Assembly (NCBI RefSeq): GCF_000737325.1
Contig: NZ_CP011125.1
Span: forward strand, 2,728,001-2,792,000
Direction of reading: 5' to 3'
DNA from: Sandaracinus amylolyticus
Lineage (GTDB): Bacteria; Myxococcota_A; Polyangia; Polyangiales; Sandaracinaceae
DNA length: 64,000 nt
Numbering within the stretch: position 1 is the first letter of the stretch; each line of letters begins with the position of its first letter. This document shows positions 1 to 64,000 of this stretch, piece after piece. The translations under genes and the position numbers were made by a program. The notes beneath the pieces are model-generated. The model saw nothing but the letters and a program-made list of their open reading frames with translations. It ran no database searches and was not told the DNA's origin.

Positions 1-728
1 TCGAGCAGCGCGCCGCGATCCGCGAGCATCGTCCCCAGCAGGCGCGCGGGCTCGCTCCACTCGGGCGCGAGCGCGAGCGCACGACGCAGCGCGTCTTCGG
101 CGCGCGCATGCTCGCGACGGGCGGTCCGCGCGCGGGCCTCGACCACGAGCACGTCGGCGTCCTCCTCGCGCCCGAGCGCGGACGCGATCACCTCGAGCGC
201 CTCGGCCTCGCGCTCGTCGTCGAGCAGCGCCTGCGCGAGCAGCGCGGGCTCTTCGTGCTCGGGATCGTCGCGGAAGCGCGCGAGGCGCGCGTCGAGCGCG
301 ACGCGCCGCTCGTGGCGACGCACCAGCTCGCGCGTCGCATCGTCGGTCGCGCCCGCCGCGAGCGCGCGTCGCGCCACGTCGGCCGCGCGCTCCTCGCGGC
401 CGCGCATCGAGAGCACCATCGCGAGCCAGCGCAGCGGCTCGGCCCACTCGGGCGCCTTCTTCGCCGCGCGCGTGAGCACGAGCTGCGCGAACGTGAGCTG
501 CCCCGTGCGCACGGCGGCCACGCCGCAGCCGAGCAGCAGATCGACGTCGTCGGGATCCGCCTGGAGCGCCGAGTCGACGACCTCGAGCGCGTCGTGCGTG
601 CGCCCCGCCGACACCAGCTCGAGCGCGAGGAGCGCGGGCTCTTCGGAGTCGGGACGGCTGCGGAACCGCAGCACCCTCACGTCGAGCTGATGATCGAGCG
701 TGCCCTCGAAGGTCGCGCCTGCGTCCAT
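1..728 (-). CDS. TPR-repeat protein, 3' part beyond window edge
   Basis: The frame opens at ATG 728 and stays open to the window edge, so only the N-terminal 242 residues are visible. The protein is made of helical TPR-like units rich in Ala, Leu, Arg and Glu. Two blocks resemble each other: one at about residues 28-115 (begins SEEPALLALELV) and one at about 155-242 (begins HEEPALLAQALL). Each ends with a motif like APEWxEPxRxLxxM, so the array arose by duplication. There is no signal peptide, so a cytoplasmic scaffold or regulator is likely. Similar TPR proteins in myxobacteria often serve kinase networks, but nothing here shows a partner. The two lipoprotein genes upstream are on the same strand, 69 bases away. 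Confidence 0.75.
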   Translation of the reverse strand, partial: MDAGATFEGTLDHQLDVRVLRFRSRPDSEEPALLALELVSAGRTHDALEVVDSALQADPDDVDLLLGCGVAAVRTGQLTFAQLVLTRAAKKAPEWAEPLRWLAMVLSMRGREERAADVARRALAAGATDDATRELVRRHERRVALDARLARFRDDPEHEEPALLAQALLDDEREAEALEVIASALGREEDADVLVVEARARTARREHARAEDALRRALALAPEWSEPARLLGTMLADRGALL

Positions 729-797
729 GACCGACTGCCTCCCGAATGGGGTCGGGTATGCAGCCGCTCGATCTCGGCCACCAAATATTCGGCGATC

Positions 798-1190
798 TCA
801 CTCCTCCGGCGGAGGAGGCGGCCCACCCGGGCTCGTCGCCCAATCGCAGTCGACGATCTCGTCCGGATAGTACCCACGCGCGATCACGAGCAGGCTGCCC
901 GAGTCGGGGCACGTCACCGTGAGCCCGGGGCAGCGCGAGCACATCGGTCCGTCGTCGTTCTCGCCGAGCTGCACGTCCCACGTGCACTCGTCCTCTTCGA
1001 GCGTGCCGTCGCAGATGCGCAGCACGGGATCGGGCGTCGCGGTGCACGAGCCGACGCCGAGGCAGCCGCACGACACGAACACCGGCTCACCCGGCGCGCA
1101 GTCGGTCGTGCCGACCTTGTTCCCCTTGCACCCCGCGACGAGCGGCATCGCCGCGATCGCGATCGCGAGCAGCAGGTTGCGCGTCGTCAT
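798..1190 (-). CDS. Small Cys-rich lipoprotein (second of tandem pair)
   Basis: A 130-residue protein with a signal peptide and lipobox (MPLVAGC, Cys at about 20), so it is predicted to be exported and lipidated. The mature part has about ten cysteines, and its motifs (TDCAPGEPVFVSCGC, ICDGT, TCPDSG, DCDW) also occur in the upstream neighbour, which is a paralogue. The ATG at 1190 shares one base with the neighbour's TGA stop, so the two are translationally coupled. The longer frame open from 1487 has no export signal and overlaps the neighbour, so 1190 is preferred. Function is unknown; the paired cysteines suggest a disulfide-stabilised surface domain. Confidence 0.8.
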   Translation of the reverse strand: MTTRNLLLAIAIAAMPLVAGCKGNKVGTTDCAPGEPVFVSCGCLGVGSCTATPDPVLRICDGTLEEDECTWDVQLGENDDGPMCSRCPGLTVTCPDSGSLLVIARGYYPDEIVDCDWATSPGGPPPPPEE

Positions 1191-1624
1191 CAAGGACCTC
1201 CCGCGTCGTTCGTGGACGTGCCCGCGTCGCTCAGCGTGAGCGGCGGGCGCTCCTCCACGCGCCAGTCGCACGTGAACGCGCTGCTGCTCCCGGTGTAGCC
1301 CTTGAGCGTGACCGTGATGTGCCCGGACTCCGGGCAGATCATCTGCGCGAGCGGGCACGTCGAGAAGCAGAGGTCGATCGAGTCGTCGCTCTCGGCGATC
1401 AAGGAGCCCTCGACGCACTCCGAGACGGGCGTGTCCCCGTCGCAGATCTGCAGCCACGGGTCGCCGGTGCACTCGCCGATCGAGCACGCCTGGTTGCAGC
1501 CGACCCAGATGTGCGCGCCGGGCGTGCAGTCGACCGTCTCCTCACCGCGCGATGGCTTGCAGCCCACGATCGCGAGGGCCGCGCCCGCGAGCGCGAGCGC
1601 GAGCGAGCGACGAAGTTGAAGCAT
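1190..1624 (-). CDS. Small Cys-rich lipoprotein (first of tandem pair)
   Basis: A 144-residue predicted lipoprotein with an N-terminal hydrophobic segment and lipobox (LAIVGC). Its Cys pattern (VDCTPGAHIWVGC, QICDGD, ICPESG, TCDW) parallels the gene immediately downstream, so the two arose by tandem duplication. It ends in a short polar Asp/Ser/Gly tail. The start at 1624 is chosen because the signal peptide begins there; much longer upstream frames run antisense to the next gene. The divergent gene starts 61 bases away, so both promoters must lie in 1625-1684. Function is not recognised. Confidence 0.8.
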   Translation of the reverse strand: MLQLRRSLALALAGAALAIVGCKPSRGEETVDCTPGAHIWVGCNQACSIGECTGDPWLQICDGDTPVSECVEGSLIAESDDSIDLCFSTCPLAQMICPESGHITVTLKGYTGSSSAFTCDWRVEERPPLTLSDAGTSTNDAGGP

Positions 1625-1684
1625 TCGCCCACGGTACCACGACGGGATCGGTGCGCGTCGATCGCGCGCGCGTATGCTTCGCGC

Positions 1685-3133
1685 GTGCGCGCACCGATCG
1701 AGCGAGCTCGCGAGCGGATCGAGCAGTGGGTGGATGCGCGCGCCGCGGCTCGCCTCGCACGAGGGGACGCGCGGCGCGAAGCGTCGGCGAGAGAAGAGAA
1801 GGCCCGTCGTGCGCTCGGCTCGGGCGAGGTGCGCGAGGCGATCGGCGAGGCCGCGTCTCTGGGGCAGATCGCGGCCGACGAGCACGCCGCGATGCTGGCC
1901 CACGTCGCTCGTGCCGCGCGCGACGAGGTGCTCTCGCGCGCCGGCGTGAGCGCGCTCCCGATCGACGCGACGATCGTGATCGCGGGCGCGCCGCGCACGC
2001 TCGCGGGCCTGCTGCACGACGCGCTCGCGCATCCGGATCTTCGCCAGCGCGCGCTCGCGCAGGACGCGATCGAGGAGCGCGCGTCGCAGGATCGAGCTCG
2101 CATGCTCGAGGCGCGCGACGAAGCGGACGCGCTCGTCGCGAAGGTGCGCGCGCGGGGCCCGAAGAGCGCCGACGAGCCGCCCGACGATCTCGACACGCGC
2201 GCCGAGCGCTTCCTCGACGCGACCGACGATGCGATGCAGGAGGCGCTCGCCCGCGCCGCGCACGCGCTCGGAGCGCCCCGACCGCTCACGGTGCCCGACG
2301 CGCTCGTCGTGCTCCGCGCACCGGCGCTCGACGCGGTCGTCGCGGCGGCGGGGCGTGGGCGTCGCCTCGGGGCCGCGCTCGCGCCGCTCGGGCTCGATGC
2401 CGCTCTCTCGCGCGTGCGGCTCGTCTCGCCCCACCGCGAGCTCGATCTCGCCGCGCACGTCGTCGCGCTCGATCCGCCGCGCCGCGTCGACGTCGCGCCC
2501 TCGGCGCTCGAGCTCGGGATGGCGTCGGAGCTCGCGCTCACCAGCGCGCTCGGCGACGCGCTCGCGTCGGCGCTCGTCGCGCCTGCGCTCCCGGCCGCGC
2601 TCCGCCGCGCCTGGCCTGGCTCGATCGGGCGCGCGATCGGCGCCGTGCTCGCGGCGGCGCACGCGGATCCGATCTTCGTGGAGCGCGTGCGCCGGCTCGA
2701 GGGCAGCGCGGCGAACGCGTCGCGCCGGGTCGCGCTCGCGATCGCGCTCGGTCGCGCGCGATCGCTCGTCGCGAGCCGTCTCTCCGAGCGTGCGTCGTCG
2801 GATCGCGAGCGCCGAGATCGCGGCGCCGGCCTGGTCGCGCGCGCGCTCGCCGTGCGCGAGCCCTCGCCGGCGTCGTGGATCGCCGCGCCGGTCGTGCTCG
2901 ATCCCGCCGCGCGCGACGCGGATCTTCGCGCCGCGCTGCTCGCGCCGGCGATCACGGCCGCGCTGCGCGAGCGCTTCGACGAGGACTGGTTCCGCAACCC
3001 GCGCGCCTCCGAGCCTCTCCGCGCGGCGGCCTCGCGCGGCGCCACGCTCTCGATCGAGGCGTGGAGCGACGAGCTCGGCGCGCGCGCGGAGAGCGGGAGC
3101 GCCCGCGTGATCGAGCTCGCGCGCGAGCGTTAG
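1685..3133 (+). CDS. Hypothetical protein, Ala/Arg-rich, 482 residues
   Basis: The frame shows consistent third-position GC from about 1685 to the stop at 3133. GTG 1685 is the first plausible start after the divergent lipoprotein gene; frames opening further upstream overlap that gene. The protein is soluble, mostly helical and without signal peptide or membrane segment. A C-terminal stretch (FDEDWFRNPRA followed by Leu/Ala-rich helix) faintly recalls the C-terminal end of some M3-type peptidases, but no HExxH motif exists, so peptidase function is not supported. Family unknown. Confidence 0.65.
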   Translation: MRAPIERARERIEQWVDARAAARLARGDARREASAREEKARRALGSGEVREAIGEAASLGQIAADEHAAMLAHVARAARDEVLSRAGVSALPIDATIVIAGAPRTLAGLLHDALAHPDLRQRALAQDAIEERASQDRARMLEARDEADALVAKVRARGPKSADEPPDDLDTRAERFLDATDDAMQEALARAAHALGAPRPLTVPDALVVLRAPALDAVVAAAGRGRRLGAALAPLGLDAALSRVRLVSPHRELDLAAHVVALDPPRRVDVAPSALELGMASELALTSALGDALASALVAPALPAALRRAWPGSIGRAIGAVLAAAHADPIFVERVRRLEGSAANASRRVALAIALGRARSLVASRLSERASSDRERRDRGAGLVARALAVREPSPASWIAAPVVLDPAARDADLRAALLAPAITAALRERFDEDWFRNPRASEPLRAAASRGATLSIEAWSDELGARAESGSARVIELARER

Positions 3134-3520
3134 GCCTCGCGAGATTCGACTCGGCCGGCGCGAACGGCGTCCTCGAGCGCCGCATGATCCCGCTCGGTCC
3201 GTCGCTCGCCGACCTGCATCGAGCGCTGCCCGGCCACCACGCGCTGTCCCTGATGCGCGCGCTCTCGCCCGCGTAGGGCTCGAGCACCGAGCGCGTCGCC
3301 TCCTCGATCTGCAGCACGAGCGGCTCTTCGTCCGCCGTCGCGAAGAGCGCGATCCAACAGCGCGTGCCGACGCTCCCGATGCCGACGACCTTTCGCGCGA
3401 CGTCCTCGAGGCGATGGCGATCGAGCAGCGTGCGCCGCTCGTCGGGCAGCGCGGCAGGAGCGGTGACCGCGCCTCGCGCGCCTCCCGAGCCGGGCTCGTC
3501 TCGGTGCGGAGGACCCTCTT
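3131..3520 (-). pseudogene. Remnant of a DUF2252 family gene
   Basis: One minus-strand frame reads LLDRHRLEDVARKVVGIGSV, then GTRCWIAL and SVLEPYAG, which are hallmark DUF2252 segments. The next conserved block, GQRVVAGQRSMQ, is only found in a different frame, and the following ASD motif needs a third frame. So at least two frameshifts are present. The N-terminal two thirds and the C-terminal end of the usual 400-plus residue protein are missing. This is a decayed fragment, not a working gene. It lies between two intact plus-strand genes. Confidence 0.75.
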
Positions 3521-3619
3521 CACCGCGCGTGTCTCCTCTCACGCACCTACGTCCCGTGCGCCGCTCCTCCCAGCATCTCGGCTGATGCCCTGCGCGCCGG
3601 CCCATGCCATTCTCGCGCG

Positions 3620-4975
3620 ATGCCTCCGGAGTCCCCGCTCGCGTTCGCCCCCGCCCTGTCCACCGAGCTCGCCGAACGGCGTCGCGTGCTGATGGAGCGC
3701 TTCGGCAACGGGGTCGTCGTGCTCGCGTCCGCGCCGGTGCACGTGCGCAACCACGACGTCGAGCACCCGTATCGCCAGGACTCCGACTTCTTCTATCTCA
3801 CCGGCCTCGACGAGCCCGAGTCGGTCGCGGTGATCACGAACCGCCACGCCGAGCATCGCTACGTGCTCTTCGTGCGCCCGCGCGATCCCGAGCGCGAGAC
3901 GTGGGACGGACCGCGCATCGGCGTCGACGGCGCGGTGAAGCAGCTCGGCGCGGACGCGGCGTTCCCGATCTCCGAGCTCGCCGAGCGCCTGCCCGGCTAC
4001 CTCGCGAACGCGCCGCGCATGCTCTACGCGCTCGGCCGCGATCCCGCGATGGACACGCGCGTGCTCGCGGCGGTGCACCTCACGCGTCGCCGCCAGCGCA
4101 TGGGTGTGCTCGCGCCGACCGAGATCGTCGATCCGAGCGCGCACGTGCACCCGATGCGTCTCTTCAAGAGCGCGCTCGAGCTCGACGCGATGGGCCGCGC
4201 GATCGAGGCGACGCGCGAAGGTCACGCCGCGGCGATGCGCGTCGCGAAGCCCGGCGCGTTCGAGTACGAGGTGGAGGCCGAGCTCGTGCGCGCGTTCCGC
4301 CGCCACGGGTGCGAGCGTCCCGCGTACGAGCCGATCGTCGGCTCGGGCCCGAACGCGACGATCCTCCACTACCGCAAGAACGATCGCCGCATGGAGGAGA
4401 ACGATCTCCTGCTGATCGACGCGGGCGCGGAGTGGGGCTACCAGAGCGCCGACGTGACGCGCACGTTCCCGGTGAGCGGTCGCTTCACCAAGCCGCAGCG
4501 CGCGATCTACGACGTGGTGCTGCGCGCGCAGGAGCTCGCGATCGCCGCGGTGCGCCCGGGCGTGACGGTCGAGGACGTGCACCGCATCACGGTGCGCGCG
4601 ATCACCGAGGGCATGATCGAGATCGGGCTGATCGAAGGGCCGGTCGAGGACGCGATCGAGAAGGAGCGCTTCAAGGCGTTCTACATGCACCGCACGTCGC
4701 ACTGGCTCGGCATGGACGTGCACGACGTCGGCTCGTACTACGTCTACGAGGGCGAGGGCCCGTCGACGCGCCCGCGCGCGATGGAAGCGGGCGCGGTGCT
4801 CACGATCGAGCCCGGCATCTACGTCGCGAAGGACGCGAAGGCGCCGAGCGAGTACCTCGGCATCGGCGTGCGCATCGAGGACGACGTGCTCGTGACCGAG
4901 AGCGGGCACCGCAACCTCGCGGCAGCGATCCCGAAGAACGCCGACGAGCTCGAGCGAATCCTCGCGTCGCGCTGA
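3620..4975 (+). CDS. pepP: Xaa-Pro aminopeptidase (M24B, PepP type)
   Basis: The 451-residue length and domain order match PepP: an N-terminal aminopeptidase-P domain (1-175, with FFYLTGLDEPES) and a pita-bread catalytic domain (180-450). The five metal ligands are visible: Asp267 (LLIDAGAEWGY), Asp278 (SADVTRTFP), His361 (RTSHWLGMDVHD), Glu397 (IEPGIYV) and Glu420 (GVRIEDDVLV). The enzyme releases N-terminal residues preceding proline using two Mn(II) ions in the cytoplasm. The start at 3620 fits the usual PepP N-terminus. It is transcribed alone. Confidence 0.95.
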   Translation: MPPESPLAFAPALSTELAERRRVLMERFGNGVVVLASAPVHVRNHDVEHPYRQDSDFFYLTGLDEPESVAVITNRHAEHRYVLFVRPRDPERETWDGPRIGVDGAVKQLGADAAFPISELAERLPGYLANAPRMLYALGRDPAMDTRVLAAVHLTRRRQRMGVLAPTEIVDPSAHVHPMRLFKSALELDAMGRAIEATREGHAAAMRVAKPGAFEYEVEAELVRAFRRHGCERPAYEPIVGSGPNATILHYRKNDRRMEENDLLLIDAGAEWGYQSADVTRTFPVSGRFTKPQRAIYDVVLRAQELAIAAVRPGVTVEDVHRITVRAITEGMIEIGLIEGPVEDAIEKERFKAFYMHRTSHWLGMDVHDVGSYYVYEGEGPSTRPRAMEAGAVLTIEPGIYVAKDAKAPSEYLGIGVRIEDDVLVTESGHRNLAAAIPKNADELERILASR

Positions 4976-4989
4976 GCGTTGGTGCGCGC

Positions 4990-5676
4990 GTGGACGTCGT
5001 CTGCCCGCGCTGCACTGCTCGAGTCTCCTCGACTGGGTCCGGATTCTCGCCCGCGATCGTGACGTGCGCGAGCTGCGGCGCGCGCTTCGCGTCGGCGCAG
5101 CTCATCGCGCGCGATCCCACCCTCCGGCACCGGCAGCCTGCGTCGATCGTGGTCGAGCGCGACGGAGCCCTCACTGCGCGCGCCGGCTATCGCGTTCACG
5201 CGCAGCCGCGGCGAGGCACGCTGCGCGTCCTCGGTCGTCGCGAGTGGCTCCCCTTCGTTCTCGTGTCGCCCATCGTGCTGCTGCTGAACGCGCTCACGTT
5301 CCGCGCGCTGCTCGCATCGCGGTTCGAAACGTGGTCGGAGTTGCTGCCACACGCGCTCGTTGGGCGCGCTGCTGGTGGCGATGGGGGTGGCGCTCGCGCG
5401 TCGAGTGCGGATCACGATCGACGGCGCCTCGCTCACCGCGTCCGTGTGGCCGTCTGCGTGGCGCTCGGGCCGGCGGGTCGATGTCGGCGACCTCCGCGCG
5501 ATCTCCGTGCGGGCGCAGCCCGACGCGGACGTGCACTCGCTCCACGCCGACGTCGATGGGTCGAGCTCCGGCTGATCGGGAACGTCCCGCCCGACCAGGC
5601 GCGCTACCTCGCGCAGCTGCTGTCTGGATCCGACTCAGAACGAGCCACGGACCGCGAGACCCACGAGCCCGGGTGA
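4990..5676 (+). pseudogene. Zinc-ribbon membrane protein gene with two frameshifts
   Basis: From GTG 4990 the protein begins MDVVCPRCTARV, with a second CxxC (VTCASCGARF), a typical zinc ribbon, then a hydrophobic segment (PFVLVSPIVLLLNALTF). Near 5350 the sensible reading moves to another frame (GALLVAMGVALARRVRI and onward to about 5560). It then returns to the first frame (VELRLIGNVPPDQARYLAQL) up to the stop at 5676. Two opposite frameshifts in a coherent protein mean either a disabled gene or base-calling errors. The 3' end overlaps the convergent gene by about 40 bases. Function unknown; the layout suggests a small two-helix membrane protein with a metal-binding head. Confidence 0.6.
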
Positions 5677-6129
5677 CGCGAGCGGCGTGACCTCGACTCG
5701 TTCGTCCAGAGGCCCAGGCAGCGCGAGCCCGACGATCCACAGCGCCGCACCGATGCTCTGCGTCGCGAGCAGCGCCATCTGCGTGAGGATCCAACCGTCC
5801 TGGGCGTCCGCGTGCGCGACGTTGATGATCGGCCCTGCGATCGGCAGCTGTGACGCGCTCGCGACGACCTCCGGGCAGAGCCCGCCGCCCGAGCAGCTCG
5901 CGTCCGCGAACCCGATCCCGAGCACGAGCCCGAGCCCCGCCGCGCCGATCCAGCCGGTCAGCAGCACGCTCACGCCCGTGATCGTCAGCGCTCGCTTCGG
6001 CTCGAGCACGACCGGCGGAGGTCGATACGGCTCGACCGACTGTGCGACGAGCGGCGCCGGATGTGCGAGCGCGGAGAGCAAGAGCCACGACGCGAGCGCG
6101 AGCGCTGGGCCTCGAGGAGCCTTGTGCAT
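5635..6129 (-). CDS. Hypothetical exported membrane protein
   Basis: A 164-residue protein with a signal peptide (ALASWLLLSALAHPAPLVAQ). Three further hydrophobic stretches follow at about 47-72, 92-105 and 113-135, with a short Cys pair between (SCSGGGLCPE). The C-terminal end resembles an outer-membrane strand (VGLAVRGSF), but the overall look is a helical envelope protein. No family recognised. It is transcribed away from argE, which starts 51 bases upstream. Confidence 0.65.
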   Translation of the reverse strand: MHKAPRGPALALASWLLLSALAHPAPLVAQSVEPYRPPPVVLEPKRALTITGVSVLLTGWIGAAGLGLVLGIGFADASCSGGGLCPEVVASASQLPIAGPIINVAHADAQDGWILTQMALLATQSIGAALWIVGLALPGPLDERVEVTPLASPGLVGLAVRGSF

Positions 6130-6180
6130 CGCGCGACGATATCGCAGCGACGCGCTGCGTTTCTGCTAGATCCGCGCGCG

Positions 6181-7338
6181 ATGTCGTCGCGCCTCCTCAC
6201 GCAGATCGGCGAGCTCATCGCCACGCCCTCCGTCAGCTCCGTTCGTCCGGAATTCGACATGGGCAATCGAGACGTGATCGACCGCCTCGCGACGTGGCTC
6301 GACGACGAGGGCTTCGCAGTCGAGGTGATGGAGGTCGACGCGCACGGCGGCGGGCCGAAGGCGAACCTCATCGCGACGCGCGGTCGCGGCCCCGGCGGCC
6401 TCGTGCTCGCGGGCCACACCGACACCGTGCCCTTCGACGAAGGCAAGTGGTCGAGCGATCCGTTCCGCGCGACCGAGCGCGACGGGAAGCTCTACGGCCT
6501 CGGCACCAGCGACATGAAGTCGTTCCTCGCGATCGCAATCGAGGCCGCGCGACGCACCCGCGATCTCCCCCAGCACGCGCCGCTCACGATCCTCGCGACC
6601 GCCGACGAGGAGTGCGGCATGTCGGGCGCGCGCGCGCTGCTCGCCGCGCAGAAGCCCGGCGGCTCGTGCGCGGTGATCGGCGAGCCCACCGGCCTGCGCC
6701 CGGTGCGCATGCACAAGGGCGTCTCGATGGAGTTCCTGCGCCTGCTCGGCCGCAGCGGCCACTCGAGCGATCCCTCGCTCGGCGCGAGCGCGCTCGAGGG
6801 CATGCGCCGCGCGATGAACGCGATGGTCGCGGTGCGCGAGCAGCTCGAGGCGTCGCACCGTCGCGACGATCTGAAGCCGCCGACCACCACGATGAACCTC
6901 GGCAACATCCACGGCGGCGACAACCCGAACCGCATCTGCGCGCACTGCGAGCTGCAGTTCGATCTGCGCGTGCTGCCCGGGATGGACGACGCGATCGTGC
7001 GTCGCGATCTCCACGCCGCGATCCGGCACGCGATCGCGGGCCTCGGGCTCACGATGGAGGCCGGTCCTCTCCACGATCCGATCCCGCCCTTCGAGACGCC
7101 CGCGAGCGCCGCGATCGTGCGCGCCGCCGAGGAGCTCACGGGGCACGCCGCGGGCGCGGTGTCGTTCGGCACCGAGGCGCCGTTCCTCTCGAAGCTCGGC
7201 CTCGACACGATCGTGCTCGGCCCCGGCGACATCGACGTCGCGCACCAGCCCGACGAGTTCCTCGCGCTCGATCGCATCGAGCCCTGCATCGATCTGCTCA
7301 CGAAGCTGATCGCGAAGCTCTGCGGAGGTCCCTCGTGA
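6181..7338 (+). CDS. argE: Acetylornithine deacetylase (M20 family)
   Basis: A 385-residue M20 metallohydrolase that removes acetate from N-acetylornithine in arginine synthesis. Visible zinc ligands and catalytic residues: His79 and Asp81 in GHTDTVPFD, Asp111 in GLGTSDMKSF, and Glu143-Glu144 in ATADEECGMSGA. The lid domain carries the R-MHKGVSMEF and GRSGHSSDP segments typical of ArgE. The next gene is ArgA-like and overlaps by four bases (GTGA), which supports ArgE over the related DapE. ATG 6181 is chosen because a longer frame from 6061 runs through the divergent gene. Confidence 0.92.
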   Translation: MSSRLLTQIGELIATPSVSSVRPEFDMGNRDVIDRLATWLDDEGFAVEVMEVDAHGGGPKANLIATRGRGPGGLVLAGHTDTVPFDEGKWSSDPFRATERDGKLYGLGTSDMKSFLAIAIEAARRTRDLPQHAPLTILATADEECGMSGARALLAAQKPGGSCAVIGEPTGLRPVRMHKGVSMEFLRLLGRSGHSSDPSLGASALEGMRRAMNAMVAVREQLEASHRRDDLKPPTTTMNLGNIHGGDNPNRICAHCELQFDLRVLPGMDDAIVRRDLHAAIRHAIAGLGLTMEAGPLHDPIPPFETPASAAIVRAAEELTGHAAGAVSFGTEAPFLSKLGLDTIVLGPGDIDVAHQPDEFLALDRIEPCIDLLTKLIAKLCGGPS

Positions 7339-8678
7339 ACGGTCAGGCGCCGAGCTCGTTCGTCGACTTCTTCCGCCTGTCCGCGCCGTACATCCACGCC
7401 CACCGCGGGCGCACCTTCGTCGTGATGTTCGGCGGCGAGGCGGTGATCGACTCGTCGTTCCCGCACCTCATCCACGACGTCGCGCTGATGCACGCGCTCG
7501 GTGTGCGGCTCGTGCTGGTGCACGGCAGCAAGCCACAGATCGACGAGCGCCTGCGCGAGCGGAACCTGCGCCCCCGATTCCACAAGGGCATCCGCATCAC
7601 CGATCCCGCGACGATGCGCTGCGTGGAGGACGCGGTCGGCAACATCCGGATGCGCATCGAGGGCCTGCTCTCGATGGGCCTTCCGAGCTCGCCGATGGCG
7701 CACTCGCGCATCCGCGTCGCGTCGGGGAACTTCGTCGTCGCGCGACCGCGCGGCGTGCGCGACGGCGTCGACTACCAGCTCACCGGCGGCGTGCGCCGCA
7801 TCGACGTCGAGGGCGTGAAGATGCGCCTCGACTCGGGCGCGATCGTGCTGCTCTCGCCGCTCGGTTATTCGCCGGCGGGCGAGGCGTACAACCTCTCGTC
7901 GCACGAGGTCGCGGCGCACGCCGCGGTCGCGCTCGGCGCCGACAAGCTCGTGCTGCTCGTCGAGGGACGCGGCGTCGTCGATCGCCGCAAGCGGCTCATC
8001 CCGCAGCTCGGTCCCGTCGAGGCCGAGGAGCTCGTCGAAGGCGGCAAGCACCTGCACCCCGACACCATCAAGCACCTCGCGGCCGCGGCGCGCGCGTGCC
8101 GCGAAGGCGTGCGCCGCACGCACCTCGTCGAGCGACAGATCGACGGCGCGCTGCTCCAGGAGCTCTTCACGCGTGAAGGTCGCGGCACGCTGGTGACCGC
8201 GGAGCGCTACGAGGACATGCGCGGCGCGCGCATCGACGACATCCCCGGCATGCTCGAGCTGCTGCGCCCGCTCGAGGAAGCGGGGATCCTCGTGCGCCGC
8301 AGCCGCGAGACGCTCGAGAACGAGATCGATCGCTTCACCGTCGTCGAGCGCGACGGAATGATCATCGGGTGCGCGGGGCTCGAGGCGTTCCCCGACGAGA
8401 AGACGGGCGAGCTCTACTGCCTCGCGGTCGACAATCGATACCGCGAGAAGGGCCGCGGCGAGGCGATCGTCGAGTACACCGCGCAGAAGGCGCGCGCGAT
8501 GGGCCTCGAGACGCTCTTCGTGCTCACGACGCAGACGACCGACTGGTTCCGCGAGCGCGGCTTCCAGCCCGCGGGCGTGCGCGCGCTGCCCGAGGCGCGT
8601 CGCGCGCGCTACGACCGCAAGCGGCGCTCGAAGGTGCTCGTCCGCGATCTCTCCGAAGAGCTGATCGAAGACGACTGA
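7335..8678 (+). CDS. argA: N-acetylglutamate synthase (kinase-like plus GNAT)
   Basis: A 447-residue protein, close to the classical ArgA length. Residues 20-300 form an amino-acid-kinase-like domain (VMFGGEAV, VLVHGSKPQIDERL, ITDPATMR). Residues 305-440 form a GNAT acetyltransferase with the acetyl-CoA loop region (AVDNRYREKGRGEAIV) and FVLTTQTTDWFRERGF. It makes N-acetylglutamate, the first step of arginine synthesis, and the kinase-like domain binds arginine for feedback in this family. GTG 7335 overlaps the argE stop, indicating translational coupling. The kinase-plus-GNAT form fits ArgA better than ArgB. Confidence 0.92.
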   Translation: MNGQAPSSFVDFFRLSAPYIHAHRGRTFVVMFGGEAVIDSSFPHLIHDVALMHALGVRLVLVHGSKPQIDERLRERNLRPRFHKGIRITDPATMRCVEDAVGNIRMRIEGLLSMGLPSSPMAHSRIRVASGNFVVARPRGVRDGVDYQLTGGVRRIDVEGVKMRLDSGAIVLLSPLGYSPAGEAYNLSSHEVAAHAAVALGADKLVLLVEGRGVVDRRKRLIPQLGPVEAEELVEGGKHLHPDTIKHLAAAARACREGVRRTHLVERQIDGALLQELFTREGRGTLVTAERYEDMRGARIDDIPGMLELLRPLEEAGILVRRSRETLENEIDRFTVVERDGMIIGCAGLEAFPDEKTGELYCLAVDNRYREKGRGEAIVEYTAQKARAMGLETLFVLTTQTTDWFRERGFQPAGVRALPEARRARYDRKRRSKVLVRDLSEELIEDD

Positions 8679-8693
8679 GCGCGCGGGGGAATC

Positions 8694-8779
8694 GAACCGC
8701 AGAGCTCGCAGAGCGCCACGGAGAAGCGTCTCTCGATCCGATCTCCGCGGCCCTCCGCGGCCCTCCGCGGTAGAAATTC
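8694..8779. repeat. Imperfect palindromic intergenic repeat after argA
   Basis: The left side reads GAACCGCAGAGCTCGCAGAG. The right side holds three copies of a 10-base unit like CCTCCGCGGC followed by GGTAGAAATTC. The two halves are imperfect complements (ACCGCAGAG against CTCCGCGGT). It resembles the CTCTGCGGTT type of dispersed intergenic palindromes seen in many bacteria. No coding potential. Confidence 0.5.
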
Positions 8780-8833
8780 TCGTCGCTCGCCTCTGAAAAC
8801 CCACGTTTCGCCGAGGTTTTCGGCCCACTTTCG

Positions 8834-8970
8834 CGAACGGTCGATCCCGACCGTTCGAGCGGCCGGGTCGGACCGCTCGTGCGATGCGGTGCGACCGCTC
8901 GAGCGGGGCCCGTGACCATCACGACGCGCGAGGGTGACCGTCCGCGCGGTCGGCGCGCTCGGACCGACGG
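8834..8970. promoter_or_regulatory. Phased GACCGYTCG repeat array upstream of propeller lipoprotein
   Basis: Direct copies of GACCGTTCG or close variants begin at 8849, 8871, 8893, 8914 (weak, GACC only), 8936 and 8962. Most are 21-22 bases apart, two helical turns. An inverted copy at 8834-8842 makes a 10-base perfect inverted repeat with the first direct copy (arms 8834-8843 and 8848-8857, four-base loop). The array lies 70-200 bases before the gene at 9042, so it may be a regulator array for it. The hairpin could also end argA transcription, although no T-run follows. The rest of the 363-base gap 8679-9041 shows no coding signal. Confidence 0.45.
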
Positions 8971-9041
8971 CGAGATCGTTTCCTTGGATCGCGCGTCGTA
9001 GCTCCTCGTGACGCGCGGCGGGGTCGCGCGGAGGAGGACTC

Positions 9042-10751
9042 GTGCGTGGCGTGATGCGATCGATCGCGTTGGCGATCGTGTGTGCGTTGGTGCCGAGCTG
9101 CGCGGGCGGGCCATCGAGCTCGGGCGCGCCCGCCGCGGAGTCGACGTCGTCGGGCGGCGAGTCGATCACCAACGTCCAGGAGCAAGGCGTCGACGAGGGC
9201 GGCATCGTGAAGATGCACGGCGAGCACCTCGTGGTGCTGCGGCGCGGGCGGCTCTTCTCGGTCGATCTCGCGGGCGGATCGATGCGCCAGATCTCGGCGA
9301 CCAACGCGTACGCGCCGGGCCACCACGCGGCGGACTGGTACGACGAGCTGTTGATCCACGGCGACACCATCGTCGTGATCGGCTTCAGCTACCGCGACAG
9401 CGCGACCGAGATCGGCCTCTTCGAGATCGACGGCCGCGGGCTCATCGCGCATCGCGGGTCGTTCCAGCTGCGATCGAACGACTACTTCTCGTCGCGGAAC
9501 TACGCGTCGCGCCTCGTGGGCGATCGCCTCGTGCTCTACGTGCCGCACTACCTCGGCTACGTGCAGGGCGACGGCTCGTTCGATCGCTCGTTCCCCGCGC
9601 TGCGCGCGGTCGGCGGCAGCTGGTCGTCGATCGAGGGCCCGGTGCACGCGTCGCTCGCGCCGCGCGACGGCTACGCGGTGCTGCACACCGTCGTGATGTG
9701 CGAGCTCGGTCAGCGCGACGCGCTCGGCTGCCGCGCGCAGGGCATGGTCGGCCCGGCCGGGCGCACGTTCTACGTGTCGCGCGACGCGGTTTACGTGTGG
9801 ATCAGCGACGCGCCGCACACGCAGGAAGGCGGCGTGCCCACCGACGCGATGGTGTACCGACTGCCGCTCGACGGAGGCGCGACGGGCGCGGTGCGCGCGT
9901 GGGGCGCGCCGATCGATCAGCTCTCGTTCAAGGAAGCCGACGACGGACGGCTGCACGTGCTCGTGCGCGGCAACGGGCACGGCGACGCGATGTGGGCGCC
10001 CGAGCAGCGCGCCGGCGCGCTCGCGCTCGCGAGCATCCCGCTCGGCGCGTTCGTGAGCGACGGACGCGCGCTCGACGTCGCGACCTACCGCGCGATGCCG
10101 CAGGTCGACGGAAGCGGCGCGCTCACGAACCGGTTCGTCGGCGACTGGGTGCTCTACGGCACGGGCGACGCGTGGGGCTGGGGACAGGCGCGCGGCGGGA
10201 GCGTGTACGCCGCGTCGTGGCGGCACGGAGGCCCCGCGTACCGCGTCGATCTCGGGCACGACGTCGAGCGCATCGAGGTGATGGGGCGCGGCGCGGTGGT
10301 GGTGGGGCGCGAGAACGAGGGCCTCGCGTTCTCGTCGATCGCGCTCGACGGAGGGGTGCAGCCGGTCGATCGCTACGTGCTGCGCAACGCGTCGCAGGGC
10401 GAGACGCGCACCCACGGCTTCTTCTATCGCGACGACGGCGAAGGGCAGGGCGTGCTCGGTCTGCCGGTGCGCGGCGGCAACGAGAGCGGCTGGCACCAGC
10501 TCTGGCACGGCAGCGCGTCGGTGTTCTTCCTGCGCGTGAGCGCGCAGCGCTTCACGCCGCTCGGCGGGCTCGCGTCGGGCGACGCGCACCTCGACGATCA
10601 CTGCGTCGCGTCGTGCGCCGACTGGTACGGCAACGCGCGGCCGATCTTCTGGCGCGGTCGGGTGTTCGCGCTGCTCGGGTACGAGCTGGTCGAGGGGCGC
10701 GTGGTCGCGGATCGTGTCGAGGAGACGGCGCGTCTGGTGCTGCGGCCGTGA
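9042..10751 (+). CDS. Beta-propeller lipoprotein (PF09826-like)
   Basis: A 569-residue exported protein. The signal peptide ends at a lipobox-like LVPSCAGG (Cys near 20). A Ser/Gly linker precedes the hallmark TNVQEQGVDEGGIVKMHG, which closely matches the start of the C-terminal beta-propeller family (usual form TNVQVEGVDEADIVK). The remainder is regular beta-strand repeats of about 45-60 residues without membrane helices. It probably sits on the cell surface or in the periplasm; the molecular role of the family is not established. The start could be ATG 9042 or ATG 9054 (MRSIALAIV). It ends one base from the convergent kinase gene. Confidence 0.8.
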   Translation: MRGVMRSIALAIVCALVPSCAGGPSSSGAPAAESTSSGGESITNVQEQGVDEGGIVKMHGEHLVVLRRGRLFSVDLAGGSMRQISATNAYAPGHHAADWYDELLIHGDTIVVIGFSYRDSATEIGLFEIDGRGLIAHRGSFQLRSNDYFSSRNYASRLVGDRLVLYVPHYLGYVQGDGSFDRSFPALRAVGGSWSSIEGPVHASLAPRDGYAVLHTVVMCELGQRDALGCRAQGMVGPAGRTFYVSRDAVYVWISDAPHTQEGGVPTDAMVYRLPLDGGATGAVRAWGAPIDQLSFKEADDGRLHVLVRGNGHGDAMWAPEQRAGALALASIPLGAFVSDGRALDVATYRAMPQVDGSGALTNRFVGDWVLYGTGDAWGWGQARGGSVYAASWRHGGPAYRVDLGHDVERIEVMGRGAVVVGRENEGLAFSSIALDGGVQPVDRYVLRNASQGETRTHGFFYRDDGEGQGVLGLPVRGGNESGWHQLWHGSASVFFLRVSAQRFTPLGGLASGDAHLDDHCVASCADWYGNARPIFWRGRVFALLGYELVEGRVVADRVEETARLVLRP

Positions 10752-10752
10752 G

Positions 10753-13700
10753 TCAGGCGGCGCGCGCCTCGCAGCGGTGCGCGTCGGCGTGGCGGCCGAG
10801 CTTGCGGTAGTGCCCCGCAGCGAGGGCGTACGCAGCGCGCGCGCGCGACGCCTCGCCGCGCTGCGCCGCGATCTCGGCGGCGCGCTCCGCGGCCCAGGCG
10901 ACGTCTTCTTCGCTCGTCTCGAGGGCGCCGAGCACGCGCTCGGCCTCGCGCTCGTGCCAGTCCCACTGCTCCCACGCGCCCGCGTCGGCGGCGCCCGCGA
11001 GCGAGAGCACGTGCAGCGTGCCGCGCAGCTGCTCCTGCCCGAGGCGCTCGGCGCGTCGCAGCCCGAGCTGGAGCTCCTCGTAGGCGTCGGCGTACGCGCC
11101 CTGGCGCATCTGCACGACCGCGAGGTTGCCGATCACGATGCCCTCGAGGTGCGACGCGCCCGCCTTCTGCGAGACCGCGAGCGCGCGCAGGTAGAGCGTC
11201 TCGGCCTCCTCGAGGTCGCCCTTCGCGCGCGCGACCTCGGCGAGGCTGTTGAGCGTCGAGCCCATCCCGTAGAGGTTGCCGTGCGCCTCGAAGATGACGA
11301 GCGCCTCGCCGATGCGCGCGGGATCGCCGGGCCTGTGCTGGGGATCGCTGATGCCCGCGCCGCCGAGCGCGGCGGCGACGCCCAGCCGATCCCCGGCGCG
11401 CTGCGCGAGCTCGAGCGCGCGGAGGTACGCGTGGAACCCGAGCGCGAGCTCGCGACGGCGCCAGTGTGCGTAGCCGACGGCGCGCAGCGCGCGGCTCGCC
11501 TCGGCGTCGTCGCCGAGCTGCTCGAAGCGCGCGCGCGCCTGCTCGAGGTGCTCGACGCCGTGCGCGACCTCGCCGCGCTCCACCTCGGCGAACCCTTGCA
11601 CGAGGCACGCGCGCGCCTCGATCGATGCGTGCTTGTCCGCGGCCGCGACGGTGCGCACGACGCGCGCGAGCGACGACGCGCGGTCGAGCCCACCGCGGCG
11701 GCGGAGGATCTCGGCGCGCGCGATCTGTCCCTCGAGGCGCTCGGGATGACGATCACCGAGGCCGAGGCGATCGAGCAGCTCGGCGTGGCGATCGAGCAGC
11801 GACTCGGCGCGCGCGTAGTCCGATCGGTTCTGCCACTCGCGCGCCGCGGCGCGCAGCGGGGCGAGCGCGCCGGCGGCATCGCCGCCGAGGAGGCGATGCG
11901 TGGCGAGCCGCTCGGCCGCGCCGGTCTCGCCCGCGTGGTACCGCGTCTCCAGCGCGTTCGCGATCGCGGCGTGGTGCGAGCCCGCGCGTCGCTCGTCGCG
12001 CGCCGAGCGCTCGAGCGTCTCGCGCAAGAGGCCGTGCACGAGCTCGAGCGTGATTCCGTCGCCGCCTTCGCTCTCGTCGAGCAGGAGCAGCATGCGGCTC
12101 TGGAGCAGGCGATCGATCGCGGCCGCGGGGTAGGGCAGGCCGGCGGCGTCGCACGCGCTCGCGAGGAACGCCGCGTCGGCGCGACCCCCCGCGAGCGCGA
12201 GGATCTCGAGCGCGCGGCGCGCTGCGCCCGCGCCGGCCTCGTGCGCGTGCTCGCCGAGGAGATGCGCGAGGCGCGCGCGCCACACCGAGTGGAGATCGTC
12301 GGGCAGCTCCGCGCTCGCGCCGTCGCGCATGCGGAGACCCTGCGCGCTCGGCTCGAGGATCCCGCGCTCGACCCAGTCGCCGACGAGCTGCACCGCGAAG
12401 AGCGGATGGCCCGCGGTGCGCTCGGCGACGCGCTTCGCGAGCTCGCCCTGCGTGCCGAGGAGACGCTCGACGAGCGCGCGGTGCGCACCCGGCGAGAGCG
12501 GTCCGATCTCGATCTCCGCGACGTCCTCGCGTCCCGAGAGCGACGCGAGCTGCGCCCACTCGACCGGGCGCTCGGCGAGCGCCTCCTCCTGCGCGGTGAG
12601 CACGAAGAGGATCGGCGCGGGCTGATCGCCCTGCGCCTCGAGGATCGACTGTGCGAGCGCGATCGCCTCGCCGCCCCACTGCACGTCGTCGAGCCGCACG
12701 ACGAGCGGTCGCTCGCGCGCGAGCTGCGCGAGGACGCGGCGCACCATCGCGAGGCGCGCGCTCGAGCTCGTCGCGCCGCGATCGTCGCGCGGCGCGAGCA
12801 GATCGGTGATCGCCTCGCACGTCGCCGCGTCTTCGGTCGGCAGCGCGCGCCGCACGCGCGCGAGCACGCCACCGCGCGTCAGCCCGAGCGTGCGCAGGTG
12901 TGATCCGATCATGCGCGGGAGGCCGCTCGCGGAGGACGCGACCGGCTCGTGCACCGCGTGCAGCGGGGTGGCGGCGCCGACCTCGTGCGCGCGCTCGCAG
13001 AGCCACTCCGCGAGACGTCCTTTGCCGAACCCCGAGGGCCCACGGAGCACCAGCGCGCGCGCGCGGCCGTCCTGGCAGACGCGCTCGAGCGCGCGCCAGC
13101 ACTGCTCGCGCTCGCTCTCGCGCGCGACGAACGGAGGTTGGCGCAGCCCCCACAAGCTGAGCGCGGCGCCGACCCAGCCGGGCTCGTTCGACGATCCGGG
13201 GCGACGCCAGTCGGGCAGCGACTCCTCGCGCGGCTGCGTGCTGTCGGCGAGCGCGGCGGGGATCGCGACGTCGGTGGGGAGCGCGGTCGCGAGCGGCGTG
13301 GGCGCGGCGACGATCGCGGCGAGGGCGGGCAAGTCCTCGAGCGTCGCGACGACGGACTCGGCGTCGTTCGCTGGCTCGTCGTCGCCGAAGTCGACGCGCA
13401 GCTCGGTCGCCGGCGCGGTCTCGACCTCGGTGCCGGGCGACGAGGTGACGACCGGCAGCGCGGGCACCACGGTCGACGTCGAGACGGGCTCGCCTTCGTC
13501 GACCGCGAGCAGCGCGCGCGCCGCGTCGGAGGCGCGCTGGAAGCGTCGATCGGGCGACTTCTCGAGGAGGCGCCCGACCCACGCCTCGAACGCGTCGGGC
13601 ACCGGGAAGAGCGGGACGAGGCGCGGCGGCGGCGAGCGCAGGTGCATGTGCGCGAGCTCGTCCTCGTCGGGATGATCGAAGGGCGGCTTGCCGGTCGCGA

Positions 13701-14346
13701 GCTTGAACGCGATGCAGCCGAGCGCGTAGAGGTCGGTCCACGGACCGAAGTCGCGCACGGCCCCGCGGAACTGCTCGGGCGCCATCATCTGCGGCGTGCC
13801 GGCAGCGGCGCCGCGCTCGTCGGCGGGATCGGTGCCGAGCGCGTGCGCGAGGCCGAAGTCGCTGAGCTTCAGCACCGACGATCCGTCGCGCAGCCGCACG
13901 CGCAGCACGTTCGCGGGCTTGAGATCGCGGTGCACGAGGCCGCGCGCGTGGGCGTGGGCGAGCGCGTCGAGCAGCGTGCGCAGCACCGCGCGGGTGCGTG
14001 ACCAGAGGCGCGCCGGCGCGGGGTGATCGAGCGTGCCGTGCGCGAGCTCCATGACGAGGTACGGGCTGCCCTCGACGAGGTGCTCGGGATCCGCGGCCGC
14101 GGCGGACGCGGTGACGACGCCGTGATCGAGCACGCGCACGATCGCTGGGTGGTCGAGCGACGCCATCGCGCGCACCTCGCGCTGGAACCCGGCGATGGCG
14201 CGATCCTGCCGGGCGCGCGCGTGCGAGAGCACCTTGATCGCGACCGGCATCCCGAGCCCGCGGTGCTCGCCGCGCAGGACGAGGCCCATCCCTCCGCGCG
14301 CGATCGGCTCGAGCAGATCGAAGGCGTCCAGCGCGATGCGACGCAT
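10753..14346 (-). CDS. Ser/Thr kinase fused to AAA ATPase and TPR domain
   Basis: A 1197-residue signalling protein. The kinase domain (residues 7-275) has a Gly loop (ARGGMG), Lys38 (VAIKV), the catalytic loop HRDLKPANV with Asp141, and DFG at 163-165, so it looks active. An Ala/Thr/Pro-rich linker with acidic stretches follows (about 275-390). A STAND/AAA-type ATPase module has Walker A at about 437 (RGPSGFGKGR) and a Walker B-like VVRLDDVQWGG. The C-terminal half (about 750-1197) is TPR helices. The build matches large myxobacterial kinase-ATPase-TPR regulators, in which the kinase phosphorylates protein partners and the TPRs recruit them. There is no membrane segment. It is followed by an unknown minus-strand gene upstream. 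Confidence 0.9.
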   Translation of the reverse strand: MRRIALDAFDLLEPIARGGMGLVLRGEHRGLGMPVAIKVLSHARARQDRAIAGFQREVRAMASLDHPAIVRVLDHGVVTASAAAADPEHLVEGSPYLVMELAHGTLDHPAPARLWSRTRAVLRTLLDALAHAHARGLVHRDLKPANVLRVRLRDGSSVLKLSDFGLAHALGTDPADERGAAAGTPQMMAPEQFRGAVRDFGPWTDLYALGCIAFKLATGKPPFDHPDEDELAHMHLRSPPPRLVPLFPVPDAFEAWVGRLLEKSPDRRFQRASDAARALLAVDEGEPVSTSTVVPALPVVTSSPGTEVETAPATELRVDFGDDEPANDAESVVATLEDLPALAAIVAAPTPLATALPTDVAIPAALADSTQPREESLPDWRRPGSSNEPGWVGAALSLWGLRQPPFVARESEREQCWRALERVCQDGRARALVLRGPSGFGKGRLAEWLCERAHEVGAATPLHAVHEPVASSASGLPRMIGSHLRTLGLTRGGVLARVRRALPTEDAATCEAITDLLAPRDDRGATSSSARLAMVRRVLAQLARERPLVVRLDDVQWGGEAIALAQSILEAQGDQPAPILFVLTAQEEALAERPVEWAQLASLSGREDVAEIEIGPLSPGAHRALVERLLGTQGELAKRVAERTAGHPLFAVQLVGDWVERGILEPSAQGLRMRDGASAELPDDLHSVWRARLAHLLGEHAHEAGAGAARRALEILALAGGRADAAFLASACDAAGLPYPAAAIDRLLQSRMLLLLDESEGGDGITLELVHGLLRETLERSARDERRAGSHHAAIANALETRYHAGETGAAERLATHRLLGGDAAGALAPLRAAAREWQNRSDYARAESLLDRHAELLDRLGLGDRHPERLEGQIARAEILRRRGGLDRASSLARVVRTVAAADKHASIEARACLVQGFAEVERGEVAHGVEHLEQARARFEQLGDDAEASRALRAVGYAHWRRRELALGFHAYLRALELAQRAGDRLGVAAALGGAGISDPQHRPGDPARIGEALVIFEAHGNLYGMGSTLNSLAEVARAKGDLEEAETLYLRALAVSQKAGASHLEGIVIGNLAVVQMRQGAYADAYEELQLGLRRAERLGQEQLRGTLHVLSLAGAADAGAWEQWDWHEREAERVLGALETSEEDVAWAAERAAEIAAQRGEASRARAAYALAAGHYRKLGRHADAHRCEARAA

Positions 14347-14423
14347 CTCGGAAACGATCCGTTAGGATGCGAATCGTGCGCTGTCGAGCGCACAACGTGC
14401 GCGCCGCGCAGCGCCGCACCGCG

Positions 14424-15545
14424 TCAGCCCCGTGCGGGCGGGATCTGCGCGAGCTCGTGGAGCAGCGCGCCGATCGCCGCCGCGTGTCCGCCGCAGTCGA
14501 GCGCGACCCAGCCGCGCTCCGCGAGCAGCACGCGCACGGTGTCGGCGTCGCCGCCGCGCGCATCGACGCCGCGCACCTCGGACCACGCGAACCAGATGCG
14601 CGCGTCGCCGTTGCGGTAGAACGCGTGCGACGGAGTGAGCACGAGCGCGTCCGACGCTGAGCCGAGCATCGTGAGATCGACGAGCGCGACGATTGGCAGG
14701 TGCTGCGCCTCGCGCGCGACGACGTTCGTGCGCGCGTTCGCTTCCTTCTTCGCCGGCACCGGGTGCACGTGGAGCTTCCCGCCCGCGCGCGGCGCGAGGA
14801 ACGCATGGATCGCGGTGCCGAGATCACGACCGGTCACGTCGGCGCGCGGGAGCACCGGCAGCGCCGCGCCGGAGCGACAGAGCGTGTCGAACACCGCTTC
14901 GTGCACCGAGCGCGCGAGGAGCTCGGTGCGCGCCGCGGCCGCGCCGTGAGCGCCCTTCTGCACGAGCGCGATCACCGCGTTCGTCAGCGTCGCGAACCCG
15001 ACGGGACGCGTGTGCAGCGCGACCGAGCGCTCGCCGGTGCCCGCCATCACGAGCTGGGTCGTGCCGTCCCCGAGCGGGCGCAGCTGCGCGAGCCACTCGC
15101 GGTTCACCGTGCCCGCGCCGAGCTTCCACTCGAAGCTCGCCTTGCGGAGCACGCGCGTGATCGGGTGATCGCGCAGCCACTTGTGGAACGACGCGTCGGG
15201 AGAGCTCCAGTCGCCGCCGAGGAAGCCCTCGCTGAACACCGCGGGCGCAGGCGTGGCGACCGGCACGACGACGTGGTGCTCGCCGGGCAGCGGCACACGA
15301 CCGTCGTACGGCTGCGCGTAGAAGTGCAACGATCCGCGCGGTGTGCGCAGCACGAAGAACGAGGTCGCGCCGCCGCGGAACGACCCCGCGCCGAACGACG
15401 CGAAGATGCGGCGCGCGCTCGACGACGCGCCGTCGGGCGATTCGGGCTCCACGTCGAGCACCGCGAGCGCATCGCTCGGGCCGCACTCGGCGAGGATCGA
15501 GAGCTTCTGTTCGGTGTGGGCTCGGTGGATCGCCGCCGACGACAT
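14424..15545 (-). CDS. Hypothetical protein with a PH-like C-terminal part
   Basis: A 373-residue soluble protein, no signal peptide. ATG 15545 (MSSAAIHRAHTEQKLS) is taken because further upstream the frame runs into the promoter region of the divergent lipoprotein. The C-terminal 90 residues (ALVLTPSHAFYRNGD, IWFAWSEVRGV) look like a small bacterial PH-type barrel, where a W-x-E-V strand is common. The central part contains FHKWLRDHPITRVLRK and a helical region. It lies upstream of, and could be co-transcribed with, the kinase-TPR gene (77-base gap). No function assigned. Confidence 0.65.
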   Translation of the reverse strand: MSSAAIHRAHTEQKLSILAECGPSDALAVLDVEPESPDGASSSARRIFASFGAGSFRGGATSFFVLRTPRGSLHFYAQPYDGRVPLPGEHHVVVPVATPAPAVFSEGFLGGDWSSPDASFHKWLRDHPITRVLRKASFEWKLGAGTVNREWLAQLRPLGDGTTQLVMAGTGERSVALHTRPVGFATLTNAVIALVQKGAHGAAAARTELLARSVHEAVFDTLCRSGAALPVLPRADVTGRDLGTAIHAFLAPRAGGKLHVHPVPAKKEANARTNVVAREAQHLPIVALVDLTMLGSASDALVLTPSHAFYRNGDARIWFAWSEVRGVDARGGDADTVRVLLAERGWVALDCGGHAAAIGALLHELAQIPPARG

Positions 15546-15599
15546 GTGCTGCGAGCATACGCTTTCGCCGCGACGCGCTCCCCGCGTACGATCACGCGC

Positions 15600-16379
15600 A
15601 TGAACCGACTTTGCTTCGTCGTCGTCCTCGCGCTCTCGGTGGGCTGCAGCGAGAGCCACTCGATCACCGGTGACGCCGCCGTGCGCGCCGACGCGGGCCA
15701 GCGTGATGCGGGCGCGCGCTGCGGCGACGACGTCTGCGCGATCGACGAGGTGTGCTGTCCCGGCTGTCCCGGCGAAGCGCCGCTCGGCTGCACCCCCGGA
15801 GGCTGCCCGCCGGTCGCGTGCCCGGGTGGTTGGACGCGCTGCGAGGACGCGCTCGCCCTAGGGCACAGCGGGGAGGCGTGCATGTTCGTCGCCGCGTGCG
15901 AGGTCGCAGAGGGCTGCTGCGCGCGCACGGCGCGATGCACGAGCGGCGTGCTCGTCGTCGAGCGCGAGTGCGATCCCGCGTGTTCCGCGTGCGCGTCGAG
16001 CGCCGACTGCGACCCCGACTCGTACTGCGACTTCACGGCGCTCGGATGCGACGGTCCGGGCTCGTGCATGCCGCGCCCGGAGGGGTGCCCGGAGGACTGT
16101 CCCGGCGTGTGCGCGTGCGACGGCACCACGCACTGCAACGCGTGCGTCGCGAACGCGGCGGGCGCGAGCGTCGCGCGTCCGGGCGCGTGTGATGCGCCGG
16201 GCTGCGCGCCCCAGGACGCGCGCGGCGAGGGCGCGTGCCTGCTCTTCTTCGGCCACGCGTGGGATGGCTCGGGGTGCGCCCCGATCAGCGGCTGCCAGTG
16301 CATCGGCGGCGACTGCGACGAGCTCTACGAGAGCCCCGAGGCGTGTCGCGCCGCGCGCATCGAGTGCCTCGCCGACTGA
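15600..16379 (+). CDS. Cys-rich lipoprotein with Kazal-like module
   Basis: A 259-residue protein beginning with a signal peptide and lipobox (LALSVGCSES, Cys16). A short Asp-Ala-Gly spacer follows (VRADAGQRDAGARC). The rest holds over thirty cysteines in several small disulfide modules. One module at about 160-200 (CPGVCACDGTTHCNACV) matches a Kazal-type serine protease inhibitor fold. It is probably anchored in the outer membrane facing outward, and the Kazal part may bind proteases, but that is inference. It ends one base from the convergent kinase gene. Confidence 0.8.
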   Translation: MNRLCFVVVLALSVGCSESHSITGDAAVRADAGQRDAGARCGDDVCAIDEVCCPGCPGEAPLGCTPGGCPPVACPGGWTRCEDALALGHSGEACMFVAACEVAEGCCARTARCTSGVLVVERECDPACSACASSADCDPDSYCDFTALGCDGPGSCMPRPEGCPEDCPGVCACDGTTHCNACVANAAGASVARPGACDAPGCAPQDARGEGACLLFFGHAWDGSGCAPISGCQCIGGDCDELYESPEACRAARIECLAD

Positions 16380-16380
16380 C

Positions 16381-18315
16381 TCAGAGCGACACGCGACTGC
16401 GCGCGCCGAGCGCGTCGTAGATCAGCGCGATCAGACAGCCGACGCACCCGACGCCGACCATGAGCGTCGACGTCGCCGGCCAGATCGCGGCGACGATCCC
16501 GGCCGCGAAGCACACGCCCGCGGCCCACCACAGGCGCCCGCCGATGCCGATCGCCGCGCCGAGGAACACGGCGCCGACCATCATCACGCTGAGCGCGCCT
16601 GCCTCCATGCTGGTCTCGCCGCGCGACGCGTGGATCTGATCCGCGATCGTCGACGCGCCGAGCGAGAGGAGCAGCAGCGACGCGAGCTGCTTCGTCAGCC
16701 GGTTCTTGAGCAAGCGACGGCGGAACACCCACAGCGTGCTCGCCATGATCCCGAGCATCGCGACGTCGACGCGCACCACACGATCCATCGGCACCGGACG
16801 CGCGGAGACGTGCTCGCGCGCGAGCGCCAGACCGAACGTCACGACGCAGAGCGCGATGATGCCGAGCGTGATCGGCACGCGATAGCGCGAGGTCGACTCG
16901 AGCTCGCGCTCCTGGCGCTCGGCGCGCCCCTCCTGCTCGAGCTGTCGCGCCTCCTCGAGGTCCGCGCGCAGCGCGTCGATGCGCGCCTCGAGCGCGGGAT
17001 CGCGCGGGTCGAGCGCGCGCGCGACGGTCGCCGCGCCGTCGGCGCTGCGTCGCTCGAGCTCGGCCTCGACCATCCACGTCAGCGTCGTGCGGAGCGCGCG
17101 CCGCGCGCGCTGGTTGTTGCCCCACTCGCCGAGCGCCTGGGCCAGCGCGAAGCGGCACTCGACGAGCTCGGCGAACGTCTCGGGCCGCGCGAGCATCGCC
17201 GCGCTCCCGCCGGTCGCGACGCGCATCGCCTCGAGCTTCGACTCCGCGGTCTCGGCGAGCCGCAGCGAGCCGCGATGACGCAGGAAGTCGGCGAGCGCGT
17301 CGCGGAACGCGCGTGCGCTCGACGGACGTGCGTCGGGCTCGACCGACGTGCACGCGTTCGCGAGCACGGCGAGCTCCTCGGGCACGCTCGTGTCGTACTC
17401 GAACGGCTCGGAGAGGAACGCTGCGAGGAGGATCTGCGCGCTCGAGTCGCCGCGATGGCGATTCGCGCCGACGAGCACCGCGTGCAGCGTGGCGCCGAGC
17501 AGGTAGACGTCGGTGCGCGCGTCCACGAGCGTCGCGTCGGCGCGCACCATCTCGGGCGCCATGAACGCCGGCGTGCCGACGATCTCGTGGGCCTCGTCGC
17601 TGGCGTCGTGCTGCTGGAGCGCGACGCCCCAGTCGACGACGTAGACCTCGCCGAAGCTGCCGACCATCACGTTCGCGGGCTTCACGTCGCGATGCACGAC
17701 GCCGCGGCTGTGCGCGAAGTGCAGCGCGTCCGCGACGCGCATCAGGATCTCGCACTGCGCGCCGAGGCGATCGCCGTGGCGCCGCTCGAGCTCGGCCCAC
17801 GCGGGGTGCGCGCCGTCGCGCAGCAGCTGCTCGAGCGTCGCGCCCTCGATGCGCTTCATGACGAGCAGCGGCGAGCCCTGCTCGTCGACGCCGAGCACGT
17901 GCACCGGGACGATGCTCGGGTGCTCGAGCGCGCCCGCGATGCGCGCCTCCGCGAGCAGCGCGGCCGCGTGTCGCGCGTCGTCGGTGCCGCCCGAAGGGCT
18001 TCCCGCGCGGAGGCGCTTCACCGCGACGTCGCGCCGCAGCGAGCGCTGCCGCGCGAGGAACACCGCGCCCATGCCACCTGCGCCGAGCAGCTCGCCGAGC
18101 GTGATCTCCGCGCCGGTGTCGCTCGACTCTGTGACGTCGACGCGCGGTAGGATCGCGAGTTCGTCGTCCTCGACGCGCGGGGCGCGGGTTCGGGTGCCGC
18201 TGGCAGGCTCGTCGACCACGAGCGTGCCGCGACGGACGGTCGCGCCCGCGGGCACCGCGACCTCGCGGAGGCGCAGCGCCCGGGTGATCGCGTCGAACTG
18301 CGCGCGACGTTCCAC
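16381..18315 (-). CDS. Membrane-anchored Ser/Thr protein kinase
   Basis: A 644-residue kinase. The kinase domain (about 72-350) has LLGAGGMGAVF, Lys100 (VAVKRL), HRDVKPANV with Asp210, and a DWG motif at 228-230 in place of DFG, a substitution common in myxobacterial kinases; the metal-binding Asp is kept, so activity is expected. A charged coiled-coil-like stretch (about 440-480, Glu/Arg/Gln-rich) precedes about six C-terminal hydrophobic helices (485-640). The kinase is therefore cytoplasmic with a C-terminal membrane domain, which may sense the envelope. It stands alone between two exported-protein genes. Confidence 0.9.
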   Translation of the reverse strand: MERRAQFDAITRALRLREVAVPAGATVRRGTLVVDEPASGTRTRAPRVEDDELAILPRVDVTESSDTGAEITLGELLGAGGMGAVFLARQRSLRRDVAVKRLRAGSPSGGTDDARHAAALLAEARIAGALEHPSIVPVHVLGVDEQGSPLLVMKRIEGATLEQLLRDGAHPAWAELERRHGDRLGAQCEILMRVADALHFAHSRGVVHRDVKPANVMVGSFGEVYVVDWGVALQQHDASDEAHEIVGTPAFMAPEMVRADATLVDARTDVYLLGATLHAVLVGANRHRGDSSAQILLAAFLSEPFEYDTSVPEELAVLANACTSVEPDARPSSARAFRDALADFLRHRGSLRLAETAESKLEAMRVATGGSAAMLARPETFAELVECRFALAQALGEWGNNQRARRALRTTLTWMVEAELERRSADGAATVARALDPRDPALEARIDALRADLEEARQLEQEGRAERQERELESTSRYRVPITLGIIALCVVTFGLALAREHVSARPVPMDRVVRVDVAMLGIMASTLWVFRRRLLKNRLTKQLASLLLLSLGASTIADQIHASRGETSMEAGALSVMMVGAVFLGAAIGIGGRLWWAAGVCFAAGIVAAIWPATSTLMVGVGCVGCLIALIYDALGARSRVSL

Positions 18316-18376
18316 GGCTCGATGCTAGACCGCGACTCGGCTCTCCGCCCGCACAACCTCGATCGCGACGCGCGCG

Positions 18377-21300
18377 TCAGCGGCGCGCCGCACCACCGCG
18401 GCGGCGACGGGCGAGCGCGACCGCCACCAGCACCAGCGGGAGGAGCCCGGTGCTCGCAGAGCCATTCGCCGTGTGCACCCGGCAACCGCAGCCACCGCCC
18501 GCGTCCGCCGGCGTCACGCCACCGTCGTCGGTCGCCGGCGCGCTGCCGTCTGCGCCGTGCGTCGCTGCATCGGTGCCAGCATCCGAGCCCGCGCTCGCGC
18601 CAGCATCGTCGTCGGAACCACCATCGTTGCCGGAGCCACCATCGTCCGCGCCCGCATCGCTCGCGGTGCCCGCGTCGTCGGTCGAGGCCGACCCTGCGTC
18701 GGTGCCGGCGTCCGCACCGGCGTCGCCGCAGGAGGGGTCGGGCACCCAGGAGCAGCCTACGGCCGGATCACACGCGTCCCGAGTGCACGGATCGAAGTCC
18801 TCGCAGCGAATCGGGTGACCGCTCCGGCACACGCCCGCCGCACATTGCTCCCCGCCGTTGCAGAGGTCGCCGTCGAGACACGGCGTGCCGTCCTCGGCGT
18901 GCGCATCCTCCGGGCACGCGATCGACGTGCCGTCGCATACGTCGGCGACGTCGCACGCGCCGCTCGCGGTGCGACACACTGTGCTCGCGCGGACCGGTCC
19001 GCAGAGTCCGTCCACCGCCGCGCCGGCGGCGACGCTGCACGCCATGCAGTCGGGCGCACCGCCCCCGCACCCCGACACGCAGCACACGCCGTCGACGCAG
19101 GTCCCCGATCCGCACTCGCGAGACGACGTGCACGCGGACCCGAGTGCGTCGCCGACGCTGATGCGCCGCAGGTGCGAGCGCACGACGCGATCGCGCGGAT
19201 CGGTGCGAAGGTACGCGAGCTGGAGATCGTCGTTCCCGTTCGAAACCAGGCTCCCGAAGCGCGTGACGAGCTCCTGCGCGACCACGAAATCCGCGCCGAT
19301 CGTCTGGCCGGTCGCGTCGATCACGCGGCCGCGGATCTCGGTCGTCCCGTGCGCGTCGCCGCGCGCCCAGAGCACCACCGCGCGCGTGCCGCCCCAGCCT
19401 GCGATCACGTCGCGCACGGGGTTGCGCCAGTCGTCCGTCGCGATGGTCGTGACGGGCCCCGGGACGCCCGCGCCCGAGACGAACGCCCAGTGCACGCTCG
19501 AGTCGGACGTGCCGGAGCGCGAGGTCCAGGTGACGAGCCATCCGTCTCCACACCGCGACACGCGCGGCACCGCCGCGCGCTCCGCGCCGACGCCGATCGC
19601 GATCGACGCACGGTCGAGCACCTCGCCGTTCGGGTCGAGGCGGATGCCGTACACGTTCGGTTCGCCGTCTCGCGTGTCGACCCATGCCGCGAGGTACCCG
19701 CCGCTCGACGCGCCGATCGCGGGATCGCTCTCGTTCGCGCTCGAGAGCGTGAGCGAGAACGTCGCCGAGTCGACCGGCGTGCCGTCATCGCGGAACCGAC
19801 CTGCGTGGATGCCGCTCTCGCCCGCGTAGTACGAGGCCACGGCGACGTAGCCGCCGGACGGGCCTCGCGCGAGGTCCCGCACGACCGTCGACGAGTAGAG
19901 GGCGGGCAGCGTCGTTCCCGTGGCGATCGGTGCTCCCGTCGCGTCGAGGAACTGGAATGCGATCGCGCCCTCGTACGGCGTCGTGGCGACGGCGTACGCG
20001 CCGCCGGCCCCACCGGGCGCGAGCGGCCCGGCCGAGAGCGCTGTGTCGAGGTACTGCGGCGCGCCGAGCGGCGTGCCTTCGCTCGAGACGACGCGGGTGT
20101 AGGGCGCCAGCCCGTATGGCTCGCGGCCCTCCGTGAAGCGCGCGAGGTACTCGGTCCCGCCCGGCACGAGATCGACGCGGGCGTGGCTCTCGCTCGCGCG
20201 CGTCGTCAGCGGGACGCGCATCGTGGGCGCGCCGTGGACGAGCAGATCGCCGTACTGCTCGGTCAGGCGCGCGGTGCTCGTCTCGCCGTGCCACGCGAGG
20301 AGCGCGCGCGTTCCGTCGCTCGCGATCGAAGGGTCGAACTGCGCGCCGGAGAAGCTCGCGAGCGCCTCGTAGCGGAACGTCCCGGTCGCGGGCGCGAACG
20401 CGACCATCCCGAGGCGATGAGACTGCACGAACGGAATCAGCCATTCGCTCCCGACGCGCGCCGGCCGCCTCGTCCCCGGGACGGCGTCGATGCGGATCGC
20501 GAGGCCCGCGTACGCGCCGGTGTCGTCGAGCCGGACGGCGTGGAGCTCGAAGTGTCCCGCGCCCGAGGCGCGATGGAACGTGAGCAGGTGATCACCGGGT
20601 GGGCCCGCGGTGACGATGGCGGAGGTCTCTGCGAACGAGATCGAGGCCGCGAGCGGCACGCCGTCGGGGCTCGCGACGACACCCGCAGGCGAGAGCCGGG
20701 TGCCGAGCACGTCGGTCGGGCCCTCCGGATATCGCTGATCCGTATAGGTCACGAAGAACGTCGATCCGAGCCACGCGATCGAGGGTGAGTCCTGGGGCCC
20801 GGGCGCGCTCGCGACCGTGATCGGCGTTGGGTCGAGGATCGTCCCGTCCAGCGCGATGCGCGTCGCGACGACGTCGAGGTCGGTGCCGTTCCAGGACGAG
20901 CCCACGATGACCACGTGCGTGCCGTCGGTCGCGACGTCGGCGACGGACACACCGGCCGGCAGATCGACCCATTCGGAGGTGGATCCGTCGGGCTCGACGA
21001 CGACATAGCGACCGTTGCAGAAGAGCCAGACGCGCGATCCCACGAGCACCACGCGCGAGGTCGACTGGTCCAGGTACGCCGCAGAGCAGCGGGACGGCAG
21101 CGGACTCTCGCGCTCAGCGAGCACGGTGCCCGAGGGCGACACGCGCACGAGAGAGCCGGGCACCGCCGTGACGACGAGGTACTCGCTACCGTTCCAGACG
21201 ACGTGCGTGTCGTCGTGGTACGCGGCGTTCGGGACGTAGGTCGCCTCGGCCACCGCGATCGGCGCACCGACGAGCGGATCGAGGACGGAGGGGTACGCGG

Positions 21301-21904
21301 AGCGCACGAGGACGTCCGCCGGCACTTCGAGCGTGATCTCCGAACCGGTCCAGCGCGCGGGCACCGGCGTGCGCACGCCGTTCGCGTCGATCCACGTGCC
21401 GTGCGTGTAGAGGATCGTGGTGCCGGCCGCCGCGAGCTCGATGCCGCGCGCGGTCTCCGTCGCGCGCTCGACGCCCGAGACCGCGACGGTCACGGCCAGC
21501 GGGCCGGTGCCCGGCGGCGCATGCTCGAAGGACCAGGACTGCTCGAGCACGCGCCCCCCAGCTCGCCACGTTTCGACGACGCGCTCGCGGGCGAGGTGGA
21601 GCCGATCGTGATCGCGCTGCGGCTCGGCGTCGTCGGACGCGAGCTCGAGGTCACCGCGGCGCAGCGAGCGCGTCGCGAACGCCGCACGCGCGCTGCCGAT
21701 CTCGAGCGTGACCGATGCGCCACGCGAGCGGGCGCGGTATTCGGGTGCGCTCACCGAGAGCGCGCCGCCGTACGGCGCCCACTCGAGCCCGCTCAACACG
21801 ACGACGTCGTCTCGTGTCGGCGCCGCGCTCGCGGGGGCTGGCTCGAGGGACCGACTGCACGCGAGCACGAGCAGGAGGACGAACGCGGGGGCGAGGCGCG
21901 GCAT
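18377..21904 (-). CDS. Large exported surface protein with MYXO-CTERM-like tail
   Basis: A 1175-residue protein. The N-terminus is a signal peptide with a possible lipobox (LLLVLACSRS, Cys16). Residues about 200-900 carry repeated beta-strand units with motifs such as WNGSEYLVV, WVDTRDGEPNVYG and GIRLDPNGEVLD, typical of propeller-like myxobacterial surface proteins. A Cys-rich region follows (CTSSRECGSGTCVDGVC and similar), then a long Asp/Ala/Gly/Ser spacer. The end is a MYXO-CTERM-like sorting signal: GCGCR, a hydrophobic helix and an Arg cluster. It should be displayed on the cell surface or released after processing. Ligand or role unknown. Confidence 0.85.
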   Translation of the reverse strand: MPRLAPAFVLLLVLACSRSLEPAPASAAPTRDDVVVLSGLEWAPYGGALSVSAPEYRARSRGASVTLEIGSARAAFATRSLRRGDLELASDDAEPQRDHDRLHLARERVVETWRAGGRVLEQSWSFEHAPPGTGPLAVTVAVSGVERATETARGIELAAAGTTILYTHGTWIDANGVRTPVPARWTGSEITLEVPADVLVRSAYPSVLDPLVGAPIAVAEATYVPNAAYHDDTHVVWNGSEYLVVTAVPGSLVRVSPSGTVLAERESPLPSRCSAAYLDQSTSRVVLVGSRVWLFCNGRYVVVEPDGSTSEWVDLPAGVSVADVATDGTHVVIVGSSWNGTDLDVVATRIALDGTILDPTPITVASAPGPQDSPSIAWLGSTFFVTYTDQRYPEGPTDVLGTRLSPAGVVASPDGVPLAASISFAETSAIVTAGPPGDHLLTFHRASGAGHFELHAVRLDDTGAYAGLAIRIDAVPGTRRPARVGSEWLIPFVQSHRLGMVAFAPATGTFRYEALASFSGAQFDPSIASDGTRALLAWHGETSTARLTEQYGDLLVHGAPTMRVPLTTRASESHARVDLVPGGTEYLARFTEGREPYGLAPYTRVVSSEGTPLGAPQYLDTALSAGPLAPGGAGGAYAVATTPYEGAIAFQFLDATGAPIATGTTLPALYSSTVVRDLARGPSGGYVAVASYYAGESGIHAGRFRDDGTPVDSATFSLTLSSANESDPAIGASSGGYLAAWVDTRDGEPNVYGIRLDPNGEVLDRASIAIGVGAERAAVPRVSRCGDGWLVTWTSRSGTSDSSVHWAFVSGAGVPGPVTTIATDDWRNPVRDVIAGWGGTRAVVLWARGDAHGTTEIRGRVIDATGQTIGADFVVAQELVTRFGSLVSNGNDDLQLAYLRTDPRDRVVRSHLRRISVGDALGSACTSSRECGSGTCVDGVCCVSGCGGGAPDCMACSVAAGAAVDGLCGPVRASTVCRTASGACDVADVCDGTSIACPEDAHAEDGTPCLDGDLCNGGEQCAAGVCRSGHPIRCEDFDPCTRDACDPAVGCSWVPDPSCGDAGADAGTDAGSASTDDAGTASDAGADDGGSGNDGGSDDDAGASAGSDAGTDAATHGADGSAPATDDGGVTPADAGGGCGCRVHTANGSASTGLLPLVLVAVALARRRRGGAARR

Positions 21905-21967
21905 CCCGTGAGCGTACCAGCGCCGAGCGCGGGCGCGGCGACGGGGACGCGCGAGCCTGCGAGCGGC

Positions 21968-24900
21968 TCAGCGCCTCGGACCGAGGAGCTGCGCCGCGAG
22001 CTCCGCGAGCCACGCGTCCTTCGCCGCGTCACCCGTCGACGGCGCGCGGCCGCTGGTGATCATCGTCGCGAGCTCGGGGCCGAGGACCGACGCGCGCGAC
22101 GCGAGCACCTCGCTGATCGTCGCGAGCGGGAGCATCGCGCCCGTTCGCTGCGCGCGCTCGTCCGCGGCGCGCTCGAGCGAGGCATCGTGCTCGAACGGGG
22201 CCTCGCGCTCGTGCCCGGGCCCGAGCGCGTTGATCGCCGCGAGCACGCGATCGGTGCGCTCCTTGTACGGCATCGCCTGGAGCTCGACCGGGTCGATCGG
22301 CGCGCCCACGAAGTAGTCCTGGCGGCCCATCCCGAACGGCATCTCGATGCGCTCGGCGAGCGGCTCGCGCGGCAGGCCCCCGACGAAGCGCACCGGCACG
22401 ATCGGCGTGCCGAGCGTGATCGCCATGTCGACGAACACGCCGCTCATCTTCGTGATCGGCTGCGCGCACGAGAGCGCGCGCGTGCCCTCGACGTGGATCA
22501 CGACGTTCTTGCCCGACGAGCGCATCATCGCGCCGAGCTCGCCGAGGATCGTCGGGAGCGACGCGGGATCGCTGCGATCGAAGTACGCGATCACGCGCGG
22601 GTCGACGACGCCCGGGTACGCGAACGCGTGCATGATCAGCTTGCCGAGCCAGGTGTCGCGGTGCTCCTTCTTCGCGAGCGTCAGCGTGCTCAGCCCGTTG
22701 AGCGCCGAGATCGTGATCCCGAAGAGCAGCGACTCGACGCCGACCTGGTGGTTCGCGAGGAAGAGCGCGCTCTTGCCGCGGATCTTCGCGAACGCATCGG
22801 GATCGGCGAGGTGCACGCGGCGCACGAAGCGCTCGATCAGCGTGAGGAAGAGATCCTCGCCCGCCCACGCGCCGATGCCGAACCTCTCGCGCCAGAACGC
22901 GCGGATCGGCGCGACGTCGAGCGCGATCGGCGCGGCGTCCTTCACGACCATCGAGGTCTCGTCGCGCGAGACGCTCACCACACGCGGCCCGAGCGGCTCG
23001 TGCGCCGAGCGCGCGCGAACGCCGTCCACCTCGACGCGCGACGGATGCGACGCAGTGCTGCGCGCGACGTGATCCTTGATCGCGACCTCGGTCGCGACGT
23101 CGCGCCCGCTCGGGATCGCGTAGACGCGCTCCACGGTGCCCGGCAGCCAGTTGCTCGCGGCGAGATCGCGCACGTCGAGCTTCGACGTCGACGCGTCGAT
23201 CGGCTGCGCGAGCGCGACGCCGCTCACGTGCTTGCGATCGCGCAGGAACGCCTGGCGCGCGAGCGGAGGGGCCACGCCAATCGGGCCCTTCGGGAGCAGC
23301 ACCTCGACGAGATCGATCTCGCACCAGACGCGATCACCCGTGACGAGCTGGAGCGAGACGCGCGCGTGGCCGTCGAAGCCCGCCGCGCGTGCTTCGACGC
23401 GCACCTCGCCGCCCGTCGGCGCGGCCGCGAAGAACGCCGCGCGCTCGATGCGATACGGATACGCCGCGCGCCCCGGCGGGATCCGCGCGTCCCACGACTC
23501 CATCGCGTCGTGGGGCACGCCGTGGGTCGCCGCGTCGAGCACGATCGGGTGCAGCTCGCCGGTCTTGCCGCTCGCATCGAGGCGCGCGCTCGATCCCGCG
23601 CGGCCCATCTTCAGCTCGCGCTGGCGCTGGAACGTCGGGCCGTGGAAGAGCTGTCCCGTCGAGTACGGCGAGGGCACGACGCGCGCGTCGGCGAGCGGCG
23701 CGAGCGGTGCGGGCGCCGCGGGGTACGCGCCGACGCGCACCTTCGCGGTCGCCGCGGGCTCGAAGCGCGACAGGCGCGGATCACGCGCGTCGCGGAACAC
23801 CTCGAGCACCGCGTCGAGCACGCCTTCCTGCGCGCTCGGCGTGACGCGCGCACGGATCTTCGCGGGGCCGCTCGCGGTCGTGATCCATCGCTGGATCTGC
23901 ATCTCGCGCACTTCGATCACGTCGCGACCGGTCGCGCGCTTCGCCGCTGCGGCGATGCGATCGAGCATCGACATCGCGGGCAGCGCGGGGATCACCCACG
24001 TCGGGCAGTGATCGGCGATCGACGCGGGATCGATCGTCTCTTCACCGTCGTCGCTCGTCGTCGGCGCGTCGCCGTCGTCGACGATCCGCATCCCGAGGTT
24101 CTTCGCGTCGTAGATGCGCTTGCCGTCCACCCACAGCGACGCGTCGGCGATCGCGAACGCGCCGCGCTCGTCGCGACCGACCTCGGTCACCTCGAGCGTG
24201 CAGCCGATCACGCCGTTCGTCGGCACGACCTGCCCGCGGTACTTCCACGTCAGCACCTTGCCGACCGCGATCGGCTCGAGGCGCGGGCGCTTCATGCCCT
24301 CGTGCATCTTCGTCTCCAGCATGAAGAGCTGGAGCAGCTGGCACATCGCCTCGATGCCGAGCGATCCGGGCTGCACCGGATCCTGGAAGAAGTGCGCCTT
24401 GAAGAACCACTCGCCGGGATCGACGTCCTTCTCGGCGCGCAGCGCGCCGAGGCCCTTCGCGCCGCCCTTCGGATCCCAGTGCACGACGCGGTCGAGCATC
24501 AGGAGGAACGGCGTCGCGAGCTTCGCGCTGCCGGTCGTGAGGTGCGCCGGGCGCGCGCGCAGATCGAGCACGGTGTCGCCGCCGCTCGCGAAGAGCGCGC
24601 GCTGCGCGTCGCTGATCGGAAGGCCCGCCTGGTTCTCGAACGCCGCCTTCGGAAAGAACCCGAACACGGTGTCGAGCGTGTAGACGAGCTGCTCTCCGAC
24701 GGTGCAGCGCACGTCGAACGCGACGATGATCATCGTGCCGCTCTTGCTGAGCGACTTGAGCTTCGCGTGCGTGCGCAGCGTGCCGCTCGACGGCAGCACC
24801 TCGGCGTGCAGCGTCCCCTTGCCGTCGAGGTTGCGGAAGAGGAGGTCCTCTTCGCTCGTGAGCGCGCACCCGACGTAGCTCGCGAGCCAACCACAGGGCT

Positions 24901-27900
24901 GGAGCGCGGCCTCCATGAGCACGCACATCGGCATGCTCGCGGCGCCGTTCTCCGCGAAGTACCAGGCGTCGCGCGGCACGTCGTAGTCGACGGTCACCTC
25001 CGCGCCCGACTTCGCCTCGCCCATCGGGCCCTTCACGTCGATGACGCGCGACATGAAGTGGTAGGGCGGCCCGGGCAGGCGCGCGACCTTCCGCACGCCG
25101 TCGAAGCGCTCGTAGATCTTGCCGAACGCGGTGCTCGGCTTGCCCCACGCGCATGCGAGCAGCGATGCGTAGTCGAACGGGAAGCCCTCGCTCGGACCGT
25201 TCGGCGCGCGCGCGACGGGCTTCTGCGGATCGGCCTGCGTCAGCGCGAGCGGCTCGTGGCCGGGCGCGGGCGGCAGCGCGTCGCCCGCGACGAGGCGCGG
25301 GTGCTGCGAGATCGGCCAGTCGGGCACGAGGCGCAGCCCCATGCGGCGCGTGTGGAACGCGCCGAGCCCGTCGACCGTGCAGAGCAGGTCCGCGTAGATC
25401 GTCGGGATCGGTCCGTCGTGGATCTCCTCGACGAAGACCTCGTAGACGAGCTCCTTCGACTCCGGCACGACCTGGCCGCGGCAGAGCATCTTGTAGGGCT
25501 CGCCGGTGACCGGCTCGAAGCGCCATCCGTCGCGCTCGACGGTCACGCCCTGCGCCGCGAGATAGAACGAGAGCGCCTGGAGGCAGCCCTCGAACATCAG
25601 CGTGCCCGGCATGCACGGGTCGTTGTGGAAGTGCCCGGGGAAGAACCAGTCGTCGGGCGTGATGTGGCGCGTCGCCTTGAGGTAGCCGCGCTTCCACGGG
25701 CCGCCGCTCGAGTCGAGCGCGTCGACGCGATCGAAGAACAGCATGCGCCCGCCCGCGATGCGCGGCGTGCGCACGTGCGCGTTCGTCGGCGTGAACGCGG
25801 GGCCGAAGCACGACACCACGTCGCCGCGCGCGAACGCGTCGAGGTGCTCGCGCTCGAACGTGGTGCGCGCGAGCGGCAGGAGCGGCGCGTCGACGCGCGC
25901 GTCCTTCACGATCTCCTGCTCCTCGGGCTTCCAGAGGATGCCCGCGGAGTCGTCGAGCTCGGCGCGCGTGAAGAAGCCGGCCTGGCCGCGGCGCACGGTG
26001 AGCACGGGCTCGCCCGCGGTGCCGTCGGGATTCACGACGCGGCAGTCGTAGTGGAAGAAGAAGAGCCGGACGTCGCCCTGGTTGGCGTGGCCGTCGACGT
26101 GGATGTCGTAGCGGATCGTCTCGCCGGGGACGGGCGGGCTGCGGTGATAGGTGAGCTCGCAGCCGAGCAGTCGATAGGCGCGCTTCCCCTTGTTGAGGAA
26201 GTCGGCGCCCATGTACGAGATGAGGAAGAGGTCCGCCTGACCCGCCTCGATGAGGATGCCCGCGGGCATGCGGCCCTCGTGGAGCCACCACGAGTCCCAG
26301 CGGATGTCGGTCTCGGTCCAGACGGTGCCCTTGCCGTCCTTGCCGATCACCGCGGCGCCGCCGTCCGACAGGCCGCGGCCGAGGATCCCGGGGACCGCCT
26401 CGATGCCGACGACACGATCCGCGAGGAGCATCGGCTCCATCGGCATGCGGACCTGCACGGCGTGCTCGTCCTGCTGCGCGAAGAGCTCGCCGAAGATCTC
26501 GGAGATGCGGCCGCCGGCGTGGATCTCGAGCTCGCTGCGCGACCAGCTGCGCCCGGTCGGGGGACGCGGCGGGTCGGGCTGGAGCGCGCGCGACCGCGTC
26601 GGGGCCGCGGGGCGCGCGGCGGGAGCACTCGACACGACACTCGGCGCGGCCGCGAGGACACTCGGAGGCTGCGACCGGACATCCGAGCTCGCCGGGACGA
26701 CACTCGGAGGCTGCGACCGGACATCCGAGCTCGCCGGGACGACACTCGGAGGCTGCGACCGGACATTCGAGCTCGCCGGGACGACACTCGGAGGCTGCGA
26801 CCGGACATCCGAGCTCGTCGGGACGACACTCGGAGGCTGCGACCGGACATCCGAGGTCGCCGGGACGACACTCGGAGGCTGCGACCCGACACTCGGAGCT
26901 GCCGCGGCGCCGCCGAGCAGGACGAACATCGCGCTCTGTCGCGCGCGGAGGAACTGCTCGTGGAGCGCGCTCTGCTGCGCGAGGAAGTCGCGATGCATCG
27001 CGCCGAGCGCGCGCTGGTGCTCCGCGACGCGCGCGAGGATCTGCGCGTGCGGGGACGAGGGCGACGGCGACGGCGCGTGCGACGGCGGCTGCGACGGCGA
27101 CGGCGACGGCGGGTGAGAGTGCGACGGCGACGGCGGGTGCGACGGCGACGGCGCGAGAGCGTGCGACGGCGACGGCGCGAGAGCGTGCGACGGCGACGGC
27201 GACGGCGAACGCGCGTGCGCCTGGGCCTGTGCGGGCGCGTGGGGCTGCGCGGTCGGCTTCGCCGGGGTGAACGGCTCGTGGTGCTCCTTGCCGTTGAGGA
27301 TCGGCGGGAGGCTCGGGGCGGGATCCATTCGCTGCATACGAGGCTTCACCGGGAGGACGTCGACGCGCGGGGGCGCGGGATGCGCGGGCAGGCGCAGCAC
27401 CGGGCCGCTCGGGGCGGGCACCGGCTGGATGGGCGCGGGCGCGCTGCCTTCCGGCGCGCGCAGTCGGATCACCGAGCGCTCGCCCTCGAGCGCGTCGATC
27501 ACGATCTCGGCGCGGCGCTCTCGCCACCGCTCGATCGCGCCGGCGGCGACGCGCAGGCGCACGCCGTGGTGGATCGCGAGCGCGCCCGCCGCGACGTGCA
27601 CCAGGCCCCACGCCGCGTGCGCACGACCGAAGAGCGGCGCGAGCGACGTGCCCGCGTCACCGAGCGCCAGTGCTTCTCCGCGCGCATCGTCGTCGATCAC
27701 CGCGAGCACCGTCGCGCCTTCACGGCGCGCGTCGTCCTCGCGCATCAGCACGACGACGACCGCGGCATCGCCCGGCAGCTCCACGCGGCCGAGCACCGCG
27801 TCGCTCGCGCGCCGATGCACCGGCTCCGCGCTCGCGTCGACGGCGCCGACGTACGCGACGTCGATCTCGCGGCGCTCGAGCGCACGACGCGCGAGCTCGA

Positions 27901-29779
27901 GCGCACGCACGCCCGACGCTTCCTCGGCGCTCACCGTGAAGCTCGCGCCCGAGACGTCGAGCTGCGAGTTCACCCGGTTCGCGGGGATGTTCGGCATCGT
28001 GCCGACGACCGTCGCCGCGTCGAGCGAGGGCGCGATGCCGTCGCGCGCCTTGCGCAGCGTCGCCTCGTCCCAGCCCTCGCGCTTGGCGATCTCCACGAGG
28101 CGCCACCGCGCGCCCCACCGCGCGACCTCGGGATCGCATCCCATGCCGACGATCGCGGCCGCGCGATCCGCGCGCACCTGCGGGACCTGGGTCGCGGCCT
28201 CGCGCGCCGCCGCGAGCAGCAACGTCTGCTGCGCGATCGAGCGCTGCAGATCGACGGGCGGGAAGCGCAGGCCTTCGAGCGCGAGCACGACCTCTCTCGC
28301 GCGCGCCGCGCCATCACGCATCCGCGTGTGGCCCGTCGCGAGATCGCTCGCGAGGTCGGCGCGCGAGACGCCGTCTCCCACGCGCGCACCGACGCCGACG
28401 ATCGCGATGCGCGGCTTGGGCGCCGCCGCTTCGACGTCGATGCGCTGGCCGCGCCACTCCTCGACGACGAGGTGCGCGTCGTTGCCGCCGAACCCGAACG
28501 CGCTGATCGCCGCGCGACGCGGGCCGCTCGAGGTCCACGGCTCGGGCGCGCGCACCACGCGCAGCGGCGTTCCGTCGAGCGCGCTCGTGGTGCGATCGAG
28601 GTGCGGCGTCGGCGGCTTCGTGCCGTGCTCGAACGCCGAGAGCACCTTCATGAGCCCCGCCGCGCCCGCGACGGTGACGAGGTGCCCGAGGTTCGCCTTG
28701 AGCGATCCGATCGGCAGCTCGCGCGTGCCTTCGAAGGTGCGCGTCATGCTGCGGATCTCGGTCGCGTCGCCGACCGGCGTGCCGGTCGCGTGGCACTCGA
28801 CGTACTCGACGCTCGACGGGTCGAGCCCCGCGACGTCCCACGCCGCGCGCATCGCGCGGATCTGTCCGTCTTCGCTCGGCGCGAGCAGGCCGCGGCCGCG
28901 GCCGTCGTTCGCGAGGCCCACGCCGCGGATCACGCCGAGCACGCGCTCGCCGTCGCGCAGCGCGTCGTCGAGGCGACGCAGCACGAGGATCGCCGCGCCC
29001 TCGCTCGGCACGAGGCCGTCGGCGTCGGGGTGGAACGGGCGGCTGCGGCCCGTCTTGCTCATCGCCTGGAGCGCGCAGAAGCCGACGTGGATGAAGAGAT
29101 CGTCGGCGCAGTTCACCGCGCCCGCGAGCATCGTGTCGGCGCGGCCCTCGTGGAGCGCGTCGCACGCGAGCGCGATCGCGTAGAGCGACGATGCACACGC
29201 GGCGTCGAGCGCGAAGCGCGGCCCGCCGACGCCGAGCGCGCGCGACAGGAGGTGCGCGGGCAGGCCCGACATGAAGCGATTGCGCGGATCGATCGCGCCG
29301 GTCGCCGGCGCGAACGGCGTGCCCTCGAGCCACACGCTCGCCGCGTAGCGGCTCATCGTCGCCGTCGGGAACGAGAGGTTGCCGAGGATCGCGCCGGTGC
29401 GATCCGCGCCGCCCTTCGCGCGTCCTTCGCTCAGACGGTTGGCATCGCGCAGCGCCTCGCGCGCGGTGTGGAGCACCCACTGGAAGAGCGGGTCGAGGCG
29501 CTTCACCTCGCGCGCGTCGATGCCGAAGCCGCTGGGGTCGAAGATGTGCTCGAAGCCGCGCACGTAGCCGCCGCGATCGCTCCACGCGCGATCGCCGCTC
29601 GGCTCGTTCGCGGGCCCGAGCACGTCCTCCTTGCGGACGCCCCAGCGATCCTCGGGCGCGGGCGTGATCGCGTCACGACCGGCCGCGACCAGCTCCCAGA
29701 GCGCCTCGGGGGAGAGCGCTCCGGGGAGCACACACGCACGACCGACGATCGCGATCGGCGCGAACCGCGCACGCTTCAC
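21968..29779 (-). CDS. pfa3: PUFA synthase subunit: KS-CLF-DH-DH-DH'-AGPAT
   Basis: A 2603-residue megasynthase. A KS (5-430) has Cys195 (LDAACASS), His330 (ECHATGT) and His366 (NLGHL). A chain-length-factor-like domain (about 445-790) has SAEEAS where the active Cys would be. A low-complexity linker follows (about 850-1050). Two FabA-like dehydratases each have an inactive and an active hot-dog half; the catalytic His lie near 1381 (GHFHNDPCMPG) and 1796 (AHFFQDPVQPG). A third, PKS-type dehydratase-like domain (about 1910-2180) keeps His1924 and Asp2082. The C-terminal AGPAT (about 2250-2480) has NHQVGVES near 2343 and VEGTR near 2429, and should transfer the PUFA chain to lysophosphatidate. 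No AT (GHSxG) is seen. GTG start with strong SD; pfa2 ends 40 bases upstream. Confidence 0.93.
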   Translation of the reverse strand: MKRARFAPIAIVGRACVLPGALSPEALWELVAAGRDAITPAPEDRWGVRKEDVLGPANEPSGDRAWSDRGGYVRGFEHIFDPSGFGIDAREVKRLDPLFQWVLHTAREALRDANRLSEGRAKGGADRTGAILGNLSFPTATMSRYAASVWLEGTPFAPATGAIDPRNRFMSGLPAHLLSRALGVGGPRFALDAACASSLYAIALACDALHEGRADTMLAGAVNCADDLFIHVGFCALQAMSKTGRSRPFHPDADGLVPSEGAAILVLRRLDDALRDGERVLGVIRGVGLANDGRGRGLLAPSEDGQIRAMRAAWDVAGLDPSSVEYVECHATGTPVGDATEIRSMTRTFEGTRELPIGSLKANLGHLVTVAGAAGLMKVLSAFEHGTKPPTPHLDRTTSALDGTPLRVVRAPEPWTSSGPRRAAISAFGFGGNDAHLVVEEWRGQRIDVEAAAPKPRIAIVGVGARVGDGVSRADLASDLATGHTRMRDGAARAREVVLALEGLRFPPVDLQRSIAQQTLLLAAAREAATQVPQVRADRAAAIVGMGCDPEVARWGARWRLVEIAKREGWDEATLRKARDGIAPSLDAATVVGTMPNIPANRVNSQLDVSGASFTVSAEEASGVRALELARRALERREIDVAYVGAVDASAEPVHRRASDAVLGRVELPGDAAVVVVLMREDDARREGATVLAVIDDDARGEALALGDAGTSLAPLFGRAHAAWGLVHVAAGALAIHHGVRLRVAAGAIERWRERRAEIVIDALEGERSVIRLRAPEGSAPAPIQPVPAPSGPVLRLPAHPAPPRVDVLPVKPRMQRMDPAPSLPPILNGKEHHEPFTPAKPTAQPHAPAQAQAHARSPSPSPSHALAPSPSHALAPSPSHPPSPSHSHPPSPSPSQPPSHAPSPSPSSPHAQILARVAEHQRALGAMHRDFLAQQSALHEQFLRARQSAMFVLLGGAAAAPSVGSQPPSVVPATSDVRSQPPSVVPTSSDVRSQPPSVVPASSNVRSQPPSVVPASSDVRSQPPSVVPASSDVRSQPPSVLAAAPSVVSSAPAARPAAPTRSRALQPDPPRPPTGRSWSRSELEIHAGGRISEIFGELFAQQDEHAVQVRMPMEPMLLADRVVGIEAVPGILGRGLSDGGAAVIGKDGKGTVWTETDIRWDSWWLHEGRMPAGILIEAGQADLFLISYMGADFLNKGKRAYRLLGCELTYHRSPPVPGETIRYDIHVDGHANQGDVRLFFFHYDCRVVNPDGTAGEPVLTVRRGQAGFFTRAELDDSAGILWKPEEQEIVKDARVDAPLLPLARTTFEREHLDAFARGDVVSCFGPAFTPTNAHVRTPRIAGGRMLFFDRVDALDSSGGPWKRGYLKATRHITPDDWFFPGHFHNDPCMPGTLMFEGCLQALSFYLAAQGVTVERDGWRFEPVTGEPYKMLCRGQVVPESKELVYEVFVEEIHDGPIPTIYADLLCTVDGLGAFHTRRMGLRLVPDWPISQHPRLVAGDALPPAPGHEPLALTQADPQKPVARAPNGPSEGFPFDYASLLACAWGKPSTAFGKIYERFDGVRKVARLPGPPYHFMSRVIDVKGPMGEAKSGAEVTVDYDVPRDAWYFAENGAASMPMCVLMEAALQPCGWLASYVGCALTSEEDLLFRNLDGKGTLHAEVLPSSGTLRTHAKLKSLSKSGTMIIVAFDVRCTVGEQLVYTLDTVFGFFPKAAFENQAGLPISDAQRALFASGGDTVLDLRARPAHLTTGSAKLATPFLLMLDRVVHWDPKGGAKGLGALRAEKDVDPGEWFFKAHFFQDPVQPGSLGIEAMCQLLQLFMLETKMHEGMKRPRLEPIAVGKVLTWKYRGQVVPTNGVIGCTLEVTEVGRDERGAFAIADASLWVDGKRIYDAKNLGMRIVDDGDAPTTSDDGEETIDPASIADHCPTWVIPALPAMSMLDRIAAAAKRATGRDVIEVREMQIQRWITTASGPAKIRARVTPSAQEGVLDAVLEVFRDARDPRLSRFEPAATAKVRVGAYPAAPAPLAPLADARVVPSPYSTGQLFHGPTFQRQRELKMGRAGSSARLDASGKTGELHPIVLDAATHGVPHDAMESWDARIPPGRAAYPYRIERAAFFAAAPTGGEVRVEARAAGFDGHARVSLQLVTGDRVWCEIDLVEVLLPKGPIGVAPPLARQAFLRDRKHVSGVALAQPIDASTSKLDVRDLAASNWLPGTVERVYAIPSGRDVATEVAIKDHVARSTASHPSRVEVDGVRARSAHEPLGPRVVSVSRDETSMVVKDAAPIALDVAPIRAFWRERFGIGAWAGEDLFLTLIERFVRRVHLADPDAFAKIRGKSALFLANHQVGVESLLFGITISALNGLSTLTLAKKEHRDTWLGKLIMHAFAYPGVVDPRVIAYFDRSDPASLPTILGELGAMMRSSGKNVVIHVEGTRALSCAQPITKMSGVFVDMAITLGTPIVPVRFVGGLPREPLAERIEMPFGMGRQDYFVGAPIDPVELQAMPYKERTDRVLAAINALGPGHEREAPFEHDASLERAADERAQRTGAMLPLATISEVLASRASVLGPELATMITSGRAPSTGDAAKDAWLAELAAQLLGPRR
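26661..26912. repeat. 42-bp tandem repeat inside pfa3, six copies
   Basis: Six copies of a 42-base unit begin at 26661, 26703, 26745, 26787, 26829 and 26871, differing by a few point changes. On the coding strand each encodes 14 residues of the type SQPPSVVPASSDVR. The unit length is a multiple of three, so copy-number changes would keep the frame. The array forms part of the flexible linker between the CLF and the first dehydratase domain. Confidence 0.95.
27048..27215. repeat. Ser-Pro low-complexity tract inside pfa3
   Basis: Degenerate six- and twelve-base units of the GCGACG/GGCGAC type encode a Ser/Pro/His tract (residues about 855-910, for example HALAPSPSHALAPSPSHPP). Together with the 42-bp array it makes an interdomain linker of about 200 residues, interrupted only by a helical segment at 912-955. 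Confidence 0.85.
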
Positions 29780-29780
29780 A

Positions 29781-29790
29781 GATCACCTCC
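29781..29790 (-). promoter_or_regulatory. Strong Shine-Dalgarno for pfa3
   Basis: On the minus strand GGAGGTGATC precedes the GTG start at 29779, with six bases between GGAGG and the start codon. This is a ten-base match to the usual anti-SD sequence and fixes the GTG start of pfa3. It supports high translation of the second gene of the pfa2-pfa3 operon. Confidence 0.8.
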
Positions 29791-29819
29791 GAGCGCGGCG
29801 AGCCGCGCCGTGTCGAGGA

Positions 29820-32800
29820 TCACGCGTCGGCCCGCGACCGCGCGGCGGCCTCGAGCTCCTGGCGGCTGCCCGGCAGCACCGAGACCTCGACGTCCTCGAG
29901 CTTCGCGACCGCCGCGCCGCTCGCGTCGCTGAACACGACGTCGAACACCGCCTGATCACGGTTCTTCGCGCGCCCGCTCGCGACGACGCGGAACGGACCG
30001 CGCGCGGCGTCCTCGCCGGAGACAGCGCGGAGCGGCACGTACGCGCCGATCGAGGTGGGCAGCGACGCGCCCTTGAGCGCGTGCTTCACCCAGAGCACCG
30101 CGAGCTGCAGGCCGCCGTCGAGGAGCGCGGGATCGCTCGCCCACGCGTCGTCGGTGCTCCAGCCGAGCTCGCGCAAGCCGACGAGCGTGCCCGCGATGCC
30201 GCGCTCGCTCTCGCCCTCGAGCGAGCGGATCGCGTGGAACAGCGGGCCGTGGAAGAGCACGTCGCCGTAGACGATGTCCGACCACGGCGTGAGCGATCCG
30301 AGCGCCGGCGCGCTCGCGCTCGCGATCGCGAGCCGCGGCTCCATCTCGATCTTCGCGGTGTAGTGCTTCACGCCGCCTTCGCCGACGAGCGCCATCTCGT
30401 AGGTCGCGCTCGAGCCGTTGGTGACGAGGCGCGAGGTGACGGTGAAGCGATCACCCGTCGTCTCGTAGTGCGCGAGGCGGATGCCGCGCAGCACCTTGAG
30501 CTCGCGCACCGCGCTCACCACGAGGTCGCTGCGGCGGGTGCGCGCGGCGCGCGCGAAGAGCTCGATCGCCATCACCGCCGGGAAGACCGGCGTGCCCTTC
30601 ACGACGTGGCTCGCGATGAACGGGAACGCGGCGCGATCGATCACGATGTCGAGCGCGCGCTCCTCGGTCGCCTTGCCGTAGCCAGCAGCGCCGGGCTCGC
30701 TCACCAGCGCTTCCGCGCGCGGCTCGCCGCCGAGCACGAGCTCGACGTCGTCGCCCGCGCCCTGGCCGAGCTCGTCGACGAGCATCTTCGCGCCGTCCGC
30801 GAGCCCGATCAGCGGCACGCCGAGCTTCTCGAAGCGCGCCTTGAGCGCCGGCGTCACCATGCCGCCCTCCCACGGGCCCCAGCCGAGCGACTTCACGCGC
30901 ACGCCGCGCTCGCGGCGCAGCTTCGCGCCGATCTTGTTGAGCACCTCGTTCGCCATCGCGTAGTCGCACTGGCCCTGGTTGCCGCAGCGCGCCGCGACCG
31001 ACGAGAAGAACACGACCGCCTTCAGCGGGTCGCTCGACGTCGCGGCGAGCAGCGCGCGGAGACCCTCGATCTTCGTGTCGAACACGCGATCGAACTGGTC
31101 CTGCGTCTTGTCCGCGATGAAGCGATCCGCGAGCACGCCCGCGCCGTGCACGAGGCCCGCGATCGGGCCCCAGCTCGCGCGCACTTCGTCGAGCGCCTTC
31201 GAGACCGCGGCCGCGTCCTGCACGTCGATCGCGACGTACTTCGCGTCGCCGCCGGCGGCGCGGATGGCCTCGATCGTCCCGCGCACCTCGCGGTTCGCGA
31301 GGATGCGCTCCACGCGCTTGCCGAGCTCGGCGGGCGCGATCGCCTGGCCGCTCTTCTTCGCGTCCTCGAGCAGCGCGCGCTTGAGCGCCGCGTCGTCCTT
31401 CGCGCCGTTCGCGGCCGCCGGCTCGTCCTCGAGCGCGGTGCGACCGAGGAGCACGAGCTTGCACTTCGTCTCGCGCGCGAGCGCGATCAGGGTCGCGGCG
31501 GTCACGCCTCGCGCGCCGCCCGACGCGACGACCACGCTGCCCGCCTCGAGGACCGAGGGCGAGCTCGAGACCGCGACGCGCTCCGAGACGAGCGTGAGGC
31601 GCTCACCGCTCGCGCGGAGACCGACCTCGAGCTCCGGCCCGCCGTGCACGAGCTCGTCGGCGATGCGCGCCGCGAGCGTCGCCGCGTCGCGGCCACCGCG
31701 CTCGAGATCGATCGCGCGCGCGTGCGCCTTCGGCCACTCCTGCGCGGCGGTCTTCACGAGCGCCGAGAGCCCCGCGAGCCACGCGCGCGACGAGCCCGAG
31801 AGCCCGAAGTCGCCGCCGGTGTCCTGCACCGTGACGAACGCGCCGCCCTTGCTCGCGAGCGTCGACGCGACCGCCTTCGCGGCGCGGAACGCCTCGCGGT
31901 TGATCGCGATCGCGTCCTCGTCGCGCGCGGCCTCGCGCACACCGGCGAGCACGATCACCGCGTCCGCGTCGGCGGGAACGTCACGCACCACCTCGGCGCG
32001 GAGCCCGCGCGACGCGAGCGCGCCGACGAGCGCCGTCGCGATGCCGGTGCCCTCGTCGGTGATCACGACGCGCGACGCGCCGAGCAGGCCGGGCGTGAGC
32101 AGGCCGCTCGCGGGCGCGGCGACCGCGCGCGTGACGTAGCGACCGAGCGCCGGCTTCGCGGCGGTCTTCGTGGGCGCGCTCGTGGTCGCAGCGGCGGCGA
32201 CGGGCGCGCCGCCGGGCAGGTGCGCCTTCAGGTGATCGACGATCTCGCCGACCGTGCGCAGCGCACCCAGCGCCGCGGGGTCGAGATCGGGGAGACCGGG
32301 CGCCTGCTCGCGCACCGCGGCGAGGATCTCGACGCGCTTGATCGAGTCGATGCCGAGATCGGCCTCGAGCTCCATCTCCATCTGGATCATCTCGGCGGGG
32401 TAGCCGGTCTTCGCGGCGACCACCTCGAGCATCACCTTCATGAGATCCACGCCCCCGACCGAGCTACCCGCCGACGTGGTCGTGCACGTGGTCGTGGTCG
32501 TCGACGTGGTCGTGGTCGATCCGCCCGGCAGGTTCGCCTTCAGGTGATCGACGATCTCGCCGACGGTCCGTAGCGCGCCCAGCGCCGCGGGATCGAGATC
32601 GGGGAGACCGGGCGCCTGCTCGCGCACCGCGGCGAGGATCTCGACGCGCTTGATCGAGTCGATGCCGAGATCGGCCTCGAGCTCCATGCCCATCTGGATC
32701 ATCTCGGCGGGATACCCGGTCTTCGCCGCGACGACCGAGAGCATCACCGCCATCAGATCGACCGACGGCGCGGCGCTCGGCGCGCTGCTCGTCGTGGTGG

Positions 32801-35800
32801 CCGTGGTCGTGGTCGATCCGCTGGGCAGATGCGCCTTCAGGTGATCGACGATCTCGCCGACCGTGCGCAGCGCTCCGAGCGCCGCGGGATCGAGATCGGG
32901 CAGCCCCGGCGCCTTCTCGCGCACCGCGGCGAGGATCTCGACGCGCTTGATCGAGTCGATGCCGAGATCGGCCTCGAGCTCCATGCCCATCTGGATCATC
33001 TCGCTCGGGTAGCCGGTCTTCGCGGCCACGACGTCGAGCATCACCGCCATCAGATCCACGTTGGCTGCGGCGGGCGCGACGGCGACGACCGGCGCGGCCA
33101 CGACCGGCGCGACGGCCACGACGGGTGCGGGCGCGACCGGCGCCGGCGCCGCGACCGGCGCGGCGTAGGTGTTCGGCAGGGCGATCGGCTGCGGCTGCGT
33201 GATCGTCGCGGGCGGGGGCACGTACGCGACCGGCTGCGGCGCGAGGACCGGCGCGGGCGCGTAGGCGATCGGCGCCGCGCTCAGCACGGGCCCCGCGCCG
33301 AGCATGCTCGCGAGGCCGATGAACGACGTCTCGCTGCTCTTGAGGAACGCCGCGTGCGCGTCCGCCATCGAGCGCTGGAACGCCGCGTGGGCCTCCGCCG
33401 TCGCGCGCTGCGCCTCCTGGAACGCGCCGATCCACGCGAGCTGCGCCTCGGCGGGGAGCGCTACGGAATTCGTAGCGGGGACGGGGGCGTGCTTCGGGCG
33501 ATCGTTGTGGCTCATCTCGTGGCTCGCAGCGGCAGTCGGTTGGGAAACGGGCACCGGAACCTCGACGATGCGCTCGACGATCTTCTCGACCACGCGCACC
33601 TCGGGCTCCTTCTCGGGGTTCGGCTGCGGCAGCGCCGCCGCGCCGCCCTTCGGCGGGTAGGGCTTGTCGTAGTTCGAGCCGTTCAGCTTCAGCGCGAGCT
33701 TCGGCTTCTTCTTGCTGCGCGGGTCGAGCGCCGGGGCATACGCGCTCCACAGCGTCCCGAGCTGCAGCGGAAGGCCCGCGACGGCGAGCTTGCCGAGCGC
33801 GTGGTGCCAGCTCGCGATGCCCGTCTCGCCCTTGCGATCGGTCGCGATCGCGCGGTGCGGGCGCCCCGCGAGGATCTTCGACACGAGCCCGGTGAGCACC
33901 GAGCCCGGCCCGACCTCGACGAACGTGCGCACGCCGTCCGCGTACATCGCCTCGACGATCTCGACGAAGCGCACCGGCGCCGCGAGCTGCGCGCCGAGCG
34001 TCTCGCGCACCGCGCGCTCGCTCGCGCCGTACGGCGCGGCCGTGGCGTCCGCGTACACCGCGATGCTCGGCGCCTTCACGCTCACGCCCTCGAGCCACGA
34101 GGCGAACGGCGCCGCTGCCGCCGCGACCACCGGCGAGTGGAACGCCGTCGCGACCTCGAGCCGCTTCACGGTCAGGCCCTCGGCGCGCAGCGCGCCTTCC
34201 GCGCGCTCGATCGCGCTCGTCGTGCCGCTGATGACCGACTGGTCGGGCGCGTTGTGGTTCGCGATCACGACGTCGAGGCCGTGCTTCGCGATCGCCGCGC
34301 GCACCGCGTCGGCGCTCGCGATCACCGCGCTCATCGCGCCCTCGGTCGTGCGCGCCGCCTCGGCCATGCGCTCGCCGCGCGCCTTCGCGATGCGCAGCGC
34401 GTCCGCGCTCGAGATCGCGCCCGCCGCGTGCAGCGCGATCACCTCGCCGAAGCTGTGCCCCGCGACCGCCGCCGGCAGCAGCCCGACGCTCGCCAGCAGG
34501 CGCAGCGCCGAGAGGCTCGCCGCGCCGATCGCCGGCTGCGCGTTCTCCGTCGCGGTCAGCGTCGCGCGCTGCTTCGTACGCGTCGCGTCGTCGAACGCGG
34601 CCTTCGGGTACACGACGTCGTGCAGCGAGAGCCCGAGCTCCGCGGCCTCGTCCCATGGCGCGCGCGCCGCGTCCCACGTCGTCGCGAGGCCGAGCCCCAT
34701 GCGCAGGTACTGCGAGCCCTGGCCGGGGAAGAGGAACGCGACCTTGCCCTCGTGCGAGCCCTGCTCGAAGTGCACGCCGTTCGGCAGCGAGAACGACGAA
34801 GTGGAAGACCCCTCCAGCTTCTCCGCCGCCGTCTTGAGCTTCGCCGCGAGGTCCGCCTCGTCGCTCGCGACGATCGCGAGGCGCGCGCCCGTCGTCGCGA
34901 CGAACGACTCCTGCGTGGTGCGCGCGAGGTACACGAGCATGCCCGGGCGGTTCTCGGCGATCGTCTGCTCGACGTCCTTCGCCATCGCGCGCGCATCGCT
35001 CGCGAGCGCCTTCGCGTCGGGCGCGCGCAGCAGCACGAGCTCGGTGTCGCTGGTGCGCGAGCGCCACGCGCGCTCACCGGGACCGACGTACTCCTCGACC
35101 GCGATGTGGAAGTTCGAGCCGCCGAAGCCGAACGAGCTCACGCTCGCGCGCCGCGGGTGATCGCTCGTGCGCACCCACGGGCGCGCCTCGGTGTTCAGAT
35201 AGAACGGGCTCTCCTCGACCTTCAGCTTCGGGTCGGGGCGATCGATCTTGATCGTCGGCGGCAGCACCTTGTGGTGCAGTGCGAGCACCGCCTTGATGAG
35301 GCCCGCCGCGCCCGCCGCGCTCTTCGTGTGGCCGATCTGCGACTTCACCGAGCCGAGCGCGCACCACTGCTTGGTCGCGCCGTCCGCCTCGCTGAACACG
35401 GTGCGAAGGCCCTCGAACTCCGCCGCGTCACCGGCGCGCGTCCCGGTGCCGTGCGCCTCGACGAGCTCGACCGTCGTCGGCGCGTAGCCCGCGACCTCGT
35501 ACGCGCGGCGCAGGGCCTTGGCCTGACCGGCGGGCACCGGCGCGTACACGCTCTTCGCGCGACCGTCGCTCGAGCTGCCCACGCCCTGGATCACGGCGTA
35601 GATGCGATCACCCGCGGCCTCGGCGTCGCTCAGTCGCTTCAGCGCGAGCATGCCGAGCCCTTCGCCCAGCATCGTGCCGTCCGCCTTGTCGCTGAACGGG
35701 CGGCAGTCGCCGCTCGCGCTCAGCGCCGGCGTCTTGCTGAAGCACATGTACATGAAGATGTCGTTCATCGTGTCGCAGCCACCTGCGATCACGAGGTCCG

Positions 35801-36476
35801 ACTGCCCCACGCTGAGCTCGTTCACCGCCATCGAGAGCGCGCTGAACGTCGACGCGCACGCCGCGTCGGTCACGCAGTTCGTGCCGCCGATGTCGAGGCG
35901 GTTCGCGATGCGCCCCGCGACGACGTTGCCGAGCAGACCCGGGAAGTTCGATTCTTCCCACTTCGTGTAGCTGCTTGAGATGCGATCGCAGATCGCGGTG
36001 ACCTGTGACTCCGGGATGCCCGACTCGCGCAGCGCCTTCGTCCACACCGGGCGCTGCAGGCGCGAGACCATCGAGCCCATCAGCTCCTGGCCCGACGTGA
36101 CGCCGAGGATGCAGCTGACCTTGCTGCGATCGATGCGCGAGAACTGACCCTGGCACGCGTCGTCGAGCACCTTCTGCGCGACGATCAGACCGAGCAGCTG
36201 CGTGGTGTCGGTCTGCGGGACGATCGACGGCGGGATGCCCCACTCGAGCGGATCGAAGTCGACGTCGTCGAGGAACGCGCCGCGCTTCGCGTACGTCTTG
36301 TCGGGTTTGCTCGGGTCGGGGTCGTAGTAGTCCTCGATGAGCCAGTGGCTCGCCGGGATGTCGCGCAGGAGATCGCGCCCCGCGAGGATGTCGTGCCAGA
36401 AGCCGGTGTGATCGACCGAGCCAGGAAAGAGCGCGCTGACTCCGACGATCGCGATCGGTTCGTGGTGCTGCTTCAT
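29820..36476 (-). CDS. pfa2: PUFA synthase subunit: KS-MAT-ACP3-KR-DH
   Basis: A 2218-residue iterative synthase. The KS (5-460) has Cys207 (TDAACAST), His342 (EAHGTGT) and His383 (IGHTKS). The malonyl transferase (about 578-880) has Ser675 in GHSFGE. A Pro-rich linker and helical segment (about 1012-1058) precede three nearly identical ACPs with phosphopantetheine Ser1175, Ser1274 and Ser1378 (each LGIDSIKR), separated by Ser/Thr-rich linkers. The KR has its nucleotide motif near 1650 (SGGARGVTAA) and Tyr near 1838 (DYAMANE). A C-terminal PKS-type DH has His near 1956 (SHVVKGTPVFP) and Asp near 2120 (DPALLDGG). Three ACPs fit the multi-ACP rule for PUFA synthases, where number relates to yield. 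Start ATG with weak SD. Forms an operon with pfa3. Confidence 0.95.
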   Translation of the reverse strand: MKQHHEPIAIVGVSALFPGSVDHTGFWHDILAGRDLLRDIPASHWLIEDYYDPDPSKPDKTYAKRGAFLDDVDFDPLEWGIPPSIVPQTDTTQLLGLIVAQKVLDDACQGQFSRIDRSKVSCILGVTSGQELMGSMVSRLQRPVWTKALRESGIPESQVTAICDRISSSYTKWEESNFPGLLGNVVAGRIANRLDIGGTNCVTDAACASTFSALSMAVNELSVGQSDLVIAGGCDTMNDIFMYMCFSKTPALSASGDCRPFSDKADGTMLGEGLGMLALKRLSDAEAAGDRIYAVIQGVGSSSDGRAKSVYAPVPAGQAKALRRAYEVAGYAPTTVELVEAHGTGTRAGDAAEFEGLRTVFSEADGATKQWCALGSVKSQIGHTKSAAGAAGLIKAVLALHHKVLPPTIKIDRPDPKLKVEESPFYLNTEARPWVRTSDHPRRASVSSFGFGGSNFHIAVEEYVGPGERAWRSRTSDTELVLLRAPDAKALASDARAMAKDVEQTIAENRPGMLVYLARTTQESFVATTGARLAIVASDEADLAAKLKTAAEKLEGSSTSSFSLPNGVHFEQGSHEGKVAFLFPGQGSQYLRMGLGLATTWDAARAPWDEAAELGLSLHDVVYPKAAFDDATRTKQRATLTATENAQPAIGAASLSALRLLASVGLLPAAVAGHSFGEVIALHAAGAISSADALRIAKARGERMAEAARTTEGAMSAVIASADAVRAAIAKHGLDVVIANHNAPDQSVISGTTSAIERAEGALRAEGLTVKRLEVATAFHSPVVAAAAAPFASWLEGVSVKAPSIAVYADATAAPYGASERAVRETLGAQLAAPVRFVEIVEAMYADGVRTFVEVGPGSVLTGLVSKILAGRPHRAIATDRKGETGIASWHHALGKLAVAGLPLQLGTLWSAYAPALDPRSKKKPKLALKLNGSNYDKPYPPKGGAAALPQPNPEKEPEVRVVEKIVERIVEVPVPVSQPTAAASHEMSHNDRPKHAPVPATNSVALPAEAQLAWIGAFQEAQRATAEAHAAFQRSMADAHAAFLKSSETSFIGLASMLGAGPVLSAAPIAYAPAPVLAPQPVAYVPPPATITQPQPIALPNTYAAPVAAPAPVAPAPVVAVAPVVAAPVVAVAPAAANVDLMAVMLDVVAAKTGYPSEMIQMGMELEADLGIDSIKRVEILAAVREKAPGLPDLDPAALGALRTVGEIVDHLKAHLPSGSTTTTATTTSSAPSAAPSVDLMAVMLSVVAAKTGYPAEMIQMGMELEADLGIDSIKRVEILAAVREQAPGLPDLDPAALGALRTVGEIVDHLKANLPGGSTTTTSTTTTTCTTTSAGSSVGGVDLMKVMLEVVAAKTGYPAEMIQMEMELEADLGIDSIKRVEILAAVREQAPGLPDLDPAALGALRTVGEIVDHLKAHLPGGAPVAAAATTSAPTKTAAKPALGRYVTRAVAAPASGLLTPGLLGASRVVITDEGTGIATALVGALASRGLRAEVVRDVPADADAVIVLAGVREAARDEDAIAINREAFRAAKAVASTLASKGGAFVTVQDTGGDFGLSGSSRAWLAGLSALVKTAAQEWPKAHARAIDLERGGRDAATLAARIADELVHGGPELEVGLRASGERLTLVSERVAVSSSPSVLEAGSVVVASGGARGVTAATLIALARETKCKLVLLGRTALEDEPAAANGAKDDAALKRALLEDAKKSGQAIAPAELGKRVERILANREVRGTIEAIRAAGGDAKYVAIDVQDAAAVSKALDEVRASWGPIAGLVHGAGVLADRFIADKTQDQFDRVFDTKIEGLRALLAATSSDPLKAVVFFSSVAARCGNQGQCDYAMANEVLNKIGAKLRRERGVRVKSLGWGPWEGGMVTPALKARFEKLGVPLIGLADGAKMLVDELGQGAGDDVELVLGGEPRAEALVSEPGAAGYGKATEERALDIVIDRAAFPFIASHVVKGTPVFPAVMAIELFARAARTRRSDLVVSAVRELKVLRGIRLAHYETTGDRFTVTSRLVTNGSSATYEMALVGEGGVKHYTAKIEMEPRLAIASASAPALGSLTPWSDIVYGDVLFHGPLFHAIRSLEGESERGIAGTLVGLRELGWSTDDAWASDPALLDGGLQLAVLWVKHALKGASLPTSIGAYVPLRAVSGEDAARGPFRVVASGRAKNRDQAVFDVVFSDASGAAVAKLEDVEVSVLPGSRQELEAAARSRADA
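32224..33060. repeat. Three tandem ACP-coding repeats in pfa2
   Basis: Three segments of about 230 bases are near-identical at the DNA level and encode the ACP domains. The LGIDSIKR codons recur at intervals of 297 and 312 bases. Linkers between them are Thr/Ser runs made of GTGGTCGT-type repeats. The third ACP differs slightly (EMELEADLG instead of GMELEADLG). High identity suggests recent duplication or gene conversion. Confidence 0.95.
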
Positions 36477-36514
36477 CTCTCGTTGACCCTCGACTCGGTT
36501 GGTGCGCAGCGACT

Positions 36515-36551
36515 GGCTCGGTGCCGTGCGTTCTCACCCGAAAACCGAGCC
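36515..36551. promoter_or_regulatory. Inverted repeat upstream of pfa2
   Basis: Eight-base arms GGCTCGGT (36515-36522) and ACCGAGCC (36544-36551) flank 21 bases, 39-75 bases before the pfa2 start. A related half site, ACTCGGTT, lies nearer the gene at about 36493. It could be an operator or a leader hairpin. No clear -35/-10 pair could be placed, so this is tentative. Confidence 0.35.
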
Positions 36552-36612
36552 CCGCACGACATGGAGATCGAGCGGGGCGTTTCGGCCGCACGGCCGGGGT
36601 GTAGGTGGATAG

Positions 36613-36630
36613 CGCGACCGGGAGGTCGCG
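36613..36630. other. GC-rich hairpin between glycosyltransferase and pfa2
   Basis: A perfect seven-base stem (CGCGACC/GGTCGCG) with loop GGGA. A second small palindrome (CGGCCG-CA-CGGCCG) is at 36583-36596. Neither is followed by a T-run on the minus strand. They sit in the 246-base gap between the stop of the glycosyltransferase and pfa2 and may mark a transcription boundary. Confidence 0.3.
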
Positions 36631-36722
36631 TGTGTCACGGTTCCGTCATTGGGGGCAAGGCCAGAAGCGTGCTTTGCGCACGGTCAGGCGCGATCTCGCA
36701 CAGGAATCGGTGACGCAGCGTG

Positions 36723-37976
36723 TCAGTGCGTGACGTGCGCGAGCTTCTCGACGACGAAGCGCGCGGCGACGTCCGCGCCGTCGTCGCGCATGCGCGTACC
36801 GACCGCGAGGGCGCGGGCGCGGACGTCGTGGCGCAGCGCGATCTCGAGCGCGCGCTCGAGCCGTCGCGCGTCGAGGCGCTGCACCGGGAACGTGGCGCCG
36901 AGCTCCATCGCCTCGATGCGACGTCCCCAGAACGGCTGATCGGCGTAGACCGAGGCGATCACGCTGGGCAGCCCCGCGCGCAGCGTCGCGTGCACGGTGC
37001 CCGCCCCGCCGTGGTGCACCGCGGCGCGGCATCGCGGCAGCACGTACGCGTGATCGACCTCGCCCGAGATGCGCACGTGCGGCGCGTCGGTGTGGAGCGA
37101 GGACGCCGTCCATCCGGCGGCGATCAGCGCGCGCACGCCGAGCCGCGCCGTGACGCGCTCGACCATCGCGAGCGTCTTGCGCGGGTCGACCATCGGGAGC
37201 GACCCGAAGCCGACGTAGACCGGCGCGTCGCCTTCGTCGATCCACGCGTCGAGCGCGTGATCGAGCGGCGGATCGAGCGAGACGTCGAGCGTCCATTCGC
37301 CCGTCGACAGCACGTGGGGAGGAAGGTCCGAGGGATGCGGGAGCAGCGCGTCGTCCCACGCGTGCAGCACCGGCACGCGCGCGCGGCGTGCCTCGGCGTA
37401 CCCGTCGCGACGAAGCGCGCTCAGGCCGGCGCGACGGCGTCGCGCGTCGACGCGATCCGCGTGGAGCGCCCACATCGCGCGCTCGGCGGCGAGGTGCGTC
37501 GCGGCGTTGAGCGGACCGAGCGAGCGCGATGCGATCATCGGCGACGGATACGCGCGCGTCGGCGCGCCCGCCGGGATCATGAGCCCGATCCCGAACGGCA
37601 TGCGCGCGAGATCGATCGCGGCGAGCGCGAACGGGACCGAGAGCGCGTGCACGATCATCGCGTCCGCGCGCTCCGCGAGCTCGTCGACGCGATCCGCGAT
37701 GCCGTCCCAGCGCGGCTCGAGGAACGACCACATCTCGCGCGCCCAGGTGAGGCGATCGCCGCGCGCGAGCACGCGACGGCCGCGCTCCGACTGCATGAGC
37801 GCCTGGACGTCGCCGGGCAGCGCGACGAAGCGCACGCCGGCGCTCATCACGAACGGCGCGAAGTTCTCGGGCGCCGCGAGCTCGACGTCGGCGCCGCGCA
37901 TCGCGAGCGCGCGAGCCAGCGCGACGAACGGCTGCACGTCTCCGCGCGAGCCTTGGGCGACGAGGGCGATCCGCAT
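36723..37976 (-). CDS. GT1-type glycosyltransferase (MGT/sterol-GT like)
   Basis: A 417-residue GT-B enzyme. The N-terminus VAQGSRGDVQPFVALARAL is the classic glycan-lipid or macrolide GT start. The C-terminal donor-binding motif HHGGAGTVHATLRAGLP is near residue 318. Such enzymes transfer sugars from UDP-sugars to lipids, sterols or polyketides; the acceptor cannot be told. It is upstream of pfa2 on the same strand with a 246-base gap, so shared transcription is possible but unproven. No membrane helices. Confidence 0.88.
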   Translation of the reverse strand: MRIALVAQGSRGDVQPFVALARALAMRGADVELAAPENFAPFVMSAGVRFVALPGDVQALMQSERGRRVLARGDRLTWAREMWSFLEPRWDGIADRVDELAERADAMIVHALSVPFALAAIDLARMPFGIGLMIPAGAPTRAYPSPMIASRSLGPLNAATHLAAERAMWALHADRVDARRRRAGLSALRRDGYAEARRARVPVLHAWDDALLPHPSDLPPHVLSTGEWTLDVSLDPPLDHALDAWIDEGDAPVYVGFGSLPMVDPRKTLAMVERVTARLGVRALIAAGWTASSLHTDAPHVRISGEVDHAYVLPRCRAAVHHGGAGTVHATLRAGLPSVIASVYADQPFWGRRIEAMELGATFPVQRLDARRLERALEIALRHDVRARALAVGTRMRDDGADVAARFVVEKLAHVTH

Positions 37977-38073
37977 CTTCCGAAAGGCGCGGAGGATGCC
38001 ACGACCACGGACGCGTGGGGGACGGTGAATCCTTTTCGTCGCGCGCGGGCTTCTACCGGTGTCAGGAGGCCTC

Positions 38074-38277
38074 GTGAGACGAAACGTGGGTGGTTGGGAT
38101 CGTGCGGCGCGCGCGGCGGGCGCGCTGGCGATGATGGTGTGCGCGGGGCTCGCGCCGATGCCGCTGGGCGCGCGCGTGGCGCTCGCGGTCGTCGCGCTCT
38201 ACGTCGCAGGGACGGCGCTGGTCGGGACGTGCCTCGGATATCGTCTGATGGGGAAGAGCACGTGCCCGGTGCGATGA
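38074..38277 (+). CDS. DUF2892-type small membrane protein
   Basis: A 67-residue protein starting at GTG 38074, preceded by AGGAGG at 38064-38069. It begins RRNVGGWDRAAR, the usual DUF2892 opening (NVGxxDR), followed by two hydrophobic helices and a Cys-containing end (GTCLGYRLMGKSTCP). DUF2892 proteins are inner-membrane and often sit with sulfur or rhodanese genes. Its TGA overlaps the ATG of the sigma factor gene (ATGA). An earlier GTG at 38059 lacks an SD. Confidence 0.8.
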   Translation: MRRNVGGWDRAARAAGALAMMVCAGLAPMPLGARVALAVVALYVAGTALVGTCLGYRLMGKSTCPVR

Positions 38278-38819
38278 GCCACGACGAGACGCTCCGCGCG
38301 GCGATCGCGGGTGAAGGCGACGCGCTCGAAGCGCTGGTGCGCGCCTATCACGATCGCGTGTATCGCTTCGGGCTGCGCGCGTGCCGCGATCGGTTCGACG
38401 CGGACGACGCGGTGCAGGAGGCGTTCGCGAAGCTCGCGCTGCGGCCCGACGTGCAGCGCGACGCGGGCGCGCTCTCGTGGCTGATGTCGGTGGTGCGCAA
38501 CGCGTGCCTGCGCTTGTTGCGCCCGTTCGCGCGTGCGCGCGCGCGGCTCGGCGAGCGTGTCGACGACGTCGACGGGGTGGCGAGCGAGACGATCACGCCC
38601 GATGCGGCGATGGAGCGCTTCGAGCTCGTGCAGCGCGTGCACCGCGCGATCGCGACGCTCGCGCCGACGTATCGCGAGGTGCTGATCCTGCGCGACCTCG
38701 AGGGATGCTCGGGCGACGAGGTCGCGGCGACGCTCGGGATCAGCGAGGCGGCGATGAAGAGCCGCCTGCACCGCGCGCGATCGCTGGTGCGCGAGGCACT
38801 GCTGGAGGACGCGCGATGA
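38274..38819 (+). CDS. ECF-type RNA polymerase sigma factor
   Basis: A 181-residue sigma-70 family protein. Region 2 (about 18-85) contains YHDRVYRFGLRACRD and DADDAVQEAFAKL, where DAxDxxQExF is the core-binding signature. Region 4 (about 125-175) has LAPTYREVLILRDLEG and the helix-turn-helix EVAATLGISEAAMKSRLHRAR. It directs RNA polymerase to stress or envelope promoters. Both neighbours overlap it by four bases, so the three genes form one tightly coupled operon. No recognisable zinc-type anti-sigma is adjacent; the flanking membrane proteins are candidates by position. Confidence 0.92.
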   Translation: MSHDETLRAAIAGEGDALEALVRAYHDRVYRFGLRACRDRFDADDAVQEAFAKLALRPDVQRDAGALSWLMSVVRNACLRLLRPFARARARLGERVDDVDGVASETITPDAAMERFELVQRVHRAIATLAPTYREVLILRDLEGCSGDEVAATLGISEAAMKSRLHRARSLVREALLEDAR

Positions 38820-39112
38820 CGTTCGGGAGCCGAAGCGTGAGCGCGCACCTGGCGCGCGGCGCGATCGGGATCGGCGCGCTGACCGCGGCGATGATCGTGC
38901 GCGAGGCGTGGAGCGCGATCGTGCTCGTGGGAGTCGCGCTGATCGCCCTGCGTGGGTGCCCGATGTGCTGGACCCTCGGGCTCGTCGAGACCGTGATCGC
39001 GCGAGTGCGCGGACGACGTGCGGACGGCCCGTGCACCGACGGTGCGTGCTCGGTCCGAGCGCATCGAGCGCCGATTCCGGAGCACGTCCGCGAGCTTCTC
39101 GGTCGGCGCTGA
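38816..39112 (+). CDS. Small Cys-containing membrane protein after sigma factor
   Basis: A 98-residue protein starting in ATGA overlap with the sigma gene. Two hydrophobic helices (about 15-45) are followed by RGCPMCWTLGLVET, similar to the end of DUF2892 proteins (GCPxYxxLG), then a basic stretch and a second Cys pair (PCTDGACS). By position it may be the membrane partner or regulator of the sigma factor. The CxxC motif could bind metal or respond to redox. Function is inferred from context only. Confidence 0.7.
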   Translation: MTFGSRSVSAHLARGAIGIGALTAAMIVREAWSAIVLVGVALIALRGCPMCWTLGLVETVIARVRGRRADGPCTDGACSVRAHRAPIPEHVRELLGRR

Positions 39113-39120
39113 GCCGTCGC

Positions 39121-39588
39121 TCAGTGGAACGTGCGGTCGCGCGGGGCGCTCGCGACCTGCACGCGCAGCGGCGCGAGGTGCGCGATGCGATCACGATCGA
39201 TCTTCGTGCCGCGGTCCGGGACGCCGATCGCGCCGTCGGACATCTCGGGCACGAACAGGATCGGGGTGCCTGCGCCGTCGTATCCGAGCTGCACCAGCAG
39301 ATCGTTCTCGAACCGACGACAGCGCTTCTCGCAGCAGAAGAACGCGTCCGCGACGCGATAGAACCCTTCGTGCGGGAGCGGCTCGAGGTGCACCGCGTGC
39401 TCGCGGCTCGGGAGGAGCGTGCCCGGCGCGTCGAAGCGCGCCTTGTTCGCGACCCAGCGCGTCGGCAGGTACACGCCCGGGCCGGGGTCGCCGTGATCGT
39501 GGAAGTACACGAGGCGCCCCGCGGGCACCGAGCCGATCGGCGCGCGCGTGACGTAGAGACCACAGGGCGGCAGCGGAGAGTCGCTCAT
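39121..39588 (-). CDS. Hypothetical soluble protein, 155 residues
   Basis: ATG 39588 (MSDSPLPPCGLYVTRAP) gives a 155-residue protein; further upstream starts lie across the promoter of the divergent gene. It is rich in Pro and Gly with several cysteines (FFCCEKRCRRF) and a central LVYFHDHGDPGPGVYLP. There is no signal peptide. Myxobacterial homologues are likely, but the family is not recognised. It converges on the sigma operon, with an eight-base gap. Confidence 0.65.
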   Translation of the reverse strand: MSDSPLPPCGLYVTRAPIGSVPAGRLVYFHDHGDPGPGVYLPTRWVANKARFDAPGTLLPSREHAVHLEPLPHEGFYRVADAFFCCEKRCRRFENDLLVQLGYDGAGTPILFVPEMSDGAIGVPDRGTKIDRDRIAHLAPLRVQVASAPRDRTFH

Positions 39589-39658
39589 CGCGCGATGTCT
39601 GGAGCGCGCGCGCGGCGACGTCCAGCGCCGGAGTTGCGGCCGGCGCGGCCCTGCGCGC

Positions 39659-39997
39659 ATGTTGCGAGTCGTGTCCGACATCGCACTCCACGGGTTCGTG
39701 TGGGCCCTCGTCGCGCTGGTCACCACGGGCGTGTGCGGGCTCGGGCTCGCGCTGCAGCCGCTCTTCGTGCTGCTCGCGCGCCGAGGGAAGGGCGCCGCGA
39801 AGCGTCACGTGCTCGGCGCGTTCGTGGGCCCGCTGCTCGCGACGATCGTGGGCGGGATCGCGCTCGTCGTCGTCGAGCACGCGAGCACCGAGACCAAGCA
39901 GACGCTCGACTCGGTCGCGCTGCTCGTGCCGGTGCTCGCGCTCGCGATCTGGGTCGGCGTGAGCGCGGTGCTGCTGCGTCCTTCGTCAGCGCAGTGA
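39659..39997 (+). CDS. Hypothetical three-helix membrane protein
   Basis: A 112-residue protein with three hydrophobic segments (about 9-38, 50-70 and 83-107) and a basic loop (ARRGKGAAKRH) between the first two, consistent with an inner-membrane protein. No family recognised. Its 3' end overlaps the convergent gene by 12 bases. Confidence 0.6.
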   Translation: MLRVVSDIALHGFVWALVALVTTGVCGLGLALQPLFVLLARRGKGAAKRHVLGAFVGPLLATIVGGIALVVVEHASTETKQTLDSVALLVPVLALAIWVGVSAVLLRPSSAQ

Positions 39998-41596
39998 GAG
40001 CGCGCTCGTCCACTCGCTGCCCGGGAAGAACCGCGCGATGCTCGACCAGTTGAAGCCGACGAGCGGCGGATCGCCCGTGACCGGCGCGGTGTAGGCCTCG
40101 GCGAGCCGGTGATAGAAGGCGCGCTCGACGGGCGTGAGCCGTCGTCCCGCGACCTCGACCGCGAAGCCGACGCGATAGTGCGTGGGCGCCGCGCCGGGAC
40201 CGGGGGTCACCGGGCCGTGCGCCGCGATGATCTGTCCGACCGTGACCTCGCGGTGTGGCGTCGGGATCGGCGCGTCGCAGCCGGGCAGCGGCACGTCGGA
40301 CGGCATGATGCGCATCGTCGGCACGCTCGACGCGGGCAGCAGGCCCATGAAGTAGAGATCGAGCGGTGACGCGCGCGTCGCGCCGTTGCGGCCCTCGTCG
40401 CAGTTGCGCGTGAAGCCACCTCCGGGCGCCGGGTCCCACGCGAACCCGCCGACGAGGCTGCCGACGCTCGATCGCGGCGAGTAGTGCGCGCCGTCCGAGA
40501 GCCCGAGCGACGTGTCCACGAACGCGCTCCACGTGTGGACGATCTCGTGCGTGACGTTGCCCGCGTAGATGCCGCGCGTGCCGTGATCGATCACCGAGAC
40601 CGAGCGCAGCGCGGTGCTGCCCCACTCGCTGCGTCCGTCGACGCGCCCCATCGCCGTGCCCGTCGCTTCGTTCCACACGAGCAGGTGCCGGCCCGCCGCG
40701 TAGTTCTGGATCGTGCTCGCCGCGTCGGTCGCCTCGAGGTGCTGCGTCGACAGGAACACCCAGTGATCGACGTCGTCCTCGACGAGCGCGTACGCGGGCG
40801 CGACGACGCTCTCGAGCATGCCGTACGCGAACGAGCGAAGCGCCATCTGGACCTTCCACCCCGACGTGCACGTCTCGAGGACGTGATCGGTCGCGGCGTG
40901 GTGATCGCTCGTCACCTCGGCGTCGCGGCGCAGATCGGAGAGCAGCACGCCGAGCATCGGTCCGATCAGCGGCTGGCGCTGGGTGCCGCCGGGCAGGTGC
41001 GCGGTGATGCGCCCGATGTCGACGAAGCCGACGTCGTCGAGCGGCTCGAGCAGGACGACCGACGGATCGCCCTCGAACCACAGCGGGCCGAGCACGGAGA
41101 TGCCGTCGCCGGCCGCGCGGTCGGGCTCGACGCCGTCGTCGCGGAAGATGAAGCCGTCGTCGCTGCGCAGCCTCGCGCTGGGTGAGTCGAGCGTGACCGA
41201 GGTGACCGTGCCGGGCGGCGTCGTGACCTCGACGTAGAACGCCTCGTGCGGCGCGATCACCGAGGGCACGAGCTCGTAGCCCCACGCGTCGGCGTGATGC
41301 GCGAAAGGCGTCGCGGGCGCGACGTCGCAACGCTCGATCGGTGGCAGCGTGGGGCCCGCGTCGGAGCCCGCGGCGTCGCGCCCGGCGTCGGCCGACGCGG
41401 CATCGAAGATCGCGCCATCGGCGATCGCGGCGTCGGCGATCGCGGCGTCGGCGAGCGCGGCATCGATGCGCGCCGCGTCGATCGGCGACGACGCGTCGAC
41501 GGGATCGGAGCCCGCGTCGGGCGGCTGTGGATCGTCGGGGGATCCACACGCGACGAGGAGGAGCGCGAGCCACGGCGTGCACACGAACGAACGCAT
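39986..41596 (-). CDS. Exported lipoprotein with HExxH metalloprotease-like motif
   Basis: A 536-residue protein. A signal peptide with lipobox (LALLLVACGSPDD, Cys16) is followed by a 50-residue Asp/Ala spacer (DAALADAAIADAAI and similar). The central domain includes NVTHEIVHTWSAF, which matches HExxH of zinc metallopeptidases, with aromatic residues after it as in gluzincins or M6-like enzymes. The third metal ligand is not certain. An N-terminal beta domain (about 90-200) precedes it. It is probably a surface-anchored protease, to be confirmed by structure. ATG 41596 begins the signal peptide. Confidence 0.75.
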   Translation of the reverse strand: MRSFVCTPWLALLLVACGSPDDPQPPDAGSDPVDASSPIDAARIDAALADAAIADAAIADGAIFDAASADAGRDAAGSDAGPTLPPIERCDVAPATPFAHHADAWGYELVPSVIAPHEAFYVEVTTPPGTVTSVTLDSPSARLRSDDGFIFRDDGVEPDRAAGDGISVLGPLWFEGDPSVVLLEPLDDVGFVDIGRITAHLPGGTQRQPLIGPMLGVLLSDLRRDAEVTSDHHAATDHVLETCTSGWKVQMALRSFAYGMLESVVAPAYALVEDDVDHWVFLSTQHLEATDAASTIQNYAAGRHLLVWNEATGTAMGRVDGRSEWGSTALRSVSVIDHGTRGIYAGNVTHEIVHTWSAFVDTSLGLSDGAHYSPRSSVGSLVGGFAWDPAPGGGFTRNCDEGRNGATRASPLDLYFMGLLPASSVPTMRIMPSDVPLPGCDAPIPTPHREVTVGQIIAAHGPVTPGPGAAPTHYRVGFAVEVAGRRLTPVERAFYHRLAEAYTAPVTGDPPLVGFNWSSIARFFPGSEWTSALSLR

Positions 41597-41634
41597 CGAA
41601 GGCCTTTCTCGTCGGCGCGTCGGCGCGCGCTCGA

Positions 41635-42231
41635 TCACGAGCGCGCGCGGCGATACGCGTCGCGGCGATAGTACTTCGGCCGCGCATCGAGGCGCAGATG
41701 GAGCCACGACACGCCGAGCCCCGCGGTGCTCACCCAGAGCGGCGCGTCACCGATGCGCGCGAGGATCGCGCGCGCGAGCTTCGCGAAGAGCGCGTCGACC
41801 TGCGCCGACGGCGCACCGCGCACGAACGCCGCGAGGTGCGCATAGCTCGCGTCTGCGGCGCGCGGCGCGGGCACGACCAACGTCGCGTCGCGACCGAGGT
41901 TCGGGAAGACGAGCACGTCGTCGCTCGGCTTGCTCTCGAAGCGCTCCGCGAAGTCGCTCGGGTCCGCGGTGATGCGCGCGAGCGCGGGCGCGTCGATCAC
42001 CGCGTGCTCGTAGGTCGTGGCGAGCGTGCTCGTCGTGAGCGGCGGCGTCTCCCAGAAGAACGCGTCGTACCGCGACTGCGCCAGGTCGCGCGCGAAGAAC
42101 GCGCGGAACGGCGCGCTGTCGCGCAGCAGCGCGAGCACCTCGGCGCACGACAGCGCGCGATCATCCGCGTCGAGCACGCTCGCGATCACGGTGCTCGTCC
42201 CTTCGTCCGTCGCGCGTGTGGTCCACGTCAT
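41635..42231 (-). CDS. DUF6940 family protein
   Basis: A 198-residue soluble protein. Motifs FRAFFARDLAQSRYDAFFWE, FPNLGRDATLVVP, YAHLAAFVR and WVSTAGLGVSWLHLRLD match the DUF6940 family as I know it, ending with RPKYYRR. Biochemical role unknown. Its ATG overlaps the AraC regulator stop by four bases, so the two genes are co-transcribed. This suggests the regulator controls this protein or the divergent hydrolase. Confidence 0.75.
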   Translation of the reverse strand: MTWTTRATDEGTSTVIASVLDADDRALSCAEVLALLRDSAPFRAFFARDLAQSRYDAFFWETPPLTTSTLATTYEHAVIDAPALARITADPSDFAERFESKPSDDVLVFPNLGRDATLVVPAPRAADASYAHLAAFVRGAPSAQVDALFAKLARAILARIGDAPLWVSTAGLGVSWLHLRLDARPKYYRRDAYRRARS

Positions 42232-43016
42232 CGCTTCGTCGTCCTCGCGTACGCCGCCGGCGTGACGCCGACGACGCGCCGGAAGTGTCGTCCGAAATGG
42301 CTCTGATCGGCGAACCCGAGCGACATCGCGACCTCGAGCGCAGCTTCGCCCGATGCGAGCGCCGCGCGCGCCCGCTCGACGCGCACCCGCAGGTGGTACG
42401 CGTGCGGCGTGGTGCCGATCTCGCGCCGGAAGCGCCGCACCAGCACGAACTTGTCGGCGCGCGCGACGTGCGCGAGCTCGTCGAGCGCGACGTTGCGATC
42501 GAGCGTCGCGTCGAGGTGCGCGACCGCGCGTGCCACGGCGTCGTCGTGGGTGCGCCGGGCGCGACCGAAGCGCAGCGCGCCGCGCGCGCGGAGCCCTTCG
42601 AGCAGGAGTGCGAGGGACTCGTCGCGCAGCGCGGGCTCGTGAGGGCCCGCGGAGAGGCGCGCGATCGCGTCGTGCATCTCGGGGAGCGCGTCGAGGAACG
42701 TCATCGGCGCGTACTCGATCGCCCCCATACGATCCGTGCTCACGTCGATCGACACGAACGCGACGTCGGCCTCGTCCGACGCCCACACGCACCCGGGCGC
42801 GCGCACGCAGATCGCGTCCGCGGGATAGTCACGTCGCGCTCCATCGCTGATCACACGATGCGCTGCGCCGCGCTTCAGGCACACGCCGAGGCTCGTGCTC
42901 ACGCGCTCGGGGAATGCGCGTCGCGCACGCGGCGCCTCGACGATCTCGATGCCTTCCGCGTGCACCACGCGGCAGCCCTCGAGCGCGCGTGTCGCGCTCA
43001 ATCGTCCCCCGCGCAC
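42228..43016 (-). CDS. AraC-family transcriptional regulator
   Basis: A 262-residue regulator. The N-terminal cupin-like part (1-150) would bind a ligand. The C-terminal double helix-turn-helix (about 160-260) contains LDELAHVARADKFVLVRRFR, GTTPHAYHLRVRVERA and the signature SLGFADQSHFGRHFRRVVG followed by TPAAYA. GTG 43016 is the start used. It is divergent from the hydrolase gene, with 63 bases between, so it may control both directions. The DUF6940 gene follows in ATGA overlap. Confidence 0.92.
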   Translation of the reverse strand: MRGGRLSATRALEGCRVVHAEGIEIVEAPRARRAFPERVSTSLGVCLKRGAAHRVISDGARRDYPADAICVRAPGCVWASDEADVAFVSIDVSTDRMGAIEYAPMTFLDALPEMHDAIARLSAGPHEPALRDESLALLLEGLRARGALRFGRARRTHDDAVARAVAHLDATLDRNVALDELAHVARADKFVLVRRFRREIGTTPHAYHLRVRVERARAALASGEAALEVAMSLGFADQSHFGRHFRRVVGVTPAAYARTTKR

Positions 43017-43079
43017 AAGAACGTTCTAGAGCTCGATCGCGCGACCTCGATATTCGCCGTGCGACGAGGAGCGAACGAC

Positions 43080-43964
43080 ATGATCGAACGCGTAGTGCTC
43101 GAGAGCGAAGGGTGCAAGCTCGTGGGTCGTCTCCATCTACCGCAGGGCGCGAGCGCGACGAGCCCGCTGCCCGCGGTGGTGATCGGTGGCTCGTGGCTCA
43201 CGGTGAAGGAGCAGATGGCCGCGCGGTACGCGGAGCGTCTCGCGAGCGACGGGATCGCCGCGCTGACTTTCGATTTTCGTGGGTTCGGCGAGAGCGAGGG
43301 CGCGCCGCGACAGCACGAGTCTCCCGCGAAGAAGGCAGCGGACTTCGTCGCGGCCGCGCGGTTCCTCGCAGCGCGTCCGGAGGTGTCGCGCGTCGGCGCG
43401 CTCGGCGTGTGCGCGAGCGCGGGCTACCTGGTGAAGGCGATCGCGGAGCACGCGCTTCCGGTCGCGTCCCTCGTGACCGTCGCGGCGTGGCTGCACGACG
43501 CGTCGATCGTGCGCGCGTTCTACGGCGGGGAAGATGGCGTCGCCGGGCGGCTCGCGGCGGCTGCGCGCGCGAGCGCGGACGAGACCATCCCCGCGGCGAG
43601 CGCGACCGATCCGCGCGCTGCGATGTTCGGCCCGTTCGACTACTACCTGAGCCCGTCGCGCGCCGCGATCCCCGCGTGGCGCAACGAGATGACGACGCGC
43701 TCGTGGCACGACTGGCTCTCGTTCGATCCGATCGCGCTCGGCGCGCGCGTCCACGTCCCCTCGCTGCACGTCCACTCGCGCGCCGCGGCGACGCCGATGG
43801 GGCTCGAGCGCATGCTCGCGACGATGCGCGAGCCCACGCCGCGCGTGATCTGGCGTGACGGAGATCAGTTCGCGTTCTACGACGACGAGCCCACCGTGCG
43901 CGCCGCGGCGTCGGATGCTGCGGCGTTCTTCCGTGAGACGCTGGTGGAAGGAGGAGCTCGCTGA
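43080..43964 (+). CDS. Alpha/beta hydrolase-fold protein (YcjY-like)
   Basis: A 294-residue single-domain protein with DFRGFGESEG (oxyanion and strand-4 region) and a nucleophile elbow GVCASAG, where Cys111 takes the place of the usual Ser of GxSxG. The position of the catalytic His appears as Gln in GDQFAFYDDEP, a form I recall from a subfamily, so hydrolytic activity is uncertain. Substrate unknown. The next gene overlaps by one base. It is divergent from the AraC gene. Confidence 0.85.
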   Translation: MIERVVLESEGCKLVGRLHLPQGASATSPLPAVVIGGSWLTVKEQMAARYAERLASDGIAALTFDFRGFGESEGAPRQHESPAKKAADFVAAARFLAARPEVSRVGALGVCASAGYLVKAIAEHALPVASLVTVAAWLHDASIVRAFYGGEDGVAGRLAAAARASADETIPAASATDPRAAMFGPFDYYLSPSRAAIPAWRNEMTTRSWHDWLSFDPIALGARVHVPSLHVHSRAAATPMGLERMLATMREPTPRVIWRDGDQFAFYDDEPTVRAAASDAAAFFRETLVEGGAR

Positions 43965-44434
43965 TGGAGATCACGCTGCGCGTCGCGGAGCTGCTGCAGC
44001 GGCTCGCTCACGGAGTCGACCAGCTCGACTGGGACGCGGTGCGCCCGCTCTTCGCGGAGCGCGCGCGCATCGACTACACGTCGCTCGACGGCGGCGATCC
44101 CGTCGAGCTCGCACGCGAGGATCTGATCGGCGCGTGGAGCGCGATGCTCCCGGGCTTCGACGCGACCGAGCACCTGATCGCGTGGCCGCTGGTGACGCGA
44201 CGAGGCGAGCTCTGGCACGTGCGCTCGCAGGTGATGGCGTGGCATCGCATCGGCGGCGGCGCGCAGCCGGCGATCTGGGAGATCGGCGGGCGCTACGACC
44301 ACCTGCTGCGCGACCGCGACGGAGGCCTCGAGATCGTCGCGATGACGCTCGAGGTCGCGTGGCAGCGCGGCGACGACCTTCGCCCGCGCGCTGCGGACCG
44401 CGCGAAGCGCGGCGAAGGTCGCGCGCGCCGCTGA
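43964..44434 (+). CDS. NTF2/SnoaL-like protein
   Basis: A 156-residue alpha+beta-barrel type protein: an N-terminal helix (AELLQRLAHGVDQLDWDAV), RPLFAERARIDYTSL, and beta strands with ATEHLIAWPLV and WHVRSQVMAWHR. This fits the SnoaL/NTF2 fold, used by isomerases, hydrolases and pathway accessory proteins. ATG shares one base with the hydrolase TGA, so they work together. A basic tail (RAKRGEGRARR) is present. The reaction is unknown. Confidence 0.8.
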   Translation: MEITLRVAELLQRLAHGVDQLDWDAVRPLFAERARIDYTSLDGGDPVELAREDLIGAWSAMLPGFDATEHLIAWPLVTRRGELWHVRSQVMAWHRIGGGAQPAIWEIGGRYDHLLRDRDGGLEIVAMTLEVAWQRGDDLRPRAADRAKRGEGRARR

Positions 44435-44471
44435 GCACGCGCTCGCGCTCTCTCTCGATCGTGGACCGCGA

Positions 44472-46103
44472 CTACTCGAGCGGGCGCGGCGCGAACCGGA
44501 ACGCGGCGGTCGGCACCGGCACGCCGTACGTGCGCAGCTGCTGCGCGCGCGTCACGACCGCCGCGCCCTCGAGCAGGTTGCGCGCGATCTGCACCGCGGT
44601 GCGCGCCTCGGGCTTCTCGAGGAACGAGCCCTTCGCCCAGTCGTTGAACGCGCCCATCGCGGGGCCGCACCAGATCTGGTAGTCGAGGCGGCGCGACGGC
44701 TCGCCGGTGATCGCCCACCGGCTCGAGAGCCCGAGGTACCAGCGGAAGCACAGCGCCATCTTGTGCTTCGGATTCGCCGCGGCCTTCTCGAGCTCGCGCG
44801 GATCGCGCTCGCGCCAGAACGACTGCGTCGCGGCCCACACCTCGTCGACGCTCGTGCCGAGCACTTCCTTCTCGAGCTTCGCGCGCGCGGCCGGCGCGAG
44901 CGACTCGAGCGAGTCGTTCGAGTGATAGACCTCGTACAGGCGCAGGCCGCGCGTGCCGAACATCGTGCCGCGACGCAGCACCTGCACCTTCACGCCCATC
45001 TCGAACATGTCGGCGGCGGGCGCCATGATCACGTCCGCGAGCCCCGCCTGCGCGAGCATCACGCGGCCCGCCTCGCTGAGCCCGCTCTCGATCGCCGCCT
45101 GGTTCACCGAGCCGGTGAGCACGTACGACGCGCCCAGCGCGAACGCCGACGCGACGCTCGACGGCGTACCGAGACCGCCCGCCGCGCCGACGCGGATCGG
45201 ACGCGTGTAGCCCTGCTCGCGCGCGATCTCGTCGCGCAGCGCCATGATGATCGGGAACACCGCGCCAAGCGGGCGATTGTCGGTGTGACCACCGCTGTCC
45301 GACTCGACCGTGACGTCCTCGGCGATCGGCACGCGCCGCGCGAGGCGCGCTTCGTCGCTCGTGATGAGGCCCCTCGAGAGCAGCGCGTCGAGGATCGCCT
45401 GCGGCGCGGGCATGAGGAACGGACGCGCGACCTCGGGGCGCGAGATCTTCGCGAACACGTGGTGGCGCCGCTCGATCGTACCGTCGGGGCGCTCGCGCAG
45501 GCCGACGACCGCGTAGCGCACGATCGCAGGCGTGAGCGCCATGAACGCCGACGCCTCGACGCGGCGCACGCCGCGCTGGATCAAGAGGTCGGCGACCGCT
45601 GCCTCGAGCTCCGGCTCCTGCGGCGAGTGGATCAGGTTCACGCCCCACGCGAGCTCCGGCGAGCCGCCGAGCTCGCGCACCAGCTCGTCGACGGCCGCTT
45701 CGACGCGCGGCTTCTCGAGCCCCGCCGCGCCGAAGAACCCGAGCATCCGCGCGCGCGCCATCGCGATGACGAGGCGCGTCGTCGCGATCCCGTTCGCCAT
45801 CGCGCCGGTGCAGTACGGAAAACGGACTCCGTGCACCTCTTGGAACGAACGATCCCCGAGCCACTCGGGATAGAGCGCGGGGAGCGTGGCCATCCACAGC
45901 TCGCTCGGCGCGCCATTCACCGTCTTGCCCGCGCGCGGCTCGCCCGCGAACGCGACGCCGAGCTTGCCGCTCTTCGCGTCGCGCACGACGTGCACCGGCT
46001 CGCGCACGCGATGGCACGCGGCCTCGATGTCGCTCGCTGAGTACGCGGGCGCGCTCGCGCCCTGAGAGGACCAGAGGCCGATCGGCTGGAGGTCGGTCGC
46101 CAT
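44472..46103 (-). CDS. pfaD: PfaD-type enoyl reductase of PUFA synthase
   Basis: A 543-residue FMN-dependent protein of the PfaD family, which acts in trans as enoyl reductase on the ACP-bound chain. Signatures: YCTGAMANGIATTRLVIAM, MLGFFGAAGLE, VTVESDSGGHTDNRP, RVGAAGGLGTPSSVA and VLTGSVNQA, with a nitronate-monooxygenase-like TIM barrel. ATG 46103 fits the family start (LQPIGLW). In other myxobacteria the ER gene (pfa1) is directly upstream of pfa2; here it is on the same strand but 8 kb away. The promoter shares the 173-base gap with the divergent tad operon. Confidence 0.95.
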   Translation of the reverse strand: MATDLQPIGLWSSQGASAPAYSASDIEAACHRVREPVHVVRDAKSGKLGVAFAGEPRAGKTVNGAPSELWMATLPALYPEWLGDRSFQEVHGVRFPYCTGAMANGIATTRLVIAMARARMLGFFGAAGLEKPRVEAAVDELVRELGGSPELAWGVNLIHSPQEPELEAAVADLLIQRGVRRVEASAFMALTPAIVRYAVVGLRERPDGTIERRHHVFAKISRPEVARPFLMPAPQAILDALLSRGLITSDEARLARRVPIAEDVTVESDSGGHTDNRPLGAVFPIIMALRDEIAREQGYTRPIRVGAAGGLGTPSSVASAFALGASYVLTGSVNQAAIESGLSEAGRVMLAQAGLADVIMAPAADMFEMGVKVQVLRRGTMFGTRGLRLYEVYHSNDSLESLAPAARAKLEKEVLGTSVDEVWAATQSFWRERDPRELEKAAANPKHKMALCFRWYLGLSSRWAITGEPSRRLDYQIWCGPAMGAFNDWAKGSFLEKPEARTAVQIARNLLEGAAVVTRAQQLRTYGVPVPTAAFRFAPRPLE

Positions 46104-46276
46104 ATGGGGCGGCGAGGGTGTCACGCGTTCGCGCGAGCGCCAAGCGCGGGAGTCCACATGTGGGCGGCACGCGCGCGTGCCCGCGCGCCGCACGACCGTC
46201 CGCGCCGCACGCACGAGCGAATTGCTCGGGAATCGCGGCGATCCGAGTGGCACGCGCGCTGCGATGGAGAGCGCGC

Positions 46277-46459
46277 ATGACAAGCGTGGGGGGACGGCGC
46301 GCGCTCGTGGCCGACACGAGAGGCGCCGTGATGGCCGAGTACATCGTCATCACCGCGACGGTGGGGCTCGTGGTGGCCGCTGCGGCGGCCGCGATCGGCG
46401 TGCCGCTCGTCCAGTCCTTCCAGTTCGCACAGACGTTCCTCGTCCTTCCGTTCCCGTGA
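46277..46459 (+). CDS. flp: Flp-type prepilin, first copy
   Basis: A 60-residue class III prepilin. The leader ends at Gly16, followed by AVMAEYIVITATVG, so Glu21 is at position +5 and is followed by Tyr, as in Flp. A single hydrophobic helix follows, then a short tail rich in Phe and Pro. It should be cut by the CpaA-like peptidase encoded 300 bases on and polymerise into the Tad pilus. The GGAGA at 46266-46270 is a plausible SD. Confidence 0.85.
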   Translation: MTSVGGRRALVADTRGAVMAEYIVITATVGLVVAAAAAAIGVPLVQSFQFAQTFLVLPFP

Positions 46460-46524
46460 GCGCGGGAGTCGTCGGCAGGGCGGAGAGCACGTGAATCGAA
46501 CCATCGAGAACCAAGGAGAGAACA

Positions 46525-46743
46525 GTGGAACAGTCGACCCACCTCGAGACGACGCGCGCGCGCAAGCGCTCGCTGCTGCGCAACACCGTCGGCGCGAGCT
46601 TCACCGAGTACATCCTGATGATCGGCCTGATCGTCATCGCCGGCATCGTGGCGTGGTCGACGTTCGGCGAGGCCATCGACAGCGCGATCGAAGGCCAGGG
46701 CAACACGATGACCGACGTGGCCAACGGCGGCCGTCGCGAGTGA
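46525..46743 (+). CDS. flp: Flp-type prepilin, second copy
   Basis: A 72-residue prepilin beginning at GTG 46525 behind AAGGAGAG. A basic leader (RARKRSLLRN) ends at Gly23, followed by ASFTEYILMIGLIVIAG, with Glu28 and Tyr29 at the conserved +5/+6 positions. The acidic, Gly/Asn-rich tail differs from the first copy, so the two may serve as major and minor pilin. It ends 13 bases before the peptidase gene. Confidence 0.92.
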   Translation: MEQSTHLETTRARKRSLLRNTVGASFTEYILMIGLIVIAGIVAWSTFGEAIDSAIEGQGNTMTDVANGGRRE

Positions 46744-46756
46744 GCCGGAGGCTGCG

Positions 46757-47305
46757 ATGGAGACCGTCGAGCTCGGGTATGCCGTGCTGATCGTCGTGGT
46801 CGCGCTCGCCGCGATCAGCGACGCACGCACGGGGCACATTCCGAACTGGATCACGCTCCCGGCGCTCGCCCTGGGCGTGGTGCTGCACCTCGTCACCGAG
46901 GGCGTGCCCGGGCTCGTCGTCTCCGTCGCGGCCGTGTGCGCCTGCGCGATCGTGCCGTACCTGCTGTTCCGGCGCGACGCGATGGGCGGCGGTGACGTGA
47001 AGCTGCTCGCGGCGATCGGCGCTCTCGCGGGCGTGCGCGCCGGCATCGAGATCCAACTGGCCACCTTCGTCGTCGCCGCGATCTGGGTGATGACGAAGAT
47101 GGCATTCCACGGGCGACTGACTGCCACGCTGGGCCGCACTGCGAGAGTGGCAGTCGCGAACGTGCGCCGCGCGCCGCTGCCCGAGACGCGCGAGCTCGAT
47201 CCCGAGATGACGGATGCAGTCCGGCTCGGCATGCCCGCGCTCGCCGCGACGATCTTCTGCGTGCTCTCGAGGACGCTCGCGTTCTCGCCCTTCTTCGGAG
47301 GATGA
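46757..47305 (+). CDS. cpaA: Prepilin peptidase (CpaA/TadV)
   Basis: A 182-residue A24 aspartic peptidase with several membrane helices. The two catalytic aspartates are Asp22 (ISDARTGHIPNW) and Asp80 in the GGGDVKLLAAIGA motif. It removes leader peptides from the Flp and TadE-like precursors at the membrane. The C-terminal extension after residue 115 lies outside the minimal family length. Located between the pilins and TadE genes as in other tad loci. Confidence 0.93.
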   Translation: METVELGYAVLIVVVALAAISDARTGHIPNWITLPALALGVVLHLVTEGVPGLVVSVAAVCACAIVPYLLFRRDAMGGGDVKLLAAIGALAGVRAGIEIQLATFVVAAIWVMTKMAFHGRLTATLGRTARVAVANVRRAPLPETRELDPEMTDAVRLGMPALAATIFCVLSRTLAFSPFFGG

Positions 47306-47308
47306 GCG

Positions 47309-48196
47309 ATGCGCCTCGCCCGGGACACGCGCGGTGTCGCGTACACCGAGTTCCTCATCGCGTTCATGCCGTTCTTCGCGCTGGTGCTCGGGCTCACGCA
47401 GCTCGCGCTGCTCGGCCAGGCGCACCTCGCGGTGCGGCACGCGGCGAACGCGGCGGTGCGCTCGGCGGTGGTCGTCGTCGACGACGATCCGGCGCGATAC
47501 GGGGAGCAGCCGCGGCGCGAGCTCGACCCGCGCGCGCGCGGCGGCGGTGGCTCCAACGGTCTGCTGCGGATGATCGGCGCCACCGGGATCTCGCGCCGCG
47601 GCGACGCGCGCACCCGCGACATCCGGCTCGCGGCGTACGTCCCGCTGCTCGCGATCTCGCCGGCGCGGAGCCAGATCTTCTCGAGCAGTCAGCGCCAGTC
47701 GATCCAGCGTGCCGTGGGGACCGGGGATCTCTCTCGCGCCGGCTTCGGGATGCTCTACGTGCTCGGCGCGAGCGGCGTGATCGTCGGCGAGCGCGGCCGC
47801 ACGACGCGCTACGCACAAGGCGACGACGTGACGGTGCGCGTGACCCACGCGTATCCGTGCCTCGTCCCGCTCGCGTCGCGGCTCCTGTGCGACAACTGGC
47901 TGGAGCTCCAGAGCGGCATTCCGATCACGACGTCGCGCGATCTGCTCGATCGACTGCGCGGCGGCGTCGCGGGGCCCGACGACATCCGCGAGATCATGGC
48001 GGCGCAGCGCCGCGTGCGCGCCCAGCGCGATCGACTGCGCGACTCGCGCGACCCGCTGCGCGACCTCGACGAGGCCGAGCTCGCAGGGCTCCTCTGGACG
48101 ACGGTCGCGACGGGCACGCGGTTCCGACTGCTCACCGCCGAAGCGACTCTGCCGCTCCACTCGGCGCCGTATCCGTACCAGAGCGAGGTGCGCTGA
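47309..48196 (+). CDS. tadE: TadE-like pseudopilin
   Basis: A 295-residue protein. Its N-terminus has Gly9 then VAYTEFLIAF with Glu14 at +5, the TadE pseudopilin signature, followed by one membrane helix. The rest (about 260 residues) is a periplasmic domain, longer than usual TadE. It is thought to help build the pilus with TadG. It starts three bases after the peptidase stop and ends in one-base overlap with the next gene. Confidence 0.85.
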   Translation: MRLARDTRGVAYTEFLIAFMPFFALVLGLTQLALLGQAHLAVRHAANAAVRSAVVVVDDDPARYGEQPRRELDPRARGGGGSNGLLRMIGATGISRRGDARTRDIRLAAYVPLLAISPARSQIFSSSQRQSIQRAVGTGDLSRAGFGMLYVLGASGVIVGERGRTTRYAQGDDVTVRVTHAYPCLVPLASRLLCDNWLELQSGIPITTSRDLLDRLRGGVAGPDDIREIMAAQRRVRAQRDRLRDSRDPLRDLDEAELAGLLWTTVATGTRFRLLTAEATLPLHSAPYPYQSEVR

Positions 48197-50052
48197 TGGC
48201 TCGATCGATTCGACACGACGAGCGAGGCGCGATGATCGTGATCGGCCTCTTCTTCGCCGTGATGCTGTCGGGGTTCCTCTATTACCTCATCGGCATCGGC
48301 GAGACGATCGTCTATCGCGAGACGATGCAGGACGCGGCCGACGCAGGCGCGTTCTCCGCCGCGGTGGTGCACGCGCGAGGGATGAACGTCCTCGTGCTGA
48401 TCAACCTGATCATGGCCGCGCTCCTCGCGGTGCTGATCGCGCTGAAGCTGATCGAGACGCTGATCATCGGCGCGATCGCGGTGTGCGCGGCGCTCGCGTT
48501 CGTGACGTTCGGCGCGACGCTCGCCGCGATCCCGCCGCTCAACGTCGCGCGCACCGCGGTGAGCAACGTGCACCGGGCGACGCAGCGAGTCGTGTTCCCG
48601 CTCTTGCGCATCGGAAACCGGACTGCTCGCATCGTGCGCGTCGCGATCCCGCCGGCTGCGACGGTGCGGGCCTACGACGTCGCGATGGACGACGTGTACG
48701 CGCCGTCTCCGACGTTCGCGTTCACCTGGCCGATCGGAATCGGGCGCTCGCTGCCCACGGAGGACGGTGACTTCCGCGTGCTCTGCCGCAAGGGCGGTGA
48801 GGCCGTCGGTGAGGTCGTCGCGCTCCCGTTCCGCCGCATCCACAGCCGCATCGCGAGCTGGGTGAGCCGCGCGACGGGAGGGCTGGCCGCGACGTTCTCC
48901 GAGTGGTTCTGCAGCGGCTCGGGCGGACCGCCCAACTACTCGTATCCCATCGAGTTCGCGATCCCCGAGGTCGACACGCCCGCCGCGCGCGAGTGTCGCG
49001 AGTGTCAGGGCGACGGCTGCGACGCGATCTGCCAGCGCTCCGAGCAGGAGCAGCAGTCGTCGCAGCCGGCGGAGGATGCCAATCCGTACGACTGCCCCAC
49101 TCGCGGCGACGGCACCGAAGAGCCCATGTGCACGCAGCGCGCGGAGCAGGCGCGGCTGCAGTGTCGGCCGGGATCGGGAGCGCGGAAATTCAACTACGTC
49201 TACCAAGACGCGCAGATGACGCGCTGGTACTGGCGCGAGCAGATCCCCGGCAGCGACCCGCCGCAGTACCGCGATCGCCACACCGGTGACTCGCTCGCCG
49301 ACGCCGAGGACGAGCGGATGCAGGACCGCCTCGACGGAGCCACGCGGCGGATGACGGAGGGCAATCCGTGCTTCGGCGCGGTCGGATTCCCGGGCGCCGA
49401 CGGCTGGTCGTGGACGTGGAGCACCGAGGATCACACCGATCTGTGCGGTCGCAATCCGCCGACGATGCACCCCGACTACATGCTCCCGGGCGCGGTATTG
49501 CCGATCGGGCGCGATCGCGCGGTGTCCTATCGATATCGAATCATCCGTCGTCTCTTCGCGTGCCACGAGCAGCGCGATCAGACGCTGCAGGTCGAAGGTG
49601 GCAGTGGCGTTCCCTCGAACACGAGCGACATGCGCCCTCAACGCATGCGCGCACGGGAGCGCGACGGCACGCCGATCGAGCTCGGCGAGGACTCGTTCCA
49701 GGTGCGCATGATCGTGACGGGCCGCGAGCCCGGCGCGCACATGGAGCGGGGTGTCGAGCTCGCCAATTGGGGCCGCGACGTCGCGTCGCAGGGCGGCACG
49801 CTCGCGCTGCTGCGCAACTTCGGCGAGTACTCCGTCGCGCAGGCCGAGTTCTTCTATCCGTCCACCGACCTGCGCGATCGCGAAGAGTGGATGTGGAACA
49901 TGCGCTGGCGCGCGCGCATGCGGCGGTTCGTCCCGCCGTTCGGCGACGACGGCGGCTCGTCGTGCCGCGAGATGGGCGGGAGTGGGAGCGGCGGCAGCTG
50001 CGCCCAGACGTCGGGATTCGTCGGGATGATGCAGGACGCGATCGTGCACTGA
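48196..50052 (+). CDS. TadG-like protein with large Cys-rich passenger
   Basis: A 618-residue protein. The N-terminal RGAMIVIGLFFAVMLSGFLY helix and following MQDAADAGAFSAAVVHARG are the Tad/TadG signature, and a second hydrophobic pair follows (about 65-115). Residues 220-618 form a large, polar, Cys-containing periplasmic part (CRECQGDGCDAICQ, CTQRAEQARLQC). No von Willebrand domain is evident, so the passenger is unusual. It probably anchors or caps the pilus machine. It overlaps tadE by one base. Confidence 0.78.
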   Translation: MARSIRHDERGAMIVIGLFFAVMLSGFLYYLIGIGETIVYRETMQDAADAGAFSAAVVHARGMNVLVLINLIMAALLAVLIALKLIETLIIGAIAVCAALAFVTFGATLAAIPPLNVARTAVSNVHRATQRVVFPLLRIGNRTARIVRVAIPPAATVRAYDVAMDDVYAPSPTFAFTWPIGIGRSLPTEDGDFRVLCRKGGEAVGEVVALPFRRIHSRIASWVSRATGGLAATFSEWFCSGSGGPPNYSYPIEFAIPEVDTPAARECRECQGDGCDAICQRSEQEQQSSQPAEDANPYDCPTRGDGTEEPMCTQRAEQARLQCRPGSGARKFNYVYQDAQMTRWYWREQIPGSDPPQYRDRHTGDSLADAEDERMQDRLDGATRRMTEGNPCFGAVGFPGADGWSWTWSTEDHTDLCGRNPPTMHPDYMLPGAVLPIGRDRAVSYRYRIIRRLFACHEQRDQTLQVEGGSGVPSNTSDMRPQRMRARERDGTPIELGEDSFQVRMIVTGREPGAHMERGVELANWGRDVASQGGTLALLRNFGEYSVAQAEFFYPSTDLRDREEWMWNMRWRARMRRFVPPFGDDGGSSCREMGGSGSGGSCAQTSGFVGMMQDAIVH

Positions 50053-50063
50053 GGAGACGAGCG

Positions 50064-50630
50064 ATGACGACGCACGAGAGCCGAACGACTCGCTCGCTGC
50101 TCCGCGACACCCGCGGTGCAGCGTATGTGGAGGTCGTGCTGATGATGCCGGTGTTCATCTCGCTGTTCGCGGGAATCGGCTTCTTCCACCAGTTCTACAC
50201 GGCGCGCATGGACGCGGCGGCAGAGGCACGCCGATGCGCGTGGGCGTACGCGAACGGCGGCTGTGACGACGTTCCCGCCGGATGCGAGGGAGTCGTCGGA
50301 GGCTCGAGCGGAGGTGCGGAGTCGCGCACCTCGCGCCCCGAGGTGAACAGCGGAATCGCGGATGCGCGCGCCGGTGTCGAGCAGATGGATCGCGACATGC
50401 CGCTGTCGGCGAGCCGTCGCATCTACGAGGCCATCCTCGGGAGCTCGACGACGGCGCGAGGATCGGAGTCGGTGCCGATGCCCGACTGGGTCGGTGGCGG
50501 CAGCCGCGACGCGCGCTGCGGCTACACGGTCGTGTGCAACGAGCGCGAGCAGACGCTGGGCGGGCTCATCCGCGAGGCGTTCTGCAACAAGGCCAACGAC
50601 ATCGGCGTGGGAGGCGCGCTCGGATGTTGA
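50064..50630 (+). CDS. Second TadE-like pseudopilin
   Basis: A 188-residue protein with Gly18 then AAYVEVVLMMPVFISLF, Glu23 at +5 and one helix, the same layout as the first TadE. The soluble part contains Cys pairs (CAWAYANGGCDD, GYTVVCNE). SD GAGGAG precedes ATG 50064. Its stop overlaps the next gene start by seven bases. Confidence 0.85.
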   Translation: MTTHESRTTRSLLRDTRGAAYVEVVLMMPVFISLFAGIGFFHQFYTARMDAAAEARRCAWAYANGGCDDVPAGCEGVVGGSSGGAESRTSRPEVNSGIADARAGVEQMDRDMPLSASRRIYEAILGSSTTARGSESVPMPDWVGGGSRDARCGYTVVCNEREQTLGGLIREAFCNKANDIGVGGALGC

Positions 50631-51601
50631 ACGTCGGAAGCAGGCGCGCTGGACGAGCGCGCGCGAAGTGGCGGGAGCGCGCTGCGGGCTTCGGTCGCGC
50701 GGCGGGGTTCCTCTCCCTCGTGTGGATCGCGGCGACGCTCTTCGCGGTGCGCGCAGCGCGCGCCGATCTCGACGAGGTGATGCTCGGCTTCGGCGCCGAG
50801 ACGATGCACCTCGCGGAGGCGCGACAGCAGAGCGCGCCCACCGCGCTCTCGATCAACGGCGCGGAGCTCTTCGTCTCGTCGGGCATGGACGATCGCGCGC
50901 TCGATGCGGTGCTCGACGTCTTCGAAGCGCGGTGTCGCGCGTCGGACGGACACCTCCACGCGCAGCTCGAGCGCGCGGGGGAGACCGAGCTCGCAGCGGG
51001 CGGGTGGCTCGACGGAACGCTGCGCGAGGACGACGAGGACCGTGGGTACGTCGCGTGTCTCGACCTCGGGCCCGACGACGTCGAGCCCTCGGCGCTGCTC
51101 GAGCGCGTCCAGCGCTTCGTCGACACCGGCGATCTCGCGGCGATCGGTGAGCTCCGGTACGTGTTCGCCGAGCGCGCCGCGCACGGGACGCACTTCGTCG
51201 CGTACTGGACCGAAGGCAGCTTCCCGATCTCGGCGATGTTCCCGAGCGAGGGAGATGCGCCCGGACGCGACGTCGACGGCGTGGCGCGCCCGCCGGGATC
51301 GCGGCGCGTGCTCTCGGCGCGCGCAGGCGACGAGCCCTATTCTCTGACCGTCTTCACCGGCGCGAGCGTGGGAGTCGACGGGCTCGAGCGCTTCTATCGC
51401 GACGCGCTGTCGAGCGAGGGATTCCGACTGCTCGAGCCCGAGGCGCTCGAGGGTCGAGCGTACGAGTCGGACGGCGCGCTCGGATTCGTCGCGGAGCGCG
51501 ACGGACGGATGGTGACCGTCGTGATGGTGGACGACCCCGACGCGGGGCCGACCGTCGAAGTGCTCGAAGCGTCCGTGGACGCGTTTCGAACGCAGGAGTG
51601 A
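50624..51601 (+). CDS. Hypothetical envelope protein within tad operon
   Basis: A 325-residue protein with a basic N-terminus and one hydrophobic segment (about 26-45, FLSLVWIAATLFAVRAA) that serves as signal or anchor. The remainder contains two domains of mixed alpha/beta character with many acidic residues. No family recognised. It begins inside the end of the second tadE and ends three bases before cpaB, so it belongs to the operon and is probably a Tad accessory protein. Confidence 0.7.
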   Translation: MLNVGSRRAGRARAKWRERAAGFGRAAGFLSLVWIAATLFAVRAARADLDEVMLGFGAETMHLAEARQQSAPTALSINGAELFVSSGMDDRALDAVLDVFEARCRASDGHLHAQLERAGETELAAGGWLDGTLREDDEDRGYVACLDLGPDDVEPSALLERVQRFVDTGDLAAIGELRYVFAERAAHGTHFVAYWTEGSFPISAMFPSEGDAPGRDVDGVARPPGSRRVLSARAGDEPYSLTVFTGASVGVDGLERFYRDALSSEGFRLLEPEALEGRAYESDGALGFVAERDGRMVTVVMVDDPDAGPTVEVLEASVDAFRTQE

Positions 51602-51604
51602 GCG

Positions 51605-52396
51605 ATGAAGATCGGAGCATTCGTGGCATCGATGATCGTGGCGCTCCTCGGTGTGGGCGCGATGTTCGTGTCGATGCAGCAGTACCAGGCGCGCACCAGC
51701 GGCGGCGCGCCGGTGCAGGTCGTGATCGTGACGCGCGATCTCGCGCCGGGGACCGTGCTCACCGAGGACGCGCTCGGCGTGCGGTCGATGCCGGAGTCGT
51801 ACGTCGAGCGGCGGCACGTGAGGCCCGCCGACGTGCACATCATCCTCGGCCTGCGGGTCCGCTCGCGCGTCGAGACGAACGAGTCGCTGGTGTGGAGCGA
51901 CGTCGAGACGGGCGAGGAGGGCGCGCGCGAGCTCTCGCGACTCGTGCGCAGCGGCGTGCGCGCGGTGACGCTGAACGTCGACGGGCCGTCGGGGTTCGAC
52001 GGGCTCCTGCGAGCGGGTGATCGCGTCGACGTGTTCCACCACACGACCCGCGACGGAGAGGGACCGGTCACGACTCCGCTGCTGCAGAACGTCCTCGTGA
52101 TGGCGGTTCGCGGGAACGTCGGGCGCGGCAGCGAGCACGAGTGCGGCGGTGGGAGCAGCCAGCACGTGACGCTCGCGGCGACGGCCGAGCAGAGCCAGGT
52201 GCTGCTGCACGCCGACGCGTCGGGCTCGATCGGCCTCGCGCTGCGCAACCCGACCGACATCGCGATCGCGGACTCGCTCGACACGACGACCGACGGCGAT
52301 CTCCGCGATGCCGAGCGCCTGAGGCGCCTGCAGTCGCCCGTCGGCGCGGACCCGCTCGCGGCCGTCACCGCCCCCGGCGACGTGCGCGCGGACTGA
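51605..52396 (+). CDS. cpaB: Flp pilus assembly protein CpaB/RcpC
   Basis: A 263-residue protein. An N-terminal helix (VASMIVALLGVGAMFVS) is followed by an SAF domain (VVIVTRDLAPGTVLTEDALG and RSMPESYV) and the RcpC-type second domain (VRAVTLNVDGPSGFDGLLRAGDRVDV, in part). It links the secretin and the inner-membrane machine in the periplasm. In other loci it is followed by the secretin gene; here TadB follows after 48 bases. Confidence 0.9.
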   Translation: MKIGAFVASMIVALLGVGAMFVSMQQYQARTSGGAPVQVVIVTRDLAPGTVLTEDALGVRSMPESYVERRHVRPADVHIILGLRVRSRVETNESLVWSDVETGEEGARELSRLVRSGVRAVTLNVDGPSGFDGLLRAGDRVDVFHHTTRDGEGPVTTPLLQNVLVMAVRGNVGRGSEHECGGGSSQHVTLAATAEQSQVLLHADASGSIGLALRNPTDIAIADSLDTTTDGDLRDAERLRRLQSPVGADPLAAVTAPGDVRAD

Positions 52397-52444
52397 CGCG
52401 CTTCGGAATCGACGACTGGCACGCTCGAGAGGAGGAGTCGAATC

Positions 52445-53311
52445 GTGGACTCGGTGCTCAGCATGGGATGGACGGCGATCGCGGCGCTCGCGCTCACCGG
52501 CTTCGGGCTGCTCGGCGCGGCCTGGAGCCAGCTCGGGCGCGACGACAGCCGCACGAAGCGCGCGTGGGAGCGCTACGTCGTGCTGCTCGATCGCGACGTC
52601 TCGTTCCTTCGCCTCGAGATCGCCGCGCTGCGATTCGCGCAGATCCAGCTCGCGATCTCGGTCGCGCTGTTCTTCCTCGCGCTGGTGCTGCGCAATCCGA
52701 TGCCGGTATTCCTCGCGCCGCTCGTGTTCGGCGCGCCGCTCGCGTTCCTGCGTCGCGCGCGCGACAAGCGCGTCGCGTCGATGGAGGACCAGCTCGACGG
52801 CTGGATGATGGGCCTCGCGAACACGCTGCGCGCGACCCCCGCGCTCGGCGAGGCGATCGACTACTCGTCGAAGATCGTCGGCGCACCGCTCGCGGACGAG
52901 TTCGACTTCCTGCTCAAGGAGCGCTCTCTCGGCGTGCCGCTGGACGACGCGCTCCGCAACACCGGCGCGCGCATCGGGAGCCGCGCGATCGGCGCGGTGC
53001 TGTCGACGCTCGTCGTCGGTCGTACGACCGGCGGAAGCCTGCCCGAGATCCTCGAGACGTCCGCGGCGCAGCTGCGCGAGATGGCGCGCCTCGACGGAGT
53101 CATCCGCACCAAGACCGCCGAAGGTCGCTCCCAAGCGTGGGTGCTCGCGCTGATGCCGTTCGGATTGCTCGCTGCGATCCAGGCGGTCGATCACGACTTC
53201 TTCGAGCCGCTGCTGCTCTCGGTCACGGGATGGATCGTGATCGCGATCTCGACCGCGCTGTGGGCGATCGCGGTGTTCAGCGCGAAGAAGATCCTCGAGA
53301 TCGACGTGTGA
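52445..53311 (+). CDS. tadB: Tad inner-membrane platform protein TadB
   Basis: A 288-residue type II secretion F-domain protein. Membrane helices lie near the N-terminus (10-26), the middle (72-100) and the C-terminus (about 235-285). The F-domain is about 115-245, with QLDGWMMGLANTLRATPALG and TTGGSLPEILETSAAQLREM. GTG 52445 is preceded by GAGGAGGAG. It forms the platform with TadC that the motor ATPase would drive. Confidence 0.9.
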   Translation: MDSVLSMGWTAIAALALTGFGLLGAAWSQLGRDDSRTKRAWERYVVLLDRDVSFLRLEIAALRFAQIQLAISVALFFLALVLRNPMPVFLAPLVFGAPLAFLRRARDKRVASMEDQLDGWMMGLANTLRATPALGEAIDYSSKIVGAPLADEFDFLLKERSLGVPLDDALRNTGARIGSRAIGAVLSTLVVGRTTGGSLPEILETSAAQLREMARLDGVIRTKTAEGRSQAWVLALMPFGLLAAIQAVDHDFFEPLLLSVTGWIVIAISTALWAIAVFSAKKILEIDV

Positions 53312-53329
53312 GGAGGAGGCCAGTCGACC

Positions 53330-54241
53330 ATGTCGGAGATTGCTGCAGCTCCCTGGCTTCCCTGGGCCGCGCTCGCGATGCTCGGCGTCGGGCTCTTCGG
53401 CGCGACGCTGGTCGTCTCGCTCGTCCCCGCGGTCGCGAGCCCGTCGCTCGGTCCCCGCGGCGCTCAGCGCCAGCGTGCGAAGAGCGAAGGCCCGTTCGGC
53501 GCGCTCGAGCCGATGGTGCGAGTGGTCGCAGGATGGTTCGCGCTGCTGCCGCCCGCCGATTGGCGTGCTCGCGTGGAGGCCGATCTCCTGCGCTCCGGGT
53601 ATTGGCTCGGACTGACTGCCGACGAGGTCGCGGCGATGTCGGTGCTCTACGCGGTCGGGCTCGGAGTGGCGGGCACGTGGCTCACCGCGCGGTTCGGGTG
53701 GTCGCCGCTCGTTCCGGTGCTCTTCGTCGCGATCGGCGCGGCACATCCGTTCTCGCAGCTGCGCGACGCGACGGCGCGACGACAGAAGGAGATCGAGCGC
53801 CGATTGCCGGAGGCCGTCGACCTCTTGAGCCTGTGCATGGGCGCCGGCCTCGACTTCCCCTCTTCGCTGCGCCGACTGCTCCTCGACGGACTGCCCAAGG
53901 GCACGCCGACGGCCGACGAGCTCGGCCGCATCCTCGACGAGCTGGAGCTCGGCCACACCCGCGCCAAGGCGCTGATCGGCTTCGCGGATCGCGTCCCCAC
54001 GCGCCCGGTGCGCGACTTCGTCGGCGCGATCGTGCAGGCCGAGGAGAAGGGCACGCCGCTCGCGGAGATCCTCAAGATCCAGGCGCGCGTCCTGCGCATG
54101 CGCCGCAGCGTGCTCGCCGAGGAAGCGGCCGCGCGCGCGGCGATGCAGCTGATGATCCCGCTCGTCCTGATCTTCGTCGCGATCATGCTGCTCGTGCTCG
54201 GGCCGGTCGCGATCACCGTCATGGAGATCGGCAATGTCTAA
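53330..54241 (+). CDS. tadC: Tad inner-membrane platform protein TadC
   Basis: A 303-residue F-domain protein. Motifs LPEAVDLLSLCMGAGLDFPS and AIVQAEEKGTPLAEILKIQA are typical TadC, and helices are at about 15-38, 100-148 and 275-300. SD AGGAGGAGG precedes ATG 53330. The TAA stop overlaps the next gene start by eight bases. Confidence 0.92.
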   Translation: MSEIAAAPWLPWAALAMLGVGLFGATLVVSLVPAVASPSLGPRGAQRQRAKSEGPFGALEPMVRVVAGWFALLPPADWRARVEADLLRSGYWLGLTADEVAAMSVLYAVGLGVAGTWLTARFGWSPLVPVLFVAIGAAHPFSQLRDATARRQKEIERRLPEAVDLLSLCMGAGLDFPSSLRRLLLDGLPKGTPTADELGRILDELELGHTRAKALIGFADRVPTRPVRDFVGAIVQAEEKGTPLAEILKIQARVLRMRRSVLAEEAAARAAMQLMIPLVLIFVAIMLLVLGPVAITVMEIGNV

Positions 54242-55094
54242 GCTCCGGATCACGCTCCCCGACGGCTCGGAGCTCGAGGCCGCGCTCGTCGCTCGGACCA
54301 CGGTCGGCACCAGCGCGAGCGCGGGAGTCCGACTGCCCGCCGATCTCGACATCGAGGGAGAGCATTTGTTGCTCGTCCCGCGACAAGATGGCTGTTGGAT
54401 CTCCGTCGCTCGAAATGCGCGGACTCCGGTGCTGCGCGACGGAATCGTGCTCCAGGACGCACTCCTGCCCTGGGGCGCACGTCTCGTGATGGGCGGCGCG
54501 ACGCTCGAGATCGGTGTCGCGGCCGGCGCGGGAGAGGGCAGTCGAGTCCGGACTCTGCTGCTCGCGATGGTGGTCGGGATCGCGGCGCTGCTGGCGGTCG
54601 CGGTGGTGCGCAATCGGAGCGCACGTGCGGAGTCGCTGCGCGACGGATCGCTCGAGCCCTCCGGGCTCTTCGACGCAGCCGGAGATTGCGCGGATGCGGC
54701 CGACGCGCGCGACGAAGGGGCGGAGTCGCTGCGGGTCGCGCGCGCGCGCGGAGAGCGGTTCCGCTACGACTACCAGGACGGAATCGCCGCGGTATCGGCG
54801 TACTCGCGCGCCGAGCAGTGCTTCCTCGCGGCGGGCGCGGTGCCCGCGGCGGAGCGCGCACAGCGCGAGGGGCACGCGATGCGCGAGGAGATCGAGGGCA
54901 CGTATCGCCGCCTGCGCCTCTCGCTCCAGCAGTCGCTCGACCGTGGCGACGACGCGACCGCGCTCGCGACGCTGCGCGAGCTGCGCGAGCTGACGCACCA
55001 CCGGCGCGACGACTACACGGCGCATCTCGCCGAGCTCGAGCGCGAGCTCCAGCTCGATCTCGGTCTGCTGCTCGACGACGACGACGCGCGATGA
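54234..55094 (+). CDS. FHA-like domain membrane protein
   Basis: A 286-residue protein. The first 95 residues are beta-rich and start LRITLPDGSELEAAL with GTSASAGVRLP and LDIEGEHLLLVP, resembling an FHA domain though with a degenerate Ser-x-x-His core. A membrane helix follows (about 105-123, LLLAMVVGIAALLAVAVV), then a helical, charged periplasmic part (150-286) of coiled-coil character. It overlaps tadC, so it belongs to the pilus operon. FHA domains bind phosphothreonine, which suggests kinase input, unproven. Confidence 0.75.
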   Translation: MSKLRITLPDGSELEAALVARTTVGTSASAGVRLPADLDIEGEHLLLVPRQDGCWISVARNARTPVLRDGIVLQDALLPWGARLVMGGATLEIGVAAGAGEGSRVRTLLLAMVVGIAALLAVAVVRNRSARAESLRDGSLEPSGLFDAAGDCADAADARDEGAESLRVARARGERFRYDYQDGIAAVSAYSRAEQCFLAAGAVPAAERAQREGHAMREEIEGTYRRLRLSLQQSLDRGDDATALATLRELRELTHHRRDDYTAHLAELERELQLDLGLLLDDDDAR

Positions 55095-55119
55095 AGCCCA
55101 TGCACAGCGAGGAGATCCG

Positions 55120-56445
55120 ATGATGTCCACTGCTCAGAGCGCACCGCAGAGCGCCGCACCGCGCGTCGAAGCGCCGCAGGGTCGCGTCACCGTGCTGCGC
55201 GGTTGGTCGACCACGTACGTCTGGGAGATCCCGCCCGGCGCCGCGCGCACCGAGGTCGGCATCGGCAGCGGGCCGGTGGGGTGGCGGATCGACGCGAACG
55301 GCGTCGCGCCGCGCCACCTCGACCTCGTGTGGGACGGCGAGGCGATGTGGGTCGTGCCGTACGCGCCCGTGCTGGTCGACAGCACGCCGATTGCGAGCGC
55401 GGTTCGGCTCGAGGGCCGTCACGTGATCGAGCTCGGGTGGGCCGCGCTGGAGATCACGACCACCGCGCGCTCCGCGCGTCGCTTCGATCCCAAGCGCACG
55501 ATGCTCGGCGGGCCCGCGATGGAGATGCCTTCGCTCGACGATGGTCGCCCGACGATCCCGGTCGACGCGCTCGGAAGCGACGCCGCGGGCCGCGTGTCGA
55601 TGGCACCGCCCGCGCTCCCGGTGCCCCCCTCGCTGCCCGCGCTCCCCGCGGTCGCGAGCGGGCACGCCCCGTTGGTCGCGCAGGCGCCCGCGATGGGCCA
55701 CGCGATGATCTCGCCGGTCCAAGGCTTCGGCGACGTGACCGTGGTGAGCAAAGCGGTGTCGCAGGCGACCGTCATGTCCCTCGAAGTACCGTCGGGCCCG
55801 CTGCCGGCAGCGATGCGCCCGCACCTCGGACAGGTGGAGATCGCTGCGCAACCGGCGAGCGAGCCTGCGCCGGTCGTCGCGGCGGTGAGCGGGTCGTCGA
55901 GCGACGAAGCGGGGTTCTCGGAGCCTCCGAAGCGCCGCGGGATCCCGCCGCGCACGCTCGCGCTCGCGGCCGCGTTCGTGGCGCTCTCGGCCGTCGCGAT
56001 CGGCGTCAACCACACGCGACAGGCGCGCGCCCGCGCGATGGCGCGCGAGCAGGCGGAGCTCACGGTCGCCGACACCGATCTCGACGCCACGAGCGCGGCG
56101 GGGACGGACTCCGCTGCTCCCGCGACGGACTCCGCTGCTCCCGCGACGGACTCCGCTGCTGCCGCGACGGACTCCGCTGCTGCCGCGACGGACTCCGCTG
56201 CTCCCGCGACGGACTCCGCTGCTCCCGCGACTGCCGTCGTCGACGCGGAGGGCCGTACTGCGCTCTCTCGCGCGATCGATCTCGTCGCCGCGGGTCGATG
56301 GGCGGACGCAGCGCGCGAGTACGAGGTGCTCGCGACCGAGCATCCCGACGACGGCGAGTACCGCGTCATCGCGCGGATGCTCCGGCGTCGTCTCGAGGCG
56401 GCGTGCGCCGCGAGCGGAGGAGGTGCGTCGTGCGCGCAGCCCTGA
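55120..56445 (+). CDS. Second FHA-like membrane protein with TDSAA repeats
   Basis: A 441-residue protein. Residues 20-125 resemble a divergent FHA-type beta sandwich (VGIGSGPVGWRIDANGV, VWDGEAMWVVPYAP). A Pro/Ala linker follows, a membrane helix is at about 283-300 (TLALAAAFVALSAVAIGV), then a repeat of Thr-Asp-Ser-Ala-Ala units (329-370) and a helical C-terminus like a TPR (ALSRAIDLVAAGRWADAARE). ATG 55120 or 55123 is used, with GAGGAG upstream. It overlaps the next gene by 16 bases. Confidence 0.72.
   Translation: MMSTAQSAPQSAAPRVEAPQGRVTVLRGWSTTYVWEIPPGAARTEVGIGSGPVGWRIDANGVAPRHLDLVWDGEAMWVVPYAPVLVDSTPIASAVRLEGRHVIELGWAALEITTTARSARRFDPKRTMLGGPAMEMPSLDDGRPTIPVDALGSDAAGRVSMAPPALPVPPSLPALPAVASGHAPLVAQAPAMGHAMISPVQGFGDVTVVSKAVSQATVMSLEVPSGPLPAAMRPHLGQVEIAAQPASEPAPVVAAVSGSSSDEAGFSEPPKRRGIPPRTLALAAAFVALSAVAIGVNHTRQARARAMAREQAELTVADTDLDATSAAGTDSAAPATDSAAPATDSAAAATDSAAAATDSAAPATDSAAPATAVVDAEGRTALSRAIDLVAAGRWADAAREYEVLATEHPDDGEYRVIARMLRRRLEAACAASGGGASCAQP
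56104..56229. repeat. 21-bp tandem repeat, six copies, in FHA protein gene
   Basis: Six in-frame copies of a 21-base unit (ACGGACTCCGCTGCTCCCGC plus one base) begin at 56104, 56125, 56146, 56167, 56188 and 56209. Each encodes TDSAAPA or TDSAAAA. The periplasmic linker can thus lengthen or shorten without a frameshift. Confidence 0.95.
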
Positions 56446-57149
56446 TGATCGTCCTGGTCGCGCTGGGTCTCTGCAGCGCGTGTGGTGCGCCGGCTCCGTC
56501 GCGGGTGCGCGTCGCGCTCCCGGTGGTGTTCGCCGCCGAGCGTGATCCCGGCGAGCCCCTCGCCGGCGTGCGCGTGCACGTCGCCGGTGAAGATCGCGGC
56601 GTGACCGGCGAGGACGGAACCCTGCGCGTGATAATCGACGAGGCCGAGGGCGCTCGGCTCGCCATCGCCGCGGAATGTCCGGCGGGACATCGCAGCGCGG
56701 AGGTCGCCGACGAGATCGTCGTGCGCGCGGTCGAGTCACTGCGCCGCGAGGAGCCGCGGCTCCACTATCCGATCCGCTGCGCGCCCACCGAGCGCCGCGT
56801 CGCGCTGCTCGTGCGCACGGGTGGCGAGGCCGATCTCCCGGTGCGCGTCGCGGGCCGCGAGGTCGCGAGGACCGACGCCGCAGGCGCCGCGCAGGTGGTG
56901 CTCGCGATGGCGCCCGGCAGCGCGTTCCGCGTCACGCTCGGCACCGAGGGCGACGAGCGACTGCGCCCCGTCGATCCGGTGCGCGCGTTCACCGTCGGCG
57001 ACCGCGACGAGATCGTCGTGCTCGATCAGCACTTCGAGCACGTGCGCGGCCGATCGGGGCGTCGTCCGACGCCGGAGCCGGAGCCCGAGGTCGAGGTCGC
57101 GCCGGAGCCCCCGTCCGAGCCCACGCGCCCGCCCGAGCGTCTCAACTGA
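56430..57149 (+). CDS. Predicted lipoprotein at end of tad operon
   Basis: A 239-residue exported protein from GTG 56430, with GGAGGAGG at 56416-56423. Signal peptide MIVLVALGLCSACGAPA has a borderline lipobox. Two beta-sandwich-like units (for example PLAGVRVHVAGEDRGVTGED, and LPVRVAGREVARTDAAG) resemble carboxypeptidase-regulatory or transthyretin-like folds. The end is a Pro/Glu-rich tail. It may anchor the pilus apparatus to the outer membrane; context only. Confidence 0.75.
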   Translation: MRAALMIVLVALGLCSACGAPAPSRVRVALPVVFAAERDPGEPLAGVRVHVAGEDRGVTGEDGTLRVIIDEAEGARLAIAAECPAGHRSAEVADEIVVRAVESLRREEPRLHYPIRCAPTERRVALLVRTGGEADLPVRVAGREVARTDAAGAAQVVLAMAPGSAFRVTLGTEGDERLRPVDPVRAFTVGDRDEIVVLDQHFEHVRGRSGRRPTPEPEPEVEVAPEPPSEPTRPPERLN

Positions 57150-57155
57150 CGCGCG

Positions 57156-57902
57156 TCAGCGCGCCGTGTCGAGGTGATCGCGGAAGTCGGTGCGATCGAG
57201 CAGCGAGCTGAGCGCGGGCATCAGACCGTCGAAGTGCTCGCGCCGCGCGACGAGCCAGAAGCTCACCACCATCGGCGCGCTGCGCCCGCCGTCGCGCCAG
57301 CGCGTGCGCGGGCGGACGAACACGACCTGCGCGCGATCGGTCGACGTCGCGATCACGTCGCCGGTCGGGCCGAGCGCGGCGCCCTCGAACACCGCCTGGT
57401 ACGCATCGGCACCTCCGACGCGCACCGGCCCTTCGTGCACGATGCGGACGACCTCGACCGAGCCGCTCTGCTGGGTGCCGCCCGCGACGCGGTCGAGGAT
57501 GTCGTGCACCAGCACGTCGACGCTGCGCTCTCCGAGCGACTCGGCGATCGGCGACGTGCGCACGAGGAGGCTCGCGCCGTTCTGTCGGTGCTCGAAGCGC
57601 AGATCGAAGCGCTCGCCGGTCGTGTGGAGATCGCCACGCCCGTCACCGTCGTGATCGAGCCAGATGCGCGTCTGATCTTCGCGCGTCCATCGGCCCTGTG
57701 TGGGCACGCCATTCTCGAATTCGAGATTCAGCGGACGCCACTCGCTACCGAGCAGCGCGCGAGACGCGCGCGCGTCGGGCAGATAGCGAATCCGATAGTG
57801 CTGTCGCACCGTGTAGAACGCCTGATCGTCGAAATACCCGACGCGGCTGGCCTCGGCACAACCGGCGACGAGCACGAGCGCGAGAATCAGAGCGCGATTC
57901 AC
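57156..57902 (-). CDS. Hypothetical lipoprotein
   Basis: A 248-residue protein with a clear lipobox (LALVLVAGCAEAS, Cys15). The mature part is mixed alpha/beta without membrane segments, with IRYLPDARASRALLG, RIWLDHDGDGRGDLHTTG and VVFVRPRTRWRDGG. No family recognised. It overlaps the upstream outer-membrane-like gene by four bases, so it is part of the minus-strand run 57156-61902. Confidence 0.75.
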   Translation of the reverse strand: MNRALILALVLVAGCAEASRVGYFDDQAFYTVRQHYRIRYLPDARASRALLGSEWRPLNLEFENGVPTQGRWTREDQTRIWLDHDGDGRGDLHTTGERFDLRFEHRQNGASLLVRTSPIAESLGERSVDVLVHDILDRVAGGTQQSGSVEVVRIVHEGPVRVGGADAYQAVFEGAALGPTGDVIATSTDRAQVVFVRPRTRWRDGGRSAPMVVSFWLVARREHFDGLMPALSSLLDRTDFRDHLDTAR

Positions 57903-58954
57903 AGGAACACCCCGCCGATCGTGAGCGCGATGCGCGGGACCCAGGACGTCCCCGCGTAGTTCTCCGTCACGGCGACGTCGTTGACGATCTCGACGTGCGC
58001 GTGACTGCGATCCTGGACCGCGAGCGCGAGCCCCAGCTCGAGCCGGCGATCGTCGAGCGCACGGAACACCACGCCGAGCTCGGGACCGCCATAGCTGCGC
58101 ACCACGTCGAAGACGGGTAGCACCTCGAATCCATACTCACCGCCGGCTCGCAGCGACAGCCACGACGTCACGTCGACTCCCACGAGACCGCGCAGTGCGA
58201 CGTAGCCGAACCCCGTCGCGTGCAGCACGTGCGTCCTGTCGTATGCATATTCGTTGGAAGACGATTGATGGCTCTGTAGTCCGAGCACCATCGCAGCACG
58301 GACGTGCAGGATCGTCTCCGGGACACGCAGGTCCGCACCGATCGCGAGGTCACCGCCGAAGCGGCCCTGCATGCCGTAGTACGGATCGCCGAACGACAGC
58401 GCGAACGCGACGCGACCCTCCACGACGAAATGCAGCATCCCCTCGGGCCGCATCACGAGCTGTGTGCGCGGATCGACTCCGTTCCACGCCACATCCCGCG
58501 CGTGCCCGTCGCCGTACTCCCCGACCGCACCGGGCGTGGTCGCGGTCTGCAGTCGATCGAGATCGGCGCCGCTCAGCGCGTCCGCGGTCGACGGCTCGGC
58601 GTGCTCGATCGCCGGCGGCGGCTCGGTCACGGGCTCGCTCGGCGCGGGCTCTGCCGGGGGCGGCGTCGCGGGCTCCGTCGTCACCGGCGGCGCCGCGGGC
58701 GTCGGCGCGCTCGGTGCGTCCGCGAACTGCACGCGATCGAGCTCGCTCGCCTCGATCGTCCTCCGCGATCCGTCGGGCAACAGGATCACCACGCGCACGC
58801 CGGGCTCGAACACCTCGACGGTGCCGCGCAGTCGCCCGCCGTTGCGCAGGAACACCGTGTCCGCGCCCTGCGCGCTCGCGCTCGACGCGACGAGCATCAC
58901 GAGCGCGATCACGATCGCGGCGAGCCGTCGCTCAACGACAATATCCGACGCCAC
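57899..58954 (-). CDS. Exported protein with SH3-like head and beta-barrel-like part
   Basis: A 351-residue protein from GTG 58954, with GGGAGGA upstream. The signal peptide (AAIVIALVMLVASSASAQG) is followed by a short beta unit (TVFLRNGGRLRGTVEVFEPG), similar to small SH3/Sm-like domains found in other myxobacterial exported proteins, then a Pro/Thr/Glu-rich linker. Residues about 150-350 are amphipathic strands ending IALTIGGVFL, consistent with an outer-membrane protein. It overlaps both neighbours. Confidence 0.72.
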   Translation of the reverse strand: MASDIVVERRLAAIVIALVMLVASSASAQGADTVFLRNGGRLRGTVEVFEPGVRVVILLPDGSRRTIEASELDRVQFADAPSAPTPAAPPVTTEPATPPPAEPAPSEPVTEPPPAIEHAEPSTADALSGADLDRLQTATTPGAVGEYGDGHARDVAWNGVDPRTQLVMRPEGMLHFVVEGRVAFALSFGDPYYGMQGRFGGDLAIGADLRVPETILHVRAAMVLGLQSHQSSSNEYAYDRTHVLHATGFGYVALRGLVGVDVTSWLSLRAGGEYGFEVLPVFDVVRSYGGPELGVVFRALDDRRLELGLALAVQDRSHAHVEIVNDVAVTENYAGTSWVPRIALTIGGVFL

Positions 58955-59738
58955 TGACCGTCCTCCCGCTGCAAGTGCCCGTCGTGCAATCGAGGCTGTC
59001 GCCACACAGCTGCCGGCACGTCCCGCCGATGCACGCGGCGCCCCGCACGCACGAGTCCGCCCACGCGCACGACTGCCCGACCGCGGCCGCGCCCGGCGGC
59101 AGACACGTCGCGATCTCATCCTCGCTCTCCGGATCTCCGAGCAGCACGCACGCGCGCCCGCCCGGGCAGTCCTGCGTGAGGAGGTCGCAGTCGTTCACCG
59201 GCACGCAGAGCCCCAGGCACGTCTCGCCGGTGCGCGCTTGCATCAGGCAACGTCCCGCCGCGCCGCACTCACCGACGCTCCCGATCCGACACTGCCTCAC
59301 GCACTCGAACGCGTCGCTGAAGAGCCCCCGGCACTCGAGCCGCTCCGCGCACTGGTTGTCGACGGTGCAGCTCTCGCCCTCGCCGCGCAGCGTGAACGCC
59401 GACGAGACGCAGCGCGTGCCCATCGTCGCGTCGGAGATGCACGTGCGGTTCGCGCCGCAGGGGTCCCGCTCGAACGGATCACACCCGCCGACCACGCGAC
59501 AGACCGGCGCCGAGCCCGCGTCGCGCCCTGCGTCGACCGCTGCATCGACGCCCGCATCACGCCCCGCGTCCGGCGGCCTCGGCACGAACGCGTCGACCGG
59601 CGTCCAAGTCCCGCTGTCGACCGGTGGTGGCGGTGGGAGATCGAGATCGACGTGATCGGGATTGCACCCGGTCGTGATCGCGACGACCACCACGCACACC
59701 GCCAAACCCGCTCGCGTCGCACCGATGCTGCTGGTCAC
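58932..59738 (-). CDS. Cys-rich lipoprotein of the CNPDH type, copy 2
   Basis: A 268-residue lipoprotein. The signal ends VVVAITTGC followed by NPDHVDLDLPP, which is nearly the same as the upstream neighbour. An Asp-Ala-Gly spacer follows, then about 200 residues with some twenty paired cysteines in repeated modules (CGANRTCISD, CTVDNQCAERLEC, CTTGTCSGRT). GTG 59738 is the likely start though its SD is weak. It is a paralogue of the next upstream gene; surface display is likely. Confidence 0.8.
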   Translation of the reverse strand: MTSSIGATRAGLAVCVVVVAITTGCNPDHVDLDLPPPPPVDSGTWTPVDAFVPRPPDAGRDAGVDAAVDAGRDAGSAPVCRVVGGCDPFERDPCGANRTCISDATMGTRCVSSAFTLRGEGESCTVDNQCAERLECRGLFSDAFECVRQCRIGSVGECGAAGRCLMQARTGETCLGLCVPVNDCDLLTQDCPGGRACVLLGDPESEDEIATCLPPGAAAVGQSCAWADSCVRGAACIGGTCRQLCGDSLDCTTGTCSGRTVSGVGYCR

Positions 59739-59782
59739 GCGGCCGCGAGGATAGGCGGCTCGTCCGACACCGTCGAGAACGT

Positions 59783-60592
59783 TCAGCGGCAGAACTGCAC
59801 GCCCGCGGCGGTCCTTCCGCCGCATGACGATCCGACCGGACAGTCGTCGCTCGTCGTGCACAACGGCTGACATCGCGTGGTCGAGCCCACTCCGTCGGTG
59901 CGCGAGACGCAGAGAAGCCCGGGCTCGCACCGCGTCGGATCGCGCAGGCACGAGCGCGTCTCCTGCTCCGTGCCCGCGCGATGGCAGAACACGTGATCGC
60001 GCGCCGCGTCCTGGTCGCGCATCCAGTAGCAGCCCCGGCCCGCGCCGCAGGTCTGGCCGACGAGGTCGCACTCGGCGAGCGCGATGCACCAACCCGTGCA
60101 GCTCGCGATGCGTCCGAGCTCCGCGCATCCCTGGCCCGTCCCGCAGTCCGAGTCCTGGTCGCACAGTCGTCGGCACTGTCCGCCGCCGACCACGTACGAG
60201 CGCGTGCAGAGCAATCCGGGCCCGCAGTCCTCCGCAGACTCGCAGTCCTCGCCCTCGCGCCGCGTGCCCGAGCGACCGCACGACCACTCGGCCGTGAGAT
60301 CGTCGAACCCGCAGCGGCAGCTCGCGTCGTAGAGCGGATGGCAGCCGCCGATGGTCCCGCACGTCCGGCCGCCATCGCCTGCGCCCGCGTCGTCGGCATC
60401 GCGACCGGCATCGGCGCGCGCGTCGCGACGCCCGGCGTCGCGCGTCGGCTCGGGCACGTTCCCCCCGGCGTCGATCGGCGCGAGATCGAGATCGATGTGA
60501 TCGGGATTGCACCCCGCGATCACGAGCAACACGACGAGCCCGATTGGCCACGAGCGCGCGAGTCGCGCGCTCGTTCTCTCCGCCACGCTCAC
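59783..60592 (-). CDS. Cys-rich lipoprotein of the CNPDH type, copy 1
   Basis: A 269-residue lipoprotein with signal GLVVLLVIAGC then NPDHIDLDLAP. The Asp-Ala-Gly/Arg spacer and Cys modules (CESAEDCGPGLLC, CDQDSDCGTGQGC, CTTSDDCPVGSSCGG) match its downstream neighbour. GTG 60592 overlaps the ferredoxin reductase stop by four bases (GTGA), which ties an exported protein to a cytoplasmic redox enzyme in one transcript. Confidence 0.82.
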   Translation of the reverse strand: MSVAERTSARLARSWPIGLVVLLVIAGCNPDHIDLDLAPIDAGGNVPEPTRDAGRRDARADAGRDADDAGAGDGGRTCGTIGGCHPLYDASCRCGFDDLTAEWSCGRSGTRREGEDCESAEDCGPGLLCTRSYVVGGGQCRRLCDQDSDCGTGQGCAELGRIASCTGWCIALAECDLVGQTCGAGRGCYWMRDQDAARDHVFCHRAGTEQETRSCLRDPTRCEPGLLCVSRTDGVGSTTRCQPLCTTSDDCPVGSSCGGRTAAGVQFCR

Positions 60593-61902
60593 GTCCGGCG
60601 CGCCTTGTCGAGCAGGTGCTCCCACTCCGTCAGCTTCACGCGCGGCGCGCCTTCCTTCGCCGTCTCGTGCTCGTGCTTCTCGATCTTCTCCCAGTCGGCG
60701 AACGTCACCACGTGCACGCCGCGCTCCTTCAGGAGCCCGTCGATCCGCTCTCTCCCACCGGTCTTCGCGGTCCCCTCGGGGAGCGTCTTCAGCAGTCGAT
60801 CGACGACCTCGAGGCTGTCGCCGCGGTTCGTCGCGATCACGCCGCTCGGACCACGCTTCGCCCAGCCGACTGCCCACACGTTGCCGTCCACGTGCCCGTC
60901 GGTGTTCGGATAACACGTCGAGCACTCCGGCATCGGCAGCCCCTCGATCGGCCGGCAGTAGTACCCGATCGCTTTGACGATCACGCCCACCGGCAGATCG
61001 AACGTCTCGCCGGTCGTGACCGCGCGCCCGTTCTCGACCTTCGTCTTCATCAGGCGCAGGCCCGTGACCTTGTCGCCGTCGCCGAGCACCTCGTGCGGCG
61101 CCGCGTAGAACATGATGTGCAAGCGCACCGGCTTGCTCTGCGGATCGTTCTGCGAGTAGCCGCGCAGGATCTCGAGGATCTTGTCCTTGAGCTTCTGGTC
61201 TTTCGGATCCTTCGCGGAGATGCTCGCGGGCAGCTGCGATCCGTCGACGACCGCGACCGTGTTCGCGAGGTCGCCGAGCTCGCGCAGCTCGACCGGCGTG
61301 AAGCTCGCCTCGCCGGGGCCACGACGGCCGATCATGTAGATGTCGGTGAGCGGCGCGCGCGCGATGCGCTCGCTCGCGTACGCCGGCAGATCCGTCTTCA
61401 CCATCTCGGGCGGCGTGCGGCCGAGCACGCGCGCGACGTCGACCGCGACGTTGCCGTTCCCGATGATCGCGATGTGCGACGCGTCGAGATCGGGATCGAA
61501 CCCGCTCCAGTCGGGGTGCCCGTTGTACCAGCTCGTGAACGGGTGCGATCCGATCACGCCGCGCTGGTGCTCGCCGGGCACGCCGAGCTCCCGATCGATC
61601 GGCGCCCCGATCGCGAGCACCACCGCGTCGTACGCGTCGCGCAGCTCCTGCAGCGACACGTCGCGCCCCATCTCGACGTTGCCGAGGAAGCGCACCTGCG
61701 GCCGCTGCGCCGTGCGCTGGAACACGCGCCACACGTTCTTCGTGCCCTGGTGGTCGGGCGCGACGCCGCTCCGCACGAGGCCGTACGGCGTGGGCAGTCG
61801 ATCGAAGATGTCGACCTGCGCGTCCGGACGCGCCTTCACGACGCCCTCGGCCGCGTAGAAACCGGCCGGTCCGCTTCCGATGATCGCGATCGTGTGAGCC
61901 AT
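60589..61902 (-). CDS. fprA: Ferredoxin-NADP(+) reductase, adrenodoxin-reductase type
   Basis: A 437-residue flavoprotein. The FAD motif IIGSGPAGFYAAEG (residues 8-21), YGLVRSGVAPDHQGTK, the NADP-binding IIGNGNVAVDVARVL near 165 and GYYCRPIEGLP match the adrenodoxin reductase/FprA family. It moves electrons between NADPH and ferredoxin, for P450s, desaturases or iron-sulfur assembly. Start ATG 61902. It leads the minus-strand run of lipoprotein genes. Confidence 0.92.
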   Translation of the reverse strand: MAHTIAIIGSGPAGFYAAEGVVKARPDAQVDIFDRLPTPYGLVRSGVAPDHQGTKNVWRVFQRTAQRPQVRFLGNVEMGRDVSLQELRDAYDAVVLAIGAPIDRELGVPGEHQRGVIGSHPFTSWYNGHPDWSGFDPDLDASHIAIIGNGNVAVDVARVLGRTPPEMVKTDLPAYASERIARAPLTDIYMIGRRGPGEASFTPVELRELGDLANTVAVVDGSQLPASISAKDPKDQKLKDKILEILRGYSQNDPQSKPVRLHIMFYAAPHEVLGDGDKVTGLRLMKTKVENGRAVTTGETFDLPVGVIVKAIGYYCRPIEGLPMPECSTCYPNTDGHVDGNVWAVGWAKRGPSGVIATNRGDSLEVVDRLLKTLPEGTAKTGGRERIDGLLKERGVHVVTFADWEKIEKHEHETAKEGAPRVKLTEWEHLLDKARRT

Positions 61903-61985
61903 GGGACGGGCGAGCCTACTTCATGGTCGTGGCCCGCGCTCGGTACCGGCCGCGGGCGCCTCGTGCCACACCTGCGCGGGGCACC

Positions 61986-62783
61986 ATGAGCTTCAAGCTT
62001 CTCTTCCCGACCTACCTCGCGCGCTACCGCTGGGTCGAGCGCACGCTCGCGAGCCGCACCGGCGGCACATCGGTGCGCCGGCTCCTGCACCTCGGCACGG
62101 GGGAGGGCGACTACGATCCGATGCTCGCGCGCTTCGCCGAGGAAGTGCACGCGATCGACATCAATCCCGACGACGTCGCGTTCGCGCGCAGCCGCAACGC
62201 GATGGTCGAGGGCCTGCGCTACTCCGTGCAGGACGGTCACGCGCTCGAGTTCGACGACGCGACGTTCGACGCCGTCGTCTCGGTCGACGTGCTCGAGCAC
62301 GTCGCCGATCCGCCGCGCATGCTGCGAGAGCTCGCGCGCGTGCTGCGCCCCGGCGGGTTCGCGGTGATCACGGTGCCGAACGTCGACTTCCCGTGGACGT
62401 ACGATCCGCTGCACCGCGCGCTCTCGCCCGACAAGCGCCTCGCCGGCGTCGGCGCGTACGCGTACGGGCACGACAAGCTGATCGGTGAGCGCCAGATGCG
62501 CGCTTGGCTCGCGAGCGCGGGGCTCGAGGTCGAGCCAGCCGCTCGCATCACCTTCGCCTTGGCCGCGAGCCTCGAGTGCTATTGGCCAGGGATCCTCCAG
62601 CGGGTGCTCAAGGCCAACGCGACGAACGACGGCCGCGCACCGGCGCGCCGCGTCGCGATCAAGCCGCGCTCGCATCGCGTCCCCGCGCTCGCGCGCGTCA
62701 CCGAGGCGCTCAACGAGCTCGACGCGCGCATCGCGGGCCCGCACGCGCCTTCGGTCGGCATCGCATTCGTCGCGCGCCGCTGA
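61986..62783 (+). CDS. Class I SAM-dependent methyltransferase
   Basis: A 265-residue protein with methyltransferase_11 features: motif I HLGTGEGDYDPMLARF, acidic strand-2 end HAIDINPDD, and SVDVLEHVADPPRMLREL followed by LRPGGFAVITVPN. Residues 140-265 form an extra C-terminal region for substrate binding. The acceptor is unknown. It is divergent from the reductase gene (83 bases between). Confidence 0.9.
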   Translation: MSFKLLFPTYLARYRWVERTLASRTGGTSVRRLLHLGTGEGDYDPMLARFAEEVHAIDINPDDVAFARSRNAMVEGLRYSVQDGHALEFDDATFDAVVSVDVLEHVADPPRMLRELARVLRPGGFAVITVPNVDFPWTYDPLHRALSPDKRLAGVGAYAYGHDKLIGERQMRAWLASAGLEVEPAARITFALAASLECYWPGILQRVLKANATNDGRAPARRVAIKPRSHRVPALARVTEALNELDARIAGPHAPSVGIAFVARR

Positions 62784-62790
62784 AGCGCGA

Positions 62791-62855
62791 TGTCAAAGAT
62801 GTTTGACGTGATGTCAAAGCGCCGTTACATCCAGCGGTGTCAAATATTCTTGACA
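62791..62855. promoter_or_regulatory. Three TGTCAA-N6-TTGACA-type operator sites
   Basis: Site C at 62838-62855 is perfect (TGTCAA-ATATTC-TTGACA, extendable by one base each side). Site A at 62791-62808 is TGTCAA-AGATGT-TTGACG, and site B at 62812-62829 is TGTCAA-AGCGCC-GTTACA. Centres are 21 and 26 bases apart. The cluster sits 17-81 bases before the DUF4386 gene start, so a dimeric repressor or activator probably controls it. The regulator gene was not found in the window. Confidence 0.7.
62803..62830 (+). promoter_or_regulatory. Possible sigma-70 promoter overlapped by operators
   Basis: TTGACG at 62803-62808 and TTACAT at 62825-62830 are 16 bases apart and resemble -35 and -10 boxes. Both lie within the operator cluster, so a bound protein would block RNA polymerase. 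The SD AGGAGG is at 62859-62864 and the start at 62872. Confidence 0.4.
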
Positions 62856-62871
62856 CGCAGGAGGTGCGAGG

Positions 62872-63519
62872 ATGACGGACGAGGCCACATCGCTGCGGAC
62901 GCGCGCTCGGATCGCGGGGTTGCTCTACCTCGTCCCCACGTTCTGCGGCCCGTTCAGCATGATGTTCGTCCCCTCCGCGATCGTCGTGCCCGGCGACGCC
63001 GAGGCGACGACCGCGCAGCTGATCGCGTCGGAGGCGCTGCTGCGCGCCGGGCTGCTCGGTCACGTCGCGATCGTGCTCTCCGAGATCGCGCTCACCGCCG
63101 TGCTCTTCACGCTGTTCCGGCGCGTGAGCCTCGACATCGCGGTGACCGCCACGTTCGCGCGCCTCGCGATGACGGTCGTGCAGGCGGTCAACCTGCTCCC
63201 GCTGCTCGCGGCGCTGCAGCGACCGGGCGACGCGCTCGCGCTCTTCGAGCTCCACGCGTCGGGCGTGCACGTCTGGGAGCCGCTCTTCGGGCTCCACTGC
63301 CTCGCGCTCGGCGTGCTCGTGATGCGTGCGGGATGGGCGCCGAAGGTGCTCGGCGCGCTCTTGGTGATCGCGTCGTTCGGCTACTCGCTGAACGGGATCG
63401 GTCATCTCGTCGCGCCGAGCGGCGCGCCGGTGTACGCGGTGATCGTCGGCGTCGCGGCGCTGATCGGCGAAGTGCCGTTCGTGCTCTGGCTCGTCTTCGC
63501 GCGACCTAGGGCGCAGTGA
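62872..63519 (+). CDS. DUF4386 family membrane protein
   Basis: A 215-residue protein of six hydrophobic helices. RTRARIAGLLYLVPTFCGPF and the later HLVAPSG region fit DUF4386, a family of bacterial inner-membrane proteins of unknown role. ATG 62872 follows AGGAGG by seven bases. Three inverted-repeat sites precede it. It overlaps the convergent gene by 14 bases. Confidence 0.82.
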   Translation: MTDEATSLRTRARIAGLLYLVPTFCGPFSMMFVPSAIVVPGDAEATTAQLIASEALLRAGLLGHVAIVLSEIALTAVLFTLFRRVSLDIAVTATFARLAMTVVQAVNLLPLLAALQRPGDALALFELHASGVHVWEPLFGLHCLALGVLVMRAGWAPKVLGALLVIASFGYSLNGIGHLVAPSGAPVYAVIVGVAALIGEVPFVLWLVFARPRAQ

Positions 63520-64000
63520 ACAGCATCGCGCGCGTGATGGCGATCGAGAGGAGCATCGTCAGCGCGTAGAGCACGGCACGGCTCGAGCGTCTCCAGCGCG
63601 CGATCTCGATCCCCGCGGGCACGAGCACGAACGGCATCATGAGGATCCACGTGCGCGCGGTCTCGGTCGGCATGATCCCGATCGCGGCGACGATCAGGGG
63701 CTGCGCGAAGCACGTCATCGCGAGCACGAACGTCCGGCGTCGATCCCGCCACGCATCGCACGCGCCGACGATCGCGGGCACGACCGGCAGCCACGCCATC
63801 CCGAGCGCGTAGTCGGTGAGGTCGTAGACGATCGTGCGCTCCCACGGTCGGTCCAGGCCGGTCGCGAGGTGATCCTGGATGCCGATCGCGGTGCGGAACG
63901 TCGCGATCGCGTCGAACCCCGTCAGCGCGCGCAGCCCGGCGTAGAAGAGCACGATCGTCGCGACGACGATCGCGGCGAGCAGCGCGGGACGCGCGAGCGC
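63506..64000 (-). CDS. C-terminal part of a polytopic membrane protein (GT39-like?)
   Basis: The frame stays open to the window edge, so the N-terminus is missing; 164 codons are visible. Several hydrophobic helices are seen (LLAAIVVATIVLFYAGLRAL, WLPVVPAIVGA, FAQPLIVAAIGIMP, WILMMPFVLVPAG). The loop FRTAIGIQDHLATGLDRPWE and the helices resemble the C-terminal half of membrane glycosyltransferases of the ArnT/GT39 type, but catalytic residues lie outside the window. Identity is tentative. Confidence 0.55.
   Translation of the reverse strand, partial: ALARPALLAAIVVATIVLFYAGLRALTGFDAIATFRTAIGIQDHLATGLDRPWERTIVYDLTDYALGMAWLPVVPAIVGACDAWRDRRRTFVLAMTCFAQPLIVAAIGIMPTETARTWILMMPFVLVPAGIEIARWRRSSRAVLYALTMLLSIAITRAMLFTAP

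Follow-up and report, generated by a model that had tools for sequence, protein, structure and literature searches.

A Tad operon of Sandaracinus amylolyticus without motor or secretin genes, probably a satellite of a complete Tad cluster elsewhere in the genome

The window analysed here is a stretch of 64,000 nucleotides from the genome of Sandaracinus amylolyticus, which consists of a single contig of 10.33 Mb. Positions 46277-57149 hold a Tad operon with all genes on the forward strand, which we compared with a complete Tad cluster at 10.16 Mb in the same genome; domain calls in the operon are based on Pfam and NCBIfam profiles. It starts with two short prepilins, Flp1 (60 aa, 46277..46459; cleavage motif G/AVMAE, of the G/XXXXE type; sharing 40% identity with the complete-cluster Flp1) and Flp2 (72 aa, 46525..46743; cleavage motif G/ASFTE), followed by a prepilin peptidase of the TadV/CpaA type (46757..47305; Peptidase_A24, 7e-20). 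The next genes encode putative minor pilins: a TadE-like candidate tip protein (47309..48196; Pfam TadE 1.7e-4, slightly below the cut-off; 33% identical to the copy in the complete cluster), a large TadG-like candidate tip protein (48193..50052, with a start position uncertain within 48193-48232; E 3e-55 against the complete-cluster copy, alignment A6), and a second TadE-like protein (50064..50630; Pfam TadE 0.0024, below the cut-off). The AlphaFold model of the TadG-like protein (pLDDT 37, 8 sequences) was of too low quality for fold searches, as was that of protein P0001 (pLDDT 57, single sequence).

Downstream lie 'HypD', a conserved Tad-linked protein of unassigned function (50630..51601; 38% identical to the gene at the same position in the complete cluster), and the periplasmic alignment complex protein CpaB/RcpC (51605..52396; Pfam RcpC 5e-21, TIGR03177 7e-38), whose profile matches the solved RcpC structure 9gzr. 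The inner-membrane platform proteins follow, namely TadB/CpaG (52445..53311; T2SSF 2e-11), with 27 of the 28 columns conserved in complete-type TadB, and TadC/CpaH (53330..54241; T2SSF 6e-16), with 42 of 43. The operon closes with an FHA1-type protein (54234..55094; 33% identical to L012:12675-13535 of the complete cluster), an FHA2-type protein (55120..56445) matching L012:15387-17042 of that cluster, which itself has a Pfam FHA domain, and a lipoprotein with an Ig-like repeat (56445..57149; 42% identical to the final gene of the complete cluster). Coordinates, profile matches and the comparison with the complete cluster therefore bear out the initial annotation of an operon running from two Flp pilins to a lipoprotein. 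Among the defining features of Tad/Flp systems, Flp prepilins with G/XXXXE motifs, a prepilin peptidase, paired TadB and TadC, and CpaB/RcpC are all present, and an in-locus CpaF/TadA motor ATPase and an in-locus CpaC/RcpA secretin are not.

As the initial annotation had also pointed out, CpaB (ending at 52396) is directly followed by TadB (starting at 52445), leaving a junction of 48 bp (52397..52444) where the complete cluster carries its secretin and FHA-CpaF genes. Whole-genome searches placed no CpaF, secretin or TadZ gene in the operon or elsewhere in the window, and a profile search found no match to PF00437 or PF00263 in the window, so that a motor or secretin hidden nearby was rejected. 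The same junction, with a spacing of about 30 bp, is present in a second species (G002, locus L038), which rules out an assembly gap or a recent deletion. Relative to the complete cluster four genes are missing: the secretin, the FHA-CpaF, and, downstream of the FHA1 equivalent, a TPR lipoprotein and a second CpaF. The secretin, TadZ and CpaF/TadA reported as absent by the initial annotation are indeed all lacking, but that list omitted the TPR lipoprotein and the second CpaF, and the absence of TadZ does not set the operon apart, since the complete cluster lacks this gene as well. The TadZ_N profile gave nothing above its cut-off, and likewise missed Caulobacter, a CpaE carrier. Absence of the TPR lipoprotein accompanies that of the secretin, as in the RcpA-TadD pair of secretin and pilotin (PMC10499894).

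The complete cluster lies 7.4 Mb away, is collinear with the window operon, and holds exactly the genes missing there: the secretin, an FHA-CpaF (FHA domain 2e-14), a TadD-like TPR lipoprotein and a second CpaF. The initial annotation had suggested that the missing parts might be encoded elsewhere, had called for a genome-wide search for cpaF and cpaC, and had held that a complete second Tad cluster would make the operon more interesting. Such a cluster exists, and the search placed both CpaF genes and the Tad secretin in it rather than beside the window. Two more clusters, at 1.06 Mb and 6.36 Mb, have neither motor nor secretin. The genome thus encodes four TadB/TadC platforms and five CpaB, with one Tad secretin and two CpaF; as both intact CpaF genes belong to the complete cluster, a remote CpaF dedicated to each satellite is excluded. 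The 6.36 Mb satellite has no peptidase, and therefore the satellites differ in completeness; its CpaB is also short in the C-terminal region.

The two PF00263 proteins other than the Tad secretin resemble PilQ and GspD. Since such proteins exist in this genome, the motor and/or channel might be borrowed from a type II secretion system or a type IVa pilus (GspE/GspD, PilB/PilQ). We regard this as very improbable, because these ATPases and secretins form distinct families, TadB and TadC retain Tad-type conserved columns, and the exact missing set sits in a collinear Tad cluster. An FHA-T2SSE protein at 9.49 Mb, considered as an orphan motor, was rejected as degenerate for lack of a Walker A motif, which also speaks against borrowing from outside the Tad family. 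Genomes that lack satellites also contain CpaF-like frames of comparable length (about 690-780 aa).

The missing core parts might also mark the window operon as a duplicate in the course of decay and eventual loss. This is barely credible, as every gene is intact, dN/dS is 0.14, the cluster recurs in the second species, and a motorless satellite is present in another genus too, Labilithrix. The second species has the same inventory, with four TadC, five CpaB, two CpaF and one CpaC. The dN/dS values of the satellites (0.139, 0.140 and 0.117) are close to that of the complete cluster (0.140), and the satellites are under purifying selection in two species, like the complete cluster.

The conserved columns mentioned above were defined on about 70 complete-type TadB and TadC sequences. 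Across the satellites, 22-27 of the 28 TadB columns and 37-42 of the 43 TadC columns are retained, among them glycines at the LG..L and TGG/EKG tips, two of which have been modelled at the contact with CpaF (PMC11300603). CpaB, which binds the N-domain of the secretin (PMC12307814), is present in every satellite; its C-terminal secretin-binding hairpin is not alignable. As satellite TadB, TadC and CpaB are only about 36-54% identical to their complete-cluster counterparts (36-47% for TadB and TadC), docking of the satellites onto the CpaF and secretin of the complete cluster is no more than plausible.

Taken together, these sequence comparisons indicate that the window operon is probably a satellite Tad cluster sharing the motor and secretin of the complete cluster. 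Sharing with another system had been one of the options in the initial annotation, and it is the best-supported one given four platforms for one secretin and one motor pair, conservation in a second species, and retention of the docking glycines. The operon would make its own prepilins, peptidase, TadE/TadG minor-pilin tips, CpaB ring and TadB/TadC platform, with neither engine nor outer-membrane exit. Its platform would dock onto the CpaF motors made at 10.16 Mb, and the CpaB ring would engage the CpaC secretin that is made there along with a TadD-type pilotin. The satellites at 1.06 and 6.36 Mb would work likewise, the platforms differing in pilins and tips and having the motor and channel in common, which in a predatory or competitive myxobacterium could amount to interchangeable pilus heads on a common engine. 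By borrowing motor and exit channel, the satellites could allow one engine to drive several, possibly weapon-bearing, pili. We infer physical sharing of motor and secretin, assembly of a pilus from the window operon, and a role against other cells.

A different view is that the satellites are inner-membrane complexes that never extend a pilus and act as a static display, a sensor or a slow export platform, as would fit an operon without motor or secretin, and the FHA-type proteins do hint at signalling. We consider this unlikely, since residues modelled for CpaF docking are kept, CpaB, known as the conduit to the secretin, is kept, and dN/dS is low for TadB (0.10) and TadC (0.055). The non-retractile export platform of the initial annotation, which corresponds to this reading, is without support.

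Somewhat less improbable, although still not favoured, is an exchange of subunits, in which satellite pilins, tips, CpaB and platform proteins would enter the machine of the complete cluster to form mixed machines, with no separate satellite one. This would require the same single motor and secretin, and up to four Tip sets of minor pilins are used on one machine by the Kil system of Myxococcus xanthus (PMC12075869). However, each satellite retains a matched CpaB-TadB-TadC block, and the TadB and TadC identities to the complete cluster indicate that the sets diverged long ago; separate platforms therefore fit better than interchangeable subunits.

Homologous Flp, TadV, TadE/G, CpaB, TadB and TadC are encoded by the cpa locus of Caulobacter and the tad/rcp loci of Pseudomonas and Aggregatibacter, whereas the secretin, pilotin, CpaF and TadZ of these complete loci have no counterpart in the operon. 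Tad pili are usually seen as one locus and one machine with a dedicated CpaF. Vibrio vulnificus (tad1-3) likewise has several Tad loci per cell, with a proposed specialisation through their minor pilins (PMC12075869, PMC6748444); by description these are three distinct tad loci, whereas here three of the four clusters are without motor and channel. Kil, a Tad-like predation pilus (PMC8460266, PMC12075869), is similar in its many FHA proteins (here the FHA-CpaF of the complete cluster and two FHA-type relatives in the window operon), in the N-terminal fusion of an FHA domain to the ATPase, as at 10.16 Mb, in running different sets of tip proteins on a single engine, and in a platform, CpaB and pilins encoded away from secretin and ATPase, a separation that holds for the satellites and not for the complete cluster. 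In contrast, Kil is one machine over two loci plus Tip-only loci, with a single ATPase and no TadD, while this genome has a complete cluster with two CpaF and a TPR lipoprotein, and three satellites each with its own platform and CpaB. The Kil idea of exchangeable tips would accordingly widen to exchangeable platforms, and four platforms for one motor and secretin set, stable across species, offer a natural test of the interfaces that fix specificity (CpaF-TadB/TadC and CpaB-secretin).

The satellite at 1.06 Mb suggests that such systems may carry pilus-borne effectors. It contains genes with Flp-prepilin-like N-termini, one of which ends in a Tox-HDC domain (1e-5) and the other in a C-terminus of unassigned type, and a third Flp-like fusion gene, at 7.88 Mb, ends in Peptidase_M91 (5e-21). 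A profile of these N-termini (A5) recovers three genes in this genome and three in the second species, and gives a weak match to Flp2 of the window operon (E 0.002). With a common N-terminal region and differing C-terminal domains, the fusions have the architecture of polymorphic toxins, and the Flp-like signal of the N-terminus leads us to infer a trafficking function for this region. A 70-aa ORF (L033:8995-9207), 94% conserved, overlaps the end of the first 1.06 Mb fusion and has no immunity-family match. We tentatively propose, as a possibility that we would not yet favour, that shared-motor satellites deliver effectors built as pilins, in which a variable toxin domain at the C-terminus follows a Flp-prepilin-like N-terminus and a linker rich in Arg and Asp, and which the satellite platform would process and load. 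If true, Tad machines would offer polymorphic toxins a trafficking route, and Tad-mediated killing would gain candidate effectors; the fusions of the sister satellite are concrete toxin candidates for Tad-dependent contact killing.

In a draw of 113 Myxococcota genomes, TadC without CpaF on the same contig occurred only in this genome (three times) and in seven others, each of which has CpaF on another contig. Four of these seven were inspected and appear to hold one machine split over two loci, with CpaB-CpaC-CpaF-TadB together and TadC separate, unlike the satellites. An unconstrained tree pointed to three satellite origins. When the seven Sandaracinaceae satellites were taken to share one origin, the AU test gave no rejection (p 0.74); many independent motor losses were rejected, as the test is compatible with one origin for these. 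A single origin including the Labilithrix satellite was rejected (p 0.003), and satellites therefore arose at least twice.

The window operon comprises 13 genes, all on the forward strand (46277-57149), in the order Flp1, Flp2, prepilin peptidase, TadE-like, TadG-like, TadE-like, conserved unknown, CpaB, TadB, TadC, two FHA-type genes and a lipoprotein. The initial annotation described it as lacking motor and secretin, with CpaB directly before TadB across 48 bp, and both the gene calls and the counterpart in a second Sandaracinus species (L038) bear this out. The counterpart is the same operon, with a CpaB-TadB gap of about 30 bp, so neither an assembly error nor a recent deletion accounts for the gap. 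The window also carries, on the reverse strand (58932-60592), two neighbouring paralogues that resemble Cys-rich lipoproteins and share CNPDH..DLDL close to the N-terminus.

The genome of Sandaracinus amylolyticus DSM 53668 is reported as one contig of 10.33 Mb with 72% G+C (PMC5010890), and the single contig searched here has 10,327,335 bases. Whole-genome searches identified four TadB/TadC platforms, at 10.17, 6.36, 2.78 (the window) and 1.06 Mb, five CpaB, two CpaF and, besides PilQ-like and GspD-like secretins, one Tad secretin; both CpaF and the Tad secretin lie in a single cluster at 10.16 Mb. Two more T2SSF proteins (1.27 and 4.94 Mb), with two domains apiece, look like GspF and PilC types. 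A 769-aa FHA-T2SSE protein at 9.49 Mb (L015:7725-10034) was rejected as a further CpaF because it has no Walker A motif, and is possibly a CpaF-derived regulator; CpaF-like frames of similar length were found in other Myxococcota. A lone CpaB at 9.77 Mb (L035:9942-10865) sits near a uvrB-like gene in Sandaracinus, and CpaB outside any Tad cluster also occurs in another genus of the family (lone-CpaB loci listed: L040, L044 and L046).

The 10.16 Mb locus is a complete second Tad cluster (L012, 10.158-10.176 Mb) with the gene order of the window operon. Between CpaB and TadB it carries a secretin (PF00263, 7e-32; closest solved structure RcpA) and an FHA-CpaF, and its two FHA-type genes are separated by those for a TPR lipoprotein and another CpaF (closest solved structure of this second CpaF: pilus assembly ATPase CpaF, 4e-95). 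These four genes are exactly the set absent from the window operon, and the suggestion that the missing parts are encoded elsewhere is thereby confirmed. The TPR lipoprotein resembles TadD, a TPR lipoprotein acting as secretin pilotin (PMC10499894), and may be its equivalent. The two CpaF-type ATPases (L012:9024-10877 and L012:14173-15360, one FHA-fused), a pattern retained by most genomes of the order having the Tad system, are possibly separate extension and retraction motors.

The other two platforms also belong to satellites, that is, Tad clusters without CpaF and secretin. The 6.36 Mb satellite encodes CpaB, TadB, TadC, an FHA2-like protein, a lipoprotein, Flp1, TadE, TadG and TadE2. That at 1.06 Mb, the nearest paralogue of the window operon in the genome, is in two parts, TadE2-HypD-CpaB-TadB-TadC-FHA1 and, inverted several kilobases away, Flp1-Flp2-peptidase-TadE1-TadG. 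The second Sandaracinus species has the same Tad set. A single satellite (L042, CpaB-TadB-TadC-FHA1, leaving no space for secretin and FHA-CpaF) was found in another genus of the family, and in a Labilithrix MAG a satellite (L109) accompanies a complete cluster (L087). Most other Tad-bearing genomes of the family and order carry a single TadC beside two CpaF. Among 113 Myxococcota genomes, TadC without a same-contig CpaF was found only in S. amylolyticus (three loci) and in seven others, all of which have CpaF on another contig; four of these seven were inspected and look like one machine divided between loci. Another type of incomplete locus, in the Myxococcales MAG HKST-UBA18 (L107), has CpaB, secretin, TadB, TadC and a TPR lipoprotein, with no CpaF gene seen in the stretch examined.

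In the TadB+TadC tree, the window operon formed a clade with the 1.06 Mb satellite (100) and the 6.36 Mb satellite one with that of the other genus (83; SH-aLRT 98), and no satellite was sister to its own genome's complete cluster. A single origin was not rejected by AU test for the Sandaracinaceae satellites as a whole (p 0.74) and was rejected once the Labilithrix satellite was included (p 0.003). Topology and AU tests thus indicate, from sequence comparison, that the motorless state is old and had at least two origins, long branches limiting finer resolution.

Between the two Sandaracinus species, dN/dS was 0.139 for the window operon, 0.140 and 0.117 for the 6.36 and 1.06 Mb satellites, and 0.140 for the complete cluster. 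Of the columns that about 70 complete-type proteins conserve, satellites retain 22-27 of 28 in TadB and 37-42 of 43 in TadC (27 and 42 in the window); they also retain 30-37 of 38 columns of CpaB, the ring connecting platform and secretin (PMC12307814). Among the TadB and TadC columns retained are the LG..L and TGG/EKG tip glycines, which would correspond to the pair of glycines that a published model places at the CpaF contact, at each platform protein's tip (PMC11300603).

The most economical model, and a likely one on these sequences, is that the complete cluster would supply CpaF and the CpaC secretin to every satellite, each of which would build the platform, alignment ring and pilus head itself. 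Sharing had been among the options initially proposed; the remaining one, that the operon is a non-retractile export platform, found no support. In Myxococcus xanthus, alternative TadE/F/G-type Tip sets use one Kil engine (PMC12075869). In Sandaracinus the unit exchanged would be the whole platform.

The 1.06 Mb satellite also carries two genes (L033:8192-8998 and L033:16535-17464, at 1.058 and 1.0665 Mb) with a Flp-prepilin-like N-terminus followed by an Arg/Asp-rich linker. The cleavage-like site is G/QLGIE in the first, with Q in place of E in the second. The C-terminus of one is Tox-HDC (1e-5, above the cut-off), and that of the other, without assigned domain, is overlapped by a 70-aa ORF. 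A third gene at 7.876 Mb (L135) joins the same N-terminus and linker to a C-terminal Peptidase_M91 (5e-21). A profile of the fusion N-termini matched the window Flp2 weakly (E 0.002) and found no gene in three relatives' genomes (G001, G003 and G007), and pilins go unmentioned in the accessible part of a large survey, from 2012, of how polymorphic toxins are trafficked. All three fusion genes are retained in the second Sandaracinus species and provide a lead as putative pilus-borne effectors.
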